A stretch of DNA of 40,051 bases from Bacillota bacterium (lineage in GTDB: Bacteria > Bacillota > Clostridia > Peptostreptococcales > Anaerovoracaceae), in NCBI GenBank assembly GCA_017438285.1, contig JAFRVY010000020.1, forward strand, positions 1 to 40,051, in the 5' to 3' direction. Under the pieces are notes generated by a model. It did not search any database. It saw only the letters and a list, made by a program, of their open reading frames with translations, and was not told the origin of the DNA. Positions 1 through 40,051 of the stretch are shown piece after piece. The position numbers were made by a program, and so were the translations under genes. The stretch's first letter is position 1; every line of letters begins with the position of its first letter.

Positions 1-1566
1 GTACTTTCGTACGAAGGGCCCACTCGCTAGTGCGCTCAACGCGGACAAACTTGAACTCACAATATCCCCGGAAAAGTCGCCGCCGGCAATCTTGTCAGCC
101 ATCTTTTTTGTAATAGTGCTCCTGTTTCCAGAGTAGTTGAGAGTAATCACATATCTGTCATCATAGACATATACCGTCTGTAAAAATGTATCAATGAGCG
201 ACAGCCTCCATTCTTCGCTGTCAATATTTCCCCTGCGGAACTGTTCAAGGAAGAACACAACCTGATCCTTATTGAGCTCCGGCTCCTTGATAAGCTCCTT
301 TGCTATACCCTTCTCAACATCTGCCTTCTCAGACTCAAGCGCAAGGATCCTTGACTTGATCGTGGCGGCATCTATGCCGGCCTCGATTGCAAGGGTAAGG
401 TTCTCAAGACGCTTTTCTATATCCTTCAGGTGCGCTTCCAGTGAATTAAGAACGGAAGTATCCTTCGTACGCTCCTGATAACGGATCACCAGATCGGCCA
501 CTTCATCAATAAACTCATCCGAGTGAATGAGCATTATCAGCTCCGAAATAACATTTTGCTCTATATCGTCCTTACGGATCCGTTCTCTGTCACACACATG
601 CGCCCTGCGGCCGTTGCAGATATAATAGCTGTGAACCTTGCCGGTCTTGCTTGTTCCGCCGTCCCCGGTCATGGGCTGGCCGCACTTACCACAGAACAAC
701 TTACCCGTCAGCAGAAATCTTTCCCCGACTTCTCTTCTGGCAGCAGGTGCTTGCCGATGGCCTTCAAGAATCTTATTGCACTTCAGGAATAAGTCCTTCG
801 AAATGATCTGAGGAATGCCGTTCTCAACATGAATATCTTTATATTCATACAATCCGGTATATTTCTCATTAGCGATGATCCGCGGTAGACTGCATTTATT
901 GAACAGACCGCCGCGAAGAGTCCGAAACCCTTCACGGTTCAGATCTTCACATATATCCTTGGGGCGCTTCCCTATGGCGTATTCTTCAAATATTCTGCGC
1001 ACGATCGGGGCTGTGGCCGGATCGATCTCGAAGCGGCCATCAGCTCCTTTGCGGTATCCCAACAGTCTCTGTCCCAGCGTCTTCAATTCCAGGGCGCTGT
1101 CATAATAGCCGCGCTTCACATTCTGCGACAGATTCTCGCTGTAGTATTCCGCATAGCCTTCCATCACCGACTCAAGAATGATGCCTTCGGGTCCTTCCGG
1201 AATTGCCTCCATGGCATACACAACCCTCACACCATTTTTCTTCAGTCTGTATTTATATGTCGCAGAATCATATCGGTTTCGCGCAAATCTGTCCATCTTC
1301 CAGCAAATGACAACCTGAAAAATTCCTCGCTCGGAGTCCTTGAGCATGCGCTGAAAATCCGGGCGCTTATCACTTCGGCCGGTAAGAGCCTTGTCAATAT
1401 ATTCTCCTACGATGAGCAGATTGTTTTTCGATGCATATTCCCGACAATCGCGCAGCTGCCCCTCGATGGACTCTTCCCTCTGACCGGAACTGGAATACCT
1501 GGCGTAGATTACGGCTTTGATGCCGCCCTCACTCTGCTCTGTGGGCAATTCATTTTTCTTTGGCAT
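1..1566 (-). CDS. Large serine recombinase (phage integrase), 3' end cut by the window
   Basis: The minus-strand frame is open from ATG at 1566 to the window edge (522 codons, no stop seen). The N-terminal resolvase domain has Y21-A-R23-Y-S25-S-S-G-Q29, where S25 fits the nucleophile of serine recombinases, followed by a WKMDRFARN motif typical of the family. A recombinase domain follows, then a zinc ribbon (CGKCG near residue 295, C..AHVC near 320-327) and a long charged helical region near residues 380-440, as in large serine integrases. It should catalyse attP x attB integration and, with a directionality factor, excision. Its position at the prophage edge, pointing outward, fits an integrase. 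The att site should lie beyond position 1 and is not visible. Confidence 0.95.
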   Translation of the reverse strand, partial: MPKKNELPTEQSEGGIKAVIYARYSSSGQREESIEGQLRDCREYASKNNLLIVGEYIDKALTGRSDKRPDFQRMLKDSERGIFQVVICWKMDRFARNRYDSATYKYRLKKNGVRVVYAMEAIPEGPEGIILESVMEGYAEYYSENLSQNVKRGYYDSALELKTLGQRLLGYRKGADGRFEIDPATAPIVRRIFEEYAIGKRPKDICEDLNREGFRTLRGGLFNKCSLPRIIANEKYTGLYEYKDIHVENGIPQIISKDLFLKCNKILEGHRQAPAARREVGERFLLTGKLFCGKCGQPMTGDGGTSKTGKVHSYYICNGRRAHVCDRERIRKDDIEQNVISELIMLIHSDEFIDEVADLVIRYQERTKDTSVLNSLEAHLKDIEKRLENLTLAIEAGIDAATIKSRILALESEKADVEKGIAKELIKEPELNKDQVVFFLEQFRRGNIDSEEWRLSLIDTFLQTVYVYDDRYVITLNYSGNRSTITKKMADKIAGGDFSGDIVSSSLSALSALASGPFVRKY

Positions 1567-1609
1567 GGTATAAACCTCTCGAAAACTATGACCTTAAAGA
1601 CCATCGCGC

Positions 1610-2029
1610 TTATCGGTCAATCAGATCGCAACGATCCGCCAGATAAAACATATGCTTGCAAGGTACACCTCGCTTCGCAAAATCCGGGCATGAGCACTTC
1701 TTGAGGGTAGTCTTATAAGCAACTCCGCCATCACTTCCGGTAAAACTGGCAATCTTGCCTTTAACATCAACCCATCGCGGCGTGAGATCACCGCTGCGAG
1801 CCCTGTCAATGCGGTCTTGCTGCTTCTGGGAACTTGCACTTTCGTCCCATTTCTTCCAGATAGAGGCAGCAGGCTTCAGAAAATACAGAAGCTCGGGCAA
1901 GATCAAGAGAACGCTCACGATGATCCCGGCAGCAAATTCCTTAACACCCAGCGAAAACAAAGAACCGATACTACCAATTACAAGAATAACAGCTACATAA
2001 AATCTCCATGTTGATGTGAATAGTCTCAT
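1610..2029 (-). CDS. Membrane protein with C-terminal SWIM zinc finger
   Basis: 139 aa. Two hydrophobic segments (about residues 9-27 and 32-52) predict a membrane hairpin at the N-terminus. A basic/polar linker follows, then a SWIM-type motif C112-S-C114 ... C124-K-H126 (CxCx9CxH). SWIM domains bind zinc and mediate DNA or protein contacts. A GGAGGTG ribosome binding site precedes the ATG. The gene sits between integrase and repressor, is co-directional with both, and is probably transcribed in lysogeny from the repressor promoter. No specific function is known to me; a role in immunity or superinfection exclusion is only inferred from position. Confidence 0.75.
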   Translation of the reverse strand: MRLFTSTWRFYVAVILVIGSIGSLFSLGVKEFAAGIIVSVLLILPELLYFLKPAASIWKKWDESASSQKQQDRIDRARSGDLTPRWVDVKGKIASFTGSDGGVAYKTTLKKCSCPDFAKRGVPCKHMFYLADRCDLIDR

Positions 2030-2057
2030 AAGACACCTCCGTAATATAAATAGCTAT

Positions 2058-2429
2058 CTACAATATTTCCTTAGATACCACTCCAACCTCACGACTTTTT
2101 ATATATCGTTTACTCTCGACCATCATCTCTAATTCTTCAATGATCCGCTCCTGGCCTTCCTCGTTAAGGCGGTTGAATAATACGAGTAATCTTTGCCCTA
2201 TGTCAGGAACGTCAGCAGCGCAGTCAAGAGGATTGGTGCAATTATAAATCGCGCAAAGCTCCATAAATATATCAGCGTTAGGCATACTGACGCCGTTTTC
2301 ATATCCATAAAGAGTTTTTACTGCAATATTTATACCTTTCCGTTCGAGCGCGGCCACAACATCCGAAGAAGAAAAACCGCTCTCTTTTCGCATTTTCTTA
2401 AGCATCGATGCAACATTAAGATCCTTCAT
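2058..2429 (-). CDS. cI-like XRE-family repressor
   Basis: 123 aa from the ATG at 2429, chosen because AGGAGGT lies 7 nt upstream; an upstream in-frame start at 2516 would lie inside the promoter region. Residues about 5-60 form an XRE helix-turn-helix (MLKKMRKESGF...VKTLYGYENGVSMPNADIFMEL). The C-terminal part is helical and acidic (LNEEGQERIIEELEMMVES) and there is no LexA-type peptidase domain, so induction would not be by self-cleavage. It is divergent from a Cro-like gene across three matched operators, the arrangement of a lysis/lysogeny switch. Confidence 0.88.
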   Translation of the reverse strand: MKDLNVASMLKKMRKESGFSSSDVVAALERKGINIAVKTLYGYENGVSMPNADIFMELCAIYNCTNPLDCAADVPDIGQRLLVLFNRLNEEGQERIIEELEMMVESKRYIKSREVGVVSKEIL

Positions 2430-2449
2430 GGCAGTCACCTCCTGAGGGT

Positions 2450-2478
2450 ATGATAACACGATATTTACAGATAGTAAA
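2450..2478 (-). promoter_or_regulatory. Leftward promoter for the repressor/lysogeny operon
   Basis: On the minus strand TTTACT (2478-2473), a 17-nt spacer and TATCAT (2455-2450) preceded by TG one base upstream (extended -10). The repressor RBS follows at once. Operator O1 (2485-2501) lies just upstream of the -35, so the repressor could tune its own synthesis. The call rests on motif match only. Confidence 0.55.
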
Positions 2479-2484
2479 CAAAAA

Positions 2485-2501
2485 TTCTTAAAATCTGAGA
2501 A
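2485..2501. promoter_or_regulatory. Repressor operator O1
   Basis: 17-bp imperfect palindrome TTCTTAAAATCTGAGAA. It shares the TTCTTA left half and an almost identical right half (TGAGAA versus TAAGAA) with O3, and starts exactly 31 bp before O2. It lies just upstream of the leftward -35. Confidence 0.6.
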
Positions 2502-2509
2502 AAAAATGC

Positions 2510-2538
2510 TTGACATTCTTAAAGACTAATACTATGAT
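2510..2538 (+). promoter_or_regulatory. Rightward early (PR-like) promoter
   Basis: Consensus -35 TTGACA (2510-2515), 17-bp spacer and near-consensus -10 TATGAT (2533-2538), reading toward the Cro-like gene at 2588. The spacer coincides with O2 and the region just after the -10 contains O3, so bound repressor would block polymerase. Confidence 0.85.
2516..2532. promoter_or_regulatory. Repressor operator O2 (weak)
   Basis: TTCTTAAAGACTAATAC keeps the TTCTTA half-site but has a degenerate right half (TAATAC). It is in register with O1 and O3 (31 bp from each) and fills the -35/-10 spacer of the rightward promoter. It is probably a low-affinity or cooperatively filled site. Confidence 0.5.
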
Positions 2539-2546
2539 GATATCAG

Positions 2547-2563
2547 TTCTTAGCAGCTAAGAA
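2547..2563. promoter_or_regulatory. Repressor operator O3 (perfect palindrome)
   Basis: TTCTTAGCAGCTAAGAA is a perfect inverted repeat of 8-bp arms around a central A, lying at the start point of the rightward transcript just after the -10. As the best match of the three it is the likely strongest repressor or Cro site. Confidence 0.7.
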
Positions 2564-2587
2564 GAGCAGAAAGGAGGATCTTAAAAC

Positions 2588-2824
2588 ATGGATGTAACCA
2601 ATAGCGTTGCTCTGTACGTTCAGGACAAGGGCATAAATCTTTCAAACCTGTCTCGTAAAACGAACATCCCTTACGGCAACATTAGAGACAGCATCTCACC
2701 TGCAGGAAGACGCAGAAAACTTCGGGCTGACGAATTCCTGAAAATATGTATTGAGTTGGACGTAAACCCCATGTTATTCGCTGGTCAGCAGGAAAAAGAA
2801 GAAAAGGCGACAGCAACAGTCTGA
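2588..2824 (+). CDS. Cro-like XRE-family DNA-binding protein
   Basis: 78 aa. Residues about 8-65 look like a short helix-turn-helix (VQDKGINLSNLSRKTNIPYGNIRDSI...LRADEFLKICIELDVNP), the minimal XRE fold found in Cro or antirepressor-type proteins, followed by a charged tail. It is the first gene of the rightward early operon, with RBS AAAGGAGG at 2571-2578. By position it should oppose the repressor at the three operators, or act as an excision/early regulator; the sequence alone does not separate these. Confidence 0.8.
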   Translation: MDVTNSVALYVQDKGINLSNLSRKTNIPYGNIRDSISPAGRRRKLRADEFLKICIELDVNPMLFAGQQEKEEKATATV

Positions 2825-2836
2825 AAGGTGGTGAGT

Positions 2837-3922
2837 ATGGAAGTCAGCAACGAAGAAAAGAACGACCTGATCAACAAGATCGTTATTTCAATGTGGGATG
2901 AGATCGGAGAACAGGCAGCCAAGAGACTTCAAGCAGCCCTATATGTCAATCTTTCAGGCTATGAGCTAAAAAAGATATCAACGGAACTTACTGTGTATGA
3001 TGAACAGAACGCCGTCGACTATCTCAAAAAGTTCTTGATCGCAAAAAAGATTAAAGGCTGCACCGACAGGACTCTCCACTTTTACGGCACGTCCCTGAAA
3101 AAGATATTTGCAACAATATCCAAGTCGCCCATGGAGATACAGGCTGACGATATCCGGATATATATTGCAAACCGGCAAATCAAGGGAAACGTGTCGCTGA
3201 CAACGATAAATAATGAGATCCGAAACCTGTCTTCGTTTTATGAATGGATGCAGAAAGAAGAGATTCGTACTAAAAATCCCATGAACAAGATCGAGCAGAT
3301 TAAGGTCTACAAGAAACAAAAGGAAGCCTTCTCTGATATGGAGATTGAGAAGATGCGCGGAAATATCCGGGATAATCGGACAAGGGCAATCTTCGAACTG
3401 CTCCTGTCAACATGGTGCCGTGTATCCGAGATTGCACAGATCAGGCTCTCCGAGATCGACGGCGACAGGATCCTGATCCACGGAAAAGGCAAGAAAGACA
3501 GATACGCATACATGAACGCCAAGGCGCTGTTTGCGGTAAAGGAATATCTGAAGGAACGCCGTGATCTGAACCCGTTCCTATTTCCGAAAATGATCTCATT
3601 GCTCGACGCAGCACAAAAGAGAAAAGGTCAGCCTCAATCCGAATGCCGTTTCTTTTACAGAGATCCGGAGCTGATCGAGGAAAACAATCATATCGACAAA
3701 GGAACCATCGAAAGCATTATCAGGAAGTTGGGAAGATCTGTTGATGTAGTCGCTCACCCGCACAAGTTCCGGAGAACCGGCGCGACCTTCGCGCTCCGGA
3801 CCGGCATGCCGATCGAGCAGGTCAGCAAGATACTCGGTCACGCGAATCTGAGCGTCACGCAGATCTATCTTGACCTGCATGAGGAAGATATCAGGAACGC
3901 GCACGAAAGGTATGTGAGGTAG
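2837..3922 (+). CDS. Tyrosine recombinase (XerC/phage integrase family)
   Basis: 361 aa from ATG 2837, which has AAGGTGG upstream; an in-frame GTG at 2828 is less well placed. A SAM-like N-terminal core-binding domain (about 55-145) precedes the catalytic domain with R195 (WCRVSEIAQIRL), K about 217 (HGKGKKDR), H309-x-x-R312 (HPHKFRRT), H335 (LGHANL) and nucleophile Y344 (VTQIYL), so all key residues are present. It lacks the N-terminal arm-binding domain of classic integrases. The phage also has a serine integrase at its edge, so this enzyme may resolve multimers or act on another element. It lies within the early operon, 12 nt after the Cro-like gene. Confidence 0.92.
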   Translation: MEVSNEEKNDLINKIVISMWDEIGEQAAKRLQAALYVNLSGYELKKISTELTVYDEQNAVDYLKKFLIAKKIKGCTDRTLHFYGTSLKKIFATISKSPMEIQADDIRIYIANRQIKGNVSLTTINNEIRNLSSFYEWMQKEEIRTKNPMNKIEQIKVYKKQKEAFSDMEIEKMRGNIRDNRTRAIFELLLSTWCRVSEIAQIRLSEIDGDRILIHGKGKKDRYAYMNAKALFAVKEYLKERRDLNPFLFPKMISLLDAAQKRKGQPQSECRFFYRDPELIEENNHIDKGTIESIIRKLGRSVDVVAHPHKFRRTGATFALRTGMPIEQVSKILGHANLSVTQIYLDLHEEDIRNAHERYVR

Positions 3923-3924
3923 CT

Positions 3925-4581
3925 ATGGAAAAGAAAGACATCATTCAATTTATCAGTTCGGCCAGCGGATCATATTCGCCGTATCAGCTGTTTTATGACT
4001 GGGTGAAGTGCCTTGCGCTCTCCATCGCTAATTCCTGCAGCATACATCACGGGAAGATATGGGAAGAACGGGAAAAGGAATACCTGCAGACATTCAACCG
4101 CCATGATAAAAAGACGCAGGATACGTTTATGCAGGCCACATTTGCACTGGTTGAAATCTATGAGAACTGTTTCGATGACGTGCTCGGAGACATATACATG
4201 AAATCCGGCTGCGGGAACAAGAACACAGGACAGTTTTTCACACCATATCATCTGGCCAGACTGATGGCAGAACTTTCGCTTCCGAAAGATCTGACGGAAA
4301 ACGTCAAGATCCCAATCAACGAGCCGACCTGCGGCGGCGGTGCGAATATCATAGCCACGGCCGATGTACTGCATTCCCGAGGCCTGAATTATCAAAAAAT
4401 GCTCTATGTAGTGGGTCAGGATCTTGATTATCTGGCGGTATATATGACTTACATAGCATGTTCGTTCTATGGAATAGACGCAATCATAGTTCAGGGAGAC
4501 ACCCTCCAAGATCCTTATGTGGACGGCTATGACGAAAGGAGAATTTTCCGAACGCCCATGAATGTAGGCGCACTATTATAA
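3925..4581 (+). CDS. N6-adenine methylase-like protein lacking the NPPY motif
   Basis: 218 aa. It resembles the N-terminal part of HsdM-type N6-adenine methylases: TGQFFTPYHLARLMAEL (about 101-117), the SAM-binding motif I variant NEPTCGGGANI (132-142) and an acidic GQDLD (164-168) after a beta strand. The protein ends at GDTLQDPY...NVGALL, before the (N/D)PP(Y/F) catalytic motif expected about 20 residues later. It may bind SAM without methylating, act with a partner, or be a truncated enzyme. It begins 3 nt after the recombinase, and a copy of the GTTGC..GCAAC palindrome follows its stop codon. Confidence 0.8.
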   Translation: MEKKDIIQFISSASGSYSPYQLFYDWVKCLALSIANSCSIHHGKIWEEREKEYLQTFNRHDKKTQDTFMQATFALVEIYENCFDDVLGDIYMKSGCGNKNTGQFFTPYHLARLMAELSLPKDLTENVKIPINEPTCGGGANIIATADVLHSRGLNYQKMLYVVGQDLDYLAVYMTYIACSFYGIDAIIVQGDTLQDPYVDGYDERRIFRTPMNVGALL

Positions 4582-4584
4582 AGA

Positions 4585-4600
4585 GTTGCGCCGGTGCAAC
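4585..4600. repeat. Dispersed palindrome copy 1 (intergenic)
   Basis: GTTGCGCCGGTGCAAC, one mismatch from the perfect GTTGCACCGGTGCAAC. It lies between the stop of the methylase-like gene and the RBS (AAGGAGG) of the next ORF, 3 nt after the stop codon. In RNA it could form a short hairpin, but no T-run follows. Confidence 0.85.
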
Positions 4601-4617
4601 TTCTTAAGGAGGCAAAT

Positions 4618-4797
4618 ATGGAAACGATCACTCAGGCGGCTATAGATATAAAAACGATGCCGACCGCATCCCAGAATATTATTGCCGCCCAGCTCTTCCG
4701 CTGCGCCTCAAAAGCGTTTGAGAATAAGGATGTGCAGCGGCAGTACCAGGAATGGAAGAAACAAGAGCAAAAAGAACACAAGGGCAGAGGGCGTTGA
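4618..4797 (+). CDS. Small hypothetical protein
   Basis: 59 aa from ATG 4618, preceded by AAGGAGG with good spacing. It is a mostly helical basic protein (ITQAAIDIKTMPTASQNIIAAQLFRCASKAF, then a K/E/Q-rich tail). No family recognised. It is the first of four tightly packed small early genes, and its stop overlaps the start of the next gene closely (TGATATG). Confidence 0.6.
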   Translation: METITQAAIDIKTMPTASQNIIAAQLFRCASKAFENKDVQRQYQEWKKQEQKEHKGRGR

Positions 4798-4798
4798 T

Positions 4799-4990
4799 AT
4801 GACGAAGCAGGAATCGTACAGCTGGAATACCCGGATCCTCACCGAAATCAAGTCCAAAATAATGGACTCTCTTGATTATTTAAAAACAAATGAATCCGAG
4901 TATTCCAAAACACAAAGGAAGCTCAGGGCGTTCGAAGAGATCGTTGACATCCTGGGAATGAAAGGAACGAAAGGAGAAGACGCATGTTAG
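4799..4990 (+). CDS. Small hypothetical protein
   Basis: 63 aa from ATG 4799, immediately after the previous stop, which suggests translational coupling. It is predicted all-helical with a coiled-coil look (ILTEIKSKIMDSLDYLKTNES...KLRAFEEIVDILG). No recognised domain. A longer reading of the frame from 4682 would overlap the preceding gene and is rejected. It overlaps the next gene by 7 nt. Confidence 0.55.
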   Translation: MTKQESYSWNTRILTEIKSKIMDSLDYLKTNESEYSKTQRKLRAFEEIVDILGMKGTKGEDAC

Positions 4991-5184
4991 AGGTCAAGAA
5001 AGCAGCACCACAGAAAAGGTACATGGATGATATCCCGGTCATGGATATGTTCAAGTACAACGTAAGAGGCCTGGTAGCAATCATAGGCAACGGCCATCTT
5101 TATGGCTTCGTGCTTCCGGAGCATGTGGAGCAGGCGGAAGCCATGAGAGTGGCATACGATGCAGCATTAGAGACAGAGGGTTAA
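4984..5184 (+). CDS. Small hypothetical protein
   Basis: 66 aa. The ATG follows GAAAGGAGAAGACGC (good RBS). It contains a short beta-rich centre (VRGLVAIIGNGHLYGFVLP) and a helical tail (HVEQAEAMRVAYDAALE). No family recognised. It is part of the compact early cluster between the methylase-like gene and the Rep gene. Confidence 0.6.
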   Translation: MLEVKKAAPQKRYMDDIPVMDMFKYNVRGLVAIIGNGHLYGFVLPEHVEQAEAMRVAYDAALETEG

Positions 5185-5187
5185 GAG

Positions 5188-5418
5188 ATGGATTACGAGA
5201 TCGTACATAATATCCGCTATTCACCGGATAAGGACCTGCCGGCCGCGTGCGAGAAGTGCGGTACAGAGTTCCACGATCTTGACCGCTGCTACCAGATAGA
5301 ACAGCGCAGGGGCAAAAGGATTCTCAAGGAACTGTTATGTACACGCTGCTATATGAACTACACAGAAGATCAGGAGCGGATAAAAAATAATCACTCCGTC
5401 GCGACCCGGAGTGATTAA
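5188..5418 (+). CDS. Small zinc-ribbon protein
   Basis: 76 aa. It has two CxxC knuckles, CEKC (about 21-24) and CTRC (about 51-54), separated by a beta-rich segment, which together should bind one zinc. Such treble-clef or ribbon mini-proteins are common in phage early regions and usually contact nucleic acid or host proteins; no specific role can be given. Its last codons lie inside a perfect 10-bp inverted repeat (5389-5416), so the 3' end of its mRNA would be structured. Confidence 0.65.
   Translation: MDYEIVHNIRYSPDKDLPAACEKCGTEFHDLDRCYQIEQRRGKRILKELLCTRCYMNYTEDQERIKNNHSVATRSD
5389..5416 (-). terminator. 10-bp perfect hairpin; a terminator only for minus-strand transcription
   Basis: AATCACTCCG (5389-5398) and CGGAGTGATT (5407-5416) pair around an 8-nt loop. 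On the minus strand the stem is followed by ATTTTTTA, giving the form of an intrinsic terminator. On the plus strand no U-run follows, so there it would only stabilise the 3' end of the zinc-ribbon mRNA. There is no minus-strand gene nearby, so the terminator reading is tentative. Confidence 0.4.
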
Positions 5419-5614
5419 AGGACGATAATCTTTGCGAAATTATCGAAAGGTTTCTACCTATGTAATAGTGTACCAGACCTCTCACCAAAAGTCAATGAAT
5501 TTTGCAGGGATTTTTGTCGCAAAAAGTACAGATTTCAAGCGGTTTCGAGGCCGTTTTAGTAAGTCCATAAAGTAATTAACTAACCGACCAACAACGACAA
5601 AGGAGATTTTTCAT
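5419..5614. other. Non-coding hairpin-rich stretch ahead of the HUH Rep gene; candidate replication origin
   Basis: 196 bp without a gene. It holds CGATAAT (5423-5429) / ATTATCG (5439-5445) around CTTTGCGAA, and TTTTTG (5511-5516) / CAAAAA (5520-5525) around TCG, then an A+T-rich tract and the RBS AAAGGAGA of the Rep gene. Together with the adjacent 28-nt hairpin this makes three inverted repeats within about 140 bp. Rolling-circle double-strand origins are typically such hairpins next to their Rep gene. This is inference from position and structure; no nick-site consensus is recognised. Confidence 0.35.
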
Positions 5615-6376
5615 ATGCCATACATCGAGTCGGTATGTGTGGCGGGTAAAACGATAGAGGTTGAGAGGTATTTTTCGGCCAGATATGGAAGGAGAGGTCA
5701 GAGATCAGAGGATCGGGTAAAGCCTTCGAAGGAAGAGCAGCTGAAGATCAACAACAGGATCGCGGAGAAGAAGCTTCGCAGGATCCTCAATGCGAACTTC
5801 AAGGCAGGCGACTATCATCTGGTGCTCTCCTACGCCAAAGCACGAGGAGATCCGCCGAGGGATCCCGAGGACATGAAGAAAGACATAGCGCAGTTCCTCA
5901 GGAAGCTCCGAAAGGAGTACAAGGCAGCAGGATCTGAACTCAAGTACGTACATGTGGCAGAGACGGGCAGCCATGGAGCCCGACATCACCACCTGGTTAT
6001 AGGTTCCTCCCCCGGAGTAGACATCGGTACCATACAGCGGGTATGGAATCACGGCCGCATACACGTGAACCCGCTGGATGACTCCGGGAATTATGCAAAG
6101 CTGGCATCATATCTGATCAAATACACCTGCAGGACGATAGGGACGCCTGACGCGATGCAGGGTAAGCGATGGAACAGCTCAAAGAACCTCGTACACCCCG
6201 AGCCCACGATCAAGGTCATCACGGCCCGCGAGTGGTTCCGGACAAAAGGCGTGCGGGTACCCGCCAAGTATGCAAAGCAAGGATACATCATTGACAAGAA
6301 CTCCATCGAGATCGGGCTTCACTCTCCGGAGTACGGAGGCTTCGGCTTCATGAGGTTCACAATGGTCAGAGATTGA
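5615..6376 (+). CDS. HUH-family rolling-circle replication initiator (Rep/G2P-like)
   Basis: 253 aa. The order of motifs matches HUH Rep proteins of the ORF2/G2P and microvirus VP4 type: motif 1 YHLVLSY (67-73), motif 2 VAETGSHGARHHHLVI (114-129; metal-binding H124 and H126, with H instead of a hydrophobic residue between them), and motif 3 YLIKY (166-170), with Y166 or Y170 as candidate nicking tyrosine. Such enzymes nick one strand at a hairpin origin and become covalently attached to the 5' end. The start has AAAGGAG upstream. It is unusual in a tailed-phage replication module, where DnaA/DnaC/helicase systems are commoner, and its neighbours (PcfJ-like) also have plasmid relatives. Confidence 0.75.
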   Translation: MPYIESVCVAGKTIEVERYFSARYGRRGQRSEDRVKPSKEEQLKINNRIAEKKLRRILNANFKAGDYHLVLSYAKARGDPPRDPEDMKKDIAQFLRKLRKEYKAAGSELKYVHVAETGSHGARHHHLVIGSSPGVDIGTIQRVWNHGRIHVNPLDDSGNYAKLASYLIKYTCRTIGTPDAMQGKRWNSSKNLVHPEPTIKVITAREWFRTKGVRVPAKYAKQGYIIDKNSIEIGLHSPEYGGFGFMRFTMVRD

Positions 6377-6418
6377 ACATGAACGCGAATTTATCATAAA
6401 CACACAAAGGAGAAAAAC

Positions 6419-7060
6419 ATGGCGAAATTATTTGCGAAGTTCGGAGAATTTGATTCTGCCGAAGAGATCAACCGGGCAGCAGCTGCCCAGAAGGCACAGG
6501 GAGACAATGAAGCGGTCAGGACGATCGCGAAGGAGAACGGCATCGATGAAATGTACGTTGATGATTTCCTCGCAGGTGACTACGACGAACTGTGCAACCC
6601 ACTCATAGCGGCCATAGGCAAACTTGACATCGAGACAGCGGATCTCGACCTGCCTACTTCGCTGCAGCTCTGGGTAGACTTCATCAAGAATATGATGCTC
6701 GAAGACAATGATAAGCAGCTCATGATCGGAATCAGGCGCAAGGGCAAGGACTTAGTAAACCTTTTGGCCAAACTGATCGTAGAGACATCGAAATCACGCA
6801 AGAACGTACCCGGCCCGATAGTAAGCGCAGCACGTAAGCTCGACAGTTCCATCCCGAGCACGTTACCGATCGGAGACATATCGAGGAAGAGACTCGAAGA
6901 AACGATCCGGGAATACTACATCGATCCTGCCGGCAAGCAGGAAGAGGAAAAGTCTGAAGTTGCACCGGTGCAACCCGAAGAGTCTGAGGAAGATCAGGAT
7001 CCCGAGCCCGAAGAGACTGAAACTCCCGAGAGCGAGACCGAAGGCGGTGATGATGAATGA
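6419..7060 (+). CDS. Acidic hypothetical protein with VAPVQP palindrome-encoded linker
   Basis: 213 aa. The N-terminal 160 residues are helical (GEFDSAEEINRAAAAQKAQ, then DEMYVDDFLAGDYDELCNP). The last ~40 residues are a disordered E/P/D-rich tail beginning just after the palindrome-encoded VAPVQP. No enzymatic motif seen. Because it precedes a PcfJ-like gene, a PcfK-like partner role is conceivable, but I do not recognise that family here. RBS AAAGGAG. Its stop overlaps the next start (GATGAATGATCG). Confidence 0.6.
   Translation: MAKLFAKFGEFDSAEEINRAAAAQKAQGDNEAVRTIAKENGIDEMYVDDFLAGDYDELCNPLIAAIGKLDIETADLDLPTSLQLWVDFIKNMMLEDNDKQLMIGIRRKGKDLVNLLAKLIVETSKSRKNVPGPIVSAARKLDSSIPSTLPIGDISRKRLEETIREYYIDPAGKQEEEKSEVAPVQPEESEEDQDPEPEETETPESETEGGDDE
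6959..6974. repeat. Dispersed palindrome copy 2 (perfect, in frame)
   Basis: GTTGCACCGGTGCAAC, perfect. It is read GTT GCA CCG GTG CAA C.., encoding VAPVQP in the disordered acidic tail of the 213-aa protein, about 100 nt before its stop. Confidence 0.95.
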
Positions 7061-7638
7061 TCGCATACAAAGGCATCAGCCGGGACATGACGGCAAGACT
7101 CGGGAACCGTGACGGCGAAGTGTTCCACGTAGGTGGCACATATACTGTCGAGAAATCAAAGACGGCCAGCTGCGGATATCACTGCTGCGAGAATCCTGTT
7201 CAGTGTCTCGGATATTATGACCTGAAGAGAGACAGATTCTTCAAGGTCGAGGCTTCCGGATCCATCGACGAAGACGATCAGGAACGCATAGCCTGCACGA
7301 AGATAGTCATACTTGAAGAGCTGGACATAAAAGGCTTCTTTTGCGCCTGCATCAAGTACATAGTCGGTCATCCCGACCGTAAGAAGTGGGAATGGTCCGG
7401 CAAAGACGTATCGATATCAAAGAGCGGCGCAAAGGCAGCAGTCATAGCCATAGCGCGCGGAGAAGATCCCAGGGCAATGATCGAATCCCAAGAGGGATAT
7501 ATAGGTCTGATCAAAGAGGATACAGACGGTCATCTGCTGGCAGCGGAAGTTCTGAAGGTTGACGGAGAAAAATATCATCCTTCTACATGGTATCACATCA
7601 ATGATACCGGAATCGTCGAGGAGGTGAGGCCGGAATGA
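7057..7638 (+). CDS. Conserved phage/plasmid hypothetical protein (AYKG...GYHCCENP family)
   Basis: 193 aa. The N-terminus (MIAYKGISRDM, YTVEKS, CGYHCCENPVQCLGYY) matches a recurrent phage/plasmid accessory family I recognise by pattern but whose function is unknown. Three clustered cysteines (C..CC....C) could bind metal. The C-terminal part (KSGAKAAVIAIARGEDPRAMIESQEGYIGLI) is helix then strand. It overlaps its neighbours by 4 nt on both sides, so it is translationally coupled to the PcfJ-like gene. Confidence 0.65.
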   Translation: MIAYKGISRDMTARLGNRDGEVFHVGGTYTVEKSKTASCGYHCCENPVQCLGYYDLKRDRFFKVEASGSIDEDDQERIACTKIVILEELDIKGFFCACIKYIVGHPDRKKWEWSGKDVSISKSGAKAAVIAIARGEDPRAMIESQEGYIGLIKEDTDGHLLAAEVLKVDGEKYHPSTWYHINDTGIVEEVRPE

Positions 7639-9950
7639 AACAGAAACTCATAGAGAAAAACCCTGCGCCTCAGACAAAGAGAAAAGGCCGCGTGACGATC
7701 ATGCAGACAGTCGAGGATATCACTGTGCTGAACTGCTACAACAACGGTTCGCTCTGCTTCCGCCACTGCGTAAAGCTCAAGAACGGCGAACATGCGACCT
7801 GGTATGCAGCCGGATACGCACGGCAATTCTCCGGATACATGGACACCGAAGCAAAGTGGACAGAGAACACCCTGCTTACGGCATACGGCTTCCGGGAACG
7901 GTGGGAAAAGGAACAGTATCGGCTCAATGTGCGCACGACCACCAAGGCCAGAGGAAAGTACAAAGATACGTTCAAGCAGGCTCATACAAAAGACGAAGAA
8001 GAGATCCTTGATACGATCAAGAAGCTCCACAAGGATAAATACTGGACGAACTATCAACATGATACCTGGGTGGACATGCTCGACCGCCTTGAAAGAGAAT
8101 ATGACCTTGCAAAACGTGAGACTGCAGAGGAAAGACGCGAGAGGCGCATACAAGAGCTGATGGATACCATTGAAGGGAAACCTTCCGGTTTTGTTCCCTG
8201 GGCGACAGAGAAAGCGATGGGCATACAGAATATAGCCGTATACAATGCCAAAACCGAAAAGTGGTGCTGCTCTGCCTGCGGCGAACAGAATGACCGGAAA
8301 ACATTTGTAGATGATCAGGGGCAGCAGGTGAAGGCGAACAAGACTGCAGTATGCCCGCATTGCGGAGCAGCTGTCCGCATGCTGTCAAAGCACAAAAAGC
8401 CAACACATACGAGCGAGTACGAGATTGAGTACAATACTTCGGTCTCATTCCTTCAGAATCTGAACGAGAGTATGTCCGTGATCAGACACTTCAAGTTCTT
8501 CGTGGACTGCACGGATAACAGTACAAAGTCTGTTGACTGGCATGAGACGGTCAGGATCGTCATGTATAAGGGCGACGCGAAGAAGCGGTACCAGATATAT
8601 TATAACTTCTACAGCTCAGGCATCCATAAGCAGAACTATTACAACAGCTACTACGGCGGATGTAGAGGTTGCGCATCATGGCAGCTGACAAACCCGGCTT
8701 CGCAGAGAATGACAGCTGAATATCTGTATCCTGATCCGAATGAGATTGCGGCAGCACTCACCGGTACTGATTACGCGCACTGGGTCAGAACCTTTCAGGC
8801 GACAGCTGAAAAAGGCATTAAGCTGAATTATAACTGCCTGATGGCATGTGCAGACAAAAGGCTTGCAGATATTGCAGAACTGCTCTGCAAAGGACGCTTC
8901 TACAAGCTGCTCGCGCAGCAGTCTGAATATGTCTGGCCGGCAGTAGGTCAATACAGCGGGCATCTGAATGTAAAAGGCAAGGACATTCTCACTGTGATGG
9001 GGCTGGAAGACAAGCAAAGCGTCAATCGTCTCAGGGACATGGACGGAGGAATAGTTTCGCTTAAGTGGCTCAGGTGGTCTGAGGAACACGACAGAAAAAT
9101 ATCACAGGAAACCCTGATGTGGCTCGTAGAGAATGATATCGGCGCATATAGCCCGTACGGAGGCGGCGAAAAAGAGATATTTTCCTACATGTCGCCTGAG
9201 CAGGTAATGCACTACGTCAAGCGCCAGCAGGCAGCAGGATACAGCAAAGCAAAAGCCGGGAGAGTCATTGACCAGTGGGATGATTACATGGACATGGCAA
9301 GGCGACTCGGAAAGAAGGTCAAGGATGAATTGATCTACAAGCCTGCCGATCTGAAGGCAAGACATGATGAATATGTCGAGCTCTGCCAGAAGAAAGCAAA
9401 GATCCTTGAAGCAAAACGGAACAGAGAGAGCGCGAGGCGTATGGCCAAGGAAATGCGCGAAAAATTCCCGACATCTGAAGGAATACTCAAAGAGATCAAA
9501 CCGTTGCTCGAATGGGAGAATGACGGATACAAGATCATAGTTCCGGAATCTCTTGCGGACATCATCTTCGAAGGCAATGCCCTGCATCACTGCGCAGGAT
9601 CTACGGATAGATATTTTGACCGCATATGCCAGCACGAGACATACATCTGCTTCCTGAGACAGAAAAAGAAACCGAAGGATCCGTACTATACGATTGAGGT
9701 TGAACCCGGCGGAGTCATCAGGCAGCACCGCGGAATGTATGACGAAGAGCCTGAGATCGAGAAAGTGAAGCCTGCTCTTCAGGAATGGCAGAAAGAGATC
9801 AAAAAGCGCATGAAGAAAAAGGACAAAGCCCGCGCGAAGGAATCCGAGCGCAAGCGCATCGAGAACATAGCATATCTTAGGGCACATATCAACGAAAAGA
9901 ATAACAGACGTGTGCTTGAAGGTCTCGAAGAAGACCTGATGGCATTGTAA
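7635..9950 (+). CDS. PcfJ-like protein
   Basis: 771 aa. The C-terminal third carries the PcfJ-type signature: ...IVPESLADIIFEGNALHHC, AGSTDRYFDRI, YICFLRQ, YYTIEVEPGG and HRGMYDEEP, ending in a basic helical tail rich in KKKDKARAKESERKR. An earlier zinc ribbon CCSACG...CPHCGAAV lies near residues 210-240. PcfJ is known from conjugative plasmids such as pCF10 and from many Firmicutes mobile elements; its biochemical role is unresolved. It starts within the stop of the upstream gene (ATGA). With the HUH Rep it makes this module look plasmid-derived. Confidence 0.75.
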   Translation: MKQKLIEKNPAPQTKRKGRVTIMQTVEDITVLNCYNNGSLCFRHCVKLKNGEHATWYAAGYARQFSGYMDTEAKWTENTLLTAYGFRERWEKEQYRLNVRTTTKARGKYKDTFKQAHTKDEEEILDTIKKLHKDKYWTNYQHDTWVDMLDRLEREYDLAKRETAEERRERRIQELMDTIEGKPSGFVPWATEKAMGIQNIAVYNAKTEKWCCSACGEQNDRKTFVDDQGQQVKANKTAVCPHCGAAVRMLSKHKKPTHTSEYEIEYNTSVSFLQNLNESMSVIRHFKFFVDCTDNSTKSVDWHETVRIVMYKGDAKKRYQIYYNFYSSGIHKQNYYNSYYGGCRGCASWQLTNPASQRMTAEYLYPDPNEIAAALTGTDYAHWVRTFQATAEKGIKLNYNCLMACADKRLADIAELLCKGRFYKLLAQQSEYVWPAVGQYSGHLNVKGKDILTVMGLEDKQSVNRLRDMDGGIVSLKWLRWSEEHDRKISQETLMWLVENDIGAYSPYGGGEKEIFSYMSPEQVMHYVKRQQAAGYSKAKAGRVIDQWDDYMDMARRLGKKVKDELIYKPADLKARHDEYVELCQKKAKILEAKRNRESARRMAKEMREKFPTSEGILKEIKPLLEWENDGYKIIVPESLADIIFEGNALHHCAGSTDRYFDRICQHETYICFLRQKKKPKDPYYTIEVEPGGVIRQHRGMYDEEPEIEKVKPALQEWQKEIKKRMKKKDKARAKESERKRIENIAYLRAHINEKNNRRVLEGLEEDLMAL

Positions 9951-9966
9951 ACACAAGGAGGAGCGC

Positions 9967-11640
9967 ATGGTAACAGATATAAGCAAAGCGGGTACTGCGT
10001 CTGATCTGCAGACACAGTACGAGACACCGGAAGTTCCGGCAGGTACGTTCCGGGACTACAAAGAATACAAAGCGAGCCTTGATTTTGAGATCAAGGCAAA
10101 CGCAGAAGGCTTCGTTCGTATAGGCTACCTCTTGAAGGTAGCCAGGGACACGAACATTCTTGAAGAATCCGGATACAAGAGCGTGGCGGAATTTGCACAG
10201 GCTGAGTACGGCCTGACAAAGGATGTCGTATCAAGATTCATTGCCATCAATGACAGATACTCCATAGACGGATACAGCGAGAAGCTGCTTGAGAAATACG
10301 AAGGCTACGGCGTGGCCAAACTTCAGGAAATGCTCACGCTGTCGGATGAGGTTATCGAAGAGATCAACCCCAGCCTGACAAAGCGCGAGATACAGGAGAT
10401 CAAACACGAGATCGCAGCTGAGGAAACAGTCACACCTTTAGAGGTTGCGATGGAAGCAGCAGCTCCGGCGACCGTTCAGGAGGAAAAGGACTACTCTCTC
10501 ACCGAACGTATCTGGAAAGAGTTCTTTCATGAAAACAAGGAACTTTACAAAGCACTTGGCAAAGACTTGGCATTCATGGCAGCATTTACGGAAGTATGGA
10601 CAAAAGAGCTCAGCGAGAAAGCCGGAAAGGCGCTGGTAGACATATTAGCTCCGAGCGGCGACACGGTACTCTGGTCAAGAGTCTCCGGCGTGGGCAAGTT
10701 CATGATATCCGTTCATACCGATGACGCAACGATAGTCTATACGAACATCCGGACGAACGAAAAGATAAAGGGCACGGCAGCGGATGCCGAAAACGCCGTT
10801 CATGAAGTGTTCGGCGCATGTGATGCCCATGAGTGGGAACTGGTATGCGGCGAAGAATTTGAAAAGCCTGCCCCGGCTCCCGAGAAGAAGCCTGAGCCGA
10901 AGCCCGAGAAGAAGGACGCTGCCACAAGGCAGCAGGACGACAGCCACAAGGCAGCGGTTACTAAGAAATACCAGGACGAGATCAAGGCGTATAAAGAAAA
11001 GACAGGATGGAACCCTGACGATCCCGAATGGACTCCGGAAAAGGGAGAAGCTTGCGAAGAAAAGGAGAAGGCTTCAAGCGAAGAAGTTGCACCGGCACAA
11101 CAGTCCGAAGATATCGGCATGAATCCTCCGGCGGAAGAAGCTGATCCGAAGCTCAAGGAATACAAGACCAGAGAGCTTCGAGGCATTACGGATGTCAAGC
11201 CCGGAGACAAGCTGGTAAACATAAAGACCGGAGAAATCGCCGACGTGATCGGCGACACGATCGGCTGCGTCAAGTGCGCCACGGATCACGGCATCATACT
11301 TGTGGACGCTCCGAACTATGTGGGCTGGGCAATACTCGAAGAGGATCCCGAGGAAGAGAAACACACAGAGGAAGCGCAGACAGAAGGAGCCGGCGGGCAG
11401 CAGGATACCGAAGAGCTTGAAGATGAAGAAGGCATCCGTGGACTCAGGCAGCGGATATTTGACAAAGAACATGAGCTTGAAGAAGTGTTTGAGGATGCCT
11501 ATGCGGATGGCTTCACTATGGACGGTCTGCTGAGCGTCAGAAGGCTCACGCACCAGCTTCAGGTCATGCTCGATAAGATGATCGGATATAAGAAGCTCGA
11601 ACCCGAAGAAAGCGAGGAAGACGACGATGACAGCATTTGA
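9967..11640 (+). CDS. Large acidic hypothetical protein with helical N-terminal DNA-binding-like region
   Basis: 557 aa. Residues about 25-140 are helical (FRDYKEYKASLDFEIKANA, GYKSVAEFAQAEYGLTKDV, VSRFIAINDRYS), resembling DUF3102-like putative DNA-binding regions that precede Rep or partition genes on mobile elements; this similarity is tentative. A middle globular part (about 170-300) is followed by a P/E/K-rich disordered linker containing the palindrome-encoded VAPAQQ, a small beta domain (about 415-455) and an acidic C-terminus. RBS AAGGAGGAG. The stop lies 14 nt inside the next gene. Confidence 0.6.
   Translation: MVTDISKAGTASDLQTQYETPEVPAGTFRDYKEYKASLDFEIKANAEGFVRIGYLLKVARDTNILEESGYKSVAEFAQAEYGLTKDVVSRFIAINDRYSIDGYSEKLLEKYEGYGVAKLQEMLTLSDEVIEEINPSLTKREIQEIKHEIAAEETVTPLEVAMEAAAPATVQEEKDYSLTERIWKEFFHENKELYKALGKDLAFMAAFTEVWTKELSEKAGKALVDILAPSGDTVLWSRVSGVGKFMISVHTDDATIVYTNIRTNEKIKGTAADAENAVHEVFGACDAHEWELVCGEEFEKPAPAPEKKPEPKPEKKDAATRQQDDSHKAAVTKKYQDEIKAYKEKTGWNPDDPEWTPEKGEACEEKEKASSEEVAPAQQSEDIGMNPPAEEADPKLKEYKTRELRGITDVKPGDKLVNIKTGEIADVIGDTIGCVKCATDHGIILVDAPNYVGWAILEEDPEEEKHTEEAQTEGAGGQQDTEELEDEEGIRGLRQRIFDKEHELEEVFEDAYADGFTMDGLLSVRRLTHQLQVMLDKMIGYKKLEPEESEEDDDDSI
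11086..11101. repeat. Dispersed palindrome copy 3 (two mismatches, in frame)
   Basis: GTTGCACCGGCACAAC differs from the perfect palindrome at two right-arm bases. It encodes VAPAQ in the same frame as the other coding copies and lies in the disordered linker of the 557-aa protein. It is the most diverged copy. Confidence 0.7.
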
Positions 11641-11908
11641 GGAATTATTCCAGATGACTACGAAGCTGGGACTCAGCACCATATCAAAACGGGCACCACA
11701 CGGCAGATGGCGGATAGATGTCTCACTTCCGAACGGAGCGAACATCACAGGCACAAAAGGCTCTCAGAGCGCTTGCGATATGTCCGTATGTGAGGTCGAT
11801 GCTGATACGCCTGAGCAGGCGGCAGAACTTGCGGTCAAAAGACTCAAGGAGCGCCTGCATGAAATAAACGACCGTATTGAAGAGATCAGAGGGAGGAACA
11901 AGACATGA
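11627..11908 (+). CDS. Small hypothetical protein
   Basis: 93 aa. A beta-rich N-terminal half (RWRIDVSLPNGANITGTKG, CDMSVCEVDADTPEQAA) is followed by a charged helix (AVKRLKERLHEINDRIEEIRGR) of coiled-coil character. No family recognised. It overlaps the upstream gene by 14 nt and the downstream gene by 4 nt (ATGA), so it is embedded in a coupled operon. Confidence 0.55.
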   Translation: MTAFEELFQMTTKLGLSTISKRAPHGRWRIDVSLPNGANITGTKGSQSACDMSVCEVDADTPEQAAELAVKRLKERLHEINDRIEEIRGRNKT

Positions 11909-12549
11909 AGCTACAGGCATTTTCAAGGATAGCAAAGAAGGCGCATACCTGCATTGTATTTACAAAGCCCGAAGAGCAGCGCGGAACCGCGCAGGATGAA
12001 ATGATAATCTCAAACGGTACCGGCATATACCGCTGTGGATGTATTCCGGTCATGAGTGGCGAAGCCCAAATATGCGCCCTGCTCGATATCAATAAAAAAC
12101 AGCGCGACAAGATGGAGATCCGCGAAGAGACGTATTACGACCTGAAAGAGGTTGCAGCCGGCTTCGATCTGCATGACGGAGAGGCATACGATGAAGCTGA
12201 TACCGAGAGCATAAAGATAAGCATCACATACGACGGGAAAGAATACGAGGCGCTTAAGTGCGCGGACGGAGAAATGATCTTCTACAACCGCGAGCTGCTT
12301 GCGCCACTTGTGAACGAGATCCAGTCTCCGTACTTCAAGATCAGATCCCGCATTGCTAATACCGGGAGAAAGAGATTTCGATACCTGATAGCAAAGGACG
12401 GCTTCACTACGCTGGCGGCGTTTATGCCGATCATAGCACTGACGAATGAATTTATGGCCGACCTGCACGGTTTCGTACAGGACTGCGTATTGCAGAAGCA
12501 GCTTGAAGACAACAGAGTGGCTGCGTGCAGCGAAGGCCGAACAGAATGA
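11905..12549 (+). CDS. Hypothetical protein
   Basis: 214 aa from ATG 11905, with GAGGGAGG upstream. It appears alpha/beta and globular; features include AKKAHTCIVFTKPEE and IRSRIANTGRKRFRYLIAKDG. There are no transmembrane segments or clear catalytic motif, and I do not recognise a family. It is the last gene of the coupled run 6419-12549 before a structured intergenic stretch. Confidence 0.55.
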   Translation: MKLQAFSRIAKKAHTCIVFTKPEEQRGTAQDEMIISNGTGIYRCGCIPVMSGEAQICALLDINKKQRDKMEIREETYYDLKEVAAGFDLHDGEAYDEADTESIKISITYDGKEYEALKCADGEMIFYNRELLAPLVNEIQSPYFKIRSRIANTGRKRFRYLIAKDGFTTLAAFMPIIALTNEFMADLHGFVQDCVLQKQLEDNRVAACSEGRTE

Positions 12550-12585
12550 GTGCACCAGGGAATTTAATATATCACAAATCCACAT

Positions 12586-12621
12586 GTGCCCTGCAAATGT
12601 CCGGTCGACAACGCAGGGCAC
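12586..12621 (+). promoter_or_regulatory. 9-bp hairpin in the leader of the SleB-type gene
   Basis: GTGCCCTGC (12586-12594) pairs perfectly with GCAGGGCAC (12613-12621) around an 18-nt loop, 4 nt before the GGGAGG RBS of the next gene. There is no U-run, so it is not a standard terminator. It could stabilise the mRNA or regulate translation. Confidence 0.4.
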
Positions 12622-12639
12622 GAAGGGAGGGACAAAATC

Positions 12640-13320
12640 ATGAATAAGCAGCTCAGAACCGTTGCAAAGATTGCGGCGTTGACGACAGCTGTAATACTGG
12701 CGATAGTTTTGACCGTCGAAGAAAAAAACGGAACAGAGCCGATACAATCCGAAGCGGTCAGCATCGAGCGAACAACGGCTCCGACACAGACACCCACACC
12801 GACACAGGTACCGACACCAACCGCAACACCCACGCCTACACCGGAGGCAGAAAAACAGACGGTCATTACGGGCGATGTCGGGATACCTCAGGTCACAGAA
12901 ATGATTGCGGAAATAATCGCAGAAGAAAAGAAAACAGCAACACCCACGCCGGAGCCGACAGGAAAGGTTGATGCAGAGGATATTGAGCTTCTGGCCGAAG
13001 TAATCTATCACGAAAACTGGCATACGGACGAAGAAAAGCTGACAGCCCGCTGGACCGGAGCTGTAGTGCTCAACCGTGTAAAGAGCGACCACTGGCCGAA
13101 TACGATCGGGGATGTGCTGTACCAGAAGAACCCAAGGCAGTACAGCACGACCGGAAAGTTCTTCACGGTAGAGCTTCCGGAAGAGTGCTATGAAATGGCG
13201 CGGGATATTCTCAAAAACGGAACACCGGATGTTCCCGAGAACGTAGTATATCAATCACAATTCCCACAGGGATCGGGAGTATGGCAGGAGAAGAACGGCG
13301 AATACTTCTGCTACGAGTAA
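12640..13320 (+). CDS. SleB-type cell-wall hydrolase with N-terminal membrane anchor
   Basis: 226 aa from ATG 12640 (RBS GGGAGG). Residues about 5-27 form a hydrophobic signal/anchor, followed by a T/P-rich extracellular spacer (TPTPTQVPTPTATPTPTP), then from about residue 108 a Hydrolase_2 (SleB/CwlJ-like) domain: LLAEVIYHENW with the conserved glutamate, AVVLNRVKSDHWPNTIGDVLYQ and the FFTVELPEECYEMA region. SleB homologues are lytic transglycosylases acting on peptidoglycan. It is far from the holin/endolysin genes and probably surface-exposed, so a role in cell-wall remodelling or superinfection control rather than lysis is possible. Confidence 0.8.
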   Translation: MNKQLRTVAKIAALTTAVILAIVLTVEEKNGTEPIQSEAVSIERTTAPTQTPTPTQVPTPTATPTPTPEAEKQTVITGDVGIPQVTEMIAEIIAEEKKTATPTPEPTGKVDAEDIELLAEVIYHENWHTDEEKLTARWTGAVVLNRVKSDHWPNTIGDVLYQKNPRQYSTTGKFFTVELPEECYEMARDILKNGTPDVPENVVYQSQFPQGSGVWQEKNGEYFCYE

Positions 13321-13337
13321 AAATGCGAGGTATAACG

Positions 13338-13532
13338 ATGGTTAAATCACGAAGAAGAACAGACGGAAAAGAAAACTGTAAGACGTGTAGCCGCCTGCAT
13401 CCGTACGGTACAGCCGGCGTTCTCCGATGTAGAATCGACGGAGCGTACAGCAGGGACGAAGAGTCACTTGAAACGATAGTATGTGATAAGTATATAGCAA
13501 AGCGAAAGGAACAAAGCGATGACAAAGTGTAA
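13338..13532 (+). CDS. Small four-cysteine protein
   Basis: 64 aa from ATG 13338, preceded by GAGGT at suitable distance. Cysteines CKTC, C near residue 30 and C near 49 (IVCDKY) could form a zinc site. The family of small phage proteins with CxxC...C...CDKY is recurrent but uncharacterised. The 3' end overlaps the next small ORF by 14 nt. Confidence 0.6.
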   Translation: MVKSRRRTDGKENCKTCSRLHPYGTAGVLRCRIDGAYSRDEESLETIVCDKYIAKRKEQSDDKV

Positions 13533-13641
13533 GATATGCGGCAAGCGTATGAAGCTGAAGGCGGCCGACAGATACGAGGTACGAATCAGAGAGCAGAAGT
13601 CAGCACTGGTAAGCGCGCTGCTTATGGCCGAACCCATTTGA
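13519..13641 (+). CDS. Very short CxxC protein, possibly truncated
   Basis: 40 aa from ATG 13519: MTKCKICGKRMKLK..., ending ALLMAEPI-stop. It starts as a zinc-knuckle protein (CKIC) but has only one CxxC. In the same frame after the TGA the sequence continues GKKEGCQAHF, with a cysteine that could belong to a second knuckle. The ancestral gene may have been longer and lost its 3' half. It is supported by overlap with the preceding gene and local AAAGGA spacing, but coding status is uncertain. Confidence 0.4.
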   Translation: MTKCKICGKRMKLKAADRYEVRIREQKSALVSALLMAEPI

Positions 13642-13672
13642 GGAAAGAAAGAAGGCTGCCAAGCTCATTTTG

Positions 13673-13975
13673 ATGAAGGCGGGCGTAGGCATTGCCGCTG
13701 ATGAGAAAGAAGTTCCTAAAGATCAGCCGATCGATATTACCGAAGCAGAACCCGAGGAAGTTGCACCGCTGCAACCGGAAAAGCCTGAGAAAATAACTTC
13801 GGCCGTGATCATCCCGGACAACATCCTGAAGGATGAATACTTCAAGCGCGGCAAGACAGTCAAAAAGATTGCCAAAGATTACAATGTCGGCGTATACGGG
13901 TTATACAAGCGCATCGAGAAAATGAAACAGCAGAAGAAAGCGACTGCGAAGGAGTGTGCCAGTAGCAAAAGATGA
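13673..13975 (+). CDS. Small helix-turn-helix protein
   Basis: 100 aa from ATG 13673 (a TTG at 13670 is the alternative). No good RBS is visible, and the frame is open upstream to 13613 (...NPFEERKKAAKLIL), so the true N-terminus may be longer or damaged. The N-terminal part is acidic and contains the palindrome-encoded VAPLQP. The C-terminal ~50 residues form an HTH of resolvase/Hin type (DEYFKRGKTVKKIAKDYNVG, VYGLYKRIEKMK), so DNA binding is likely. Confidence 0.6.
   Translation: MKAGVGIAADEKEVPKDQPIDITEAEPEEVAPLQPEKPEKITSAVIIPDNILKDEYFKRGKTVKKIAKDYNVGVYGLYKRIEKMKQQKKATAKECASSKR
13760..13775. repeat. Dispersed palindrome copy 4 (one mismatch, in frame)
   Basis: GTTGCACCGCTGCAAC, one mismatch at the centre. 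It encodes VAPLQP in the acidic linker of the small HTH protein, in the same phase as the other coding copies. Confidence 0.85.
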
Positions 13976-14201
13976 CACGCACTTCGGGATGAAACAGAAG
14001 ATCTGCGAGTGGTGCGGTGAAGCATTTACGACATGGAGTAATATCAAGTGGGCTTACACGTGGGCAAAGAACAGCAGCAGCCGCTTATACTTCTGCTCGT
14101 GGAACTGCCTGTGTACGGCCAAGCGCGCAAACGGTCATGAAGATCTGACCGGATCCGCGCCGAATAAAATCAAAGGCAACTGGAAAAGGACGATTGAATA
14201 G
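13956..14201 (+). CDS. Small zinc-finger protein (start uncertain)
   Basis: 81 aa if read from GTG 13956; ATG at 13989 would give 70 aa. The GTG has AAGGAG only 1 nt away, so neither start is ideal. The core is ICEWCGEAFTTW...YFCSWNCLCTAKR: CxxC and CxxxC (with a further C), a treble-clef-like zinc site resembling phage HNH-adjacent or recombination-associated mini-proteins. It overlaps the preceding gene's end. Function unknown. Confidence 0.5.
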   Translation: MPVAKDDTHFGMKQKICEWCGEAFTTWSNIKWAYTWAKNSSSRLYFCSWNCLCTAKRANGHEDLTGSAPNKIKGNWKRTIE

Positions 14202-14202
14202 C

Positions 14203-14619
14203 ATGTATAACTTTTACAGGAGATCAAAATACAATGCGAGAAAGGTTGAATCAGATGACGGCGAAGTGTTCGACTCGCTGCTTGAACGCCGCCGCTGGGA
14301 ATACTTAAAGATCGCGCAGAAGGAAGGTCTGATATCAGGCCTTGAGAGACAGAAAAAGTTCGTGCTCATACCGGCGCAATATGAGGTCAACGGAGCTGTA
14401 TATACCAAAGGCAAGAACAAAGGACTGCCGAAGCCCGGAAAGCTTCTCGAAAAGGAGTGCTCATATTATGCTGATTTCACGTACTACAAGGATGGCGAAC
14501 TGATTGCAGAAGATGCCAAAGGCATGGAAACCAAAGAATTCAAGATCAAGAAGAAACTTATGCTTGAGCGCTTCGGCCTGATCGTCAAGGTGGTGAAGGT
14601 TGCCACAGCAGACATATAA
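14203..14619 (+). CDS. DUF1064-family predicted nuclease
   Basis: 138 aa from ATG 14203 (an in-frame TTG lies 9 nt upstream). DUF1064 signature: KYNARKV...DGEVFDSLLERRRWEYL, FVLIPAQYEV, YYADFTYYKDGELIAEDAKGMET, FKIKKKLMLERFG. The D..(E/D)xK-like arrangement (ADF...AEDAKG) fits a PD-(D/E)XK-type nuclease fold. Such proteins are common in Firmicutes phage replication/recombination modules and are thought to process DNA, though without direct proof. It is the last gene before the late regulator. Confidence 0.8.
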   Translation: MYNFYRRSKYNARKVESDDGEVFDSLLERRRWEYLKIAQKEGLISGLERQKKFVLIPAQYEVNGAVYTKGKNKGLPKPGKLLEKECSYYADFTYYKDGELIAEDAKGMETKEFKIKKKLMLERFGLIVKVVKVATADI

Positions 14620-14637
14620 AACATACAGGGGGATCAA

Positions 14638-15048
14638 ATGACACGCAAGGATCTTTCAAAGCTATACTACCTGAACAAAGAAATAGAGATGTGGCACACA
14701 GAGCTTGAGAAGCTGGAAGCCCGGTCCGGATATGAAACAGCTCCGGTATCGGATACTCCGAAGCCGTTCAGAAAACAATCGTCGCCCACAGAGCAGAGAA
14801 TGCTGTCTGTGGCCAGATGCAAGACAAAGATTGATGTACTCATGCTCAAAGCACAGAAAGCACAGGAAGAGACTCTGAGCTTTATTGAAACGATTGATGA
14901 TCCGCTCATGCGGCAGATCATAATGCACCGCTGCGTACATCTTTACGGCTGGAAAAAGATCGCCACCCTGATGGGCGGCATGAGCTCTCCGGAATCGCTC
15001 AGGAACTCATACAGCCAGTATCTGAAAAAAATGTTTAAAGAGCATTAA
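14638..15048 (+). CDS. Sigma-70 region-4-like late transcription regulator (DUF1492/ArpU/RinA type)
   Basis: 136 aa. A helical N-terminus (LSKLYYLNKEIEMWHTELEKLEA) is followed by a C-terminal sigma-70 region-4-like HTH (IETIDDPLMRQIIMHRCVHL, YGWKKIATLMGGMSSPESLRNSYSQYL). Proteins of this layout sit directly before the terminase operon in many Firmicutes phages and activate late transcription. The intergenic region just downstream contains a promoter with abnormal -35/-10 spacing, consistent with activator dependence. RBS AGGGGG upstream. Confidence 0.85.
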   Translation: MTRKDLSKLYYLNKEIEMWHTELEKLEARSGYETAPVSDTPKPFRKQSSPTEQRMLSVARCKTKIDVLMLKAQKAQEETLSFIETIDDPLMRQIIMHRCVHLYGWKKIATLMGGMSSPESLRNSYSQYLKKMFKEH

Positions 15049-15053
15049 ATTCA

Positions 15054-15088
15054 TTTACATTTTTTACACATGCCAGTGTTATTATGAT
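15054..15088 (+). promoter_or_regulatory. Candidate late promoter
   Basis: A good -10 TATGAT (15083-15088) is flanked upstream by TTTACA at both 15054-15059 (spacer 23) and 15063-15068 (spacer 14); neither is a normal 17-bp spacing. A small inverted repeat ACAC(ATGCCA)GTGT at 15066-15079 occupies the spacer and could bind the upstream sigma-like regulator. It is the only sizeable non-coding gap before the structural operon. Confidence 0.6.
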
Positions 15089-15108
15089 AGCATGAAATAA
15101 GTCCGAAG

Positions 15109-15147
15109 ACACCGGGCGGTCACAGCAATGACCGCGCCGGTGTTTTT
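15109..15147 (+). terminator. Intrinsic terminator/attenuator in the late leader
   Basis: ACACCGGGCGGTCA (15109-15122) pairs with TGACCGCGCCGGTGT (15129-15143) with a single bulge around CAGCAA, followed by a T-run to 15147. It lies between the candidate late promoter and the first late gene, so read-through would need antitermination or partial efficiency. Confidence 0.75.
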
Positions 15148-15166
15148 ATATGTCAAGGAGGCGGCA

Positions 15167-15844
15167 ATGGCAAAGGGATTGATTAACATCGCCGTCAAGG
15201 AAGCGGCGAAGCTGAAAAAGGAAATCGAAAAGAACGAAGAGAAATCTAAGCGGGCATTACAGAGAACCGTATCGGACTTCAGGAGCAGAGCTCCGGGATG
15301 GGTAAGTACATCCGTCACGGAAGTATACGGCATCAAAAAGTCTGATGTCAAAGGCTGCTTCAAGGGAGCAAAGAAAGCCGCCGGCAAGATCAGGATATCA
15401 GGCATCATGGTCGACAACATACAGCTGACATACAGCGGCAGGTTGCTGACACCGACGCACTTCAAGATGAAGCCGGCGACCGTACCGGCGAAAAGATCGA
15501 AGGACAAGAGACTTATTCCCGGGCAGGCGATCAAGAGCGACAAGCGAGTAGGAACTGTCGCAGCCGTATCCCCTGTCGCTCCGTACAAGATCAGCGCGGA
15601 GGTATACAAAGGCAAGCGCAAGGAGTTCAAAAGCGCGAACATATTCCTCGGATCCAATAAAGGCGGAGGATTTATCCCGTTCCAGCGTACAGGACCCGGC
15701 CGGAATGATATCAAGTCGATCAAGACCGTCTCCGTTCCTCAGATGATCACGAACGAAACGGTAGCAAAAAACATTAACGAAAAAATCAACGATGGATTGA
15801 GCAAGAGACTTGAGCATCATATTGAGCAAGAATTCAAGAAATAG
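15167..15844 (+). CDS. Minor tail protein Z (GPZ)-like
   Basis: 225 aa from ATG 15167, which has AAGGAGG at ideal distance; an upstream in-frame start overlaps the terminator. Lysine-rich N-terminal helix (NIAVKEAAKLKKEIEKNEEKS), then a beta-rich body with VYGIKKSDVKG, LTPTHFKMKP and ANIFLGSNKGGGFIPFQRTG. This resembles prophage minor tail protein Z (a tail completion family). Its location ahead of the terminase, not between head and tail genes, is unusual. It is the first late gene. Confidence 0.65.
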   Translation: MAKGLINIAVKEAAKLKKEIEKNEEKSKRALQRTVSDFRSRAPGWVSTSVTEVYGIKKSDVKGCFKGAKKAAGKIRISGIMVDNIQLTYSGRLLTPTHFKMKPATVPAKRSKDKRLIPGQAIKSDKRVGTVAAVSPVAPYKISAEVYKGKRKEFKSANIFLGSNKGGGFIPFQRTGPGRNDIKSIKTVSVPQMITNETVAKNINEKINDGLSKRLEHHIEQEFKK

Positions 15845-15959
15845 CGGGCGGTAGGTACTTCTGGAACTTCAAAAAGCACTGCGGTGCTCGCGAGCCCAAA
15901 AAACGTGCAGACTCCGGAAAAAATTTCCGGGGCACTTCCGTTCCGCATAGGAGGCGCAA
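15845..15959. other. Non-coding gap upstream of the small terminase; candidate cos/pac region
   Basis: 115 bp with no gene. It contains the perfect hairpin CCGGAAA (15914-15920) / TTTCCGG (15924-15930) and GC-rich segments (GCACTGCGGTGCTCGCGAGC near 15874-15893). In lambda-type phages cos lies directly before the small terminase gene, and the large subunit here is gpA-like, so this is where cos would be expected. That is inference from position; no consensus is recognised. Confidence 0.3.
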
Positions 15960-16535
15960 ATGGCTGAAACAAGCGGAAAGGTCAAAGCGATGACCACGAA
16001 CGAAGTGGCGCTCATGTTTGGAGTGACCGCCAGGTACATCAGGCAGCTGACCGAAGACGGGATCATCAAGGGCAAGGTCGCAGGCAACCAGCGGAAGTAT
16101 GATCGTGACGAAACGGTGCAGGCATATATCGCTCATATCAAAGCGAGCGCATCGAAGCCCACCAGCAAAAACGACGCAGAGAATGAAAGCCGGAGGCTTG
16201 CTGCCGAAGCTGATCTGAAAGAGACGAAGGCGGCCATCGAAAAAATCAAGCACGCGGAGCTTGAAGGCCAGATGCACAGATCGGAGGATGTGGAAGCGGT
16301 TCTGGCAGATCTGATCTACGAAGTGAAAAACCGTTTGATGGCATTGCCCGGAAGGCTGGCCATGGATACGGCAAGAATAAAAACACCTGAGGAAGAATCC
16401 ATACGAATCAATGCGGAGGTAAAGGAGATCCTGAACAGCCTGGCAGATTACAGGTACGATCCCGAGAAGTTCCAAAGACGGGTGAAGGCAAGAAAGGGAG
16501 CTGATGAAGATGCCGCGGAAGAAACCGACGACTAA
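15960..16535 (+). CDS. terS: Terminase small subunit (Nu1-like)
   Basis: 191 aa. The N-terminus is a MerR/excisionase-type winged helix (TNEVALMFGVTARYIRQLTE, DGIIKGKVAGNQRKYDRDET), as in lambda Nu1. A long helical linker (ENESRRLAAEADLKETKAAI) and a C-terminal helical segment precede the gpA-type large subunit, which overlaps its 3' end by about 26 nt. It should recognise the packaging site and bring the ATPase to DNA. RBS AGGAGG. Confidence 0.85.
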   Translation: MAETSGKVKAMTTNEVALMFGVTARYIRQLTEDGIIKGKVAGNQRKYDRDETVQAYIAHIKASASKPTSKNDAENESRRLAAEADLKETKAAIEKIKHAELEGQMHRSEDVEAVLADLIYEVKNRLMALPGRLAMDTARIKTPEEESIRINAEVKEILNSLADYRYDPEKFQRRVKARKGADEDAAEETDD

Positions 16536-18582
16536 AGCATCAACCAAAAAGAAGCCATCGAGCAAGAAAAAGGTTCCGACAAAGAAGACCCCGGCAAAGA
16601 AACCGGCCGAAAAAACAGCGAAGAAGTCAAAGCTTGCGCAGCTGTATCCTGAGGCGGCGAAGCTGAACAAGGTTATAGCAAGAGCAGTCAAAAACTTTAG
16701 GGCGGCCGAAACACTCACGGTATCCGAGTGGGCGGATCGAAAGCGAAGACTCTCTCCTGAAACATCAGCTGAACCGGGATTATGGAGAACATCCAGGACA
16801 CCATACCTAAAGGACCCGATGGACTGCTTTACCGATCCGAAGGTTCACAAGATCGTCATGGTAGCAGCTTCTCAGGTAGGAAAGTCAGAGTTCGAGCTTA
16901 ACGCTATCGGATACATCATAGATCAGGACCCCGGCACGATCCTTTACATACACCCGTCGCTGGATGAAGCAAGGAAGTTTTCAAAGCAAAGACTCAATCC
17001 GATGATCCGAGACTGTAAGGCACTTAGAAACAAAGTGTCAGAGCTTAAAGCGAAGGATTCCTCGAATACGATCCTGCAAAAGAGTTTTCCGGGCGGAAGC
17101 ATTACGTTGATAGGCTCGAACACTCCGAGAGCATTAGCCTCAACACCTGTCAGATATGTTATCGGCGACGAACATGACCGCTGGGCAAAGTCAGCCGGCA
17201 CCGAAGGCGATCCGTGGGAGCTTGCTGAAAGAAGACAGACGGCCTTCTACAATCGCAAGGCTATAGACATAAGCACACCGACAACGAAAGGGGCGAGCGC
17301 TATCGAAGTGTCATTTTACCAGGGCACACAGGAAAGATGGTGTCATCAGTGCCCGGAGTGCGGTGAGTATTCAGAGATTGATTTTGATGAGATCAAATTT
17401 AACCACACGGTCGAAAAAATATCCGGCCGGAAAGTGTTTACGATAAACGGTCCGATACATTGGACATGTCCGAAGTGCGGTTGCCTGATACCTGAAGAAA
17501 CAATGAGGCAGCAGCCGGCAAAATGGATAGCGGCAAATCCCGGAGCGTATGAGTCAGGAGTCAGGAGCTTCTGGCTGAACGCGTTTTCAAGCCCGTGGAT
17601 GCCTTGGAAAAAGATCTGTCAGAGCTTCCTTGAAGCGAAAGACGATTCCCTGAGGCTGAAGGTAGTGTGGAACACACTGTTCGGTAAGCTCTGGGAGGAA
17701 CGCGGGGATCTTGCGGACGAAGATACGATGCTCTCCCGCCGTGAGGATTACGGTACCAACGAAGAAGGCGGGCCGGTCGAGCTGCCTGAAGGTGTTTTGG
17801 TTTTAACTATGGGCGTGGATACACAGGACAACCGTTTCGAATATGAAGTAGTCGGTCACGGCCAGTACGGCGAAACCTGGGGCATACGCTGCGGACATAT
17901 TGATGGGCGGCCGGATGTAGCTGAGACATGGGCAAGACTTGATGAAGTTATAGATCACGTATACAGGTTCAAAAACGGCAGAGGTCTGAAAATATCGATC
18001 ACGATGATAGACTCAGGCGGACACTTCACACAAGAAGTGTACGAGGGCTGCCGCGCAAGGCAGGGCAAGCGCGTATTTGCAATCAAGGGTAAAGGCGGCG
18101 ACGGCATACCATTCACAGCGCCGCCGACAAAGGTACCGATCAGGGACAACAAGAGGATCACCTGCTGGTTGTATACCATCGGCGTAGATTCCGGCAAGGC
18201 TTCGATCATGAGCAACCTGAAGGTCGAGGAAGCCGGCGCGAAATATTGCCACTTTCCAAGGCACGAAAGCGCAGGTTACGACCAGCGATTCTTCAACGGC
18301 TTGCTGTCGGAGCACATGATCCTGTCGAGCAGCAAAGGCGTAAACCGCTGGACATGGGAAAAGCTTCCGGGACATCAACGAAATGAGCCGCTTGACTGTC
18401 GCAATTACGCAAATGCCGGACTCAGGATCATCAATCCTGACATGGACAAGCTCGAAGCGCGGCTCCGGGAAATGAACGGACAGCCGATACAAAAGCAACC
18501 GGAGCAGAAAAAGCAAGTTGCACCGGTGCAACCGAGAAGAAAGGTACAGAGAAGCAGACGCAGCGGCTTCGATGAATGGTAA
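16510..18582 (+). CDS. terL: Terminase large subunit (lambda gpA family)
   Basis: 690 aa from ATG 16510 (AGGGAG 9 nt upstream; ATG 16504 is too close to the RBS). A ~40-residue Lys/Pro/Thr-rich basic extension precedes the gpA core: WADRKRRLSPETSAEPG, Walker A-like AASQVGKSE (about 119-127), Walker B VIGDEHDRW (about 217-225), a zinc ribbon (CHQCPECG...CPKCG) and the nuclease strand MGVDTQDNRFEYEVVG. It is the ATP-driven packaging motor and cos-cutting nuclease. The last residues include the palindrome-encoded VAPVQP followed by a basic tail (RRKVQRSRRSG). Confidence 0.97.
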   Translation: MPRKKPTTKASTKKKPSSKKKVPTKKTPAKKPAEKTAKKSKLAQLYPEAAKLNKVIARAVKNFRAAETLTVSEWADRKRRLSPETSAEPGLWRTSRTPYLKDPMDCFTDPKVHKIVMVAASQVGKSEFELNAIGYIIDQDPGTILYIHPSLDEARKFSKQRLNPMIRDCKALRNKVSELKAKDSSNTILQKSFPGGSITLIGSNTPRALASTPVRYVIGDEHDRWAKSAGTEGDPWELAERRQTAFYNRKAIDISTPTTKGASAIEVSFYQGTQERWCHQCPECGEYSEIDFDEIKFNHTVEKISGRKVFTINGPIHWTCPKCGCLIPEETMRQQPAKWIAANPGAYESGVRSFWLNAFSSPWMPWKKICQSFLEAKDDSLRLKVVWNTLFGKLWEERGDLADEDTMLSRREDYGTNEEGGPVELPEGVLVLTMGVDTQDNRFEYEVVGHGQYGETWGIRCGHIDGRPDVAETWARLDEVIDHVYRFKNGRGLKISITMIDSGGHFTQEVYEGCRARQGKRVFAIKGKGGDGIPFTAPPTKVPIRDNKRITCWLYTIGVDSGKASIMSNLKVEEAGAKYCHFPRHESAGYDQRFFNGLLSEHMILSSSKGVNRWTWEKLPGHQRNEPLDCRNYANAGLRIINPDMDKLEARLREMNGQPIQKQPEQKKQVAPVQPRRKVQRSRRSGFDEW
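18517..18532. repeat. Dispersed palindrome copy 5 (perfect, in frame)
   Basis: GTTGCACCGGTGCAAC, perfect. It encodes VAPVQP in the dispensable-looking C-terminal tail of the large terminase, 65 nt before the end of the gene. Confidence 0.95.
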
Positions 18583-18591
18583 GGAGGAAAC

Positions 18592-18849
18592 ATGGCAGAC
18601 AGGACAGAATTAACGGCAAGGCTTGAGTTCAAAAAGGCAGCGCTTGAAAAAGCAAGAGCCGCATACCTTGACCTATTGGATGGCAATGTTGCCTCATACA
18701 CGATAGATGGCCGAAGCCTTACACGGCTCGACCTCGATAAGCTGAAAAACCACATCAAAGCGCTCGAAAATGAAATAGACGGTCTCGAAAACATGCTGAA
18801 GGGCGGAAAACCGCGCAAAGCTATCGGAATAGTACAAAGAGACTGGTAA
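18592..18849 (+). CDS. Head-tail joining protein (gpW-like)
   Basis: 85 aa, RBS AAGGAGG. Two helices flank a short beta hairpin (GNVASYTIDGRSLTRLDLDKL), the compact gpW fold; the length suits the family (lambda gpW 68 aa). It lies between gpA and gpB homologues exactly as in lambda. It should fill the portal vertex after packaging. The following 88 bp up to the portal start is poorly defined. Confidence 0.8.
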   Translation: MADRTELTARLEFKKAALEKARAAYLDLLDGNVASYTIDGRSLTRLDLDKLKNHIKALENEIDGLENMLKGGKPRKAIGIVQRDW

Positions 18850-18937
18850 AAGCAAGGGATATTGCGCGCAAGCGTTATATCAAAACCGACGCTTGGAAGT
18901 CGGCGCTCCTACTTTCAGGCGCCGGATATTTGAGGAG

Positions 18938-20575
18938 GTGAGCACCACGAAAAGCGATTTTGAAGCCGCAAGACTGTTATCTGAGCGAAATGCGGTAAAG
19001 AATAAGAGATACGCACTGCGCAACAAGGGATACAGCGAAGCAGGTGCGAGCCATAGAAAAAAAGCCCTCAAAGGGTTCACGGCACAGAGCGGAAGTCCCC
19101 GCGAGGATATCGACTGGAATAATTACACCTTAAGACAGCGCGGCAGGATGCTCTTTATGAGCACACCGATCGCAAAGTCGGCAGTAACGACCAACCGCAC
19201 AAATGTGATCGGCATGGGCTTACAGCTGAAGGCAAAGATCGATCATGTAACGCTTGGAATGACACCCGAGGCAGCAGCGGAATGGCAGAGGCACACCGAA
19301 GCGGAATTTGCTCTCTGGGCAAATAACAAAAGAGCCTGCGATGCTACCGGAGTGAATGACTTTTACAGCATCCAGCAGTTAGCTCTTACGTCCTGGCTGA
19401 CATCGGGCGACTGCTTCGTAGTCATGAAGCAATACAAGCCTACGCCGCTCATGCCCTACTCTCTCAGGCTACATGTGCTTGAGGCTGACAGAGTACGTAC
19501 ACCGGGCAAGACCGTAGGCGTGAACACAGACGGTATCGCAGAGAACGGCAATATGATCTACGACGGTGTCGAGGTCGACGACAACGGAGCCATAGTGGCA
19601 TATTACGTAGCAAACACATACCCGTATGAGATCAGCGCTCGCAAGCCTGAAGAGTTTATCCGCGTAAAGGCATACGGAGACAAGACAGGCCTGCCGAACA
19701 TCATACAGCTGATGGAATCGGAACGCGCTGACCAGTACAGAGGCGTGTCATATCTCGCTCCGGTAATCGAACCGCTTCTGCAGCTTCGCAGATATACGGA
19801 GTCAGAATTGACGGCGGCAAATATCGAAGCCTGCTTCGCAGCATTTATCAAGACAACCGAATCTCCGGCAGACAATCCATTCAATGAAGTAGGCTGGGGA
19901 GACGTGGACGGAATGCCCGGAGTTGCATCCCCTGACAATCAGGTGAGCCACGATCCGAATGAATATGAACTCGGACCTGGTACGGTCAACATCATGGAGC
20001 CTGGCGAAGATGTAACCTTCGCGGATCCCAAGAGACCCGGCAGTGGTTTCGCCGGTTTCGTCGATGCGGTATCTACACAGGTGGGTGCAGCGCTCGAAAT
20101 ACCGAAAGAACTGCTCATGAAAGCATTCACGGCAAGCTATTCGGCATCACGTGCCGCACTGCTTGAAGCGTGGAAAGCGTTCGCTATGAGAAGGCAGTGG
20201 TTTACAGCTGACTTCTGCAAGCCAATCTATGAAATATGGCTGTCTGAGGCTGTGGCCAGAGGCCGCATACTCGCTCCCGGATTCTTTACTGATCCGGCGA
20301 TCAGGGCTGCATACCTCGGCAGCAAGTGGATCGGACCTTCTCAGGGCATGCTTGATCCGACCAAGGAGATAACAGCTGAAATCATGGCCATCAATGCCGG
20401 ATTCAGCACGCATGAACAGAGTACGATCAAGCTCAACGGCGGTCAGTGGAACGATAACGTAACACAGCTGGCCATTGAGGAACGAGAGCTTGAAGTAGCT
20501 GGTCTTAAGAACAGCAATATATCAATCCAAATCTATACAGGAGATGAAGGAGGAAAAGATGGACAGACTGAATGA
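18938..20575 (+). CDS. Portal protein (lambda gpB family); start codon unclear
   Basis: About 545 aa. Portal signature residues include WNNYTLRQRGRMLFMSTPIA, NVIGMGLQLKAKID, YRGVSYLAPVIEPLLQLRRY, then ELLMKAFTASYSASRAALLE. It forms the dodecameric ring through which DNA passes. Start choice is problematic: AGGAGG at 18933-18938 overlaps the in-frame GTG at 18938, while the position with ideal spacing (18947) is ACG; a TTG at 18893 has no RBS. Translation may begin at the ACG or GTG, or the original ATG has mutated. The 3' end overlaps the protease gene by 17 nt. Confidence 0.9.
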   Translation: MSTTKSDFEAARLLSERNAVKNKRYALRNKGYSEAGASHRKKALKGFTAQSGSPREDIDWNNYTLRQRGRMLFMSTPIAKSAVTTNRTNVIGMGLQLKAKIDHVTLGMTPEAAAEWQRHTEAEFALWANNKRACDATGVNDFYSIQQLALTSWLTSGDCFVVMKQYKPTPLMPYSLRLHVLEADRVRTPGKTVGVNTDGIAENGNMIYDGVEVDDNGAIVAYYVANTYPYEISARKPEEFIRVKAYGDKTGLPNIIQLMESERADQYRGVSYLAPVIEPLLQLRRYTESELTAANIEACFAAFIKTTESPADNPFNEVGWGDVDGMPGVASPDNQVSHDPNEYELGPGTVNIMEPGEDVTFADPKRPGSGFAGFVDAVSTQVGAALEIPKELLMKAFTASYSASRAALLEAWKAFAMRRQWFTADFCKPIYEIWLSEAVARGRILAPGFFTDPAIRAAYLGSKWIGPSQGMLDPTKEITAEIMAINAGFSTHEQSTIKLNGGQWNDNVTQLAIEERELEVAGLKNSNISIQIYTGDEGGKDGQTE

Positions 20576-21752
20576 AAAGGTCAAAAGATGCTGGAATATT
20601 GCCAGCGTATCCGATGACGAAGGCGAAATCATTCTTTACGGCGACGTTGAAAGCCAGCAGCCTGTTGACTGGTGGACCGGCGAACCTGTTCCGGGAATGT
20701 TTATCACACCGGAAGGCTTCATGGAAGATCTCGAAGCCGTAAAGAACAAGTCAAAGATCACAGTGAAGCTCAACAGCTGCGGCGGAGATCTTTACACAGG
20801 TATCGCGATCCACAATGCCATCAAGGCATTGCCCGCAAACGTAACGGTCATAGTAGAAGGCATCGCAGCGAGCGCGGCTTCTGTGATCATGTGCGCAGGC
20901 GACACTGTACAGGTATATCCCGGATCACTTGTTATGATCCACGAACCCGCCTGCACTGTGATCGACTACTGCAACCGTGACGACCTGAAGCAGATTATCA
21001 AGATGCTTGAGGCTGGAATCGACGCAGCGGCAGCAGTATACAACCAGAAGACCGGAATTGAAGTTGATACCCTGAAGAGCATGATGCACAAGGAGACATG
21101 GATGACCGGGCAGGAAGCTGTAGACAAAGGCTTCGCAAACGAACTGATCACCGGAGCGGATGTCAATATGGCACTCGAAGGCAAAGAAGTCCTGATGGTG
21201 GCCGGAGTAAGGCACAATGTAAGAGGCTTGCACATTCCGGAAAACCTCAATATCACAAGAATTTCGGCGCAGGTAAGCGAAAAAACAGCTGCATGCGCAG
21301 AAATAGATAAGCCCGGCGACAATGCCGGAGAACTCAAGGAAGGAGGTACCGCAGAAATGTATAATTCAATCGATGAATTACGGGCTGCTATGCCTGACCT
21401 CGTATCTCAGCTTGAGACTTCGGCAGCAGAGGCGGCCGTGGCACAGGAGAGGGAACGCCAGCAGAGGATTGACGAGATTGCGGCATCCGTAGCGGATACG
21501 GCACTTGTCAACGAAGCAAAGTATGAAAAGCCCTGCACAGCTGAACAGCTTGCCTTCCGTGCTATGCAGAGACAGGCACAGCTCGGAGCTCAGCACTTGC
21601 AGAACGTGACAAGTGACAACGCTGAATCAGGCGTGCAGGATGTACAGGTGGTCAATGCTCCGGCAGAACAGCCCAAGCAGCTGACCAAAGAAGAGCGTAT
21701 CGCTATGGGACGCGCAGATGCCAAAGCGGCATTAAACAAAAAGGAGGACTAA
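20559..21752 (+). CDS. ClpP-type prohead protease with C-terminal scaffold domain
   Basis: 397 aa from ATG 20559 (RBS AAGGAGG inside the portal 3' end). Residues 1-210 form a ClpP-like serine protease: LNSCGGDLYTGIAIHNA, nucleophile serine about 105 in GIAASAASVIMCAGD, histidine about 128 in MIHEPA. The remaining ~190 residues are helical and charged (ELRAAMPDLVSQLETSAAEA, AAVAQERERQQRIDEIAAS), the scaffold region, as in lambda C/Nu3. It cleaves scaffold and itself during capsid maturation. An internal RBS plus ATG at 21357 (AAGGAGG, MYNSIDEL) could give a separate scaffold product, like lambda Nu3. Confidence 0.93.
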   Translation: MDRLNEKVKRCWNIASVSDDEGEIILYGDVESQQPVDWWTGEPVPGMFITPEGFMEDLEAVKNKSKITVKLNSCGGDLYTGIAIHNAIKALPANVTVIVEGIAASAASVIMCAGDTVQVYPGSLVMIHEPACTVIDYCNRDDLKQIIKMLEAGIDAAAAVYNQKTGIEVDTLKSMMHKETWMTGQEAVDKGFANELITGADVNMALEGKEVLMVAGVRHNVRGLHIPENLNITRISAQVSEKTAACAEIDKPGDNAGELKEGGTAEMYNSIDELRAAMPDLVSQLETSAAEAAVAQERERQQRIDEIAASVADTALVNEAKYEKPCTAEQLAFRAMQRQAQLGAQHLQNVTSDNAESGVQDVQVVNAPAEQPKQLTKEERIAMGRADAKAALNKKED

Positions 21753-21756
21753 GATC

Positions 21757-22146
21757 ATGGCAAACCTTATCGACACAATGAACTATGACGGCCTGATCTC
21801 GGGGCTTGCACCCGAACCTGTCGTAGCGGCAGGCTTAATCAGGAAGCTTGGAACCGCGGCTACATATAAGCGCGGCACAATCCTTGCTAAATCAAGCGGA
21901 TCCGCAGGCGACGACAAGCTCGTTATCCTGGGAACCACAGCAGCAACCAATGAAACTCTTACCGCGTACGCCATCCTTGCGGATGACACAGAAATCGGCA
22001 CCGCTGCCGATGTAAATGCAGCCATTTACAAGGCAGGATGCTTCGATCCTGACAAGCTGGCGGTAAAGTCAGGCTACACCATCACCGAGGGTGACAAGGA
22101 TGATCTCCGCAACGGCGGCGTGTTCCTTTCTCCCGTAATTGACTAA
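21757..22146 (+). CDS. Head decoration protein (lambda gpD family)
   Basis: 129 aa. Beta-rich with the HDPD-type pattern: KRGTILAKSSG, LTAYAILADD, TAADVNAAIYKAGCFD. The length is close to lambda gpD (110 aa). Trimers bind the capsid surface at the three-fold axes and stabilise the expanded shell. It lies between protease/scaffold and major capsid genes, as in lambda. Confidence 0.9.
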   Translation: MANLIDTMNYDGLISGLAPEPVVAAGLIRKLGTAATYKRGTILAKSSGSAGDDKLVILGTTAATNETLTAYAILADDTEIGTAADVNAAIYKAGCFDPDKLAVKSGYTITEGDKDDLRNGGVFLSPVID

Positions 22147-22160
22147 GGAGGTAAAGGACA

Positions 22161-23228
22161 ATGAGTGTTAACATTGACGTTTTTGACACTTATTACATGG
22201 CTGGGATGGTCGAAGAGATCACTCCTACCCCCAGCTTCTTCAAGGACAGATACTTCGGCGAAGAGGATCCTTTCTCGACCGATAAGGTCCTTGTTGAGTT
22301 CATGGACGGAGAACAGACCATGGTTCCGTTCATCGCTCCCCGCGTAGGCGACATCCCTGTTGACCGCGCAGGATATCAGATCTTCGAGTTCGAGCCTTCA
22401 CTGATCGCTCCCTCAAGGATCCTCTCTCTTGACGATCTCAAGAAGCGTGGCTTCGGCGAAGCTCTTTTTGCGGGCTCGACACCTGCAGAGAGAGCAAAGA
22501 AGATCCAGCTCAGAGATCTCACCGATCTTGACAGACGCATTGCCCGCCGCGAAGAGTGGATGGCTGCACAGACCATCATCAACAATGGCGTAGATATGGT
22601 TGAATACATTGACGCTGATACTCAGGGTCAGACCGTACCGATCCGCTACTACGATACCTCGGGATCTAACCCCGGCGTATACACTGTAAGCCCCGTGTGG
22701 ACTACTTGGGCGCTTATGTGTGCCGATGTAGTAGCTATGTGTGATGAACTTGCAAAGCGCGGCCTTCCTGTATCCGATCTCGTGCTCGGATCAACCACAT
22801 GGGCAACCGTTAAGGGCTTCACCGGTCTTTTGGATGAGCTCGACAACAGAAGCATTGACATCGGAGAGATCAGAGCATCTATCGCCGGCACCGGCGTAAC
22901 CTACGTTGGCAAGCTCAACTTCGAAGGCTACATGCTCGATGTATTCGTAGCACGCGAGACTTATGTTGACGCTTCGGGTGTTACACAGCTGTATTTCCCT
23001 GCGAAGTCTGCTATGGTAAGCGCTCCCGGATGCGGCAAGACCTACTACGGCGCTGTAACCCAGATTGACTACGGCGCAGAGGAATTCGAGACCTACACAG
23101 GCCGTCGTATCCCTAAGCTCTGCATCAATCAGGAAAAGGATCTGCGCAAGCTCCGCCTTGCTGCACGTCCCCTCACCGCGCCTAAGAACAAGGCACCCTG
23201 GATCTACGCTACAAACGTAGTATTGTGA
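22161..23228 (+). CDS. Major capsid protein (lambda gpE family)
   Basis: 355 aa, close to lambda gpE (341 aa). Typical segments: FFKDRYFG near the N-terminus, a beta-rich VEFMDGEQTMVPFIAPRVGD, FEPSLIAPSRILSLDDLKKR, RIARREEWMAAQTIINNGVD, and late YTGRRIPKLCINQEKDLRKLRLAARPLTAP. Codon use is biased toward a smaller set than in the neighbours, as expected for a highly expressed gene. RBS AAGGAGG. It assembles the icosahedral shell with the gpD-like protein. Confidence 0.96.
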   Translation: MSVNIDVFDTYYMAGMVEEITPTPSFFKDRYFGEEDPFSTDKVLVEFMDGEQTMVPFIAPRVGDIPVDRAGYQIFEFEPSLIAPSRILSLDDLKKRGFGEALFAGSTPAERAKKIQLRDLTDLDRRIARREEWMAAQTIINNGVDMVEYIDADTQGQTVPIRYYDTSGSNPGVYTVSPVWTTWALMCADVVAMCDELAKRGLPVSDLVLGSTTWATVKGFTGLLDELDNRSIDIGEIRASIAGTGVTYVGKLNFEGYMLDVFVARETYVDASGVTQLYFPAKSAMVSAPGCGKTYYGAVTQIDYGAEEFETYTGRRIPKLCINQEKDLRKLRLAARPLTAPKNKAPWIYATNVVL

Positions 23229-23252
23229 TGTAGTTTCAGAAAGGAGCGCACT

Positions 23253-23684
23253 ATGACACTGATCAAGATTATCAACGGTATCTACGGCTATCATATCAAT
23301 GAGGCTGTAGTTGAGCCTAAAACTGCCAGCAGCCCCGCTTTCTATGTCGACGACAAGGAAGCGGAGCGCCTGGTCGAGCTCAAGGTTGCAAGGATAATCG
23401 AACCCAATCCCGAAGTTGCACCGGTGCAACCGGATGATGTCACAGAAGATGACGAAACAGAGAGCGGGACAGACGTGTTCGAGGAATCTGACAAGGCTGA
23501 TTACAACGAAAGCATGAAGCTTGACGATCTGAAGAAGATCGCTATCGATGCCGGAGCATCGAAGAACAAGGTCAAGAAAATGCGGACGAAGAAGGAAGTC
23601 ATAGCAGCTATTGAGACAGCACAGGAAAAGGCAGCAGGCAAGCAGGAAGCTCTTCCTCAGGTAGATGCGGCAGATTTCGTATAA
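23253..23684 (+). CDS. FI-position protein with SAP-like C-terminus
   Basis: 143 aa. The N-terminal ~50 residues are a small beta domain (IKIINGIYGYHINEAVVEPK, YVDDKEAERLVELKVARIIE) seen in many phage head-region proteins. A disordered acidic linker carries the palindrome-encoded VAPVQP. The C-terminal ~45 residues (MKLDDLKKIAIDAGASKNKV, KKMRTKKEVIAAIE) resemble a SAP-type DNA-binding motif. It occupies the position of lambda FI (packaging accessory), an assignment by context. Confidence 0.6.
   Translation: MTLIKIINGIYGYHINEAVVEPKTASSPAFYVDDKEAERLVELKVARIIEPNPEVAPVQPDDVTEDDETESGTDVFEESDKADYNESMKLDDLKKIAIDAGASKNKVKKMRTKKEVIAAIETAQEKAAGKQEALPQVDAADFV
23415..23430. repeat. Dispersed palindrome copy 6 (perfect, in frame)
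   Basis: GTTGCACCGGTGCAAC, perfect. It encodes VAPVQP at the start of the acidic linker between the beta domain and the SAP-like domain. Confidence 0.95.
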
Positions 23685-23698
23685 GGAGGGCTGCTCTC

Positions 23699-23890
23699 AT
23701 GGTTAGACTGATTAAGGATGTGGTTTATACCACAAAAAGCGGTGTTGACATGACTATAGGCTGTGAGTTCTCTGAGAGTACCGACAAGGAAAAGGAACTC
23801 GTAAACAGAGGCTTCGCAGAATATGTCAATAAGCCGGTCCCGACTGCGGATGAGGGCAAGGCAAAGAAGACACCGAAGAAAGATAAATGA
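23699..23890 (+). CDS. Small head-region hypothetical protein
   Basis: 63 aa, RBS AAGGAGGG. A small beta-rich N-terminus (VRLIKDVVYTTKSGVDMTIG, RGFAEYVN) is followed by a lysine-rich tail (GKAKKTPKKDK). It is related in style to the N-terminal domain of the preceding protein (both have a strand-strand-ELVNRG/ERLVELK pattern), so it may be a truncated paralogue. It overlaps the next gene by 4 nt. Confidence 0.6.
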   Translation: MVRLIKDVVYTTKSGVDMTIGCEFSESTDKEKELVNRGFAEYVNKPVPTADEGKAKKTPKKDK

Positions 23891-24204
23891 GTTTCAAGGA
23901 TCAGATAGCGAAAGATATAGATAAGGTCTTCCTGAATCTTGATGATTTCGCTGAAACTCACGTGGTCGAAGGCAGCAGCATAACCTGCGTAGTCAGCACT
24001 GATGCGCAGAACAAGATCATGAACGGGCGAATACTCGGACAGATCGAGGCTGATATGTTCCTCTACGCAAAGACGGAGGAAGCTCCGAGATATAGAAGCC
24101 CGGAGTCGATCATAAATGTCGACGGCAAAGAGATGGTAGTAGTGAAATGGGCCGAATCTATGGGCGTGGTAGTGATAGCGCTGCGGCAGAACTGCATGAT
24201 GTAA
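23887..24204 (+). CDS. Head-tail connector (lambda FII-like)
   Basis: 105 aa. FKDQIAKDIDKVFLNLDDFAETHVVEG is typical of the phage_attach/FII family in which a helical start leads to a beta barrel, followed by beta strands (ITCVVSTDAQ, EMVVVKWAESMGVVVIALRQN). The length is near lambda FII (117 aa). It should close the filled head and provide the tail attachment site. It overlaps the upstream gene by ATGA coupling. Confidence 0.7.
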   Translation: MSFKDQIAKDIDKVFLNLDDFAETHVVEGSSITCVVSTDAQNKIMNGRILGQIEADMFLYAKTEEAPRYRSPESIINVDGKEMVVVKWAESMGVVVIALRQNCMM

Positions 24205-24216
24205 GGAGGCTTACGG

Positions 24217-24831
24217 ATGACCATAACCGAAACACTCGACACCTTGCAAAACTGGTTCGATGAACACATCAGCCAGAAAGCAACGCTTAAACTGCCCACG
24301 GACACACAGATTACCGGCGAAGCCACATTGGTACACCCCGCGACCTTCGCGCTATATGTACCTGCAAAAGACCGCATACCTCCGAACGTGCCGGCTCCCA
24401 TCCCGTCACTGTGCATACAGCTGATGGAGGGAGAAGACAGAACATTCGATCACAAGAGGAAACTCAATATCCGCATATGTCTGTCAGCGTGGAATCCCGG
24501 AGAACAGACGGGTGTTACGTTTTATCCTCAGAACTCCGAGACTGATTATTTCCACAAGAGATATACGCAGGGCGATGAAGAACCGACATACACCCGCAAT
24601 CTTGACGGATGGCGCGATGTATGGAACTTCGTAGACTTCTGCCTTGCGACGCTCCACAAAACTGACATAATCGAAGGGTTTAGGATCATCAAAGAAGACG
24701 GCATCAAGTACGGGCCGTTTACTGAAGATGGTGCGATATGGGACTATTACCCCTACTGGCACAGCTGGATCACGTTTACGCTTGAAGGCGGTCTCGTAGC
24801 TAACGTCCCTGACTACAGCAATTTTTTATAA
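24217..24831 (+). CDS. Tail completion/terminator-type protein
   Basis: 204 aa, RBS AAGGAGG. It has an alpha/beta layout (ITETLDTLQNWFDEHISQKA, TFALYVPAKDRIPPNVPAPI, PSLCIQLMEGED, LNIRICLSAWNPGEQT) with a W/Y-rich C-terminus. It sits between the connector and the sheath, the slot normally occupied by tail completion or terminator proteins in Firmicutes contractile-tail phages. Assignment is mainly by position. Confidence 0.6.
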   Translation: MTITETLDTLQNWFDEHISQKATLKLPTDTQITGEATLVHPATFALYVPAKDRIPPNVPAPIPSLCIQLMEGEDRTFDHKRKLNIRICLSAWNPGEQTGVTFYPQNSETDYFHKRYTQGDEEPTYTRNLDGWRDVWNFVDFCLATLHKTDIIEGFRIIKEDGIKYGPFTEDGAIWDYYPYWHSWITFTLEGGLVANVPDYSNFL

Positions 24832-24851
24832 AACACAGGAGGTAAAACGCA

Positions 24852-25115
24852 ATGGCGTACAAACATGGCACATATGGCGAAATCGAAAAATCTGCGGTTG
24901 TCGCTGCGGCGCAGGCAGGCTCCGTCCTGGTGTATGTCGGTACAGCCCCTATCCAGAAGATAGCGGGACACGCCTCGCTCGGACTGGTAAACCAGCCCAT
25001 CAGGCTTCGCAACATGGAAGATGCAAAAGCAACCTTCGGATGGTCGGACGACTGGGCAAAGTTTACGCTCTGCGAAGTGTTCGTGAACACTTCAATAACA
25101 GTGTTGAGAATGTAG
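24852..25115 (+). CDS. Tail sheath protein, N-terminal fragment (before frameshift)
   Basis: 87 aa in this frame, RBS AGGAGG. It begins like a tail sheath protein (MAYKHGTYGEIEKSAVVAAA, SVLVYVGTAPIQ, PIRLRNMEDAKATFGWSDDW). At about 25080 it leaves the conserved frame: CEVF is followed by VNTSITVLRM-stop, while the -1 frame continues as REHFNNSVENVGPIYVINVL. The full sheath spans 24852-26527 and needs a -1 shift (or one restored base near GTGTTCGTGAAC at 25077-25088). This is either a real inactivating mutation or a sequencing/assembly error. Confidence 0.75.
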   Translation: MAYKHGTYGEIEKSAVVAAAQAGSVLVYVGTAPIQKIAGHASLGLVNQPIRLRNMEDAKATFGWSDDWAKFTLCEVFVNTSITVLRM

Positions 25116-26527
25116 GACCCATCTATGTGATCAACGTACTCGATCCGGACACCCACAAGGGCGCTCAGGTATCGCTTGCGAACCAGGATTTCACACAGAC
25201 AGGCGTAATCTACATCGGAAACGATCTGGCAGACGTTGACAGCGTGCGCGTAACAGGCAAGGTGCTCGACACCGACTACAGTGTATCATTCGATGCAGAG
25301 AACAACAGGATTGTCGTAACCAATCTTACGACTCTGGGCTCATCGGAGACCATCACCTACTACCCCGTGGACGCTTCGGCAGTCACAAAGAACACCATCA
25401 TCGGTACATCAGGCAGCGGCGTGAGCACCGGAATTCAGGCCATCAAGAAAGTGTATACAAAGTACACCGCGGTTCCGAACATTCTGGCTGCTCCCGGTTG
25501 GTCAGAGGATCCTGAAGTATACACCGCAATGGTGGCCGCTGTCCAGAAGATCAACGGACACTGGGACGCATTCGCGATCGCGGATATTCCCGTTGAGGCA
25601 AAGGAAAGCGAAGAGGCAACAGTAACAAGCTACACGGCTTCGGTTACTGTACCGAACCTCATTGAAGACAGCGTAGAGGTATGGAAGGGCGATGGTTCCG
25701 TCAAAGGAACAAAAACGACCGACTATACTCTCTCCTATGCTTCTAATGTCCTGACCGTCACTCTCGTGAACGGCGGCGCTCTCTATTCCGAAGACAAGGT
25801 CATCATCAAGACGACCGCAGCGATCGGAACGAAGGAAGCTGCTATTCAGTGGCAGACGGCTCACGGATACGTATCGGAGAGATCAAAGGTATGCTGGCCG
25901 CAGGTTAAGTCCGGCACCGGCAAGACCTACCATCTTTCGACTGTATGCGCGGCAACCATGCTCCGCGTCGATCTCGATCATGACTCTGTTCCCATGGAAA
26001 CACCTTCGAACAAAGAGATCATGGCGACCATGCAGTATTTCGGATCAACCGCCAAGAATGAGGGCTACGACGATACAGAGAGCAACGATCTCAACGAAGT
26101 CGGCATCACTACCGCTTGTATCTTCAACGGATCGTGGGTACTCTGGGGACCTCATACTGCAGCATACAAGTACGGCACGACAATGGATCCTCGCGTCATC
26201 TTTGACACGAATATCCGCATGCTGATGCACGTAACGAACGGCTTCCAGCTTCGCCACGGCCTTGAGATCGATGCTCCCATGACACCGGCACAGAAGGACA
26301 CCGTAGTAAACGCAGAAAACGCAGAGCTCGAAAGACTCACCGCGCTCGGAGCGCTGATCGGCGAATCAAGTGTCGAGTTCCTTGAGGTTGAGAACCCCGA
26401 GAGCGACATGCTCAATGGCGACTTCGTATTCAACCTCTCATTCACATCGACACCGCCGTTCAAGAGCGCAACGGCTAAGGTATGCTACACGAGCAGAGGC
26501 TTCGCAGCATTTTTCGGAGGTGAATAA
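25040..26527 (+). CDS. Tail sheath protein, main fragment (after frameshift)
   Basis: The frame is open from ATG 25040, but sheath-like sequence begins only near 25082 (REHFNNSVENVGPI), so the ATG is probably not used. About 480 residues of sheath: VINVLDPDTHKG, VYTKYTAVPNILAAPGWSED, then the C-terminal subtilisin-like sheath core with CAATMLRVDLDHDSVP, VGITTACIFNGSWVLWGPHT, RRGFAAFFGG-type ending (TSRGFAAFFGG). Residues 205-259 of this frame carry a beta module shared with the baseplate J protein. The sheath contracts around the tube during injection, so the virion should be myovirus-like. Confidence 0.9.
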   Translation: MVGRLGKVYALRSVREHFNNSVENVGPIYVINVLDPDTHKGAQVSLANQDFTQTGVIYIGNDLADVDSVRVTGKVLDTDYSVSFDAENNRIVVTNLTTLGSSETITYYPVDASAVTKNTIIGTSGSGVSTGIQAIKKVYTKYTAVPNILAAPGWSEDPEVYTAMVAAVQKINGHWDAFAIADIPVEAKESEEATVTSYTASVTVPNLIEDSVEVWKGDGSVKGTKTTDYTLSYASNVLTVTLVNGGALYSEDKVIIKTTAAIGTKEAAIQWQTAHGYVSERSKVCWPQVKSGTGKTYHLSTVCAATMLRVDLDHDSVPMETPSNKEIMATMQYFGSTAKNEGYDDTESNDLNEVGITTACIFNGSWVLWGPHTAAYKYGTTMDPRVIFDTNIRMLMHVTNGFQLRHGLEIDAPMTPAQKDTVVNAENAELERLTALGALIGESSVEFLEVENPESDMLNGDFVFNLSFTSTPPFKSATAKVCYTSRGFAAFFGGE

Positions 26528-26529
26528 TT

Positions 26530-27036
26530 ATGGGATGGAAAGACATTAACGGCGCCGTAGTCGCTGATACAGTGTACTGCGACGATGTGCTTGTAGCAAA
26601 GGACACATCTTTTACTATTCCCGGAATTGCGTTTGCGACAGCTGACGTGGCCGCAATGGGAACCATGACCGTGCCGATCATCGGCATGCTCGAAAACATG
26701 CAGCTCACGGTCAAGCAGATCGGAGTTGACAAGGGGCTGAGCAAGCTTAACAAGCTTAAGGCTCAGAACCTTGAGTTCAGATGGGTAGAGACCGTAGTAA
26801 AGTCCGACGGAGCTCTTTCCCAGGAAGGCCGCAAGGCATTCGTTCGCACCATGCCCAGCGCTATACCGGACATCGGCGTGGAAAACGGCAGCGCAACCGA
26901 ACTTGAAAGCACATTCAATGTAACAAGGTGTCAGGTATACGCAGATGGCAAAGAACTGTTCTGCGTTGACCGCCTTGCGAACGTGCTCAGAGTCGGCGGC
27001 AAGGATTATTACAGCAAGATTGCGAATCTTCTGTGA
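26530..27036 (+). CDS. Major tail tube protein (P2 FII-like)
   Basis: 168 aa, close to P2 gpFII (172 aa). It starts 3 nt after the sheath stop. Typical tube pattern: DINGAVVADTVYCDDVLVAKD, PGIAFATADVAAMGTMTVPI, QNLEFRWVETV, SATELESTFNVTRCQVYADGKEL. It polymerises as stacked hexameric rings inside the sheath. A 10-bp hairpin follows the stop codon and may raise tube expression relative to downstream genes. Confidence 0.9.
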   Translation: MGWKDINGAVVADTVYCDDVLVAKDTSFTIPGIAFATADVAAMGTMTVPIIGMLENMQLTVKQIGVDKGLSKLNKLKAQNLEFRWVETVVKSDGALSQEGRKAFVRTMPSAIPDIGVENGSATELESTFNVTRCQVYADGKELFCVDRLANVLRVGGKDYYSKIANLL

Positions 27037-27053
27037 AAACCATCTAAAACAAG

Positions 27054-27088
27054 GGGGCTCGCAGTTTATAAAACCTATTGCGAGCCCC
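27054..27088 (+). terminator. Intercistronic hairpin after the tube gene
   Basis: GGGGCTCGCA (27054-27063) pairs perfectly with TGCGAGCCCC (27079-27088) around a 15-nt A+T-rich loop. Only a weak T-containing tail (CTGTATTTG) follows, so it probably gives partial termination or protects the 3' end of the tube mRNA. Confidence 0.55.
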
Positions 27089-27110
27089 TGTATTTGAAAG
27101 GAGCGTAAAA

Positions 27111-27515
27111 ATGAAAGGGACACTTAAACTTCAGAACCCCATTCTTATTAACGGCAAGACCGTATCAGAACTCAGCTACGATATCGATGAAATTACCGGC
27201 GAACTTTTCGCCGAAGCTGACTCGAAGAAGATGGCCGCATCAGGATCAAAGAGCGGCAATCTTTCCGGAGCTGCAGAGCTTGACTATTCGTTCCAGCTCT
27301 ACCTCGGATACGCGGCAATTCTGGCCGTCAATCCCGAATATGACTGGTCCGATCTTGCAAGGATCAAAGGACACGACAACATGAAAGTAATGAGGATAGG
27401 CAGGGCTTTTATCGTAGGGTCGGCGGCGTCAGAGGAAGACGACTCCGAAGAGCCTACAGAGACTACGGAAAAGTCTTCTCAACCTCAGTCACCGACCTCG
27501 AAAAAAAGCGAGTAA
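27111..27515 (+). CDS. Tail assembly chaperone (P2 gpE-like), 0-frame product
   Basis: 134 aa from ATG 27111 (AAAGGAG upstream; the TTG at 27078 lies inside the hairpin). TLKLQNPILINGKTVSELSY, IDEITGELFAEADSKKMA and a tail-chaperone helical part (SFQLYLGYAAILAVNPEYDW, DLARIKGHDNMKVM) match the E/gp41 family, followed by a disordered S/E/T/K tail. It ends at AAA AAA AGC GAG TAA. Tail chaperones coat the tape measure during assembly and usually exist as a short and a frameshift-extended form. Confidence 0.85.
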   Translation: MKGTLKLQNPILINGKTVSELSYDIDEITGELFAEADSKKMAASGSKSGNLSGAAELDYSFQLYLGYAAILAVNPEYDWSDLARIKGHDNMKVMRIGRAFIVGSAASEEDDSEEPTETTEKSSQPQSPTSKKSE

Positions 27516-27646
27516 TCAGCTTTATCATAGAATACGCGGAAGCGGCCGAAGATCTGAGCGAAGAGGAAAAACGCAAGCAGGCTCGTGCCGTGAGCGGATC
27601 AGTAGCAAAAACATTTAAAGGACATCATGCAAGAAGGAGACACTGA
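27498..27646 (+). other. Programmed -1 frameshift extension of the tail chaperone (E')
   Basis: A run of seven A (27501-27507) lies two codons before the 0-frame stop. In the -1 frame from about 27506 the sequence is open (KRVISFIIEYAEAAEDLSEE, then EKRKQARAVSGSVAKTFKGH) to TGA at 27644-27646, 2 nt before the tape-measure ATG. No RBS/start serves this segment. The lambda G/GT and P2 E/E' genes use the same strategy. The heptamer is not a textbook X_XXY_YYZ in this phase (G_AAA_AAA), so slippage on poly-A lysine codons is inferred. Confidence 0.65.
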
Positions 27647-27648
27647 CT

Positions 27649-29769
27649 ATGGCAAAGAATAAAGCGTTACAGGCTATAGTTGAGATAGCCGGAAGCGTAA
27701 GCCCTACCCTGGGCAGCTCCGTCAAATCAGCGACGGACGCGCTTGACAAGCTCAACCTCAAAGCCCTTGCCATAGGCGCGGCCGTAGGCGGCGCAGCCAT
27801 AGCAACCGGAAAAGCGGTAGCAAAAGCCGGTGAATATCTGTTTCAGCTGGGCAGCAAATTCGACGAAGCGGAAGACGCTATCAGGATAGGCACCGGAGCC
27901 ACAGGCGAAGATCTTGAAGCCCTGATGGATACGGCGAAGGAAGTATATACCTCTATTCCTACAACGATGGAAGAGGCCGCAGCGGCGATAGCAGATTACA
28001 ATACACGCCTGGGCGTTACGGGCGACACCTTGAGCGATCTGTCAAAGCAGGCAATATCCGTAGCTGACATGCTGGGCGAAGATCTCAACACGGTCATCGA
28101 GGAAAGTTCCAAAGCAATGCAAAACTGGAACATAGACGAATCCCACATGTCCGAAGCCATGGATTATATGTTTAAGGTAGCCCAGAGCACCGGCGTAAGC
28201 TTCACGAACCTGTCTTCAGAGATGGAAACCTACGGCGCGCAGCTTCAGGAAGTAGGATATACGTTCCGCGAAGCCTCTACGCTGCTCGGGCAGGTTGAGA
28301 AAGAAGGTCTTGACGCTGCTACAGTAGTGACAGCCCTGAAGACCGCTTCTCAGCAGGCGGCGAAGGACGGCTTCGAGAATCTGAATGATGGCATCGAGAC
28401 ATATATTTCAGAGATACAGAACGCAACGGATGATACCGAGGCCTACAGCATAGCCACAAAGTATTTCGGCAGCAAGGCGGCGGCCACAATGACGCAGGCA
28501 ATTAAGAGGGGCACCTTAAGCATCGACGGACTGACGGCATCGCTCAAAGAATCGGACGAAAGCATACTTGGATGTGCTGAAGATACATACGATTTCTCGG
28601 AGCAGGTGCAGATGATGAAAGCAAAGCTTGAGGTAGCGCTTGCACCGATTGCCGAAACGATCTTTTCGGAAATATCCGACATGCTGCCTACGCTCATGGG
28701 AATGCTCGAAACCTTTATACCGATCATAACAAGCGTTGTAGAGCAGGCGTTGCCGTTTGTAGAACAATTCTTGGGCGGCATAGCCGAGCTGCTTCCGGTC
28801 ATCATGCCAATGATCCAGGGGCTCGCAGAACAGCTGCTTCCTATCCTGCTCAATCTGGTAGAAACACTCCTGCCGCCGCTCTTGGATCTTATTACCGGGA
28901 TAATACCTCCATTGATGGAGATATTAGAAGCAATACTGCCGCCGATCGTGGAGATCATCACATCGATACTTCCGATCATTACGGAAATAGCGGCCGCAGT
29001 TCTGCCGGTGCTGGTGGATATTATTGCGGCACTCATTCCGGTCATCAAACCGCTGCTTGATATCCTGATCAACCTTTTCAACAGCGTAATCATGCCGATA
29101 CTTGACCCGCTTCTTATGCTGGCTGAAACGATCCTGCCGATCATAGTTGACCTGCTGAAGCTGGTAGCACCTCTTCTTGAACCGATCGCAAAGATCTTAC
29201 AGCCCATCGCGGATGTTATCGGCATCATCGTGGGAGCTATCTCTACTGTAGTCGGATGGATTGCGGATGGTCTCGGCTGGCTCGTAGATCTGTTCTTCGG
29301 AAGCGACGAAGACGACGCGAAGGAAATGGCAAGATATGCGATGGGCGGATTCACTCACGGCCCGTCTATCGCAGGTGAAGAGGGTACGGAGGCGGTTATT
29401 TCGTTCGATCCTACATACAGACAGAGAAATATCAGGATCCTCGAACAGGCCGCACTCATGCTCGGGCTGTCAGGCTTCGGGACTACCGAGATATCATCAG
29501 ACAACAGCCTGACACTGGACGAAAACTCATATTCTTCGCAGGCCGGGCAGCTGCTCTCGCTTGATGACTTTTCGCTATCAGAGCTCTCCGGCGGCGGAGG
29601 CGTGACATACGTATACGATTTCTCAGGCTTCACATGGAGCCCGACAATCAACACCGAAGGATCGGCCGACGAAGATCAGTTCATGCAGAAACTTGAAGAG
29701 CATGAAGCAGAGTTCTTCGAATGGCTGAAGGAATTTGCTAAGGCAAGGGAGGCGTACTGTTTTGGATAG
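27649..29769 (+). CDS. Tape measure protein
   Basis: 706 aa, RBS AAGGAG inside the E' extension. The N-terminal TP901-type region (FDEAEDAIRIGTGATGEDLE, YTSIPTTMEEAAAAIADYNT, VAQSTGVSFTNLSSEMETYG) spans about 60-260. Residues about 340-545 are an extraordinary hydrophobic stretch punctuated by prolines (LLPILL, LLPPLLDLI, IIPPLMEIL, ILPPIVEII, VLPVLVDII), with no charge clusters. The C-terminal ~150 residues are polar. It sets tail length and likely forms the channel in the host membrane. At 706 aa the tail should be short to medium. Confidence 0.93.
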   Translation: MAKNKALQAIVEIAGSVSPTLGSSVKSATDALDKLNLKALAIGAAVGGAAIATGKAVAKAGEYLFQLGSKFDEAEDAIRIGTGATGEDLEALMDTAKEVYTSIPTTMEEAAAAIADYNTRLGVTGDTLSDLSKQAISVADMLGEDLNTVIEESSKAMQNWNIDESHMSEAMDYMFKVAQSTGVSFTNLSSEMETYGAQLQEVGYTFREASTLLGQVEKEGLDAATVVTALKTASQQAAKDGFENLNDGIETYISEIQNATDDTEAYSIATKYFGSKAAATMTQAIKRGTLSIDGLTASLKESDESILGCAEDTYDFSEQVQMMKAKLEVALAPIAETIFSEISDMLPTLMGMLETFIPIITSVVEQALPFVEQFLGGIAELLPVIMPMIQGLAEQLLPILLNLVETLLPPLLDLITGIIPPLMEILEAILPPIVEIITSILPIITEIAAAVLPVLVDIIAALIPVIKPLLDILINLFNSVIMPILDPLLMLAETILPIIVDLLKLVAPLLEPIAKILQPIADVIGIIVGAISTVVGWIADGLGWLVDLFFGSDEDDAKEMARYAMGGFTHGPSIAGEEGTEAVISFDPTYRQRNIRILEQAALMLGLSGFGTTEISSDNSLTLDENSYSSQAGQLLSLDDFSLSELSGGGGVTYVYDFSGFTWSPTINTEGSADEDQFMQKLEEHEAEFFEWLKEFAKAREAYCFG

Positions 29770-29992
29770 GATCGTAGGCTATAAGAAATATAACACCTGC
29801 GCTGGAGACACGTTCGACTCCCTGGCGCTTGACATGTATAACGACGAAGGGCTGGCTCACAGGATCATACAATTCAATCCCGACTATGCCGATGTACTCG
29901 TATTCGATGCGAATATACCGCTGAAGCTTCCGGTATATGATGAGGATGTATCCGCAGGGTCAAGCACTCTTCCGCCTTGGAGAAGAGAATGA
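29762..29992 (+). CDS. Tail protein X (LysM-like)
   Basis: 76 aa from TTG 29762, chosen because GGGAGG lies 9 nt upstream; an earlier TTG at 29735 has no RBS. YNTCAGDTFDSLALDMYNDE, GLAHRIIQFNPDYADVLVFD and IPLKLPVY are the gpX/LysM pattern. P2 gpX is a small baseplate-associated protein that may contact peptidoglycan. It overlaps the tape measure by 8 nt and the D gene by 4 nt, so it is tightly coupled. Confidence 0.85.
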   Translation: MDRIVGYKKYNTCAGDTFDSLALDMYNDEGLAHRIIQFNPDYADVLVFDANIPLKLPVYDEDVSAGSSTLPPWRRE

Positions 29993-30900
29993 AGATACTA
30001 TATAACGACAAGGATATCTACAAAGATATCAGCCTCAACTACGCGGTACACGAGATGTATGCCGGAGACTTTGCGGATAATCTCACGCTGCGCTTTAACG
30101 ATCCGAAAGGAACGTGGAGCAAGTGGGATCCCGAAATGGGCGATACGATATCTCTTGAGCATGATAAATCGAAGACGGGCAAGATGTATATTTTCCAGAT
30201 CGGAGCCCGTAACGGCATCTTCACCGTAAGGGCGATGTCAATGCCGCCTTCGATGGCAAGCCGAAGGTCAGCATCCTGGGAGAAGATAAAGTACACCCAG
30301 ATAGCAAGCGAGATAGCCGAAAGACACGGCCTGACGCTCAAGACATACAACGTAAAAGATCAGGTATATGCCAGCATGAAACAGCAAAATGAATCTGACA
30401 TAGCATTCTTGAACAACCTGAGTCTGATCGAAGGCAATCAGCTGATCATATACGACGGCCAGTTGATCATATACGACGAAGCCGAAATGGAAAAAAGCTC
30501 TGCTCCGGAAGTGCTCAAAGTAGGCAGCAGGACGGAATACACCTACTCAGACGACTCAGGAGAGGCATACGGCGCTTCTAAGGTGATAGCCGGTACATTT
30601 ACAGGGTATTACGAAAACGGAGGCAGTACGAGGCTGATAGAGACGGTTATGAGGGCGAACAGCGATGTGGAGGCGGCAAGGTTTGCAAAGAATATCCTGC
30701 GCAGCAAGAATAAAGCGTTGCAGACAGGATCTATAAAGACTGATTTCACATCGAAGTATGCGCCCGCATCAGTGCTCAATATATCCACAAAGAAGGCTAT
30801 ACGATGGAACGGCAAGAGCTTCGTCACTAAAGTGCGGCAGGACTACGTTAAGAATCTGACCGTCCTGTATTTCCGCAATATCACATTGGAGGGATATTGA
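29989..30900 (+). CDS. Baseplate hub protein (gpD, late control D family)
   Basis: 303 aa from ATG 29989 (within the X stop codon). Signature: LRFNDPKGTWSKWDPEMGDT near the N-terminus, YTQIASEIAERHGLTLK, SDIAFLNNLSLIEGNQLIIYDGQ, ending RQDYVKNLTVLYFRNITLEGY. gpD is the gp27-like hub on which tube and spike assemble. The order X-D matches P2-like tails. Confidence 0.9.
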   Translation: MKILYNDKDIYKDISLNYAVHEMYAGDFADNLTLRFNDPKGTWSKWDPEMGDTISLEHDKSKTGKMYIFQIGARNGIFTVRAMSMPPSMASRRSASWEKIKYTQIASEIAERHGLTLKTYNVKDQVYASMKQQNESDIAFLNNLSLIEGNQLIIYDGQLIIYDEAEMEKSSAPEVLKVGSRTEYTYSDDSGEAYGASKVIAGTFTGYYENGGSTRLIETVMRANSDVEAARFAKNILRSKNKALQTGSIKTDFTSKYAPASVLNISTKKAIRWNGKSFVTKVRQDYVKNLTVLYFRNITLEGY

Positions 30901-30901
30901 T

Positions 30902-31126
30902 ATGGCAGGAATAATACAGGGCAAAATAACAAAGCTGAAGGCATCCGGCGGCGTTAATGTCAAAGCCACGGTGATGGACACATCAAGCATGGTTACGATG
31001 GATGTAGTAATACCGGAAAGACTTCAGACGCCCACATACCTTGAGATCAATACCGGCGTGTGCTGCGCGGTATTTGATGACAATACGGCTCTGATGCTGT
31101 CACGATTAGACGGAAAATATTCGTAA
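30902..31126 (+). CDS. Small baseplate-region protein
   Basis: 74 aa, almost entirely beta (IIQGKITKLKASGGVNVKAT, SSMVTMDVVIPERL, GVCCAVFDDNTALMLSRLDG), with an OB-like look. It lies where the spike/V or hub-associated gene is expected, but is too short for a complete spike with needle tip. It starts 2 nt after the D gene stop. It may form the spike's OB base or a hub adaptor; no specific family is confirmed. Confidence 0.6.
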   Translation: MAGIIQGKITKLKASGGVNVKATVMDTSSMVTMDVVIPERLQTPTYLEINTGVCCAVFDDNTALMLSRLDGKYS

Positions 31127-31139
31127 GGGAGGGATATAT

Positions 31140-31805
31140 TTGTCAACGATTGCAAAATGGCGAAAGCAGAAATGGCTTGTAAGCCCGGAAAAGATCAAAG
31201 ACCTCAGATCCCTCGCATTTTCATACGCACAGCAAGCCGACAATAATAATTCAACCGAAGGCAAAGGCCTGACAAACGAAAAAGGGCTTGAGCTCTTCAA
31301 GATGTCGTTCTCCACTACCCTGCTGGCGGCCGTCGGCGTAGATGTCAGGAAGGAAATAAACAACTGGAAGAAGGAAGTCACAAAGACCGGCGCATTTTAT
31401 TTGAACGGAAAGCAGCTCGGGCCGAAAAAGATGAGACTCGACAAGGTAGGAGTCAGCAATATCCTCGTAGACAATAAAGGCCGCATGCTTCAGGCGACCT
31501 TGCAGTTCAACTTCGTAGAAGATGATCCGGAAAAGGCTGCTGACACTTCTACCAGTGCTACAGGCGTTAAGGCGAGCAAGACGGATAAAGAGGAACTGAA
31601 GACAAGCAAGACGGACAACCTTGAAACACAGGGCATAAAGACGGGATCATACGTGCATTCGACACAGAAGGTAGACCTCGACGGAAATCCGGTCAATACG
31701 GATGACACTATGAAGGTGGTATCAACAAAAGGCGGTGTGGTTACGATGTCGGGTCCGAACGGTACGGTATCCCTACCGCACAATTATGTATCGCTTGTGG
31801 ACTGA
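31140..31805 (+). CDS. Baseplate-region tail protein
   Basis: 221 aa, TTG start at 31140 with GGAGGG upstream. N-terminal helical and basic, then a gpU-like middle (FSTTLLAAVGVDVRKEINNW, FYLNGKQLGPKKMRLDKVGV, GRMLQATLQFNFVEDD), a disordered T/S/K linker with a repeated KASKTDKEELKTSKTDN, and a C-terminal small beta domain (VSTKGGVVTMSGPNGTVSLP) of KOW/SH3 look that might bind the cell wall. Role in the baseplate is by position. Confidence 0.55.
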   Translation: MSTIAKWRKQKWLVSPEKIKDLRSLAFSYAQQADNNNSTEGKGLTNEKGLELFKMSFSTTLLAAVGVDVRKEINNWKKEVTKTGAFYLNGKQLGPKKMRLDKVGVSNILVDNKGRMLQATLQFNFVEDDPEKAADTSTSATGVKASKTDKEELKTSKTDNLETQGIKTGSYVHSTQKVDLDGNPVNTDDTMKVVSTKGGVVTMSGPNGTVSLPHNYVSLVD

Positions 31806-31822
31806 TCCGGAGGGAGGAACAT

Positions 31823-32107
31823 ATGAGAAAAAGCGGCAATGGAATACCCGAGGTCTGCGTCGACAACCTGGTTAAGATCCGGCGCGGAGAAGTAGCTTTT
31901 GAAAGAGTCAAAGGACTTGACGGCGGGCTCGTAGATCAGCCGTCTGCGCTGATAGAGGAAGACGCTACAGCGGACATCGAAAGACAGATCAGCATATTCG
32001 AGCCTCGCGTAGATGTAGACTCTGTTGAGGCAATCGGCAGCGGAACGAACGGCGGCTTCGAGTTCGATATACAAGTACATACAAAGGAGATCGCAAATGA
32101 ATCTTGA
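31823..32107 (+). CDS. Baseplate wedge protein (gp25/gpW family)
   Basis: 94 aa, RBS GGAGGG. VDNLVKIRRGEVAFERVKGLDG and IFEPRVDVDSVEAIGSG (EPR motif) are hallmarks of gp25-like baseplate wedge and sheath-initiator proteins, which share a lysozyme-like fold without activity. In contractile tails it nucleates sheath polymerisation. It overlaps the J gene by 11 nt. Confidence 0.88.
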   Translation: MRKSGNGIPEVCVDNLVKIRRGEVAFERVKGLDGGLVDQPSALIEEDATADIERQISIFEPRVDVDSVEAIGSGTNGGFEFDIQVHTKEIANES

Positions 32108-33470
32108 TTTTGTACAGACGAATGCAGCGGACATTCTCAATACCATACTTACAACGCTTGAAAACGGGTGCGGTGAACCTCTGTATCCCGGAGACGAAAG
32201 AAGGCTTTTCGGAGAAGCCGGGCTCGCTCCGATATTCGTAACATTTTTCAACGCCGTGAATGACGGATGCAGACAGAAGCTCTTACGCTACGCCAGAGGC
32301 GAAGTGCTTGACGCTCTGGGAGAAAACAATCACTGCACAAGAAAACCGGCCGAAAAGGCAGAAACGACTCTTCGCTTCTCTCTTGCCGCAGCGCTCCCGA
32401 ACAACGTGATCATACCTGAAGGCGTAAGAGTAACAGGCAATAGCAAATATTTCGCCACAGAATCGACTGTGACGCTTCAGGCGGGTAATACATACGTTGA
32501 TGTCATAGGCGTAGCTGTAGAAGGCGGAACGGATTACAACGGCATAGAAACAGGAAGCATCACGGAAATTGTCGATACCTACCTCATTCCGGAGATATCA
32601 AGCGTAACAAATACAACCGCCTCATCGGGCGGAACAGATGTCGAGGAAGATAACGCATACCGCGAGCGTATAAGATCAGCTGATGACCGGCTCAGTACAG
32701 CCGGCACGGCAGCAGGATACAGATACTATGCAATAGCAGCTGATCCGAACAATATAGCCGATGCCGTGGTAGAGGATGAAGAAACACAGCTGAGCGTAAC
32801 GCTTGACCTCTACACGAAAAGCAGTACAAAATATGCTTTCTTGGGAGGAAACGGACTCCATGAAGATACGCTGCTTGTATATCCTCACGGATCCAGCTCT
32901 GCGGCAGCTATCACAACCGACTACACGGTTGATTACAGCAACAATCTGCTGACCATCACCATAGTGTCGGCCGGAGCTCTGGCAAGCGCAACACAGATCG
33001 ATATCAAGATCAAAGATACGCCTCCCGGATCCGTAATCATAACGCCTGTAAGATATGACGGAACGGTACCGGATGCAGCACTGCTCGCGAAGGTACTTGC
33101 GGCATGTACAGATAGTCAGATCAAGCCACTGACTGACAAGGTAACGGTTCAGGCTCCCACTACTCACAGCTTCGATATCAATCTTACATACTATACGACC
33201 GCTGCTGATGAATCTGCTTGCATCACCACCGTGGAAGGCGAAGGCGGCGCGATTGACAGATACATCGAGTGGCAGCATTCCGGACTCAACAGGGATATCA
33301 ATCCGGATTACTTGAGGAAGCTGATCCTTGCACCTGACTGGGACGGAGCTGTGCCTGCTACACGTGTGGATATTACGTATCCGACGTATGTAGATCTGAA
33401 GAGCACAGAGCTCGCGCAGTTCTCCGGAAACCTTACAGTAAGCCACGTGGTCAAAGAAGGAGTGATCTGA
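32097..33470 (+). CDS. Baseplate J protein
   Basis: 457 aa from ATG 32097 (AAGGAG upstream; earlier in-frame starts lie inside the gp25 gene). Baseplate_J pattern: IFVTFFNAVNDGCRQKLLRYARGE, LRFSLAAALPNNVIIPEGVRVT, GGTDVEEDNAYRERIRSADDRL, GTAAGYRYYAIAADPNNIADA, VDITYPTYVDL near the end. Residues about 252-306 contain an inserted beta module that is about 40% identical, without gaps, to one in the sheath protein. J forms the wedge arms of the baseplate. Confidence 0.93.
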   Translation: MNLDFVQTNAADILNTILTTLENGCGEPLYPGDERRLFGEAGLAPIFVTFFNAVNDGCRQKLLRYARGEVLDALGENNHCTRKPAEKAETTLRFSLAAALPNNVIIPEGVRVTGNSKYFATESTVTLQAGNTYVDVIGVAVEGGTDYNGIETGSITEIVDTYLIPEISSVTNTTASSGGTDVEEDNAYRERIRSADDRLSTAGTAAGYRYYAIAADPNNIADAVVEDEETQLSVTLDLYTKSSTKYAFLGGNGLHEDTLLVYPHGSSSAAAITTDYTVDYSNNLLTITIVSAGALASATQIDIKIKDTPPGSVIITPVRYDGTVPDAALLAKVLAACTDSQIKPLTDKVTVQAPTTHSFDINLTYYTTAADESACITTVEGEGGAIDRYIEWQHSGLNRDINPDYLRKLILAPDWDGAVPATRVDITYPTYVDLKSTELAQFSGNLTVSHVVKEGVI

Positions 33471-33471
33471 C

Positions 33472-34113
33472 ATGGGAATGAAGATTGAAGATCCGAAAAC
33501 AGTAAAACTGCTGCCGCGATTCATGCGTGATGATGCAGCGGACAAAGCTCTGGCCAGCGCAGTAGATGCTCTGATTAAACCTCCGGGCAGCAAGGTAAAA
33601 ACATTGAGAGTATGGGATCAGATAGACAACCTCGATGAAAACATGCTCGATGAGCTTGCCTGGGAGCTTGATATAGACTGGTATGAAGATACCATGTCGA
33701 TAGATGTCAAGCGCGAGACGATCAAGACTGCAAGGCTTATAAAGGAACATCGCGGTACAAAGTGGGCAGTTGAGCAGGTAGTCGCTAACGTATTCGGTAC
33801 CGGAGAAGTTCAGGAATGGTACGAATACGGCGACGAACCATTCTACTTCAAGATTACAACGGACACACAGATGACTCCGGACCTGTTCGAGAAGGTAAAG
33901 AAGCACATTGAGCGCGTCAAGAATGTGCGCTCGAAGCTGCGCACGGTTGAGGTCGAAAAGAATGTATACTGCCGCTTGCATTTTGTCGGAGCAGTTATAT
34001 CAAGCCACCATATCAGCATCACAAACAGCCCGCAATACGAGCGCAGCGTAAACGGAAATATCAATCTCGGATCAATGGTATACAGCACGCCTCATGTGGC
34101 GGTAGAAAATTAA
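33472..34113 (+). CDS. Tail protein I (baseplate wedge)
   Basis: 213 aa. P2 I family pattern: VKLLPRFMRDDAADKALASAVD, LDENMLDELAWELDIDWYED and HRGTKWAVEQVVANVFGTGEV. The C-terminal ~60 residues (HFVGAVISSHHISITNSPQY) are beta-rich. It starts 1 nt after J. The I protein caps wedge arms and connects to tail fibres. The stop codon is followed after 2 nt by the last copy of the dispersed palindrome. Confidence 0.9.
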   Translation: MGMKIEDPKTVKLLPRFMRDDAADKALASAVDALIKPPGSKVKTLRVWDQIDNLDENMLDELAWELDIDWYEDTMSIDVKRETIKTARLIKEHRGTKWAVEQVVANVFGTGEVQEWYEYGDEPFYFKITTDTQMTPDLFEKVKKHIERVKNVRSKLRTVEVEKNVYCRLHFVGAVISSHHISITNSPQYERSVNGNINLGSMVYSTPHVAVEN

Positions 34114-34115
34114 AA

Positions 34116-34131
34116 GTTGCACCGGTGCAAC
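34116..34131. repeat. Dispersed palindrome copy 7 (perfect, intergenic)
   Basis: GTTGCACCGGTGCAAC, perfect and extended to an 18-bp palindrome AGTTGC..GCAACT (34115-34132). It lies in the 85-bp gap between tail protein I and the collar-fibre gene, 2 nt after the stop codon. Confidence 0.95.
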
Positions 34132-34198
34132 TGCAGACAGCAGGAGCATGATTCCGCTTGAGGCGGATGCTATATAAAAACTACAAGGAGGAATAAAA

Positions 34199-34753
34199 AT
34201 GGCCGGAGTATTTAACGAAGCCGTCCTGACACAAAAGGGCCTGGCATTATTAGCGAAAGCCCAGGGCGGACTCACTACGATCACGCTTACGAAGGCAGCA
34301 TCAGGCGACGGTTCCTACGCTGAAGGAGAAGATCCCAGCGTGCGCACGGAGCTGAAGTCAAAGAAGCAGGAATTCCAGATCGAGACCGTAAGCGTATGGA
34401 ATGCCACAAATGTACTGGTGAAGTTTATTATCACCAACTACATCGACGCGCTTCACTACCTTGAGACAGGGTATTACGTGAAGGAGATCGGCATCTATGC
34501 GACGGATCCGGACGAAGGCGAAATCCTGTATGCTATCGCTACGGCGGTAACAAACCAGTGGGACTATATGCCGTCCTACAACAACCTGATCCCTTCGAAG
34601 ATCATCATTGACATGCTGACCGAAGTTGACAATTCCGCAAATGTCACCGTGACCATGCCGAACAGAATGTATCTGTACGACATCGATACCGGAGACAAGT
34701 ACGAGCTCGGAATCAAAAACGGACTGATGTATTACGAAGAAGTTGAGGAATAA
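34199..34753 (+). CDS. Tail-collar fibre protein (DUF3751-like N-terminus)
   Basis: 184 aa, RBS AAGGAGG. FNEAVLTQKGLALLAKAQGGLT, ITLTKAASGDGSY, LETGYYVKEIGIYATDPDEGEI and LYAIATA are the phage tail-collar fibre/H-type N-terminal domain that attaches fibres to the baseplate. It is short and lacks a receptor-binding tip, so it probably works as an adaptor for the following DGR-diversified protein. Confidence 0.85.
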   Translation: MAGVFNEAVLTQKGLALLAKAQGGLTTITLTKAASGDGSYAEGEDPSVRTELKSKKQEFQIETVSVWNATNVLVKFIITNYIDALHYLETGYYVKEIGIYATDPDEGEILYAIATAVTNQWDYMPSYNNLIPSKIIIDMLTEVDNSANVTVTMPNRMYLYDIDTGDKYELGIKNGLMYYEEVEE

Positions 34754-34774
34754 AACAAGGAGGATATACAGAAA

Positions 34775-35989
34775 ATGAGCAAGACATTTATTGCTGACAA
34801 GGAAACGCTGGACAAAGTATATGCCATCGTTTCGGACAATGACTGCTACGGATTTATCGAGCACTGCGCGATCAAGAATCCGGCGCAGAGGATCGAGTAC
34901 ATCGGTCTGAATAAGAACTATACGCCTCTGACCGTGGACAAGGCGGCGCACACCTTCTCTCTCGGATCATGGGCGACATTCCCGGTACTCACAGAAAATA
35001 AGCCGTACATGGTAAAAAGCAACGGCGCAGAGGATTATCAGCTGTCAGAGACCGACTACACGAAGAAGGCCGACGGCGTGACCTCTTCTGATGTAGCCGA
35101 CGACACCTACGACGGCGGCGCGTTCTCGAAGCTGATCAGAATCTACCGTAAGCAGGAATGGGTAGGACATGACAGGATCGTGCTCTTCTCATTCGAGGAA
35201 AAAGAAGGATTCACGGCCGACGGCTTCGGCGATGCCCCCTGCAGGTGGATCCCTATGTTCTACGGCAGCATTGACACAAACGGCAAGGCTCACTCAACCG
35301 CGAACACCCACCTCTCAAAGAACAAGACAACTGCAGAGCAGTACACGGCCATCCAGAACTTCAATGCGAACGCAAAGTTCTTCGGCGGCCCGATCGTTGA
35401 GGTTATCATTGACCTGCTCATGATGTTCGCAAAGACCAGCGACATGCAGGGCGCATACGGCGACGGCAATATGTCCGGATACGACGCTTCTGATACCACT
35501 GACTACGGCATGAAGACCAACAACGTAGTAGGCGGCGGACAGTTCTACGGATCCACAGACGGCACAAGCCTCAACAAGATCCTTCATTCCGTAGTTTTAG
35601 GATCATACAGCCAGTGGATGCGTGATCCCTATGAGGTTGTTGTAAACGGCAAAGTAAAGGTATCGAAGGATTACACCTACGATCCTACCGGAGCCACATA
35701 CGAGGATACCGGTATCATGGTTCCGAACATCGGAAACTGGACATATCCGCTTGACTACTACCCTGTTAAGGGCTACGGTTCAATACCGATCGCTCCGTAT
35801 TCGGGAGGATCCACCGCAGAAGGACCGTGCGACGGAACATATGTAGCGGCTGACCAGAGCACGAAAACGGCGGTCTCGCTTCGGTTCGGCTACTGCGACA
35901 ACGGCGCTCATGACGGCGTTCGCGCGCGGAATTGGAACCACGTGGCGACGAATACGTACTGGAACTTCGGGTTCGCCCTCTTTCTGTAA
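34775..35989 (+). CDS. DGR target protein: tail tip/receptor-binding protein with C-type-lectin-like variable C-terminus
   Basis: 404 aa, RBS AAGGAGG. The N-terminal ~300 residues are a novel-looking structural body (IEYIGLNKNYTPL, RIYRKQEWVGHDRIVLFSFE). The last ~80 residues have a CLec/FGE-like pattern (SIPIAPYSGGS..., then SLRFGYCDNGAHDGVRARNW ending FGFALFL), as in DGR variable proteins such as Mtd. The final 39 codons are the variable repeat: relative to the template the current protein carries I>L, N>Y, N>D, N>H, N>Y, I>F, I>F. It should sit at the fibre tip and bind the host receptor. The stop codon is 1 nt after the repeat ends. Confidence 0.92.
   Translation: MSKTFIADKETLDKVYAIVSDNDCYGFIEHCAIKNPAQRIEYIGLNKNYTPLTVDKAAHTFSLGSWATFPVLTENKPYMVKSNGAEDYQLSETDYTKKADGVTSSDVADDTYDGGAFSKLIRIYRKQEWVGHDRIVLFSFEEKEGFTADGFGDAPCRWIPMFYGSIDTNGKAHSTANTHLSKNKTTAEQYTAIQNFNANAKFFGGPIVEVIIDLLMMFAKTSDMQGAYGDGNMSGYDASDTTDYGMKTNNVVGGGQFYGSTDGTSLNKILHSVVLGSYSQWMRDPYEVVVNGKVKVSKDYTYDPTGATYEDTGIMVPNIGNWTYPLDYYPVKGYGSIPIAPYSGGSTAEGPCDGTYVAADQSTKTAVSLRFGYCDNGAHDGVRARNWNHVATNTYWNFGFALFL
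35868..35985 (+). repeat. DGR variable repeat (VR)
   Basis: 118 bp, aligned without gaps to 36163-36280 (offset 295). 111/118 positions are identical. The seven differences are at VR 35879, 35891, 35897, 35939, 35957, 35966 and 35981; the template has A at every one (A>C, T, G, C, T, T, T). All seven are first codon positions and all change the residue. This is the signature of adenine-specific mutagenic retrohoming. Confidence 0.97.
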
Positions 35990-36016
35990 AAACCTGCTGC
36001 CCTTCCGGGAGGTGAA

Positions 36017-36034
36017 TTGCGCCGTAAGGCGCAA
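36017..36034 (+). promoter_or_regulatory. DGR-associated hairpin 1 downstream of VR
   Basis: TTGCGCC GTAA GGCGCAA: perfect 7-bp stem with a 4-nt GNRA-type loop, 31 nt after the end of VR. In the Bordetella phage DGR a 7-8-bp stem with a 4-nt loop just downstream of VR is needed for efficient homing; this one is similar in size but farther away. Confidence 0.6.
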
Positions 36035-36052
36035 GAGGGGGTTCTCCCCCTC
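36035..36052 (+). promoter_or_regulatory. DGR-associated hairpin 2 downstream of VR
   Basis: GAGGGGG TTCT CCCCCTC: perfect 7-bp stem with 4-nt loop, abutting hairpin 1 with no gap. No T-run follows. It could be a homing (cruciform) element, or with hairpin 1 limit transcription from the fibre gene into the template RNA. Confidence 0.55.
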
Positions 36053-36162
36053 AATAGATAAAGCCGCCTGGCACTCAGGCATGTAACCTATAGGCAAAGC
36101 ATAAAAAGCTTGGAATATCATCCACAAAAAGCAACACAATAGCGGAGAAGGCCTTCGCCTCG
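36053..36162 (+). other. Non-coding stretch between hairpins and TR (5' part of the template RNA)
   Basis: 110 bp without a credible ORF. It contains a 5-bp stem GCCTG(GCACT)CAGGC near 36066-36080 and the palindrome GAAGGCCTTC near 36147-36156. It is likely transcribed as the leader of the template RNA. No promoter is recognised, so the retro-transcript may start upstream of the fibre gene. Confidence 0.4.
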
Positions 36163-36280
36163 CGGCGGTCTCGATTCGGTTCGGCAACTGCAACAACGGC
36201 GCTCATGACGGCGTTCGCGCGCGGAATTGGAACAACGTGGCGACGAATACGAACTGGAACATCGGGTTCGCCCTCATTCT
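36163..36280 (+). repeat. DGR template repeat (TR)
   Basis: 118 bp with about 25 adenines, seven of which are replaced in VR. In the reading frame of the target it carries AAC and ATY codons at the diversified sites (N, N, N, N, I, I, I), the codon choice that lets A-mutagenesis sample many residues without making stops. It lies between the target gene and the RT gene. Homology ends abruptly at both ends (36162/35867 and 36281/35986). Confidence 0.97.
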
Positions 36281-36443
36281 ACTCAAACATGGAATAATAA
36301 CCCAAAGAAAGCCTTCTTCGTACACCCCTGACGGTTGCAATACCGTTTAATCGCCATTATTGGAACGATGAGTGGAAATTATTCCAACGCAGGGCGGATG
36401 CACAAACGGTCGAGTAGCGTATCCGTAGGAGATAGAAAAAGCA
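36281..36443 (+). ncRNA. TR-RT spacer, probable structural part of the DGR template RNA
   Basis: 163 nt between TR and the RT start with no credible gene. It has small stems (ACGGT/ACCGT near 36332-36347; ATTGGAAC/ATTCCAAC arms near 36359-36393), followed by AGGAG before the RT ATG. In the Bordetella DGR a 140-nt spacer 3' of TR folds and primes cDNA synthesis with RT and Avd. The equivalent role here is inferred from order and length. Confidence 0.6.
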
Positions 36444-37610
36444 ATGAGAAAAGGCAAGAAACCACCTGCGAGGATGAGAAACAAGCAGTACAAGTACCTA
36501 TGGAAGAAATGCCAGGATGAAAAGATAATCCGTCAAGCATGGAAGAATCTGAGGCGGAACAAGACCAAACGCAAGGGCGTTATGGAGATTGATAAAAATC
36601 TCAATGAAGAAGTCAAGAAGATGCAAAAACTCATAGCCGAAACCGTGGCAGAGAATCCAGCCGGCGGCTATAATCCGCCGAAGACGCGGAAAACAAAGAT
36701 CGTACACGAGAAAGGCAAGAAAAGGACGGCACACCTTGCCGACATTCATGAGCAATGGTATTTTCACATACTTGTGGAAGTAATGCAGCCGATAATCCTG
36801 CGCAGGCTCTCGAAGAACGCTGTCGGATGTGTTCCGGGCAGAGGCGCACACTTAGGCAAGCACAAGATCGAGAAGCTGATCAGCGAGGGAGCCAGATACT
36901 ATATCAAAGGTGATGTCAGACACTTCTATGACAACATCCGGATAGATATCGTAATCAAGGAGCTCCGGCGCGACATTGCCGATGAACGATTTCTGTACCT
37001 GATCCGTAAGATATACCGGTATCAGCCTAAAGGCATACTTATAGGGCTGTACATATCGCCCTGGCTTGCAAACTACATCCTGATACCGGTAGATGATCTT
37101 ATAGAACGGACGGACAATACCGGCCTTGTCAGATACGTGGATGACCTTATAATCACGAGCACAAACAAGAAAGTGTTGCACCGGCTGCTTACAGCGGTGC
37201 GCATAGCGCTCGGAAAGCTCCGTCTGAAGCTGAAGCATAACTATCAGGTTATACGGCTCGATTATGAGACCAAAAACGGCAGGATCGGCAGACCGATAGA
37301 CTTCATGGGCTTCGAGTTCTGGCGTGACCGCACAGTCATCAGAAAATGTATCCTGTTAGCAGCTACACGCACGGCAAAGAAACTGTGGCGGGCAAAACAG
37401 GAAGGCAGAGGCTACTACGCAAGGCAGGTCCGCGGGCTTGTCAGTCTCATGGGCTGGTTTCAATGGACAAACTCATATGACTGCTACCTCGCGTACATCA
37501 AACCTTGCGTGGACATAGGTAAGTTAAAGAGAATCATATCAAAATTAGACAAGGAGGCAAAGAAAAATGACGGAATGGAAGAAGGAGATCTGCGCGGAAC
37601 AGCCGCCTGA
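36444..37610 (+). CDS. DGR reverse transcriptase
   Basis: 388 aa. RT motifs in order: AHLADIHEQWYFHILVEVMQ and LSKNAVGCVPGRGAH (motifs 1/2, 95-136), IKGDVRHFYDNI (catalytic D157), ILIGLYISPWLANYIL (198-213, motif 4 region with IG rather than the QG of group II intron RTs), RYVDDLII (catalytic YVDD 231-234), IGRPIDFMGFEFWRD. A basic ~95-residue extension precedes and a thumb-like region follows. DGR RTs usually read IGxxxSQ; here it is IGxxxSP. The partner TR/VR pair makes the assignment firm. It copies TR RNA with errors at A. Confidence 0.94.
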   Translation: MRKGKKPPARMRNKQYKYLWKKCQDEKIIRQAWKNLRRNKTKRKGVMEIDKNLNEEVKKMQKLIAETVAENPAGGYNPPKTRKTKIVHEKGKKRTAHLADIHEQWYFHILVEVMQPIILRRLSKNAVGCVPGRGAHLGKHKIEKLISEGARYYIKGDVRHFYDNIRIDIVIKELRRDIADERFLYLIRKIYRYQPKGILIGLYISPWLANYILIPVDDLIERTDNTGLVRYVDDLIITSTNKKVLHRLLTAVRIALGKLRLKLKHNYQVIRLDYETKNGRIGRPIDFMGFEFWRDRTVIRKCILLAATRTAKKLWRAKQEGRGYYARQVRGLVSLMGWFQWTNSYDCYLAYIKPCVDIGKLKRIISKLDKEAKKNDGMEEGDLRGTAA

Positions 37611-37830
37611 GTTCGAGGATGCCGGCGGCGGTACCATGATCCAGAGGCGCAACATCGAACAGAAAAACGTCGAGGCTACCGACACCATGCCTGCATATAC
37701 GGAGTGGGAATGCGAGAGCCGCTTCATGGATAATAGCGAGTACCACCTGCTGAAATCCATCGAAGAGATCGACACAGCTGACGCTATCGACGCATACACC
37801 GAACAGCTTTTAGAAGAGGGGGTACTGTAA
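37567..37830 (+). CDS. Small hypothetical protein downstream of the RT
   Basis: 87 aa, RBS AAGGAGG inside the RT 3' end (44-nt overlap). It is acidic and largely polar (TEWKKEICAEQPPEFEDAGG, YTEWECESRFMDNSEYHLLK, SIEEIDTADAIDAYTEQLLE), with no recognised domain. Phages of this type often have an XkdW-like or tail-fibre-associated small protein directly before XkdX. It is too short and not helical enough at the start to be a standard Avd. Confidence 0.6.
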   Translation: MTEWKKEICAEQPPEFEDAGGGTMIQRRNIEQKNVEATDTMPAYTEWECESRFMDNSEYHLLKSIEEIDTADAIDAYTEQLLEEGVL

Positions 37831-37968
37831 ATGAGAACACTTGTAGAGAGCCTTAAGAGACTTTACAAAAAAGGCAAGGTCACAAAGGAAAAGCTTCAGA
37901 GCATGGTAGAAGAAGGCACGATCACCGAAGCCGAGTACGAGTACATCACAGGTGAGTCGTATGTCTGA
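37831..37968 (+). CDS. XkdX-like small protein
   Basis: 45 aa: a basic helix followed by KGKVTKEKLQSMVEEGTITE and EYEYITGESY, the short-protein pattern of XkdX (PBSX) with the I(T)xxEYxxITG ending. XkdX-type proteins are found just before holin genes in many Firmicutes contractile-tail prophages; function unknown. It is below the usual ORF length threshold. It begins at the stop of the previous gene and overlaps the next by 8 nt. Confidence 0.75.
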   Translation: MRTLVESLKRLYKKGKVTKEKLQSMVEEGTITEAEYEYITGESYV

Positions 37969-38278
37969 TAATCTGCAAGAGGTGCGGACGAAACTGTTAG
38001 ATGCAGCAATAGCGGCACAGGACTTCGAAAGTATCGAAGAAATCCGGGCCGCACTCGTTAATATCGGTTTTGTTGAACTCAGCACCAAAGAGGCTCTTGC
38101 AGAAGTCAAGCTCGAACTCTTCGAAGCACAGAATCAGATAATCAAGCTTCAGGCTGATGCCATAGAGGAGCTTCTTCTGATCGTGGCACTGCATACGGAA
38201 ATTGCGGACAGCGATACGGCCAAAGCGGTCGAGAAAATCAATGAGGCCGCACAGATAAGAGCCGAACATCAACTATAA
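37961..38278 (+). CDS. All-helical hypothetical protein
   Basis: 105 aa from ATG 37961, overlapping the XkdX stop. It is predicted as a helical bundle (RTKLLDAAIAAQDFESIEEI, LAEVKLELFEAQNQIIKLQA, AIEELLLIVALHTEIADSDT) of four or so helices with many E/A/L. It could be a tail or lysis accessory. Because no Avd gene is found beside the RT, this helical-bundle protein is the only nearby candidate for that role, though it lacks the basic surface known for Avd and is not adjacent. Confidence 0.55.
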   Translation: MSDNLQEVRTKLLDAAIAAQDFESIEEIRAALVNIGFVELSTKEALAEVKLELFEAQNQIIKLQADAIEELLLIVALHTEIADSDTAKAVEKINEAAQIRAEHQL

Positions 38279-38300
38279 AGACAATCCAAGGAGACAATAT

Positions 38301-38591
38301 ATGGAAAGTATAACCATTGCGCTCATCACAGCGACAGGATCAATCCTGGCATCGATAATCACGGTCGTTTCCGTTATCATAACGTCAAACAAAAACAATG
38401 CGGCCGTAGATGCGAAGCTGGACAAACAGCAGGCCGTCATCGAGACCAAGATTGAAGAATTGACGCGTGAGGTTCGGGAGCATAACAATTTCGCCCGAAG
38501 GATGCCCGTCGTTGAAGAAAAAATCGCAGTCGCAAATCACAGAATAGATGATCTTGAAGAAGAGGCAAAAAGAAGGAGGGATGCAGGATGA
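38301..38591 (+). CDS. XhlA-like membrane/coiled-coil protein (holin accessory)
   Basis: 96 aa, RBS AAGGAG. One N-terminal transmembrane segment (about residues 4-27, ALITATGSILASIITVVSVI), then a long charged coiled coil (DKQQAVIETKIEELTREVRE, VVEEKIAVANHRIDDLEEEA). The order is the reverse of classic XhlA (coiled coil then TM) but the composition is similar. It overlaps the holin gene by 4 nt, so the two are coupled and probably act together in lysis. Confidence 0.65.
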   Translation: MESITIALITATGSILASIITVVSVIITSNKNNAAVDAKLDKQQAVIETKIEELTREVREHNNFARRMPVVEEKIAVANHRIDDLEEEAKRRRDAG

Positions 38592-38791
38592 AAAATATTA
38601 AAAATACAAGTTGGTGGGCTGCTGCCGGTATTCGCGCAATCAAGACCGTCGCACAGACAGCCATTGCAACGATCGGCACAGCGGCAGTCATGAGCCAGGT
38701 CAACTGGCTTGCAGTGGTTTCGGCCTCCTGTCTTGCAGGAGTCCTTTCGCTGCTTACATCGCTCGCCGGCCTTCCTGAAGTCAAAGAATAA
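38588..38791 (+). CDS. Holin (r1t/phiLC3-like)
   Basis: 67 aa. The TM segments run about 18-36 (AIKTVAQTAIATIGTAAVM) and 40-60 (LAVVSASCLAGVLSLLTSLA), with a WW near the N-terminus and the PEVKE ending typical of r1t-type holins. It forms pores that let the endolysin reach the wall. Start overlaps the upstream gene (ATGA). The endolysin follows after 12 nt. Confidence 0.85.
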   Translation: MKNIKNTSWWAAAGIRAIKTVAQTAIATIGTAAVMSQVNWLAVVSASCLAGVLSLLTSLAGLPEVKE

Positions 38792-38803
38792 GGAGGTGCT
38801 GGT

Positions 38804-39556
38804 ATGGATGAAAACTATCGCGTCACAATAGCACATGCTGTCAGCTCCGAGAACGGAACGACCTCGGGTAAGGGCGGCGATCAGACCGGAAAAGAAGTCC
38901 GCATTCAGGAATGGTACGCCAGCGGCGGCAAGTGGGACTATGTTATCCGATGCAAAAAGAAAGAGGACCGGGCAAAGATCGCGAGGAATGCCGAGGCCGG
39001 CGCCCGAAATGCCAATCTGGGATATTATCAGAGTGACAGATACAGCGCGTATGATATAGTCAAACCATACGGCTTCGATTACACCAAACTCACCAAGCCG
39101 GCAAATACCGACTGCTCCCAGATGGCGACAACGAATGCGAATTACGCCGGATATCCGATCCCGAGGGATACCTACACCGGCAACATGCGCGAACGCTACA
39201 AGGCTGTAGGCGGCTTCAAATTCTACAGCTCTGAGAAATATACCGCCGGATACAAGAAACTCGTTCCCGGCGATATACTACTCAGAGAAGGACATCATGC
39301 AGCGACGGTCATCAACAATGTGTACTGGCTGAAGACTACGATCAAGAAGTCAAACAGCACAGGAAGAAAAGATGATGTCAAAGCCTTGCAGGCTCGCCTC
39401 AATGAGCTTGACAAGGCCAAGCTTGAAGTCGATGGCATCTGGGGATCCTTAACAGAAGTGGCAGTCAAAAAGTTCCAGAACGATAATGGGCTCATGATTG
39501 ACGGAATAGTCGGGACAAAAACAGCCACAGCTCTCGGCTTCGTGTTCGGTTCATAA
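38804..39556 (+). CDS. Endolysin: NlpC/CHAP-like cysteine amidase/peptidase with C-terminal peptidoglycan-binding domain
   Basis: 250 aa, RBS AAGGAGG. The N-terminal ~175 residues carry a putative catalytic cysteine (ANTDCSQMATTNANYAGYPI, about C102) and histidine (PGDILLREGHHAATVINN), as in NlpC/P60-CHAP hydrolases. The C-terminal 65 residues (VKALQARLNELDKAKLEVDG, GSLTEVAVKKFQNDNGLM, DGIVGTKTATAL) are a PG_binding_1 domain. It degrades host peptidoglycan after holin opening. No signal peptide. It is the last phage gene, followed by a strong terminator. Confidence 0.88.
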   Translation: MDENYRVTIAHAVSSENGTTSGKGGDQTGKEVRIQEWYASGGKWDYVIRCKKKEDRAKIARNAEAGARNANLGYYQSDRYSAYDIVKPYGFDYTKLTKPANTDCSQMATTNANYAGYPIPRDTYTGNMRERYKAVGGFKFYSSEKYTAGYKKLVPGDILLREGHHAATVINNVYWLKTTIKKSNSTGRKDDVKALQARLNELDKAKLEVDGIWGSLTEVAVKKFQNDNGLMIDGIVGTKTATALGFVFGS

Positions 39557-39572
39557 CAATGTCTATCTAAAA

Positions 39573-39633
39573 GATAAAGAAAAAGAGATCTCCACAACAG
39601 GAGCTCTCTTTTTCTTATCTCTTAATATTTTTT
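39573..39633 (+). terminator. Strong intrinsic terminator after the endolysin
   Basis: A nearly perfect hairpin of about 21 bp: GATAAAGAAAAAGAGATCTCC pairs with GGAGCTCTCTTTTTCTTATC around ACAACA (39573-39620), followed by CTTAATATTTTTT. A-rich and T-rich flanks on both sides make it potentially bidirectional. It closes the late operon. Confidence 0.9.
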
Positions 39634-39723
39634 CGTGCAAAGTATATGTGGCACCAATATGCCAAAAACTTTACGACTGAGAAACATGAACCGCCTCGGC
39701 GGGTTCAAATTGTCCTCGTTCAA
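39634..39723. other. Non-coding stretch between terminator and tRNA; candidate location of the right attachment site
   Basis: 90 bp without a gene. It holds a bulged stem-loop GAACCGCC..GGCGGGTTC near 39687-39705. The phage/host junction probably lies here or in the tRNA 3' end, but the left att site is outside the window, so it cannot be defined. Confidence 0.35.
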
Positions 39724-39805
39724 TGCGGAGTAAGAGACTTGAACTCTCACGTCTGTTGACACATGATCCTTAGTCATGCCTGTCTGCCAATTCCAGCAAC
39801 TCCGC
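39724..39805 (-). tRNA. tRNA-Leu (anticodon AAG)
   Basis: On the minus strand the acceptor arms GCGGAGT (39805-39799) and ACTCCGC (39731-39725) pair perfectly with discriminator A at 39724. D-arm CTGGAATTGGCAG, anticodon stem CATGA/TCATG with loop CTAAGGA (anticodon AAG), a variable arm as in class II tRNAs, and T-arm GAGAG TTCAAGT CTCTT. CCA is not encoded. The 3' end faces the prophage, the usual orientation for integration at a tRNA, although the edge integrase is a serine enzyme. Confidence 0.9.
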
Positions 39806-39846
39806 ATCATACGCTCAAAAACAATCGTTTTCTCACGTGCTTTATT

Positions 39847-39875
39847 AGGATACACCCTGAAAAGACGTTTGTCAA
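39847..39875 (-). promoter_or_regulatory. Promoter of tRNA-Leu
   Basis: Minus-strand TTGACA (39875-39870), 17-nt spacer, TATCCT (39852-39847). The spacing is ideal, about 41 nt before the tRNA 5' end. Confidence 0.8.
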
Positions 39876-39936
39876 CAAGTTTTTTCATCTGTCAAACGCT
39901 TTTTTCATGTTGAAAATTTGCAAACCGATTGCAAGT

Positions 39937-39986
39937 AAAAGTTGCATTAGCTCTGAGAGGAAGAAAAGTTGCAATAGATTTGAGAA
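39937..39986 (+). repeat. Two imperfect direct repeats upstream of the last gene
   Basis: AAAAGTTGCATTAGCTCTGAGA (from 39937) and AAAAGTTGCAATAGATTTGAGA (from 39964) match at about 19 of 22 positions and start 27 bp apart, ending about 26 bp before the ATG at 40012. They could be a regulator's binding sites. Confidence 0.55.
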
Positions 39987-40011
39987 TTCGTATTAATAAG
40001 GAGATGATAAA

Positions 40012-40051
40012 ATGTGTAAATTACATAAAAATAATAACAATGCAAAAGAAA
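40012..40051 (+). CDS. Start of a gene cut by the window edge
   Basis: ATG 40012 with AAGGAG 8 nt upstream (39998-40003) opens MCKLHKNNNNAKE and runs off the window. Too little is present to identify it. Lower G+C and lysine/asparagine-rich composition differ from the phage genes, in keeping with host DNA beyond the prophage. Confidence 0.5.
   Translation, partial: MCKLHKNNNNAKE

Follow-up and report, generated by a model that had tools for sequence, protein, structure and literature searches.

We describe a diversity-generating retroelement (DGR) in a phage genome from a Bacillota bacterium and conclude that it is very probably a working DGR of the type found in FP_Epona, with an RT-4 RNA as spacer. 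The sequence analysed is the whole of contig JAFRVY010000020.1 (assembly GCA_017438285.1), 40,051 bases in length, and is referred to below as the window. The element is a true DGR of a type already described, with FP_Epona as the nearest example. Its anatomy, the adenine specificity seen in relatives, the transfer of sequence from template repeat (TR) to variable repeat (VR) after lineage splits, the purifying selection on the reverse transcriptase (RT) and the conserved structured RNA are established by the comparisons reported here. Taken by itself the element adds another case to the phage DGRs; the wider interest lies in its relatives, which inform on the role of the spacer RNA, on the SQ motif of the RT and on T-to-G changes at template T.

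According to the mechanism that we propose, a transcript running across TR and the RT-4 spacer would be bound by the RT encoded downstream, and cDNA of TR would be made with errors at template adenines. The priming of this cDNA would take place in the spacer, by analogy with BPP-1. The cDNA would then replace VR, which forms the 3' end of a tail gene, with the assistance of a GC-rich border and a DNA hairpin past VR, and the phage population would thereby hold many versions of the C-terminal ~40 residues of the tail protein.

Results and discussion

The phage genome and the target gene

The window belongs to a 1.65-Mb host genome, a bin of ~80% completeness, in which the phage contig is one unbroken piece. 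Family scans find an integrase, a terminase, a portal protein and a major head protein all encoded on it; the contig is a temperate phage genome, integrated or not, and presumably a prophage. No direct repeat of at least 13 bases links the first 2,900 and the last 750 bases, and no host flank was identified on the contig. Close to the right end lies a tRNA-Leu (aag) gene (39723-39806, reverse strand), a possible attachment site with no matching repeat of at least 13 bases near the left end.

The target gene (34775..35989, forward strand) encodes a 404-aa tail protein whose C-terminal end is VR. The product matches the tail family phrog_5302 (E 4e-68) and no Pfam family, and is 52% identical to the FP_Epona target, which is annotated as a BPP-1-like major tropism determinant; a profile comparison with Mtd of BPP-1 itself gave a non-significant E of 0.064. 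Two further weak signals were not used, namely a match of the target profile to PDB 1iy8 (E 0.16) and matches from target alignment A2 to two Pfam models, one member each (E 0.03 and 0.09). Homology to the FP_Epona protein and analogy with BPP-1 suggest that the target would act as a receptor-binding tip, and the varied C-terminal ~40 residues are by the same analogy probably the host-recognition end of the tail protein.

Upstream of the target, family scans identify a Tail_P2_I gene and a collar-fibre gene, and on its 3' side follow two hairpins, TR, the RT-4 RNA, the RT and a gene of 87 codons. The latter is succeeded by two small genes without an assigned function and then by those for an r1t-type holin and an endolysin, in agreement with the earlier placement of the target as the last tail gene before the lysis genes.

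The repeat pair

VR (35868..35985) and TR (36163..36280), both on the forward strand, align over 118 bp without gaps, exactly at the coordinates first proposed. When recomputed from the alignment, the seven mismatches all fall on TR adenines, as had been claimed; with 25 adenines among the 118 bases the probability that seven random mismatches would do so is 9.1e-6. They also lie without exception at first codon positions and change the amino acid every time (I>L, N>Y, N>D, N>H, N>Y, I>F, I>F), again as originally read. The clustering at position 1 has P 0.007 given the TR of the window and P 0.036 under the rates seen in the family. Restriction of mutation to first codon positions was considered and rejected: in 79 pairs from relatives the adenines changed number 575/975, 365/834 and 31/90 at codon positions 1, 2 and 3, respectively, and mutation of the first position is thus no general rule.

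A further point of the earlier account needs correction. It took seven altered adenines as a sign of at least one homing event, and seven is the exact number of mismatches; the seventh, however, at VR 35981 and TR 36276, sits inside the 3' border of the repeat and is probably a fixed border difference, because A in TR with T or C in VR recurs at this site in eight of ten loci compared from the window's subclade (read by eye, window included; L063 and L142, the remaining two, are not clearly readable). This leaves six. An adenine-masked scan of both strands of the contig found no third copy of the repeat, and the other matches to it in the rest of the 1.65-Mb genome extend over only 15 to 30 bases.

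The GC-rich 3' border of VR (35967..35985, forward strand) is the probable IMH, a name given by analogy with BPP-1 (PMC3240598, accessible portion). Beyond it are two DNA hairpins, listed without strand, each with a 7-bp stem: one at 36017..36034, 31 bases past VR, with loop GTAA, and the other at 36035..36052 with loop TTCT. The fold z-score for the stretch 35975-36060 is -4.4. The hairpin after VR in BPP-1 is described, in the text available of PMC3240598, as a GC-rich stem with a 4-nt loop GRNA, which the GTAA loop of the window does not match. Among relatives, 48 of 79 have a perfect stem of at least 5 bp within 75 bases past VR, where 14.8 are expected. A function of the hairpins and integration at the border are suggested by analogy with BPP-1.

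Adenine specificity in the relatives

The scan for VR/TR pairs covered the window together with 192 loci, 193 sequences in all. Several of the loci overlap as parts of a single contig. A pair was found in 156 and none in 37, and 95 of the pairs are distinct. Most of the pairless loci (26 of 37) came from searches with the target, and 19 of these 26 end at most 206 bases past it. The other seven (L025, L055, L059, L118, L121, L125 and L133) are target relatives that continue for at least 4 kb downstream with no RT match; since the targets of L025, L055 and L118 are identical, there are five distinct ones, which, judged from sequence, represent the tail protein without a cassette nearby. The remaining 11 pairless loci came from the RT search and have no more than 563 bases ahead of the RT match (one base in L176), with the exception of L200, which showed an unrelated repeat under neutral scoring.

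The scoring used in the scan penalises mismatches at bases other than A; this affects where a pair begins and ends, and leaves the type of replacement untouched. Neutral scoring also gave 95 distinct pairs, with the same result away from the 3' border, and dropped four of 158 pairs in which fewer than 70% of mismatches were on A, including BPP-1, for which the opposite strand had been read. In the 95 distinct pairs 1180/2310 TR adenines are changed versus 42/8219 other bases, and 64 pairs have no mismatch outside adenines at all. The differences in the relatives lie overwhelmingly at TR adenines rather than spread evenly over all bases, the check that the original prediction had named. At sites other than A the TRs of other loci differ from that of the window at a median of 29% (ungapped, so a slight overestimate), while agreement between each VR and its own TR reaches 99.5% at such sites; TR-to-VR transfer has therefore occurred throughout the history of the clade.

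The nearest relative is L008, the only contig found by a pattern scan. Between it and the window the TRs differ at 2 of 118 bases and the VRs at 13. Eleven of the 13 lie at TR adenines and the other two follow each phage's own TR, which is the outcome predicted for closely related phages. The RTs of the two differ with dS 0.60 and dN/dS 0.081, and purifying selection has acted on the RT of the window since the two lineages parted.

In 443 AAC codons the first A is changed in 60% and the second in 37%, with Tyr (17%), Asp (17%) and Ser (11%) as the most frequent replacements. For the reconstituted BPP-1 system, PMC12875486 reports the strongest influence for the base on the 3' side of the template A, and AAC yields mainly Tyr (14%), Ser (12%) and Asp (10%) there. 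The natural values may be shaped by selection.

The reverse transcriptase

An RT with the motif YVDD had been noted downstream of TR, and it is present as an intact frame of 388 aa (36444..37610, forward strand) matching PF00078 (E 6e-17) and phrog_1423 (E 1e-73), a family that also includes the RT of BPP-1.

The SQ motif of DGR RTs was once proposed as the cause of the adenine errors. In the window motif 4 reads IGLYISP, in which IG is kept and Q is replaced by P, and so departs from the typical DGR form (I/V/L)GxxxSQ. In the 2012 survey that named the motif, the accessible text gives the typical form for 140 of 155 elements, as typical and not required, and variants such as SP for the other 15, which show adenine exchange and are counted as DGRs; it allows for sequencing errors or recent inactivation in the variants (PMC3521204). 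Over the 95 loci we read SP in 10, SQ in 81 and ST in one, with three not read. Eight SP sequences form one group (support 100/100) amid the non-SP members of the clade in a midpoint-rooted tree of 38 RTs, and the share of changed TR adenines is 121/235 in SP loci versus 1013/1986 in SQ loci. Inactivation or sequencing error is less tenable for the SP loci because a diverged SP clade has mutated VRs. The SP clade is in effect a natural experiment on the SQ motif, with adenine mutagenesis unchanged under SP. A separate observation concerns L010, where the RT frame (4025-4987) ends early at 321 aa and the tblastn match extends to 5165; this RT may be broken or mis-assembled, and the VR of the locus is well diversified.

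Two other readings of the window have to be weighed. The element could be a DGR that was once active and is now silent in this phage, its VR being a frozen product, and the window does have the lowest share of changed TR adenines among the 95 pairs (28%). Such silence nevertheless seems improbable when set against an RT that is open and has been selected for function since the split from L008, two TR base changes since then that are both mirrored in VR, and an RT-4 RNA that differs from that of L008 at 6 of 117 positions and still scores 103.7 bits. Alternatively, the RT could be that of a group II intron, a retron or a defence system that happens to lie beside a tandem repeat; it does match TIGR04416 (117 bits) and several PADLOC RT profiles. 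We give this next to no credence, as the TIGR04416 score is far below the cut-off of 300 bits, an Rfam scan of the locus finds RT-4 only and no group II intron or retron RNA, adenine-specific VR/TR pairs adjoin related RTs throughout the clade, and the RT of the window has a profile match to that of BPP-1 (E 2e-22).

The spacer RNA

Between TR and the RT lies a structured RNA of the RT-4 family (RF03025; 36321..36437, forward strand), found at full length and above the gathering score of 73.5. RT-4-type RNAs were reportedly defined in one earlier paper. The RNA is present in all 18 loci that were scanned with Rfam, which were chosen to hold the stretch from TR to RT and to stay within the size limit of the scan, and in nine of ten further records (E <=0.001; eight above the cut-off), the tenth being the contig of L121, with no RT-4, no VR/TR pair and no RT match. 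Among 297 genomes of the host order, under strict filters, only the window's own genome contains it. Covariation was assessed in the 19 sequences that also served to derive the structure: 18 of its 27 base pairs show changes on both sides, and the 82 cells of this kind compare with 27 after shuffling and with no more than 19 after sliding the structure.

The same slot between TR and RT is filled by RF03022 (Phage_DGR) in BPP-1 and by RF03068 (RT-3) in three Bacteroides phage DGRs, so that Phage_DGR, RT-3 and RT-4 occupy one position in different DGR clades (L138, L203, L215, L216, L217). The BPP-1 spacer, in the available text of PMC12875486, folds, recruits RT-Avd and primes cDNA. By analogy RT-4 would do the same job, and the occurrence of RT-4 (and RT-3) in this slot suggests what their job is. 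A literature search returned no paper that gives RT-4 the role of the BPP-1 spacer; one may still be in print.

Avd and the 87-aa gene

The DGR of BPP-1 needs Avd, which is not present in all DGRs. The element of the window had been called complete, and this holds for VR, TR and an intact RT but not for an Avd-like gene, which was not found. PF05635, tried at the outset, had no match even in its control and was replaced by PF22296 and phrog_3206, both positive in BPP-1. PF22296 matched none of ten sources of the RT-4 type, phrog_3206 gave one weak partial match (G061, E 0.002, in a 1111-aa frame), and a tblastn search with BPP-1 Avd recovered only BPP-1 itself among 98 sequences. The DGR of FP_Epona and its absence of an Avd homologue are already published (PMC5883640, accessible portion).

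Overlapping the end of the RT is a small gene for an acidic protein of 87 aa (37567-37830; phrog_20201). It occurs in 85 of the 98 sequences and, in those with a located RT end, starts 3 to 82 bases ahead of that end, except in L010; in seven loci with a complete RT and more than 500 bases beyond it no match was found. Among 50,697 phage records only two, both of FP_Epona, match it. As a candidate for a new accessory factor the gene was rejected, since it is also present, directly after the target, in L125 (6220-6417) and L133 (936-1202), where there is no RT match, and its product has a pI of ~4.3. The most fitting reading is a gene of the phage itself, next to which the DGR lies.

Relation to known systems

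FP_Epona (MG711462) has the same order of baseplate, tail I, collar fibre, target, RT, 87-aa gene and lysis genes as the window, an RT that is 46% identical, 13 VR/TR mismatches all on A, an RT-4 RNA of 124 bits and likewise no Avd. It is a different phage with its own TR and VR, and its RT reads LGFYISQ and YMDD where that of the window reads IGLYISP and YVDD. Butyrivibrio phage Arawn (MN882550) also has adenine-only mismatches (nine), but its RT and target are only 33% and 28% identical to those of the window, its RT-4 match (49 bits) is below the cut-off, and its RT branches outside the clade that holds the window. BPP-1 (NC_005357) shares the target with VR, the TR, a structured spacer RNA and a homologous RT, with 17 adenine-only mismatches in the aligned stretch; it differs in having Avd before TR, a Phage_DGR spacer in place of RT-4 and a tropism determinant without significant similarity to the target. 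DGRs of the hankyphage type (Bacteroides phage p00) contain VR, TR, an RNA between TR and RT, and RT, and are adenine-specific too (413/1026 A changed in 39 pairs); the spacer in this case is RT-3.

T-to-G changes at template T

Changes at template T in the RT-4 clade are few and almost uniform: the 95 pairs contain 24, of which 23 are T>G and one is T>A. The T>G changes are in the VR/TR pairs of L018, L023, L024, L057, L082, L085, L099, L130 and L166. For 42 loci there is a partner with no more than a single base of difference in TR, and with a change taken as derived if the partner VR keeps T, all 11 polarised T changes (908 such T sites) are T>G and derived in VR; other polarised changes are C>T (4/1285), G>T (1/1383) and those at A (289/629). 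The probability of 11/11 is ~3e-10 at the G share of T differences in upstream coding sequence (32/237) and 6e-6 at one third, the events being treated as independent. By next template base, T>G occurs at 15/575 T before A or T versus 4/1161 before C or G (P 5e-5, 79 pairs), a figure weakened because 7 of the 19 events share one column.

Neutral scoring over all bases yields 41 T>G, 18 T>A and 9 T>C. The excess of T>A and T>C was considered as a counter-argument and rejected, since the extra cases fall within 25 bases of the repeat's end, at the fixed 3' border; omission of the final 20 bases leaves 22 T>G, one T>C and no T>A among 1789 T.

DGRs of the hankyphage type served for comparison. 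A first look gave six pairs, too few for T>G, and an alignment-based scan of 94 loci found a pair in 44 and none in 50, with 39 pairs distinct. Their 859 T include five T>C and one T>G, the latter in L282, which has six other non-A mismatches; the difference from the RT-4 clade has a Fisher P of 0.005 for the rate of T>G and 0.0002 for its share. The leading adenine change also differs, being A>G in the RT-4 clade (551/1180) and A>T in the hankyphage type (203/413). T>G corresponds to dC opposite template U, and A>G is likewise an insertion of dC. On balance we favour the interpretation, with some reserve and from sequence comparison, that the RTs of the RT-4 clade may have a second specificity that places dC opposite template U at ~1% of sites, more commonly with a 3' A or U, and that is rare or absent in the hankyphage type.

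The same G could instead have come from older or foreign TR alleles, through a change in TR or recombination between phages, with no RT error involved. Other TRs do have G at T>G columns 32, 63, 74, 88 and 92, a single base separates the TR of L024 from that of L039, where the position concerned is G, and at column 22, which holds the seven shared events, one TR also has G. Yet C is commoner than G in the other TRs at columns 32, 63, 88 and 92 and the strict survey has no T>C, column 22 is T in 77 of 79 TRs, and in each of the 11 polarised cases the partner with a nearly identical TR retains T. Moreover, at least five of the 11 are synonymous, and in coding sequence upstream of VR the same partners (only pairs less than 8% divergent, 444 differences) differ mostly by C/T (149), followed by A/G (83), A/C (81), A/T (56), C/G (43) and G/T (32). 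An origin from other TR alleles is rather unlikely, and the second specificity of the RT remains our preferred reading.

A survey of 948 DGRs, in the text accessible to us, reports non-A changes in 868 of 1874 pairs, with T mostly replaced by C (PMC6642488), and the RT-4 clade therefore differs from the pool. The accessible portions of the literature searched, including PMC12875486, PMC3521204, PMC6642488, PMC8144416 and PMC10907252, contain no report of T>G that we could find, and this type of error may be new. DGR finders that demand an exact match outside adenines cannot reveal it. If confirmed, T>G would mean that misreading in DGRs is not strictly adenine-only and that it varies between RT clades. 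By motif 4, T>G is found at 0/244 T in SP loci and 23/1806 T in SQ loci (P 0.10).
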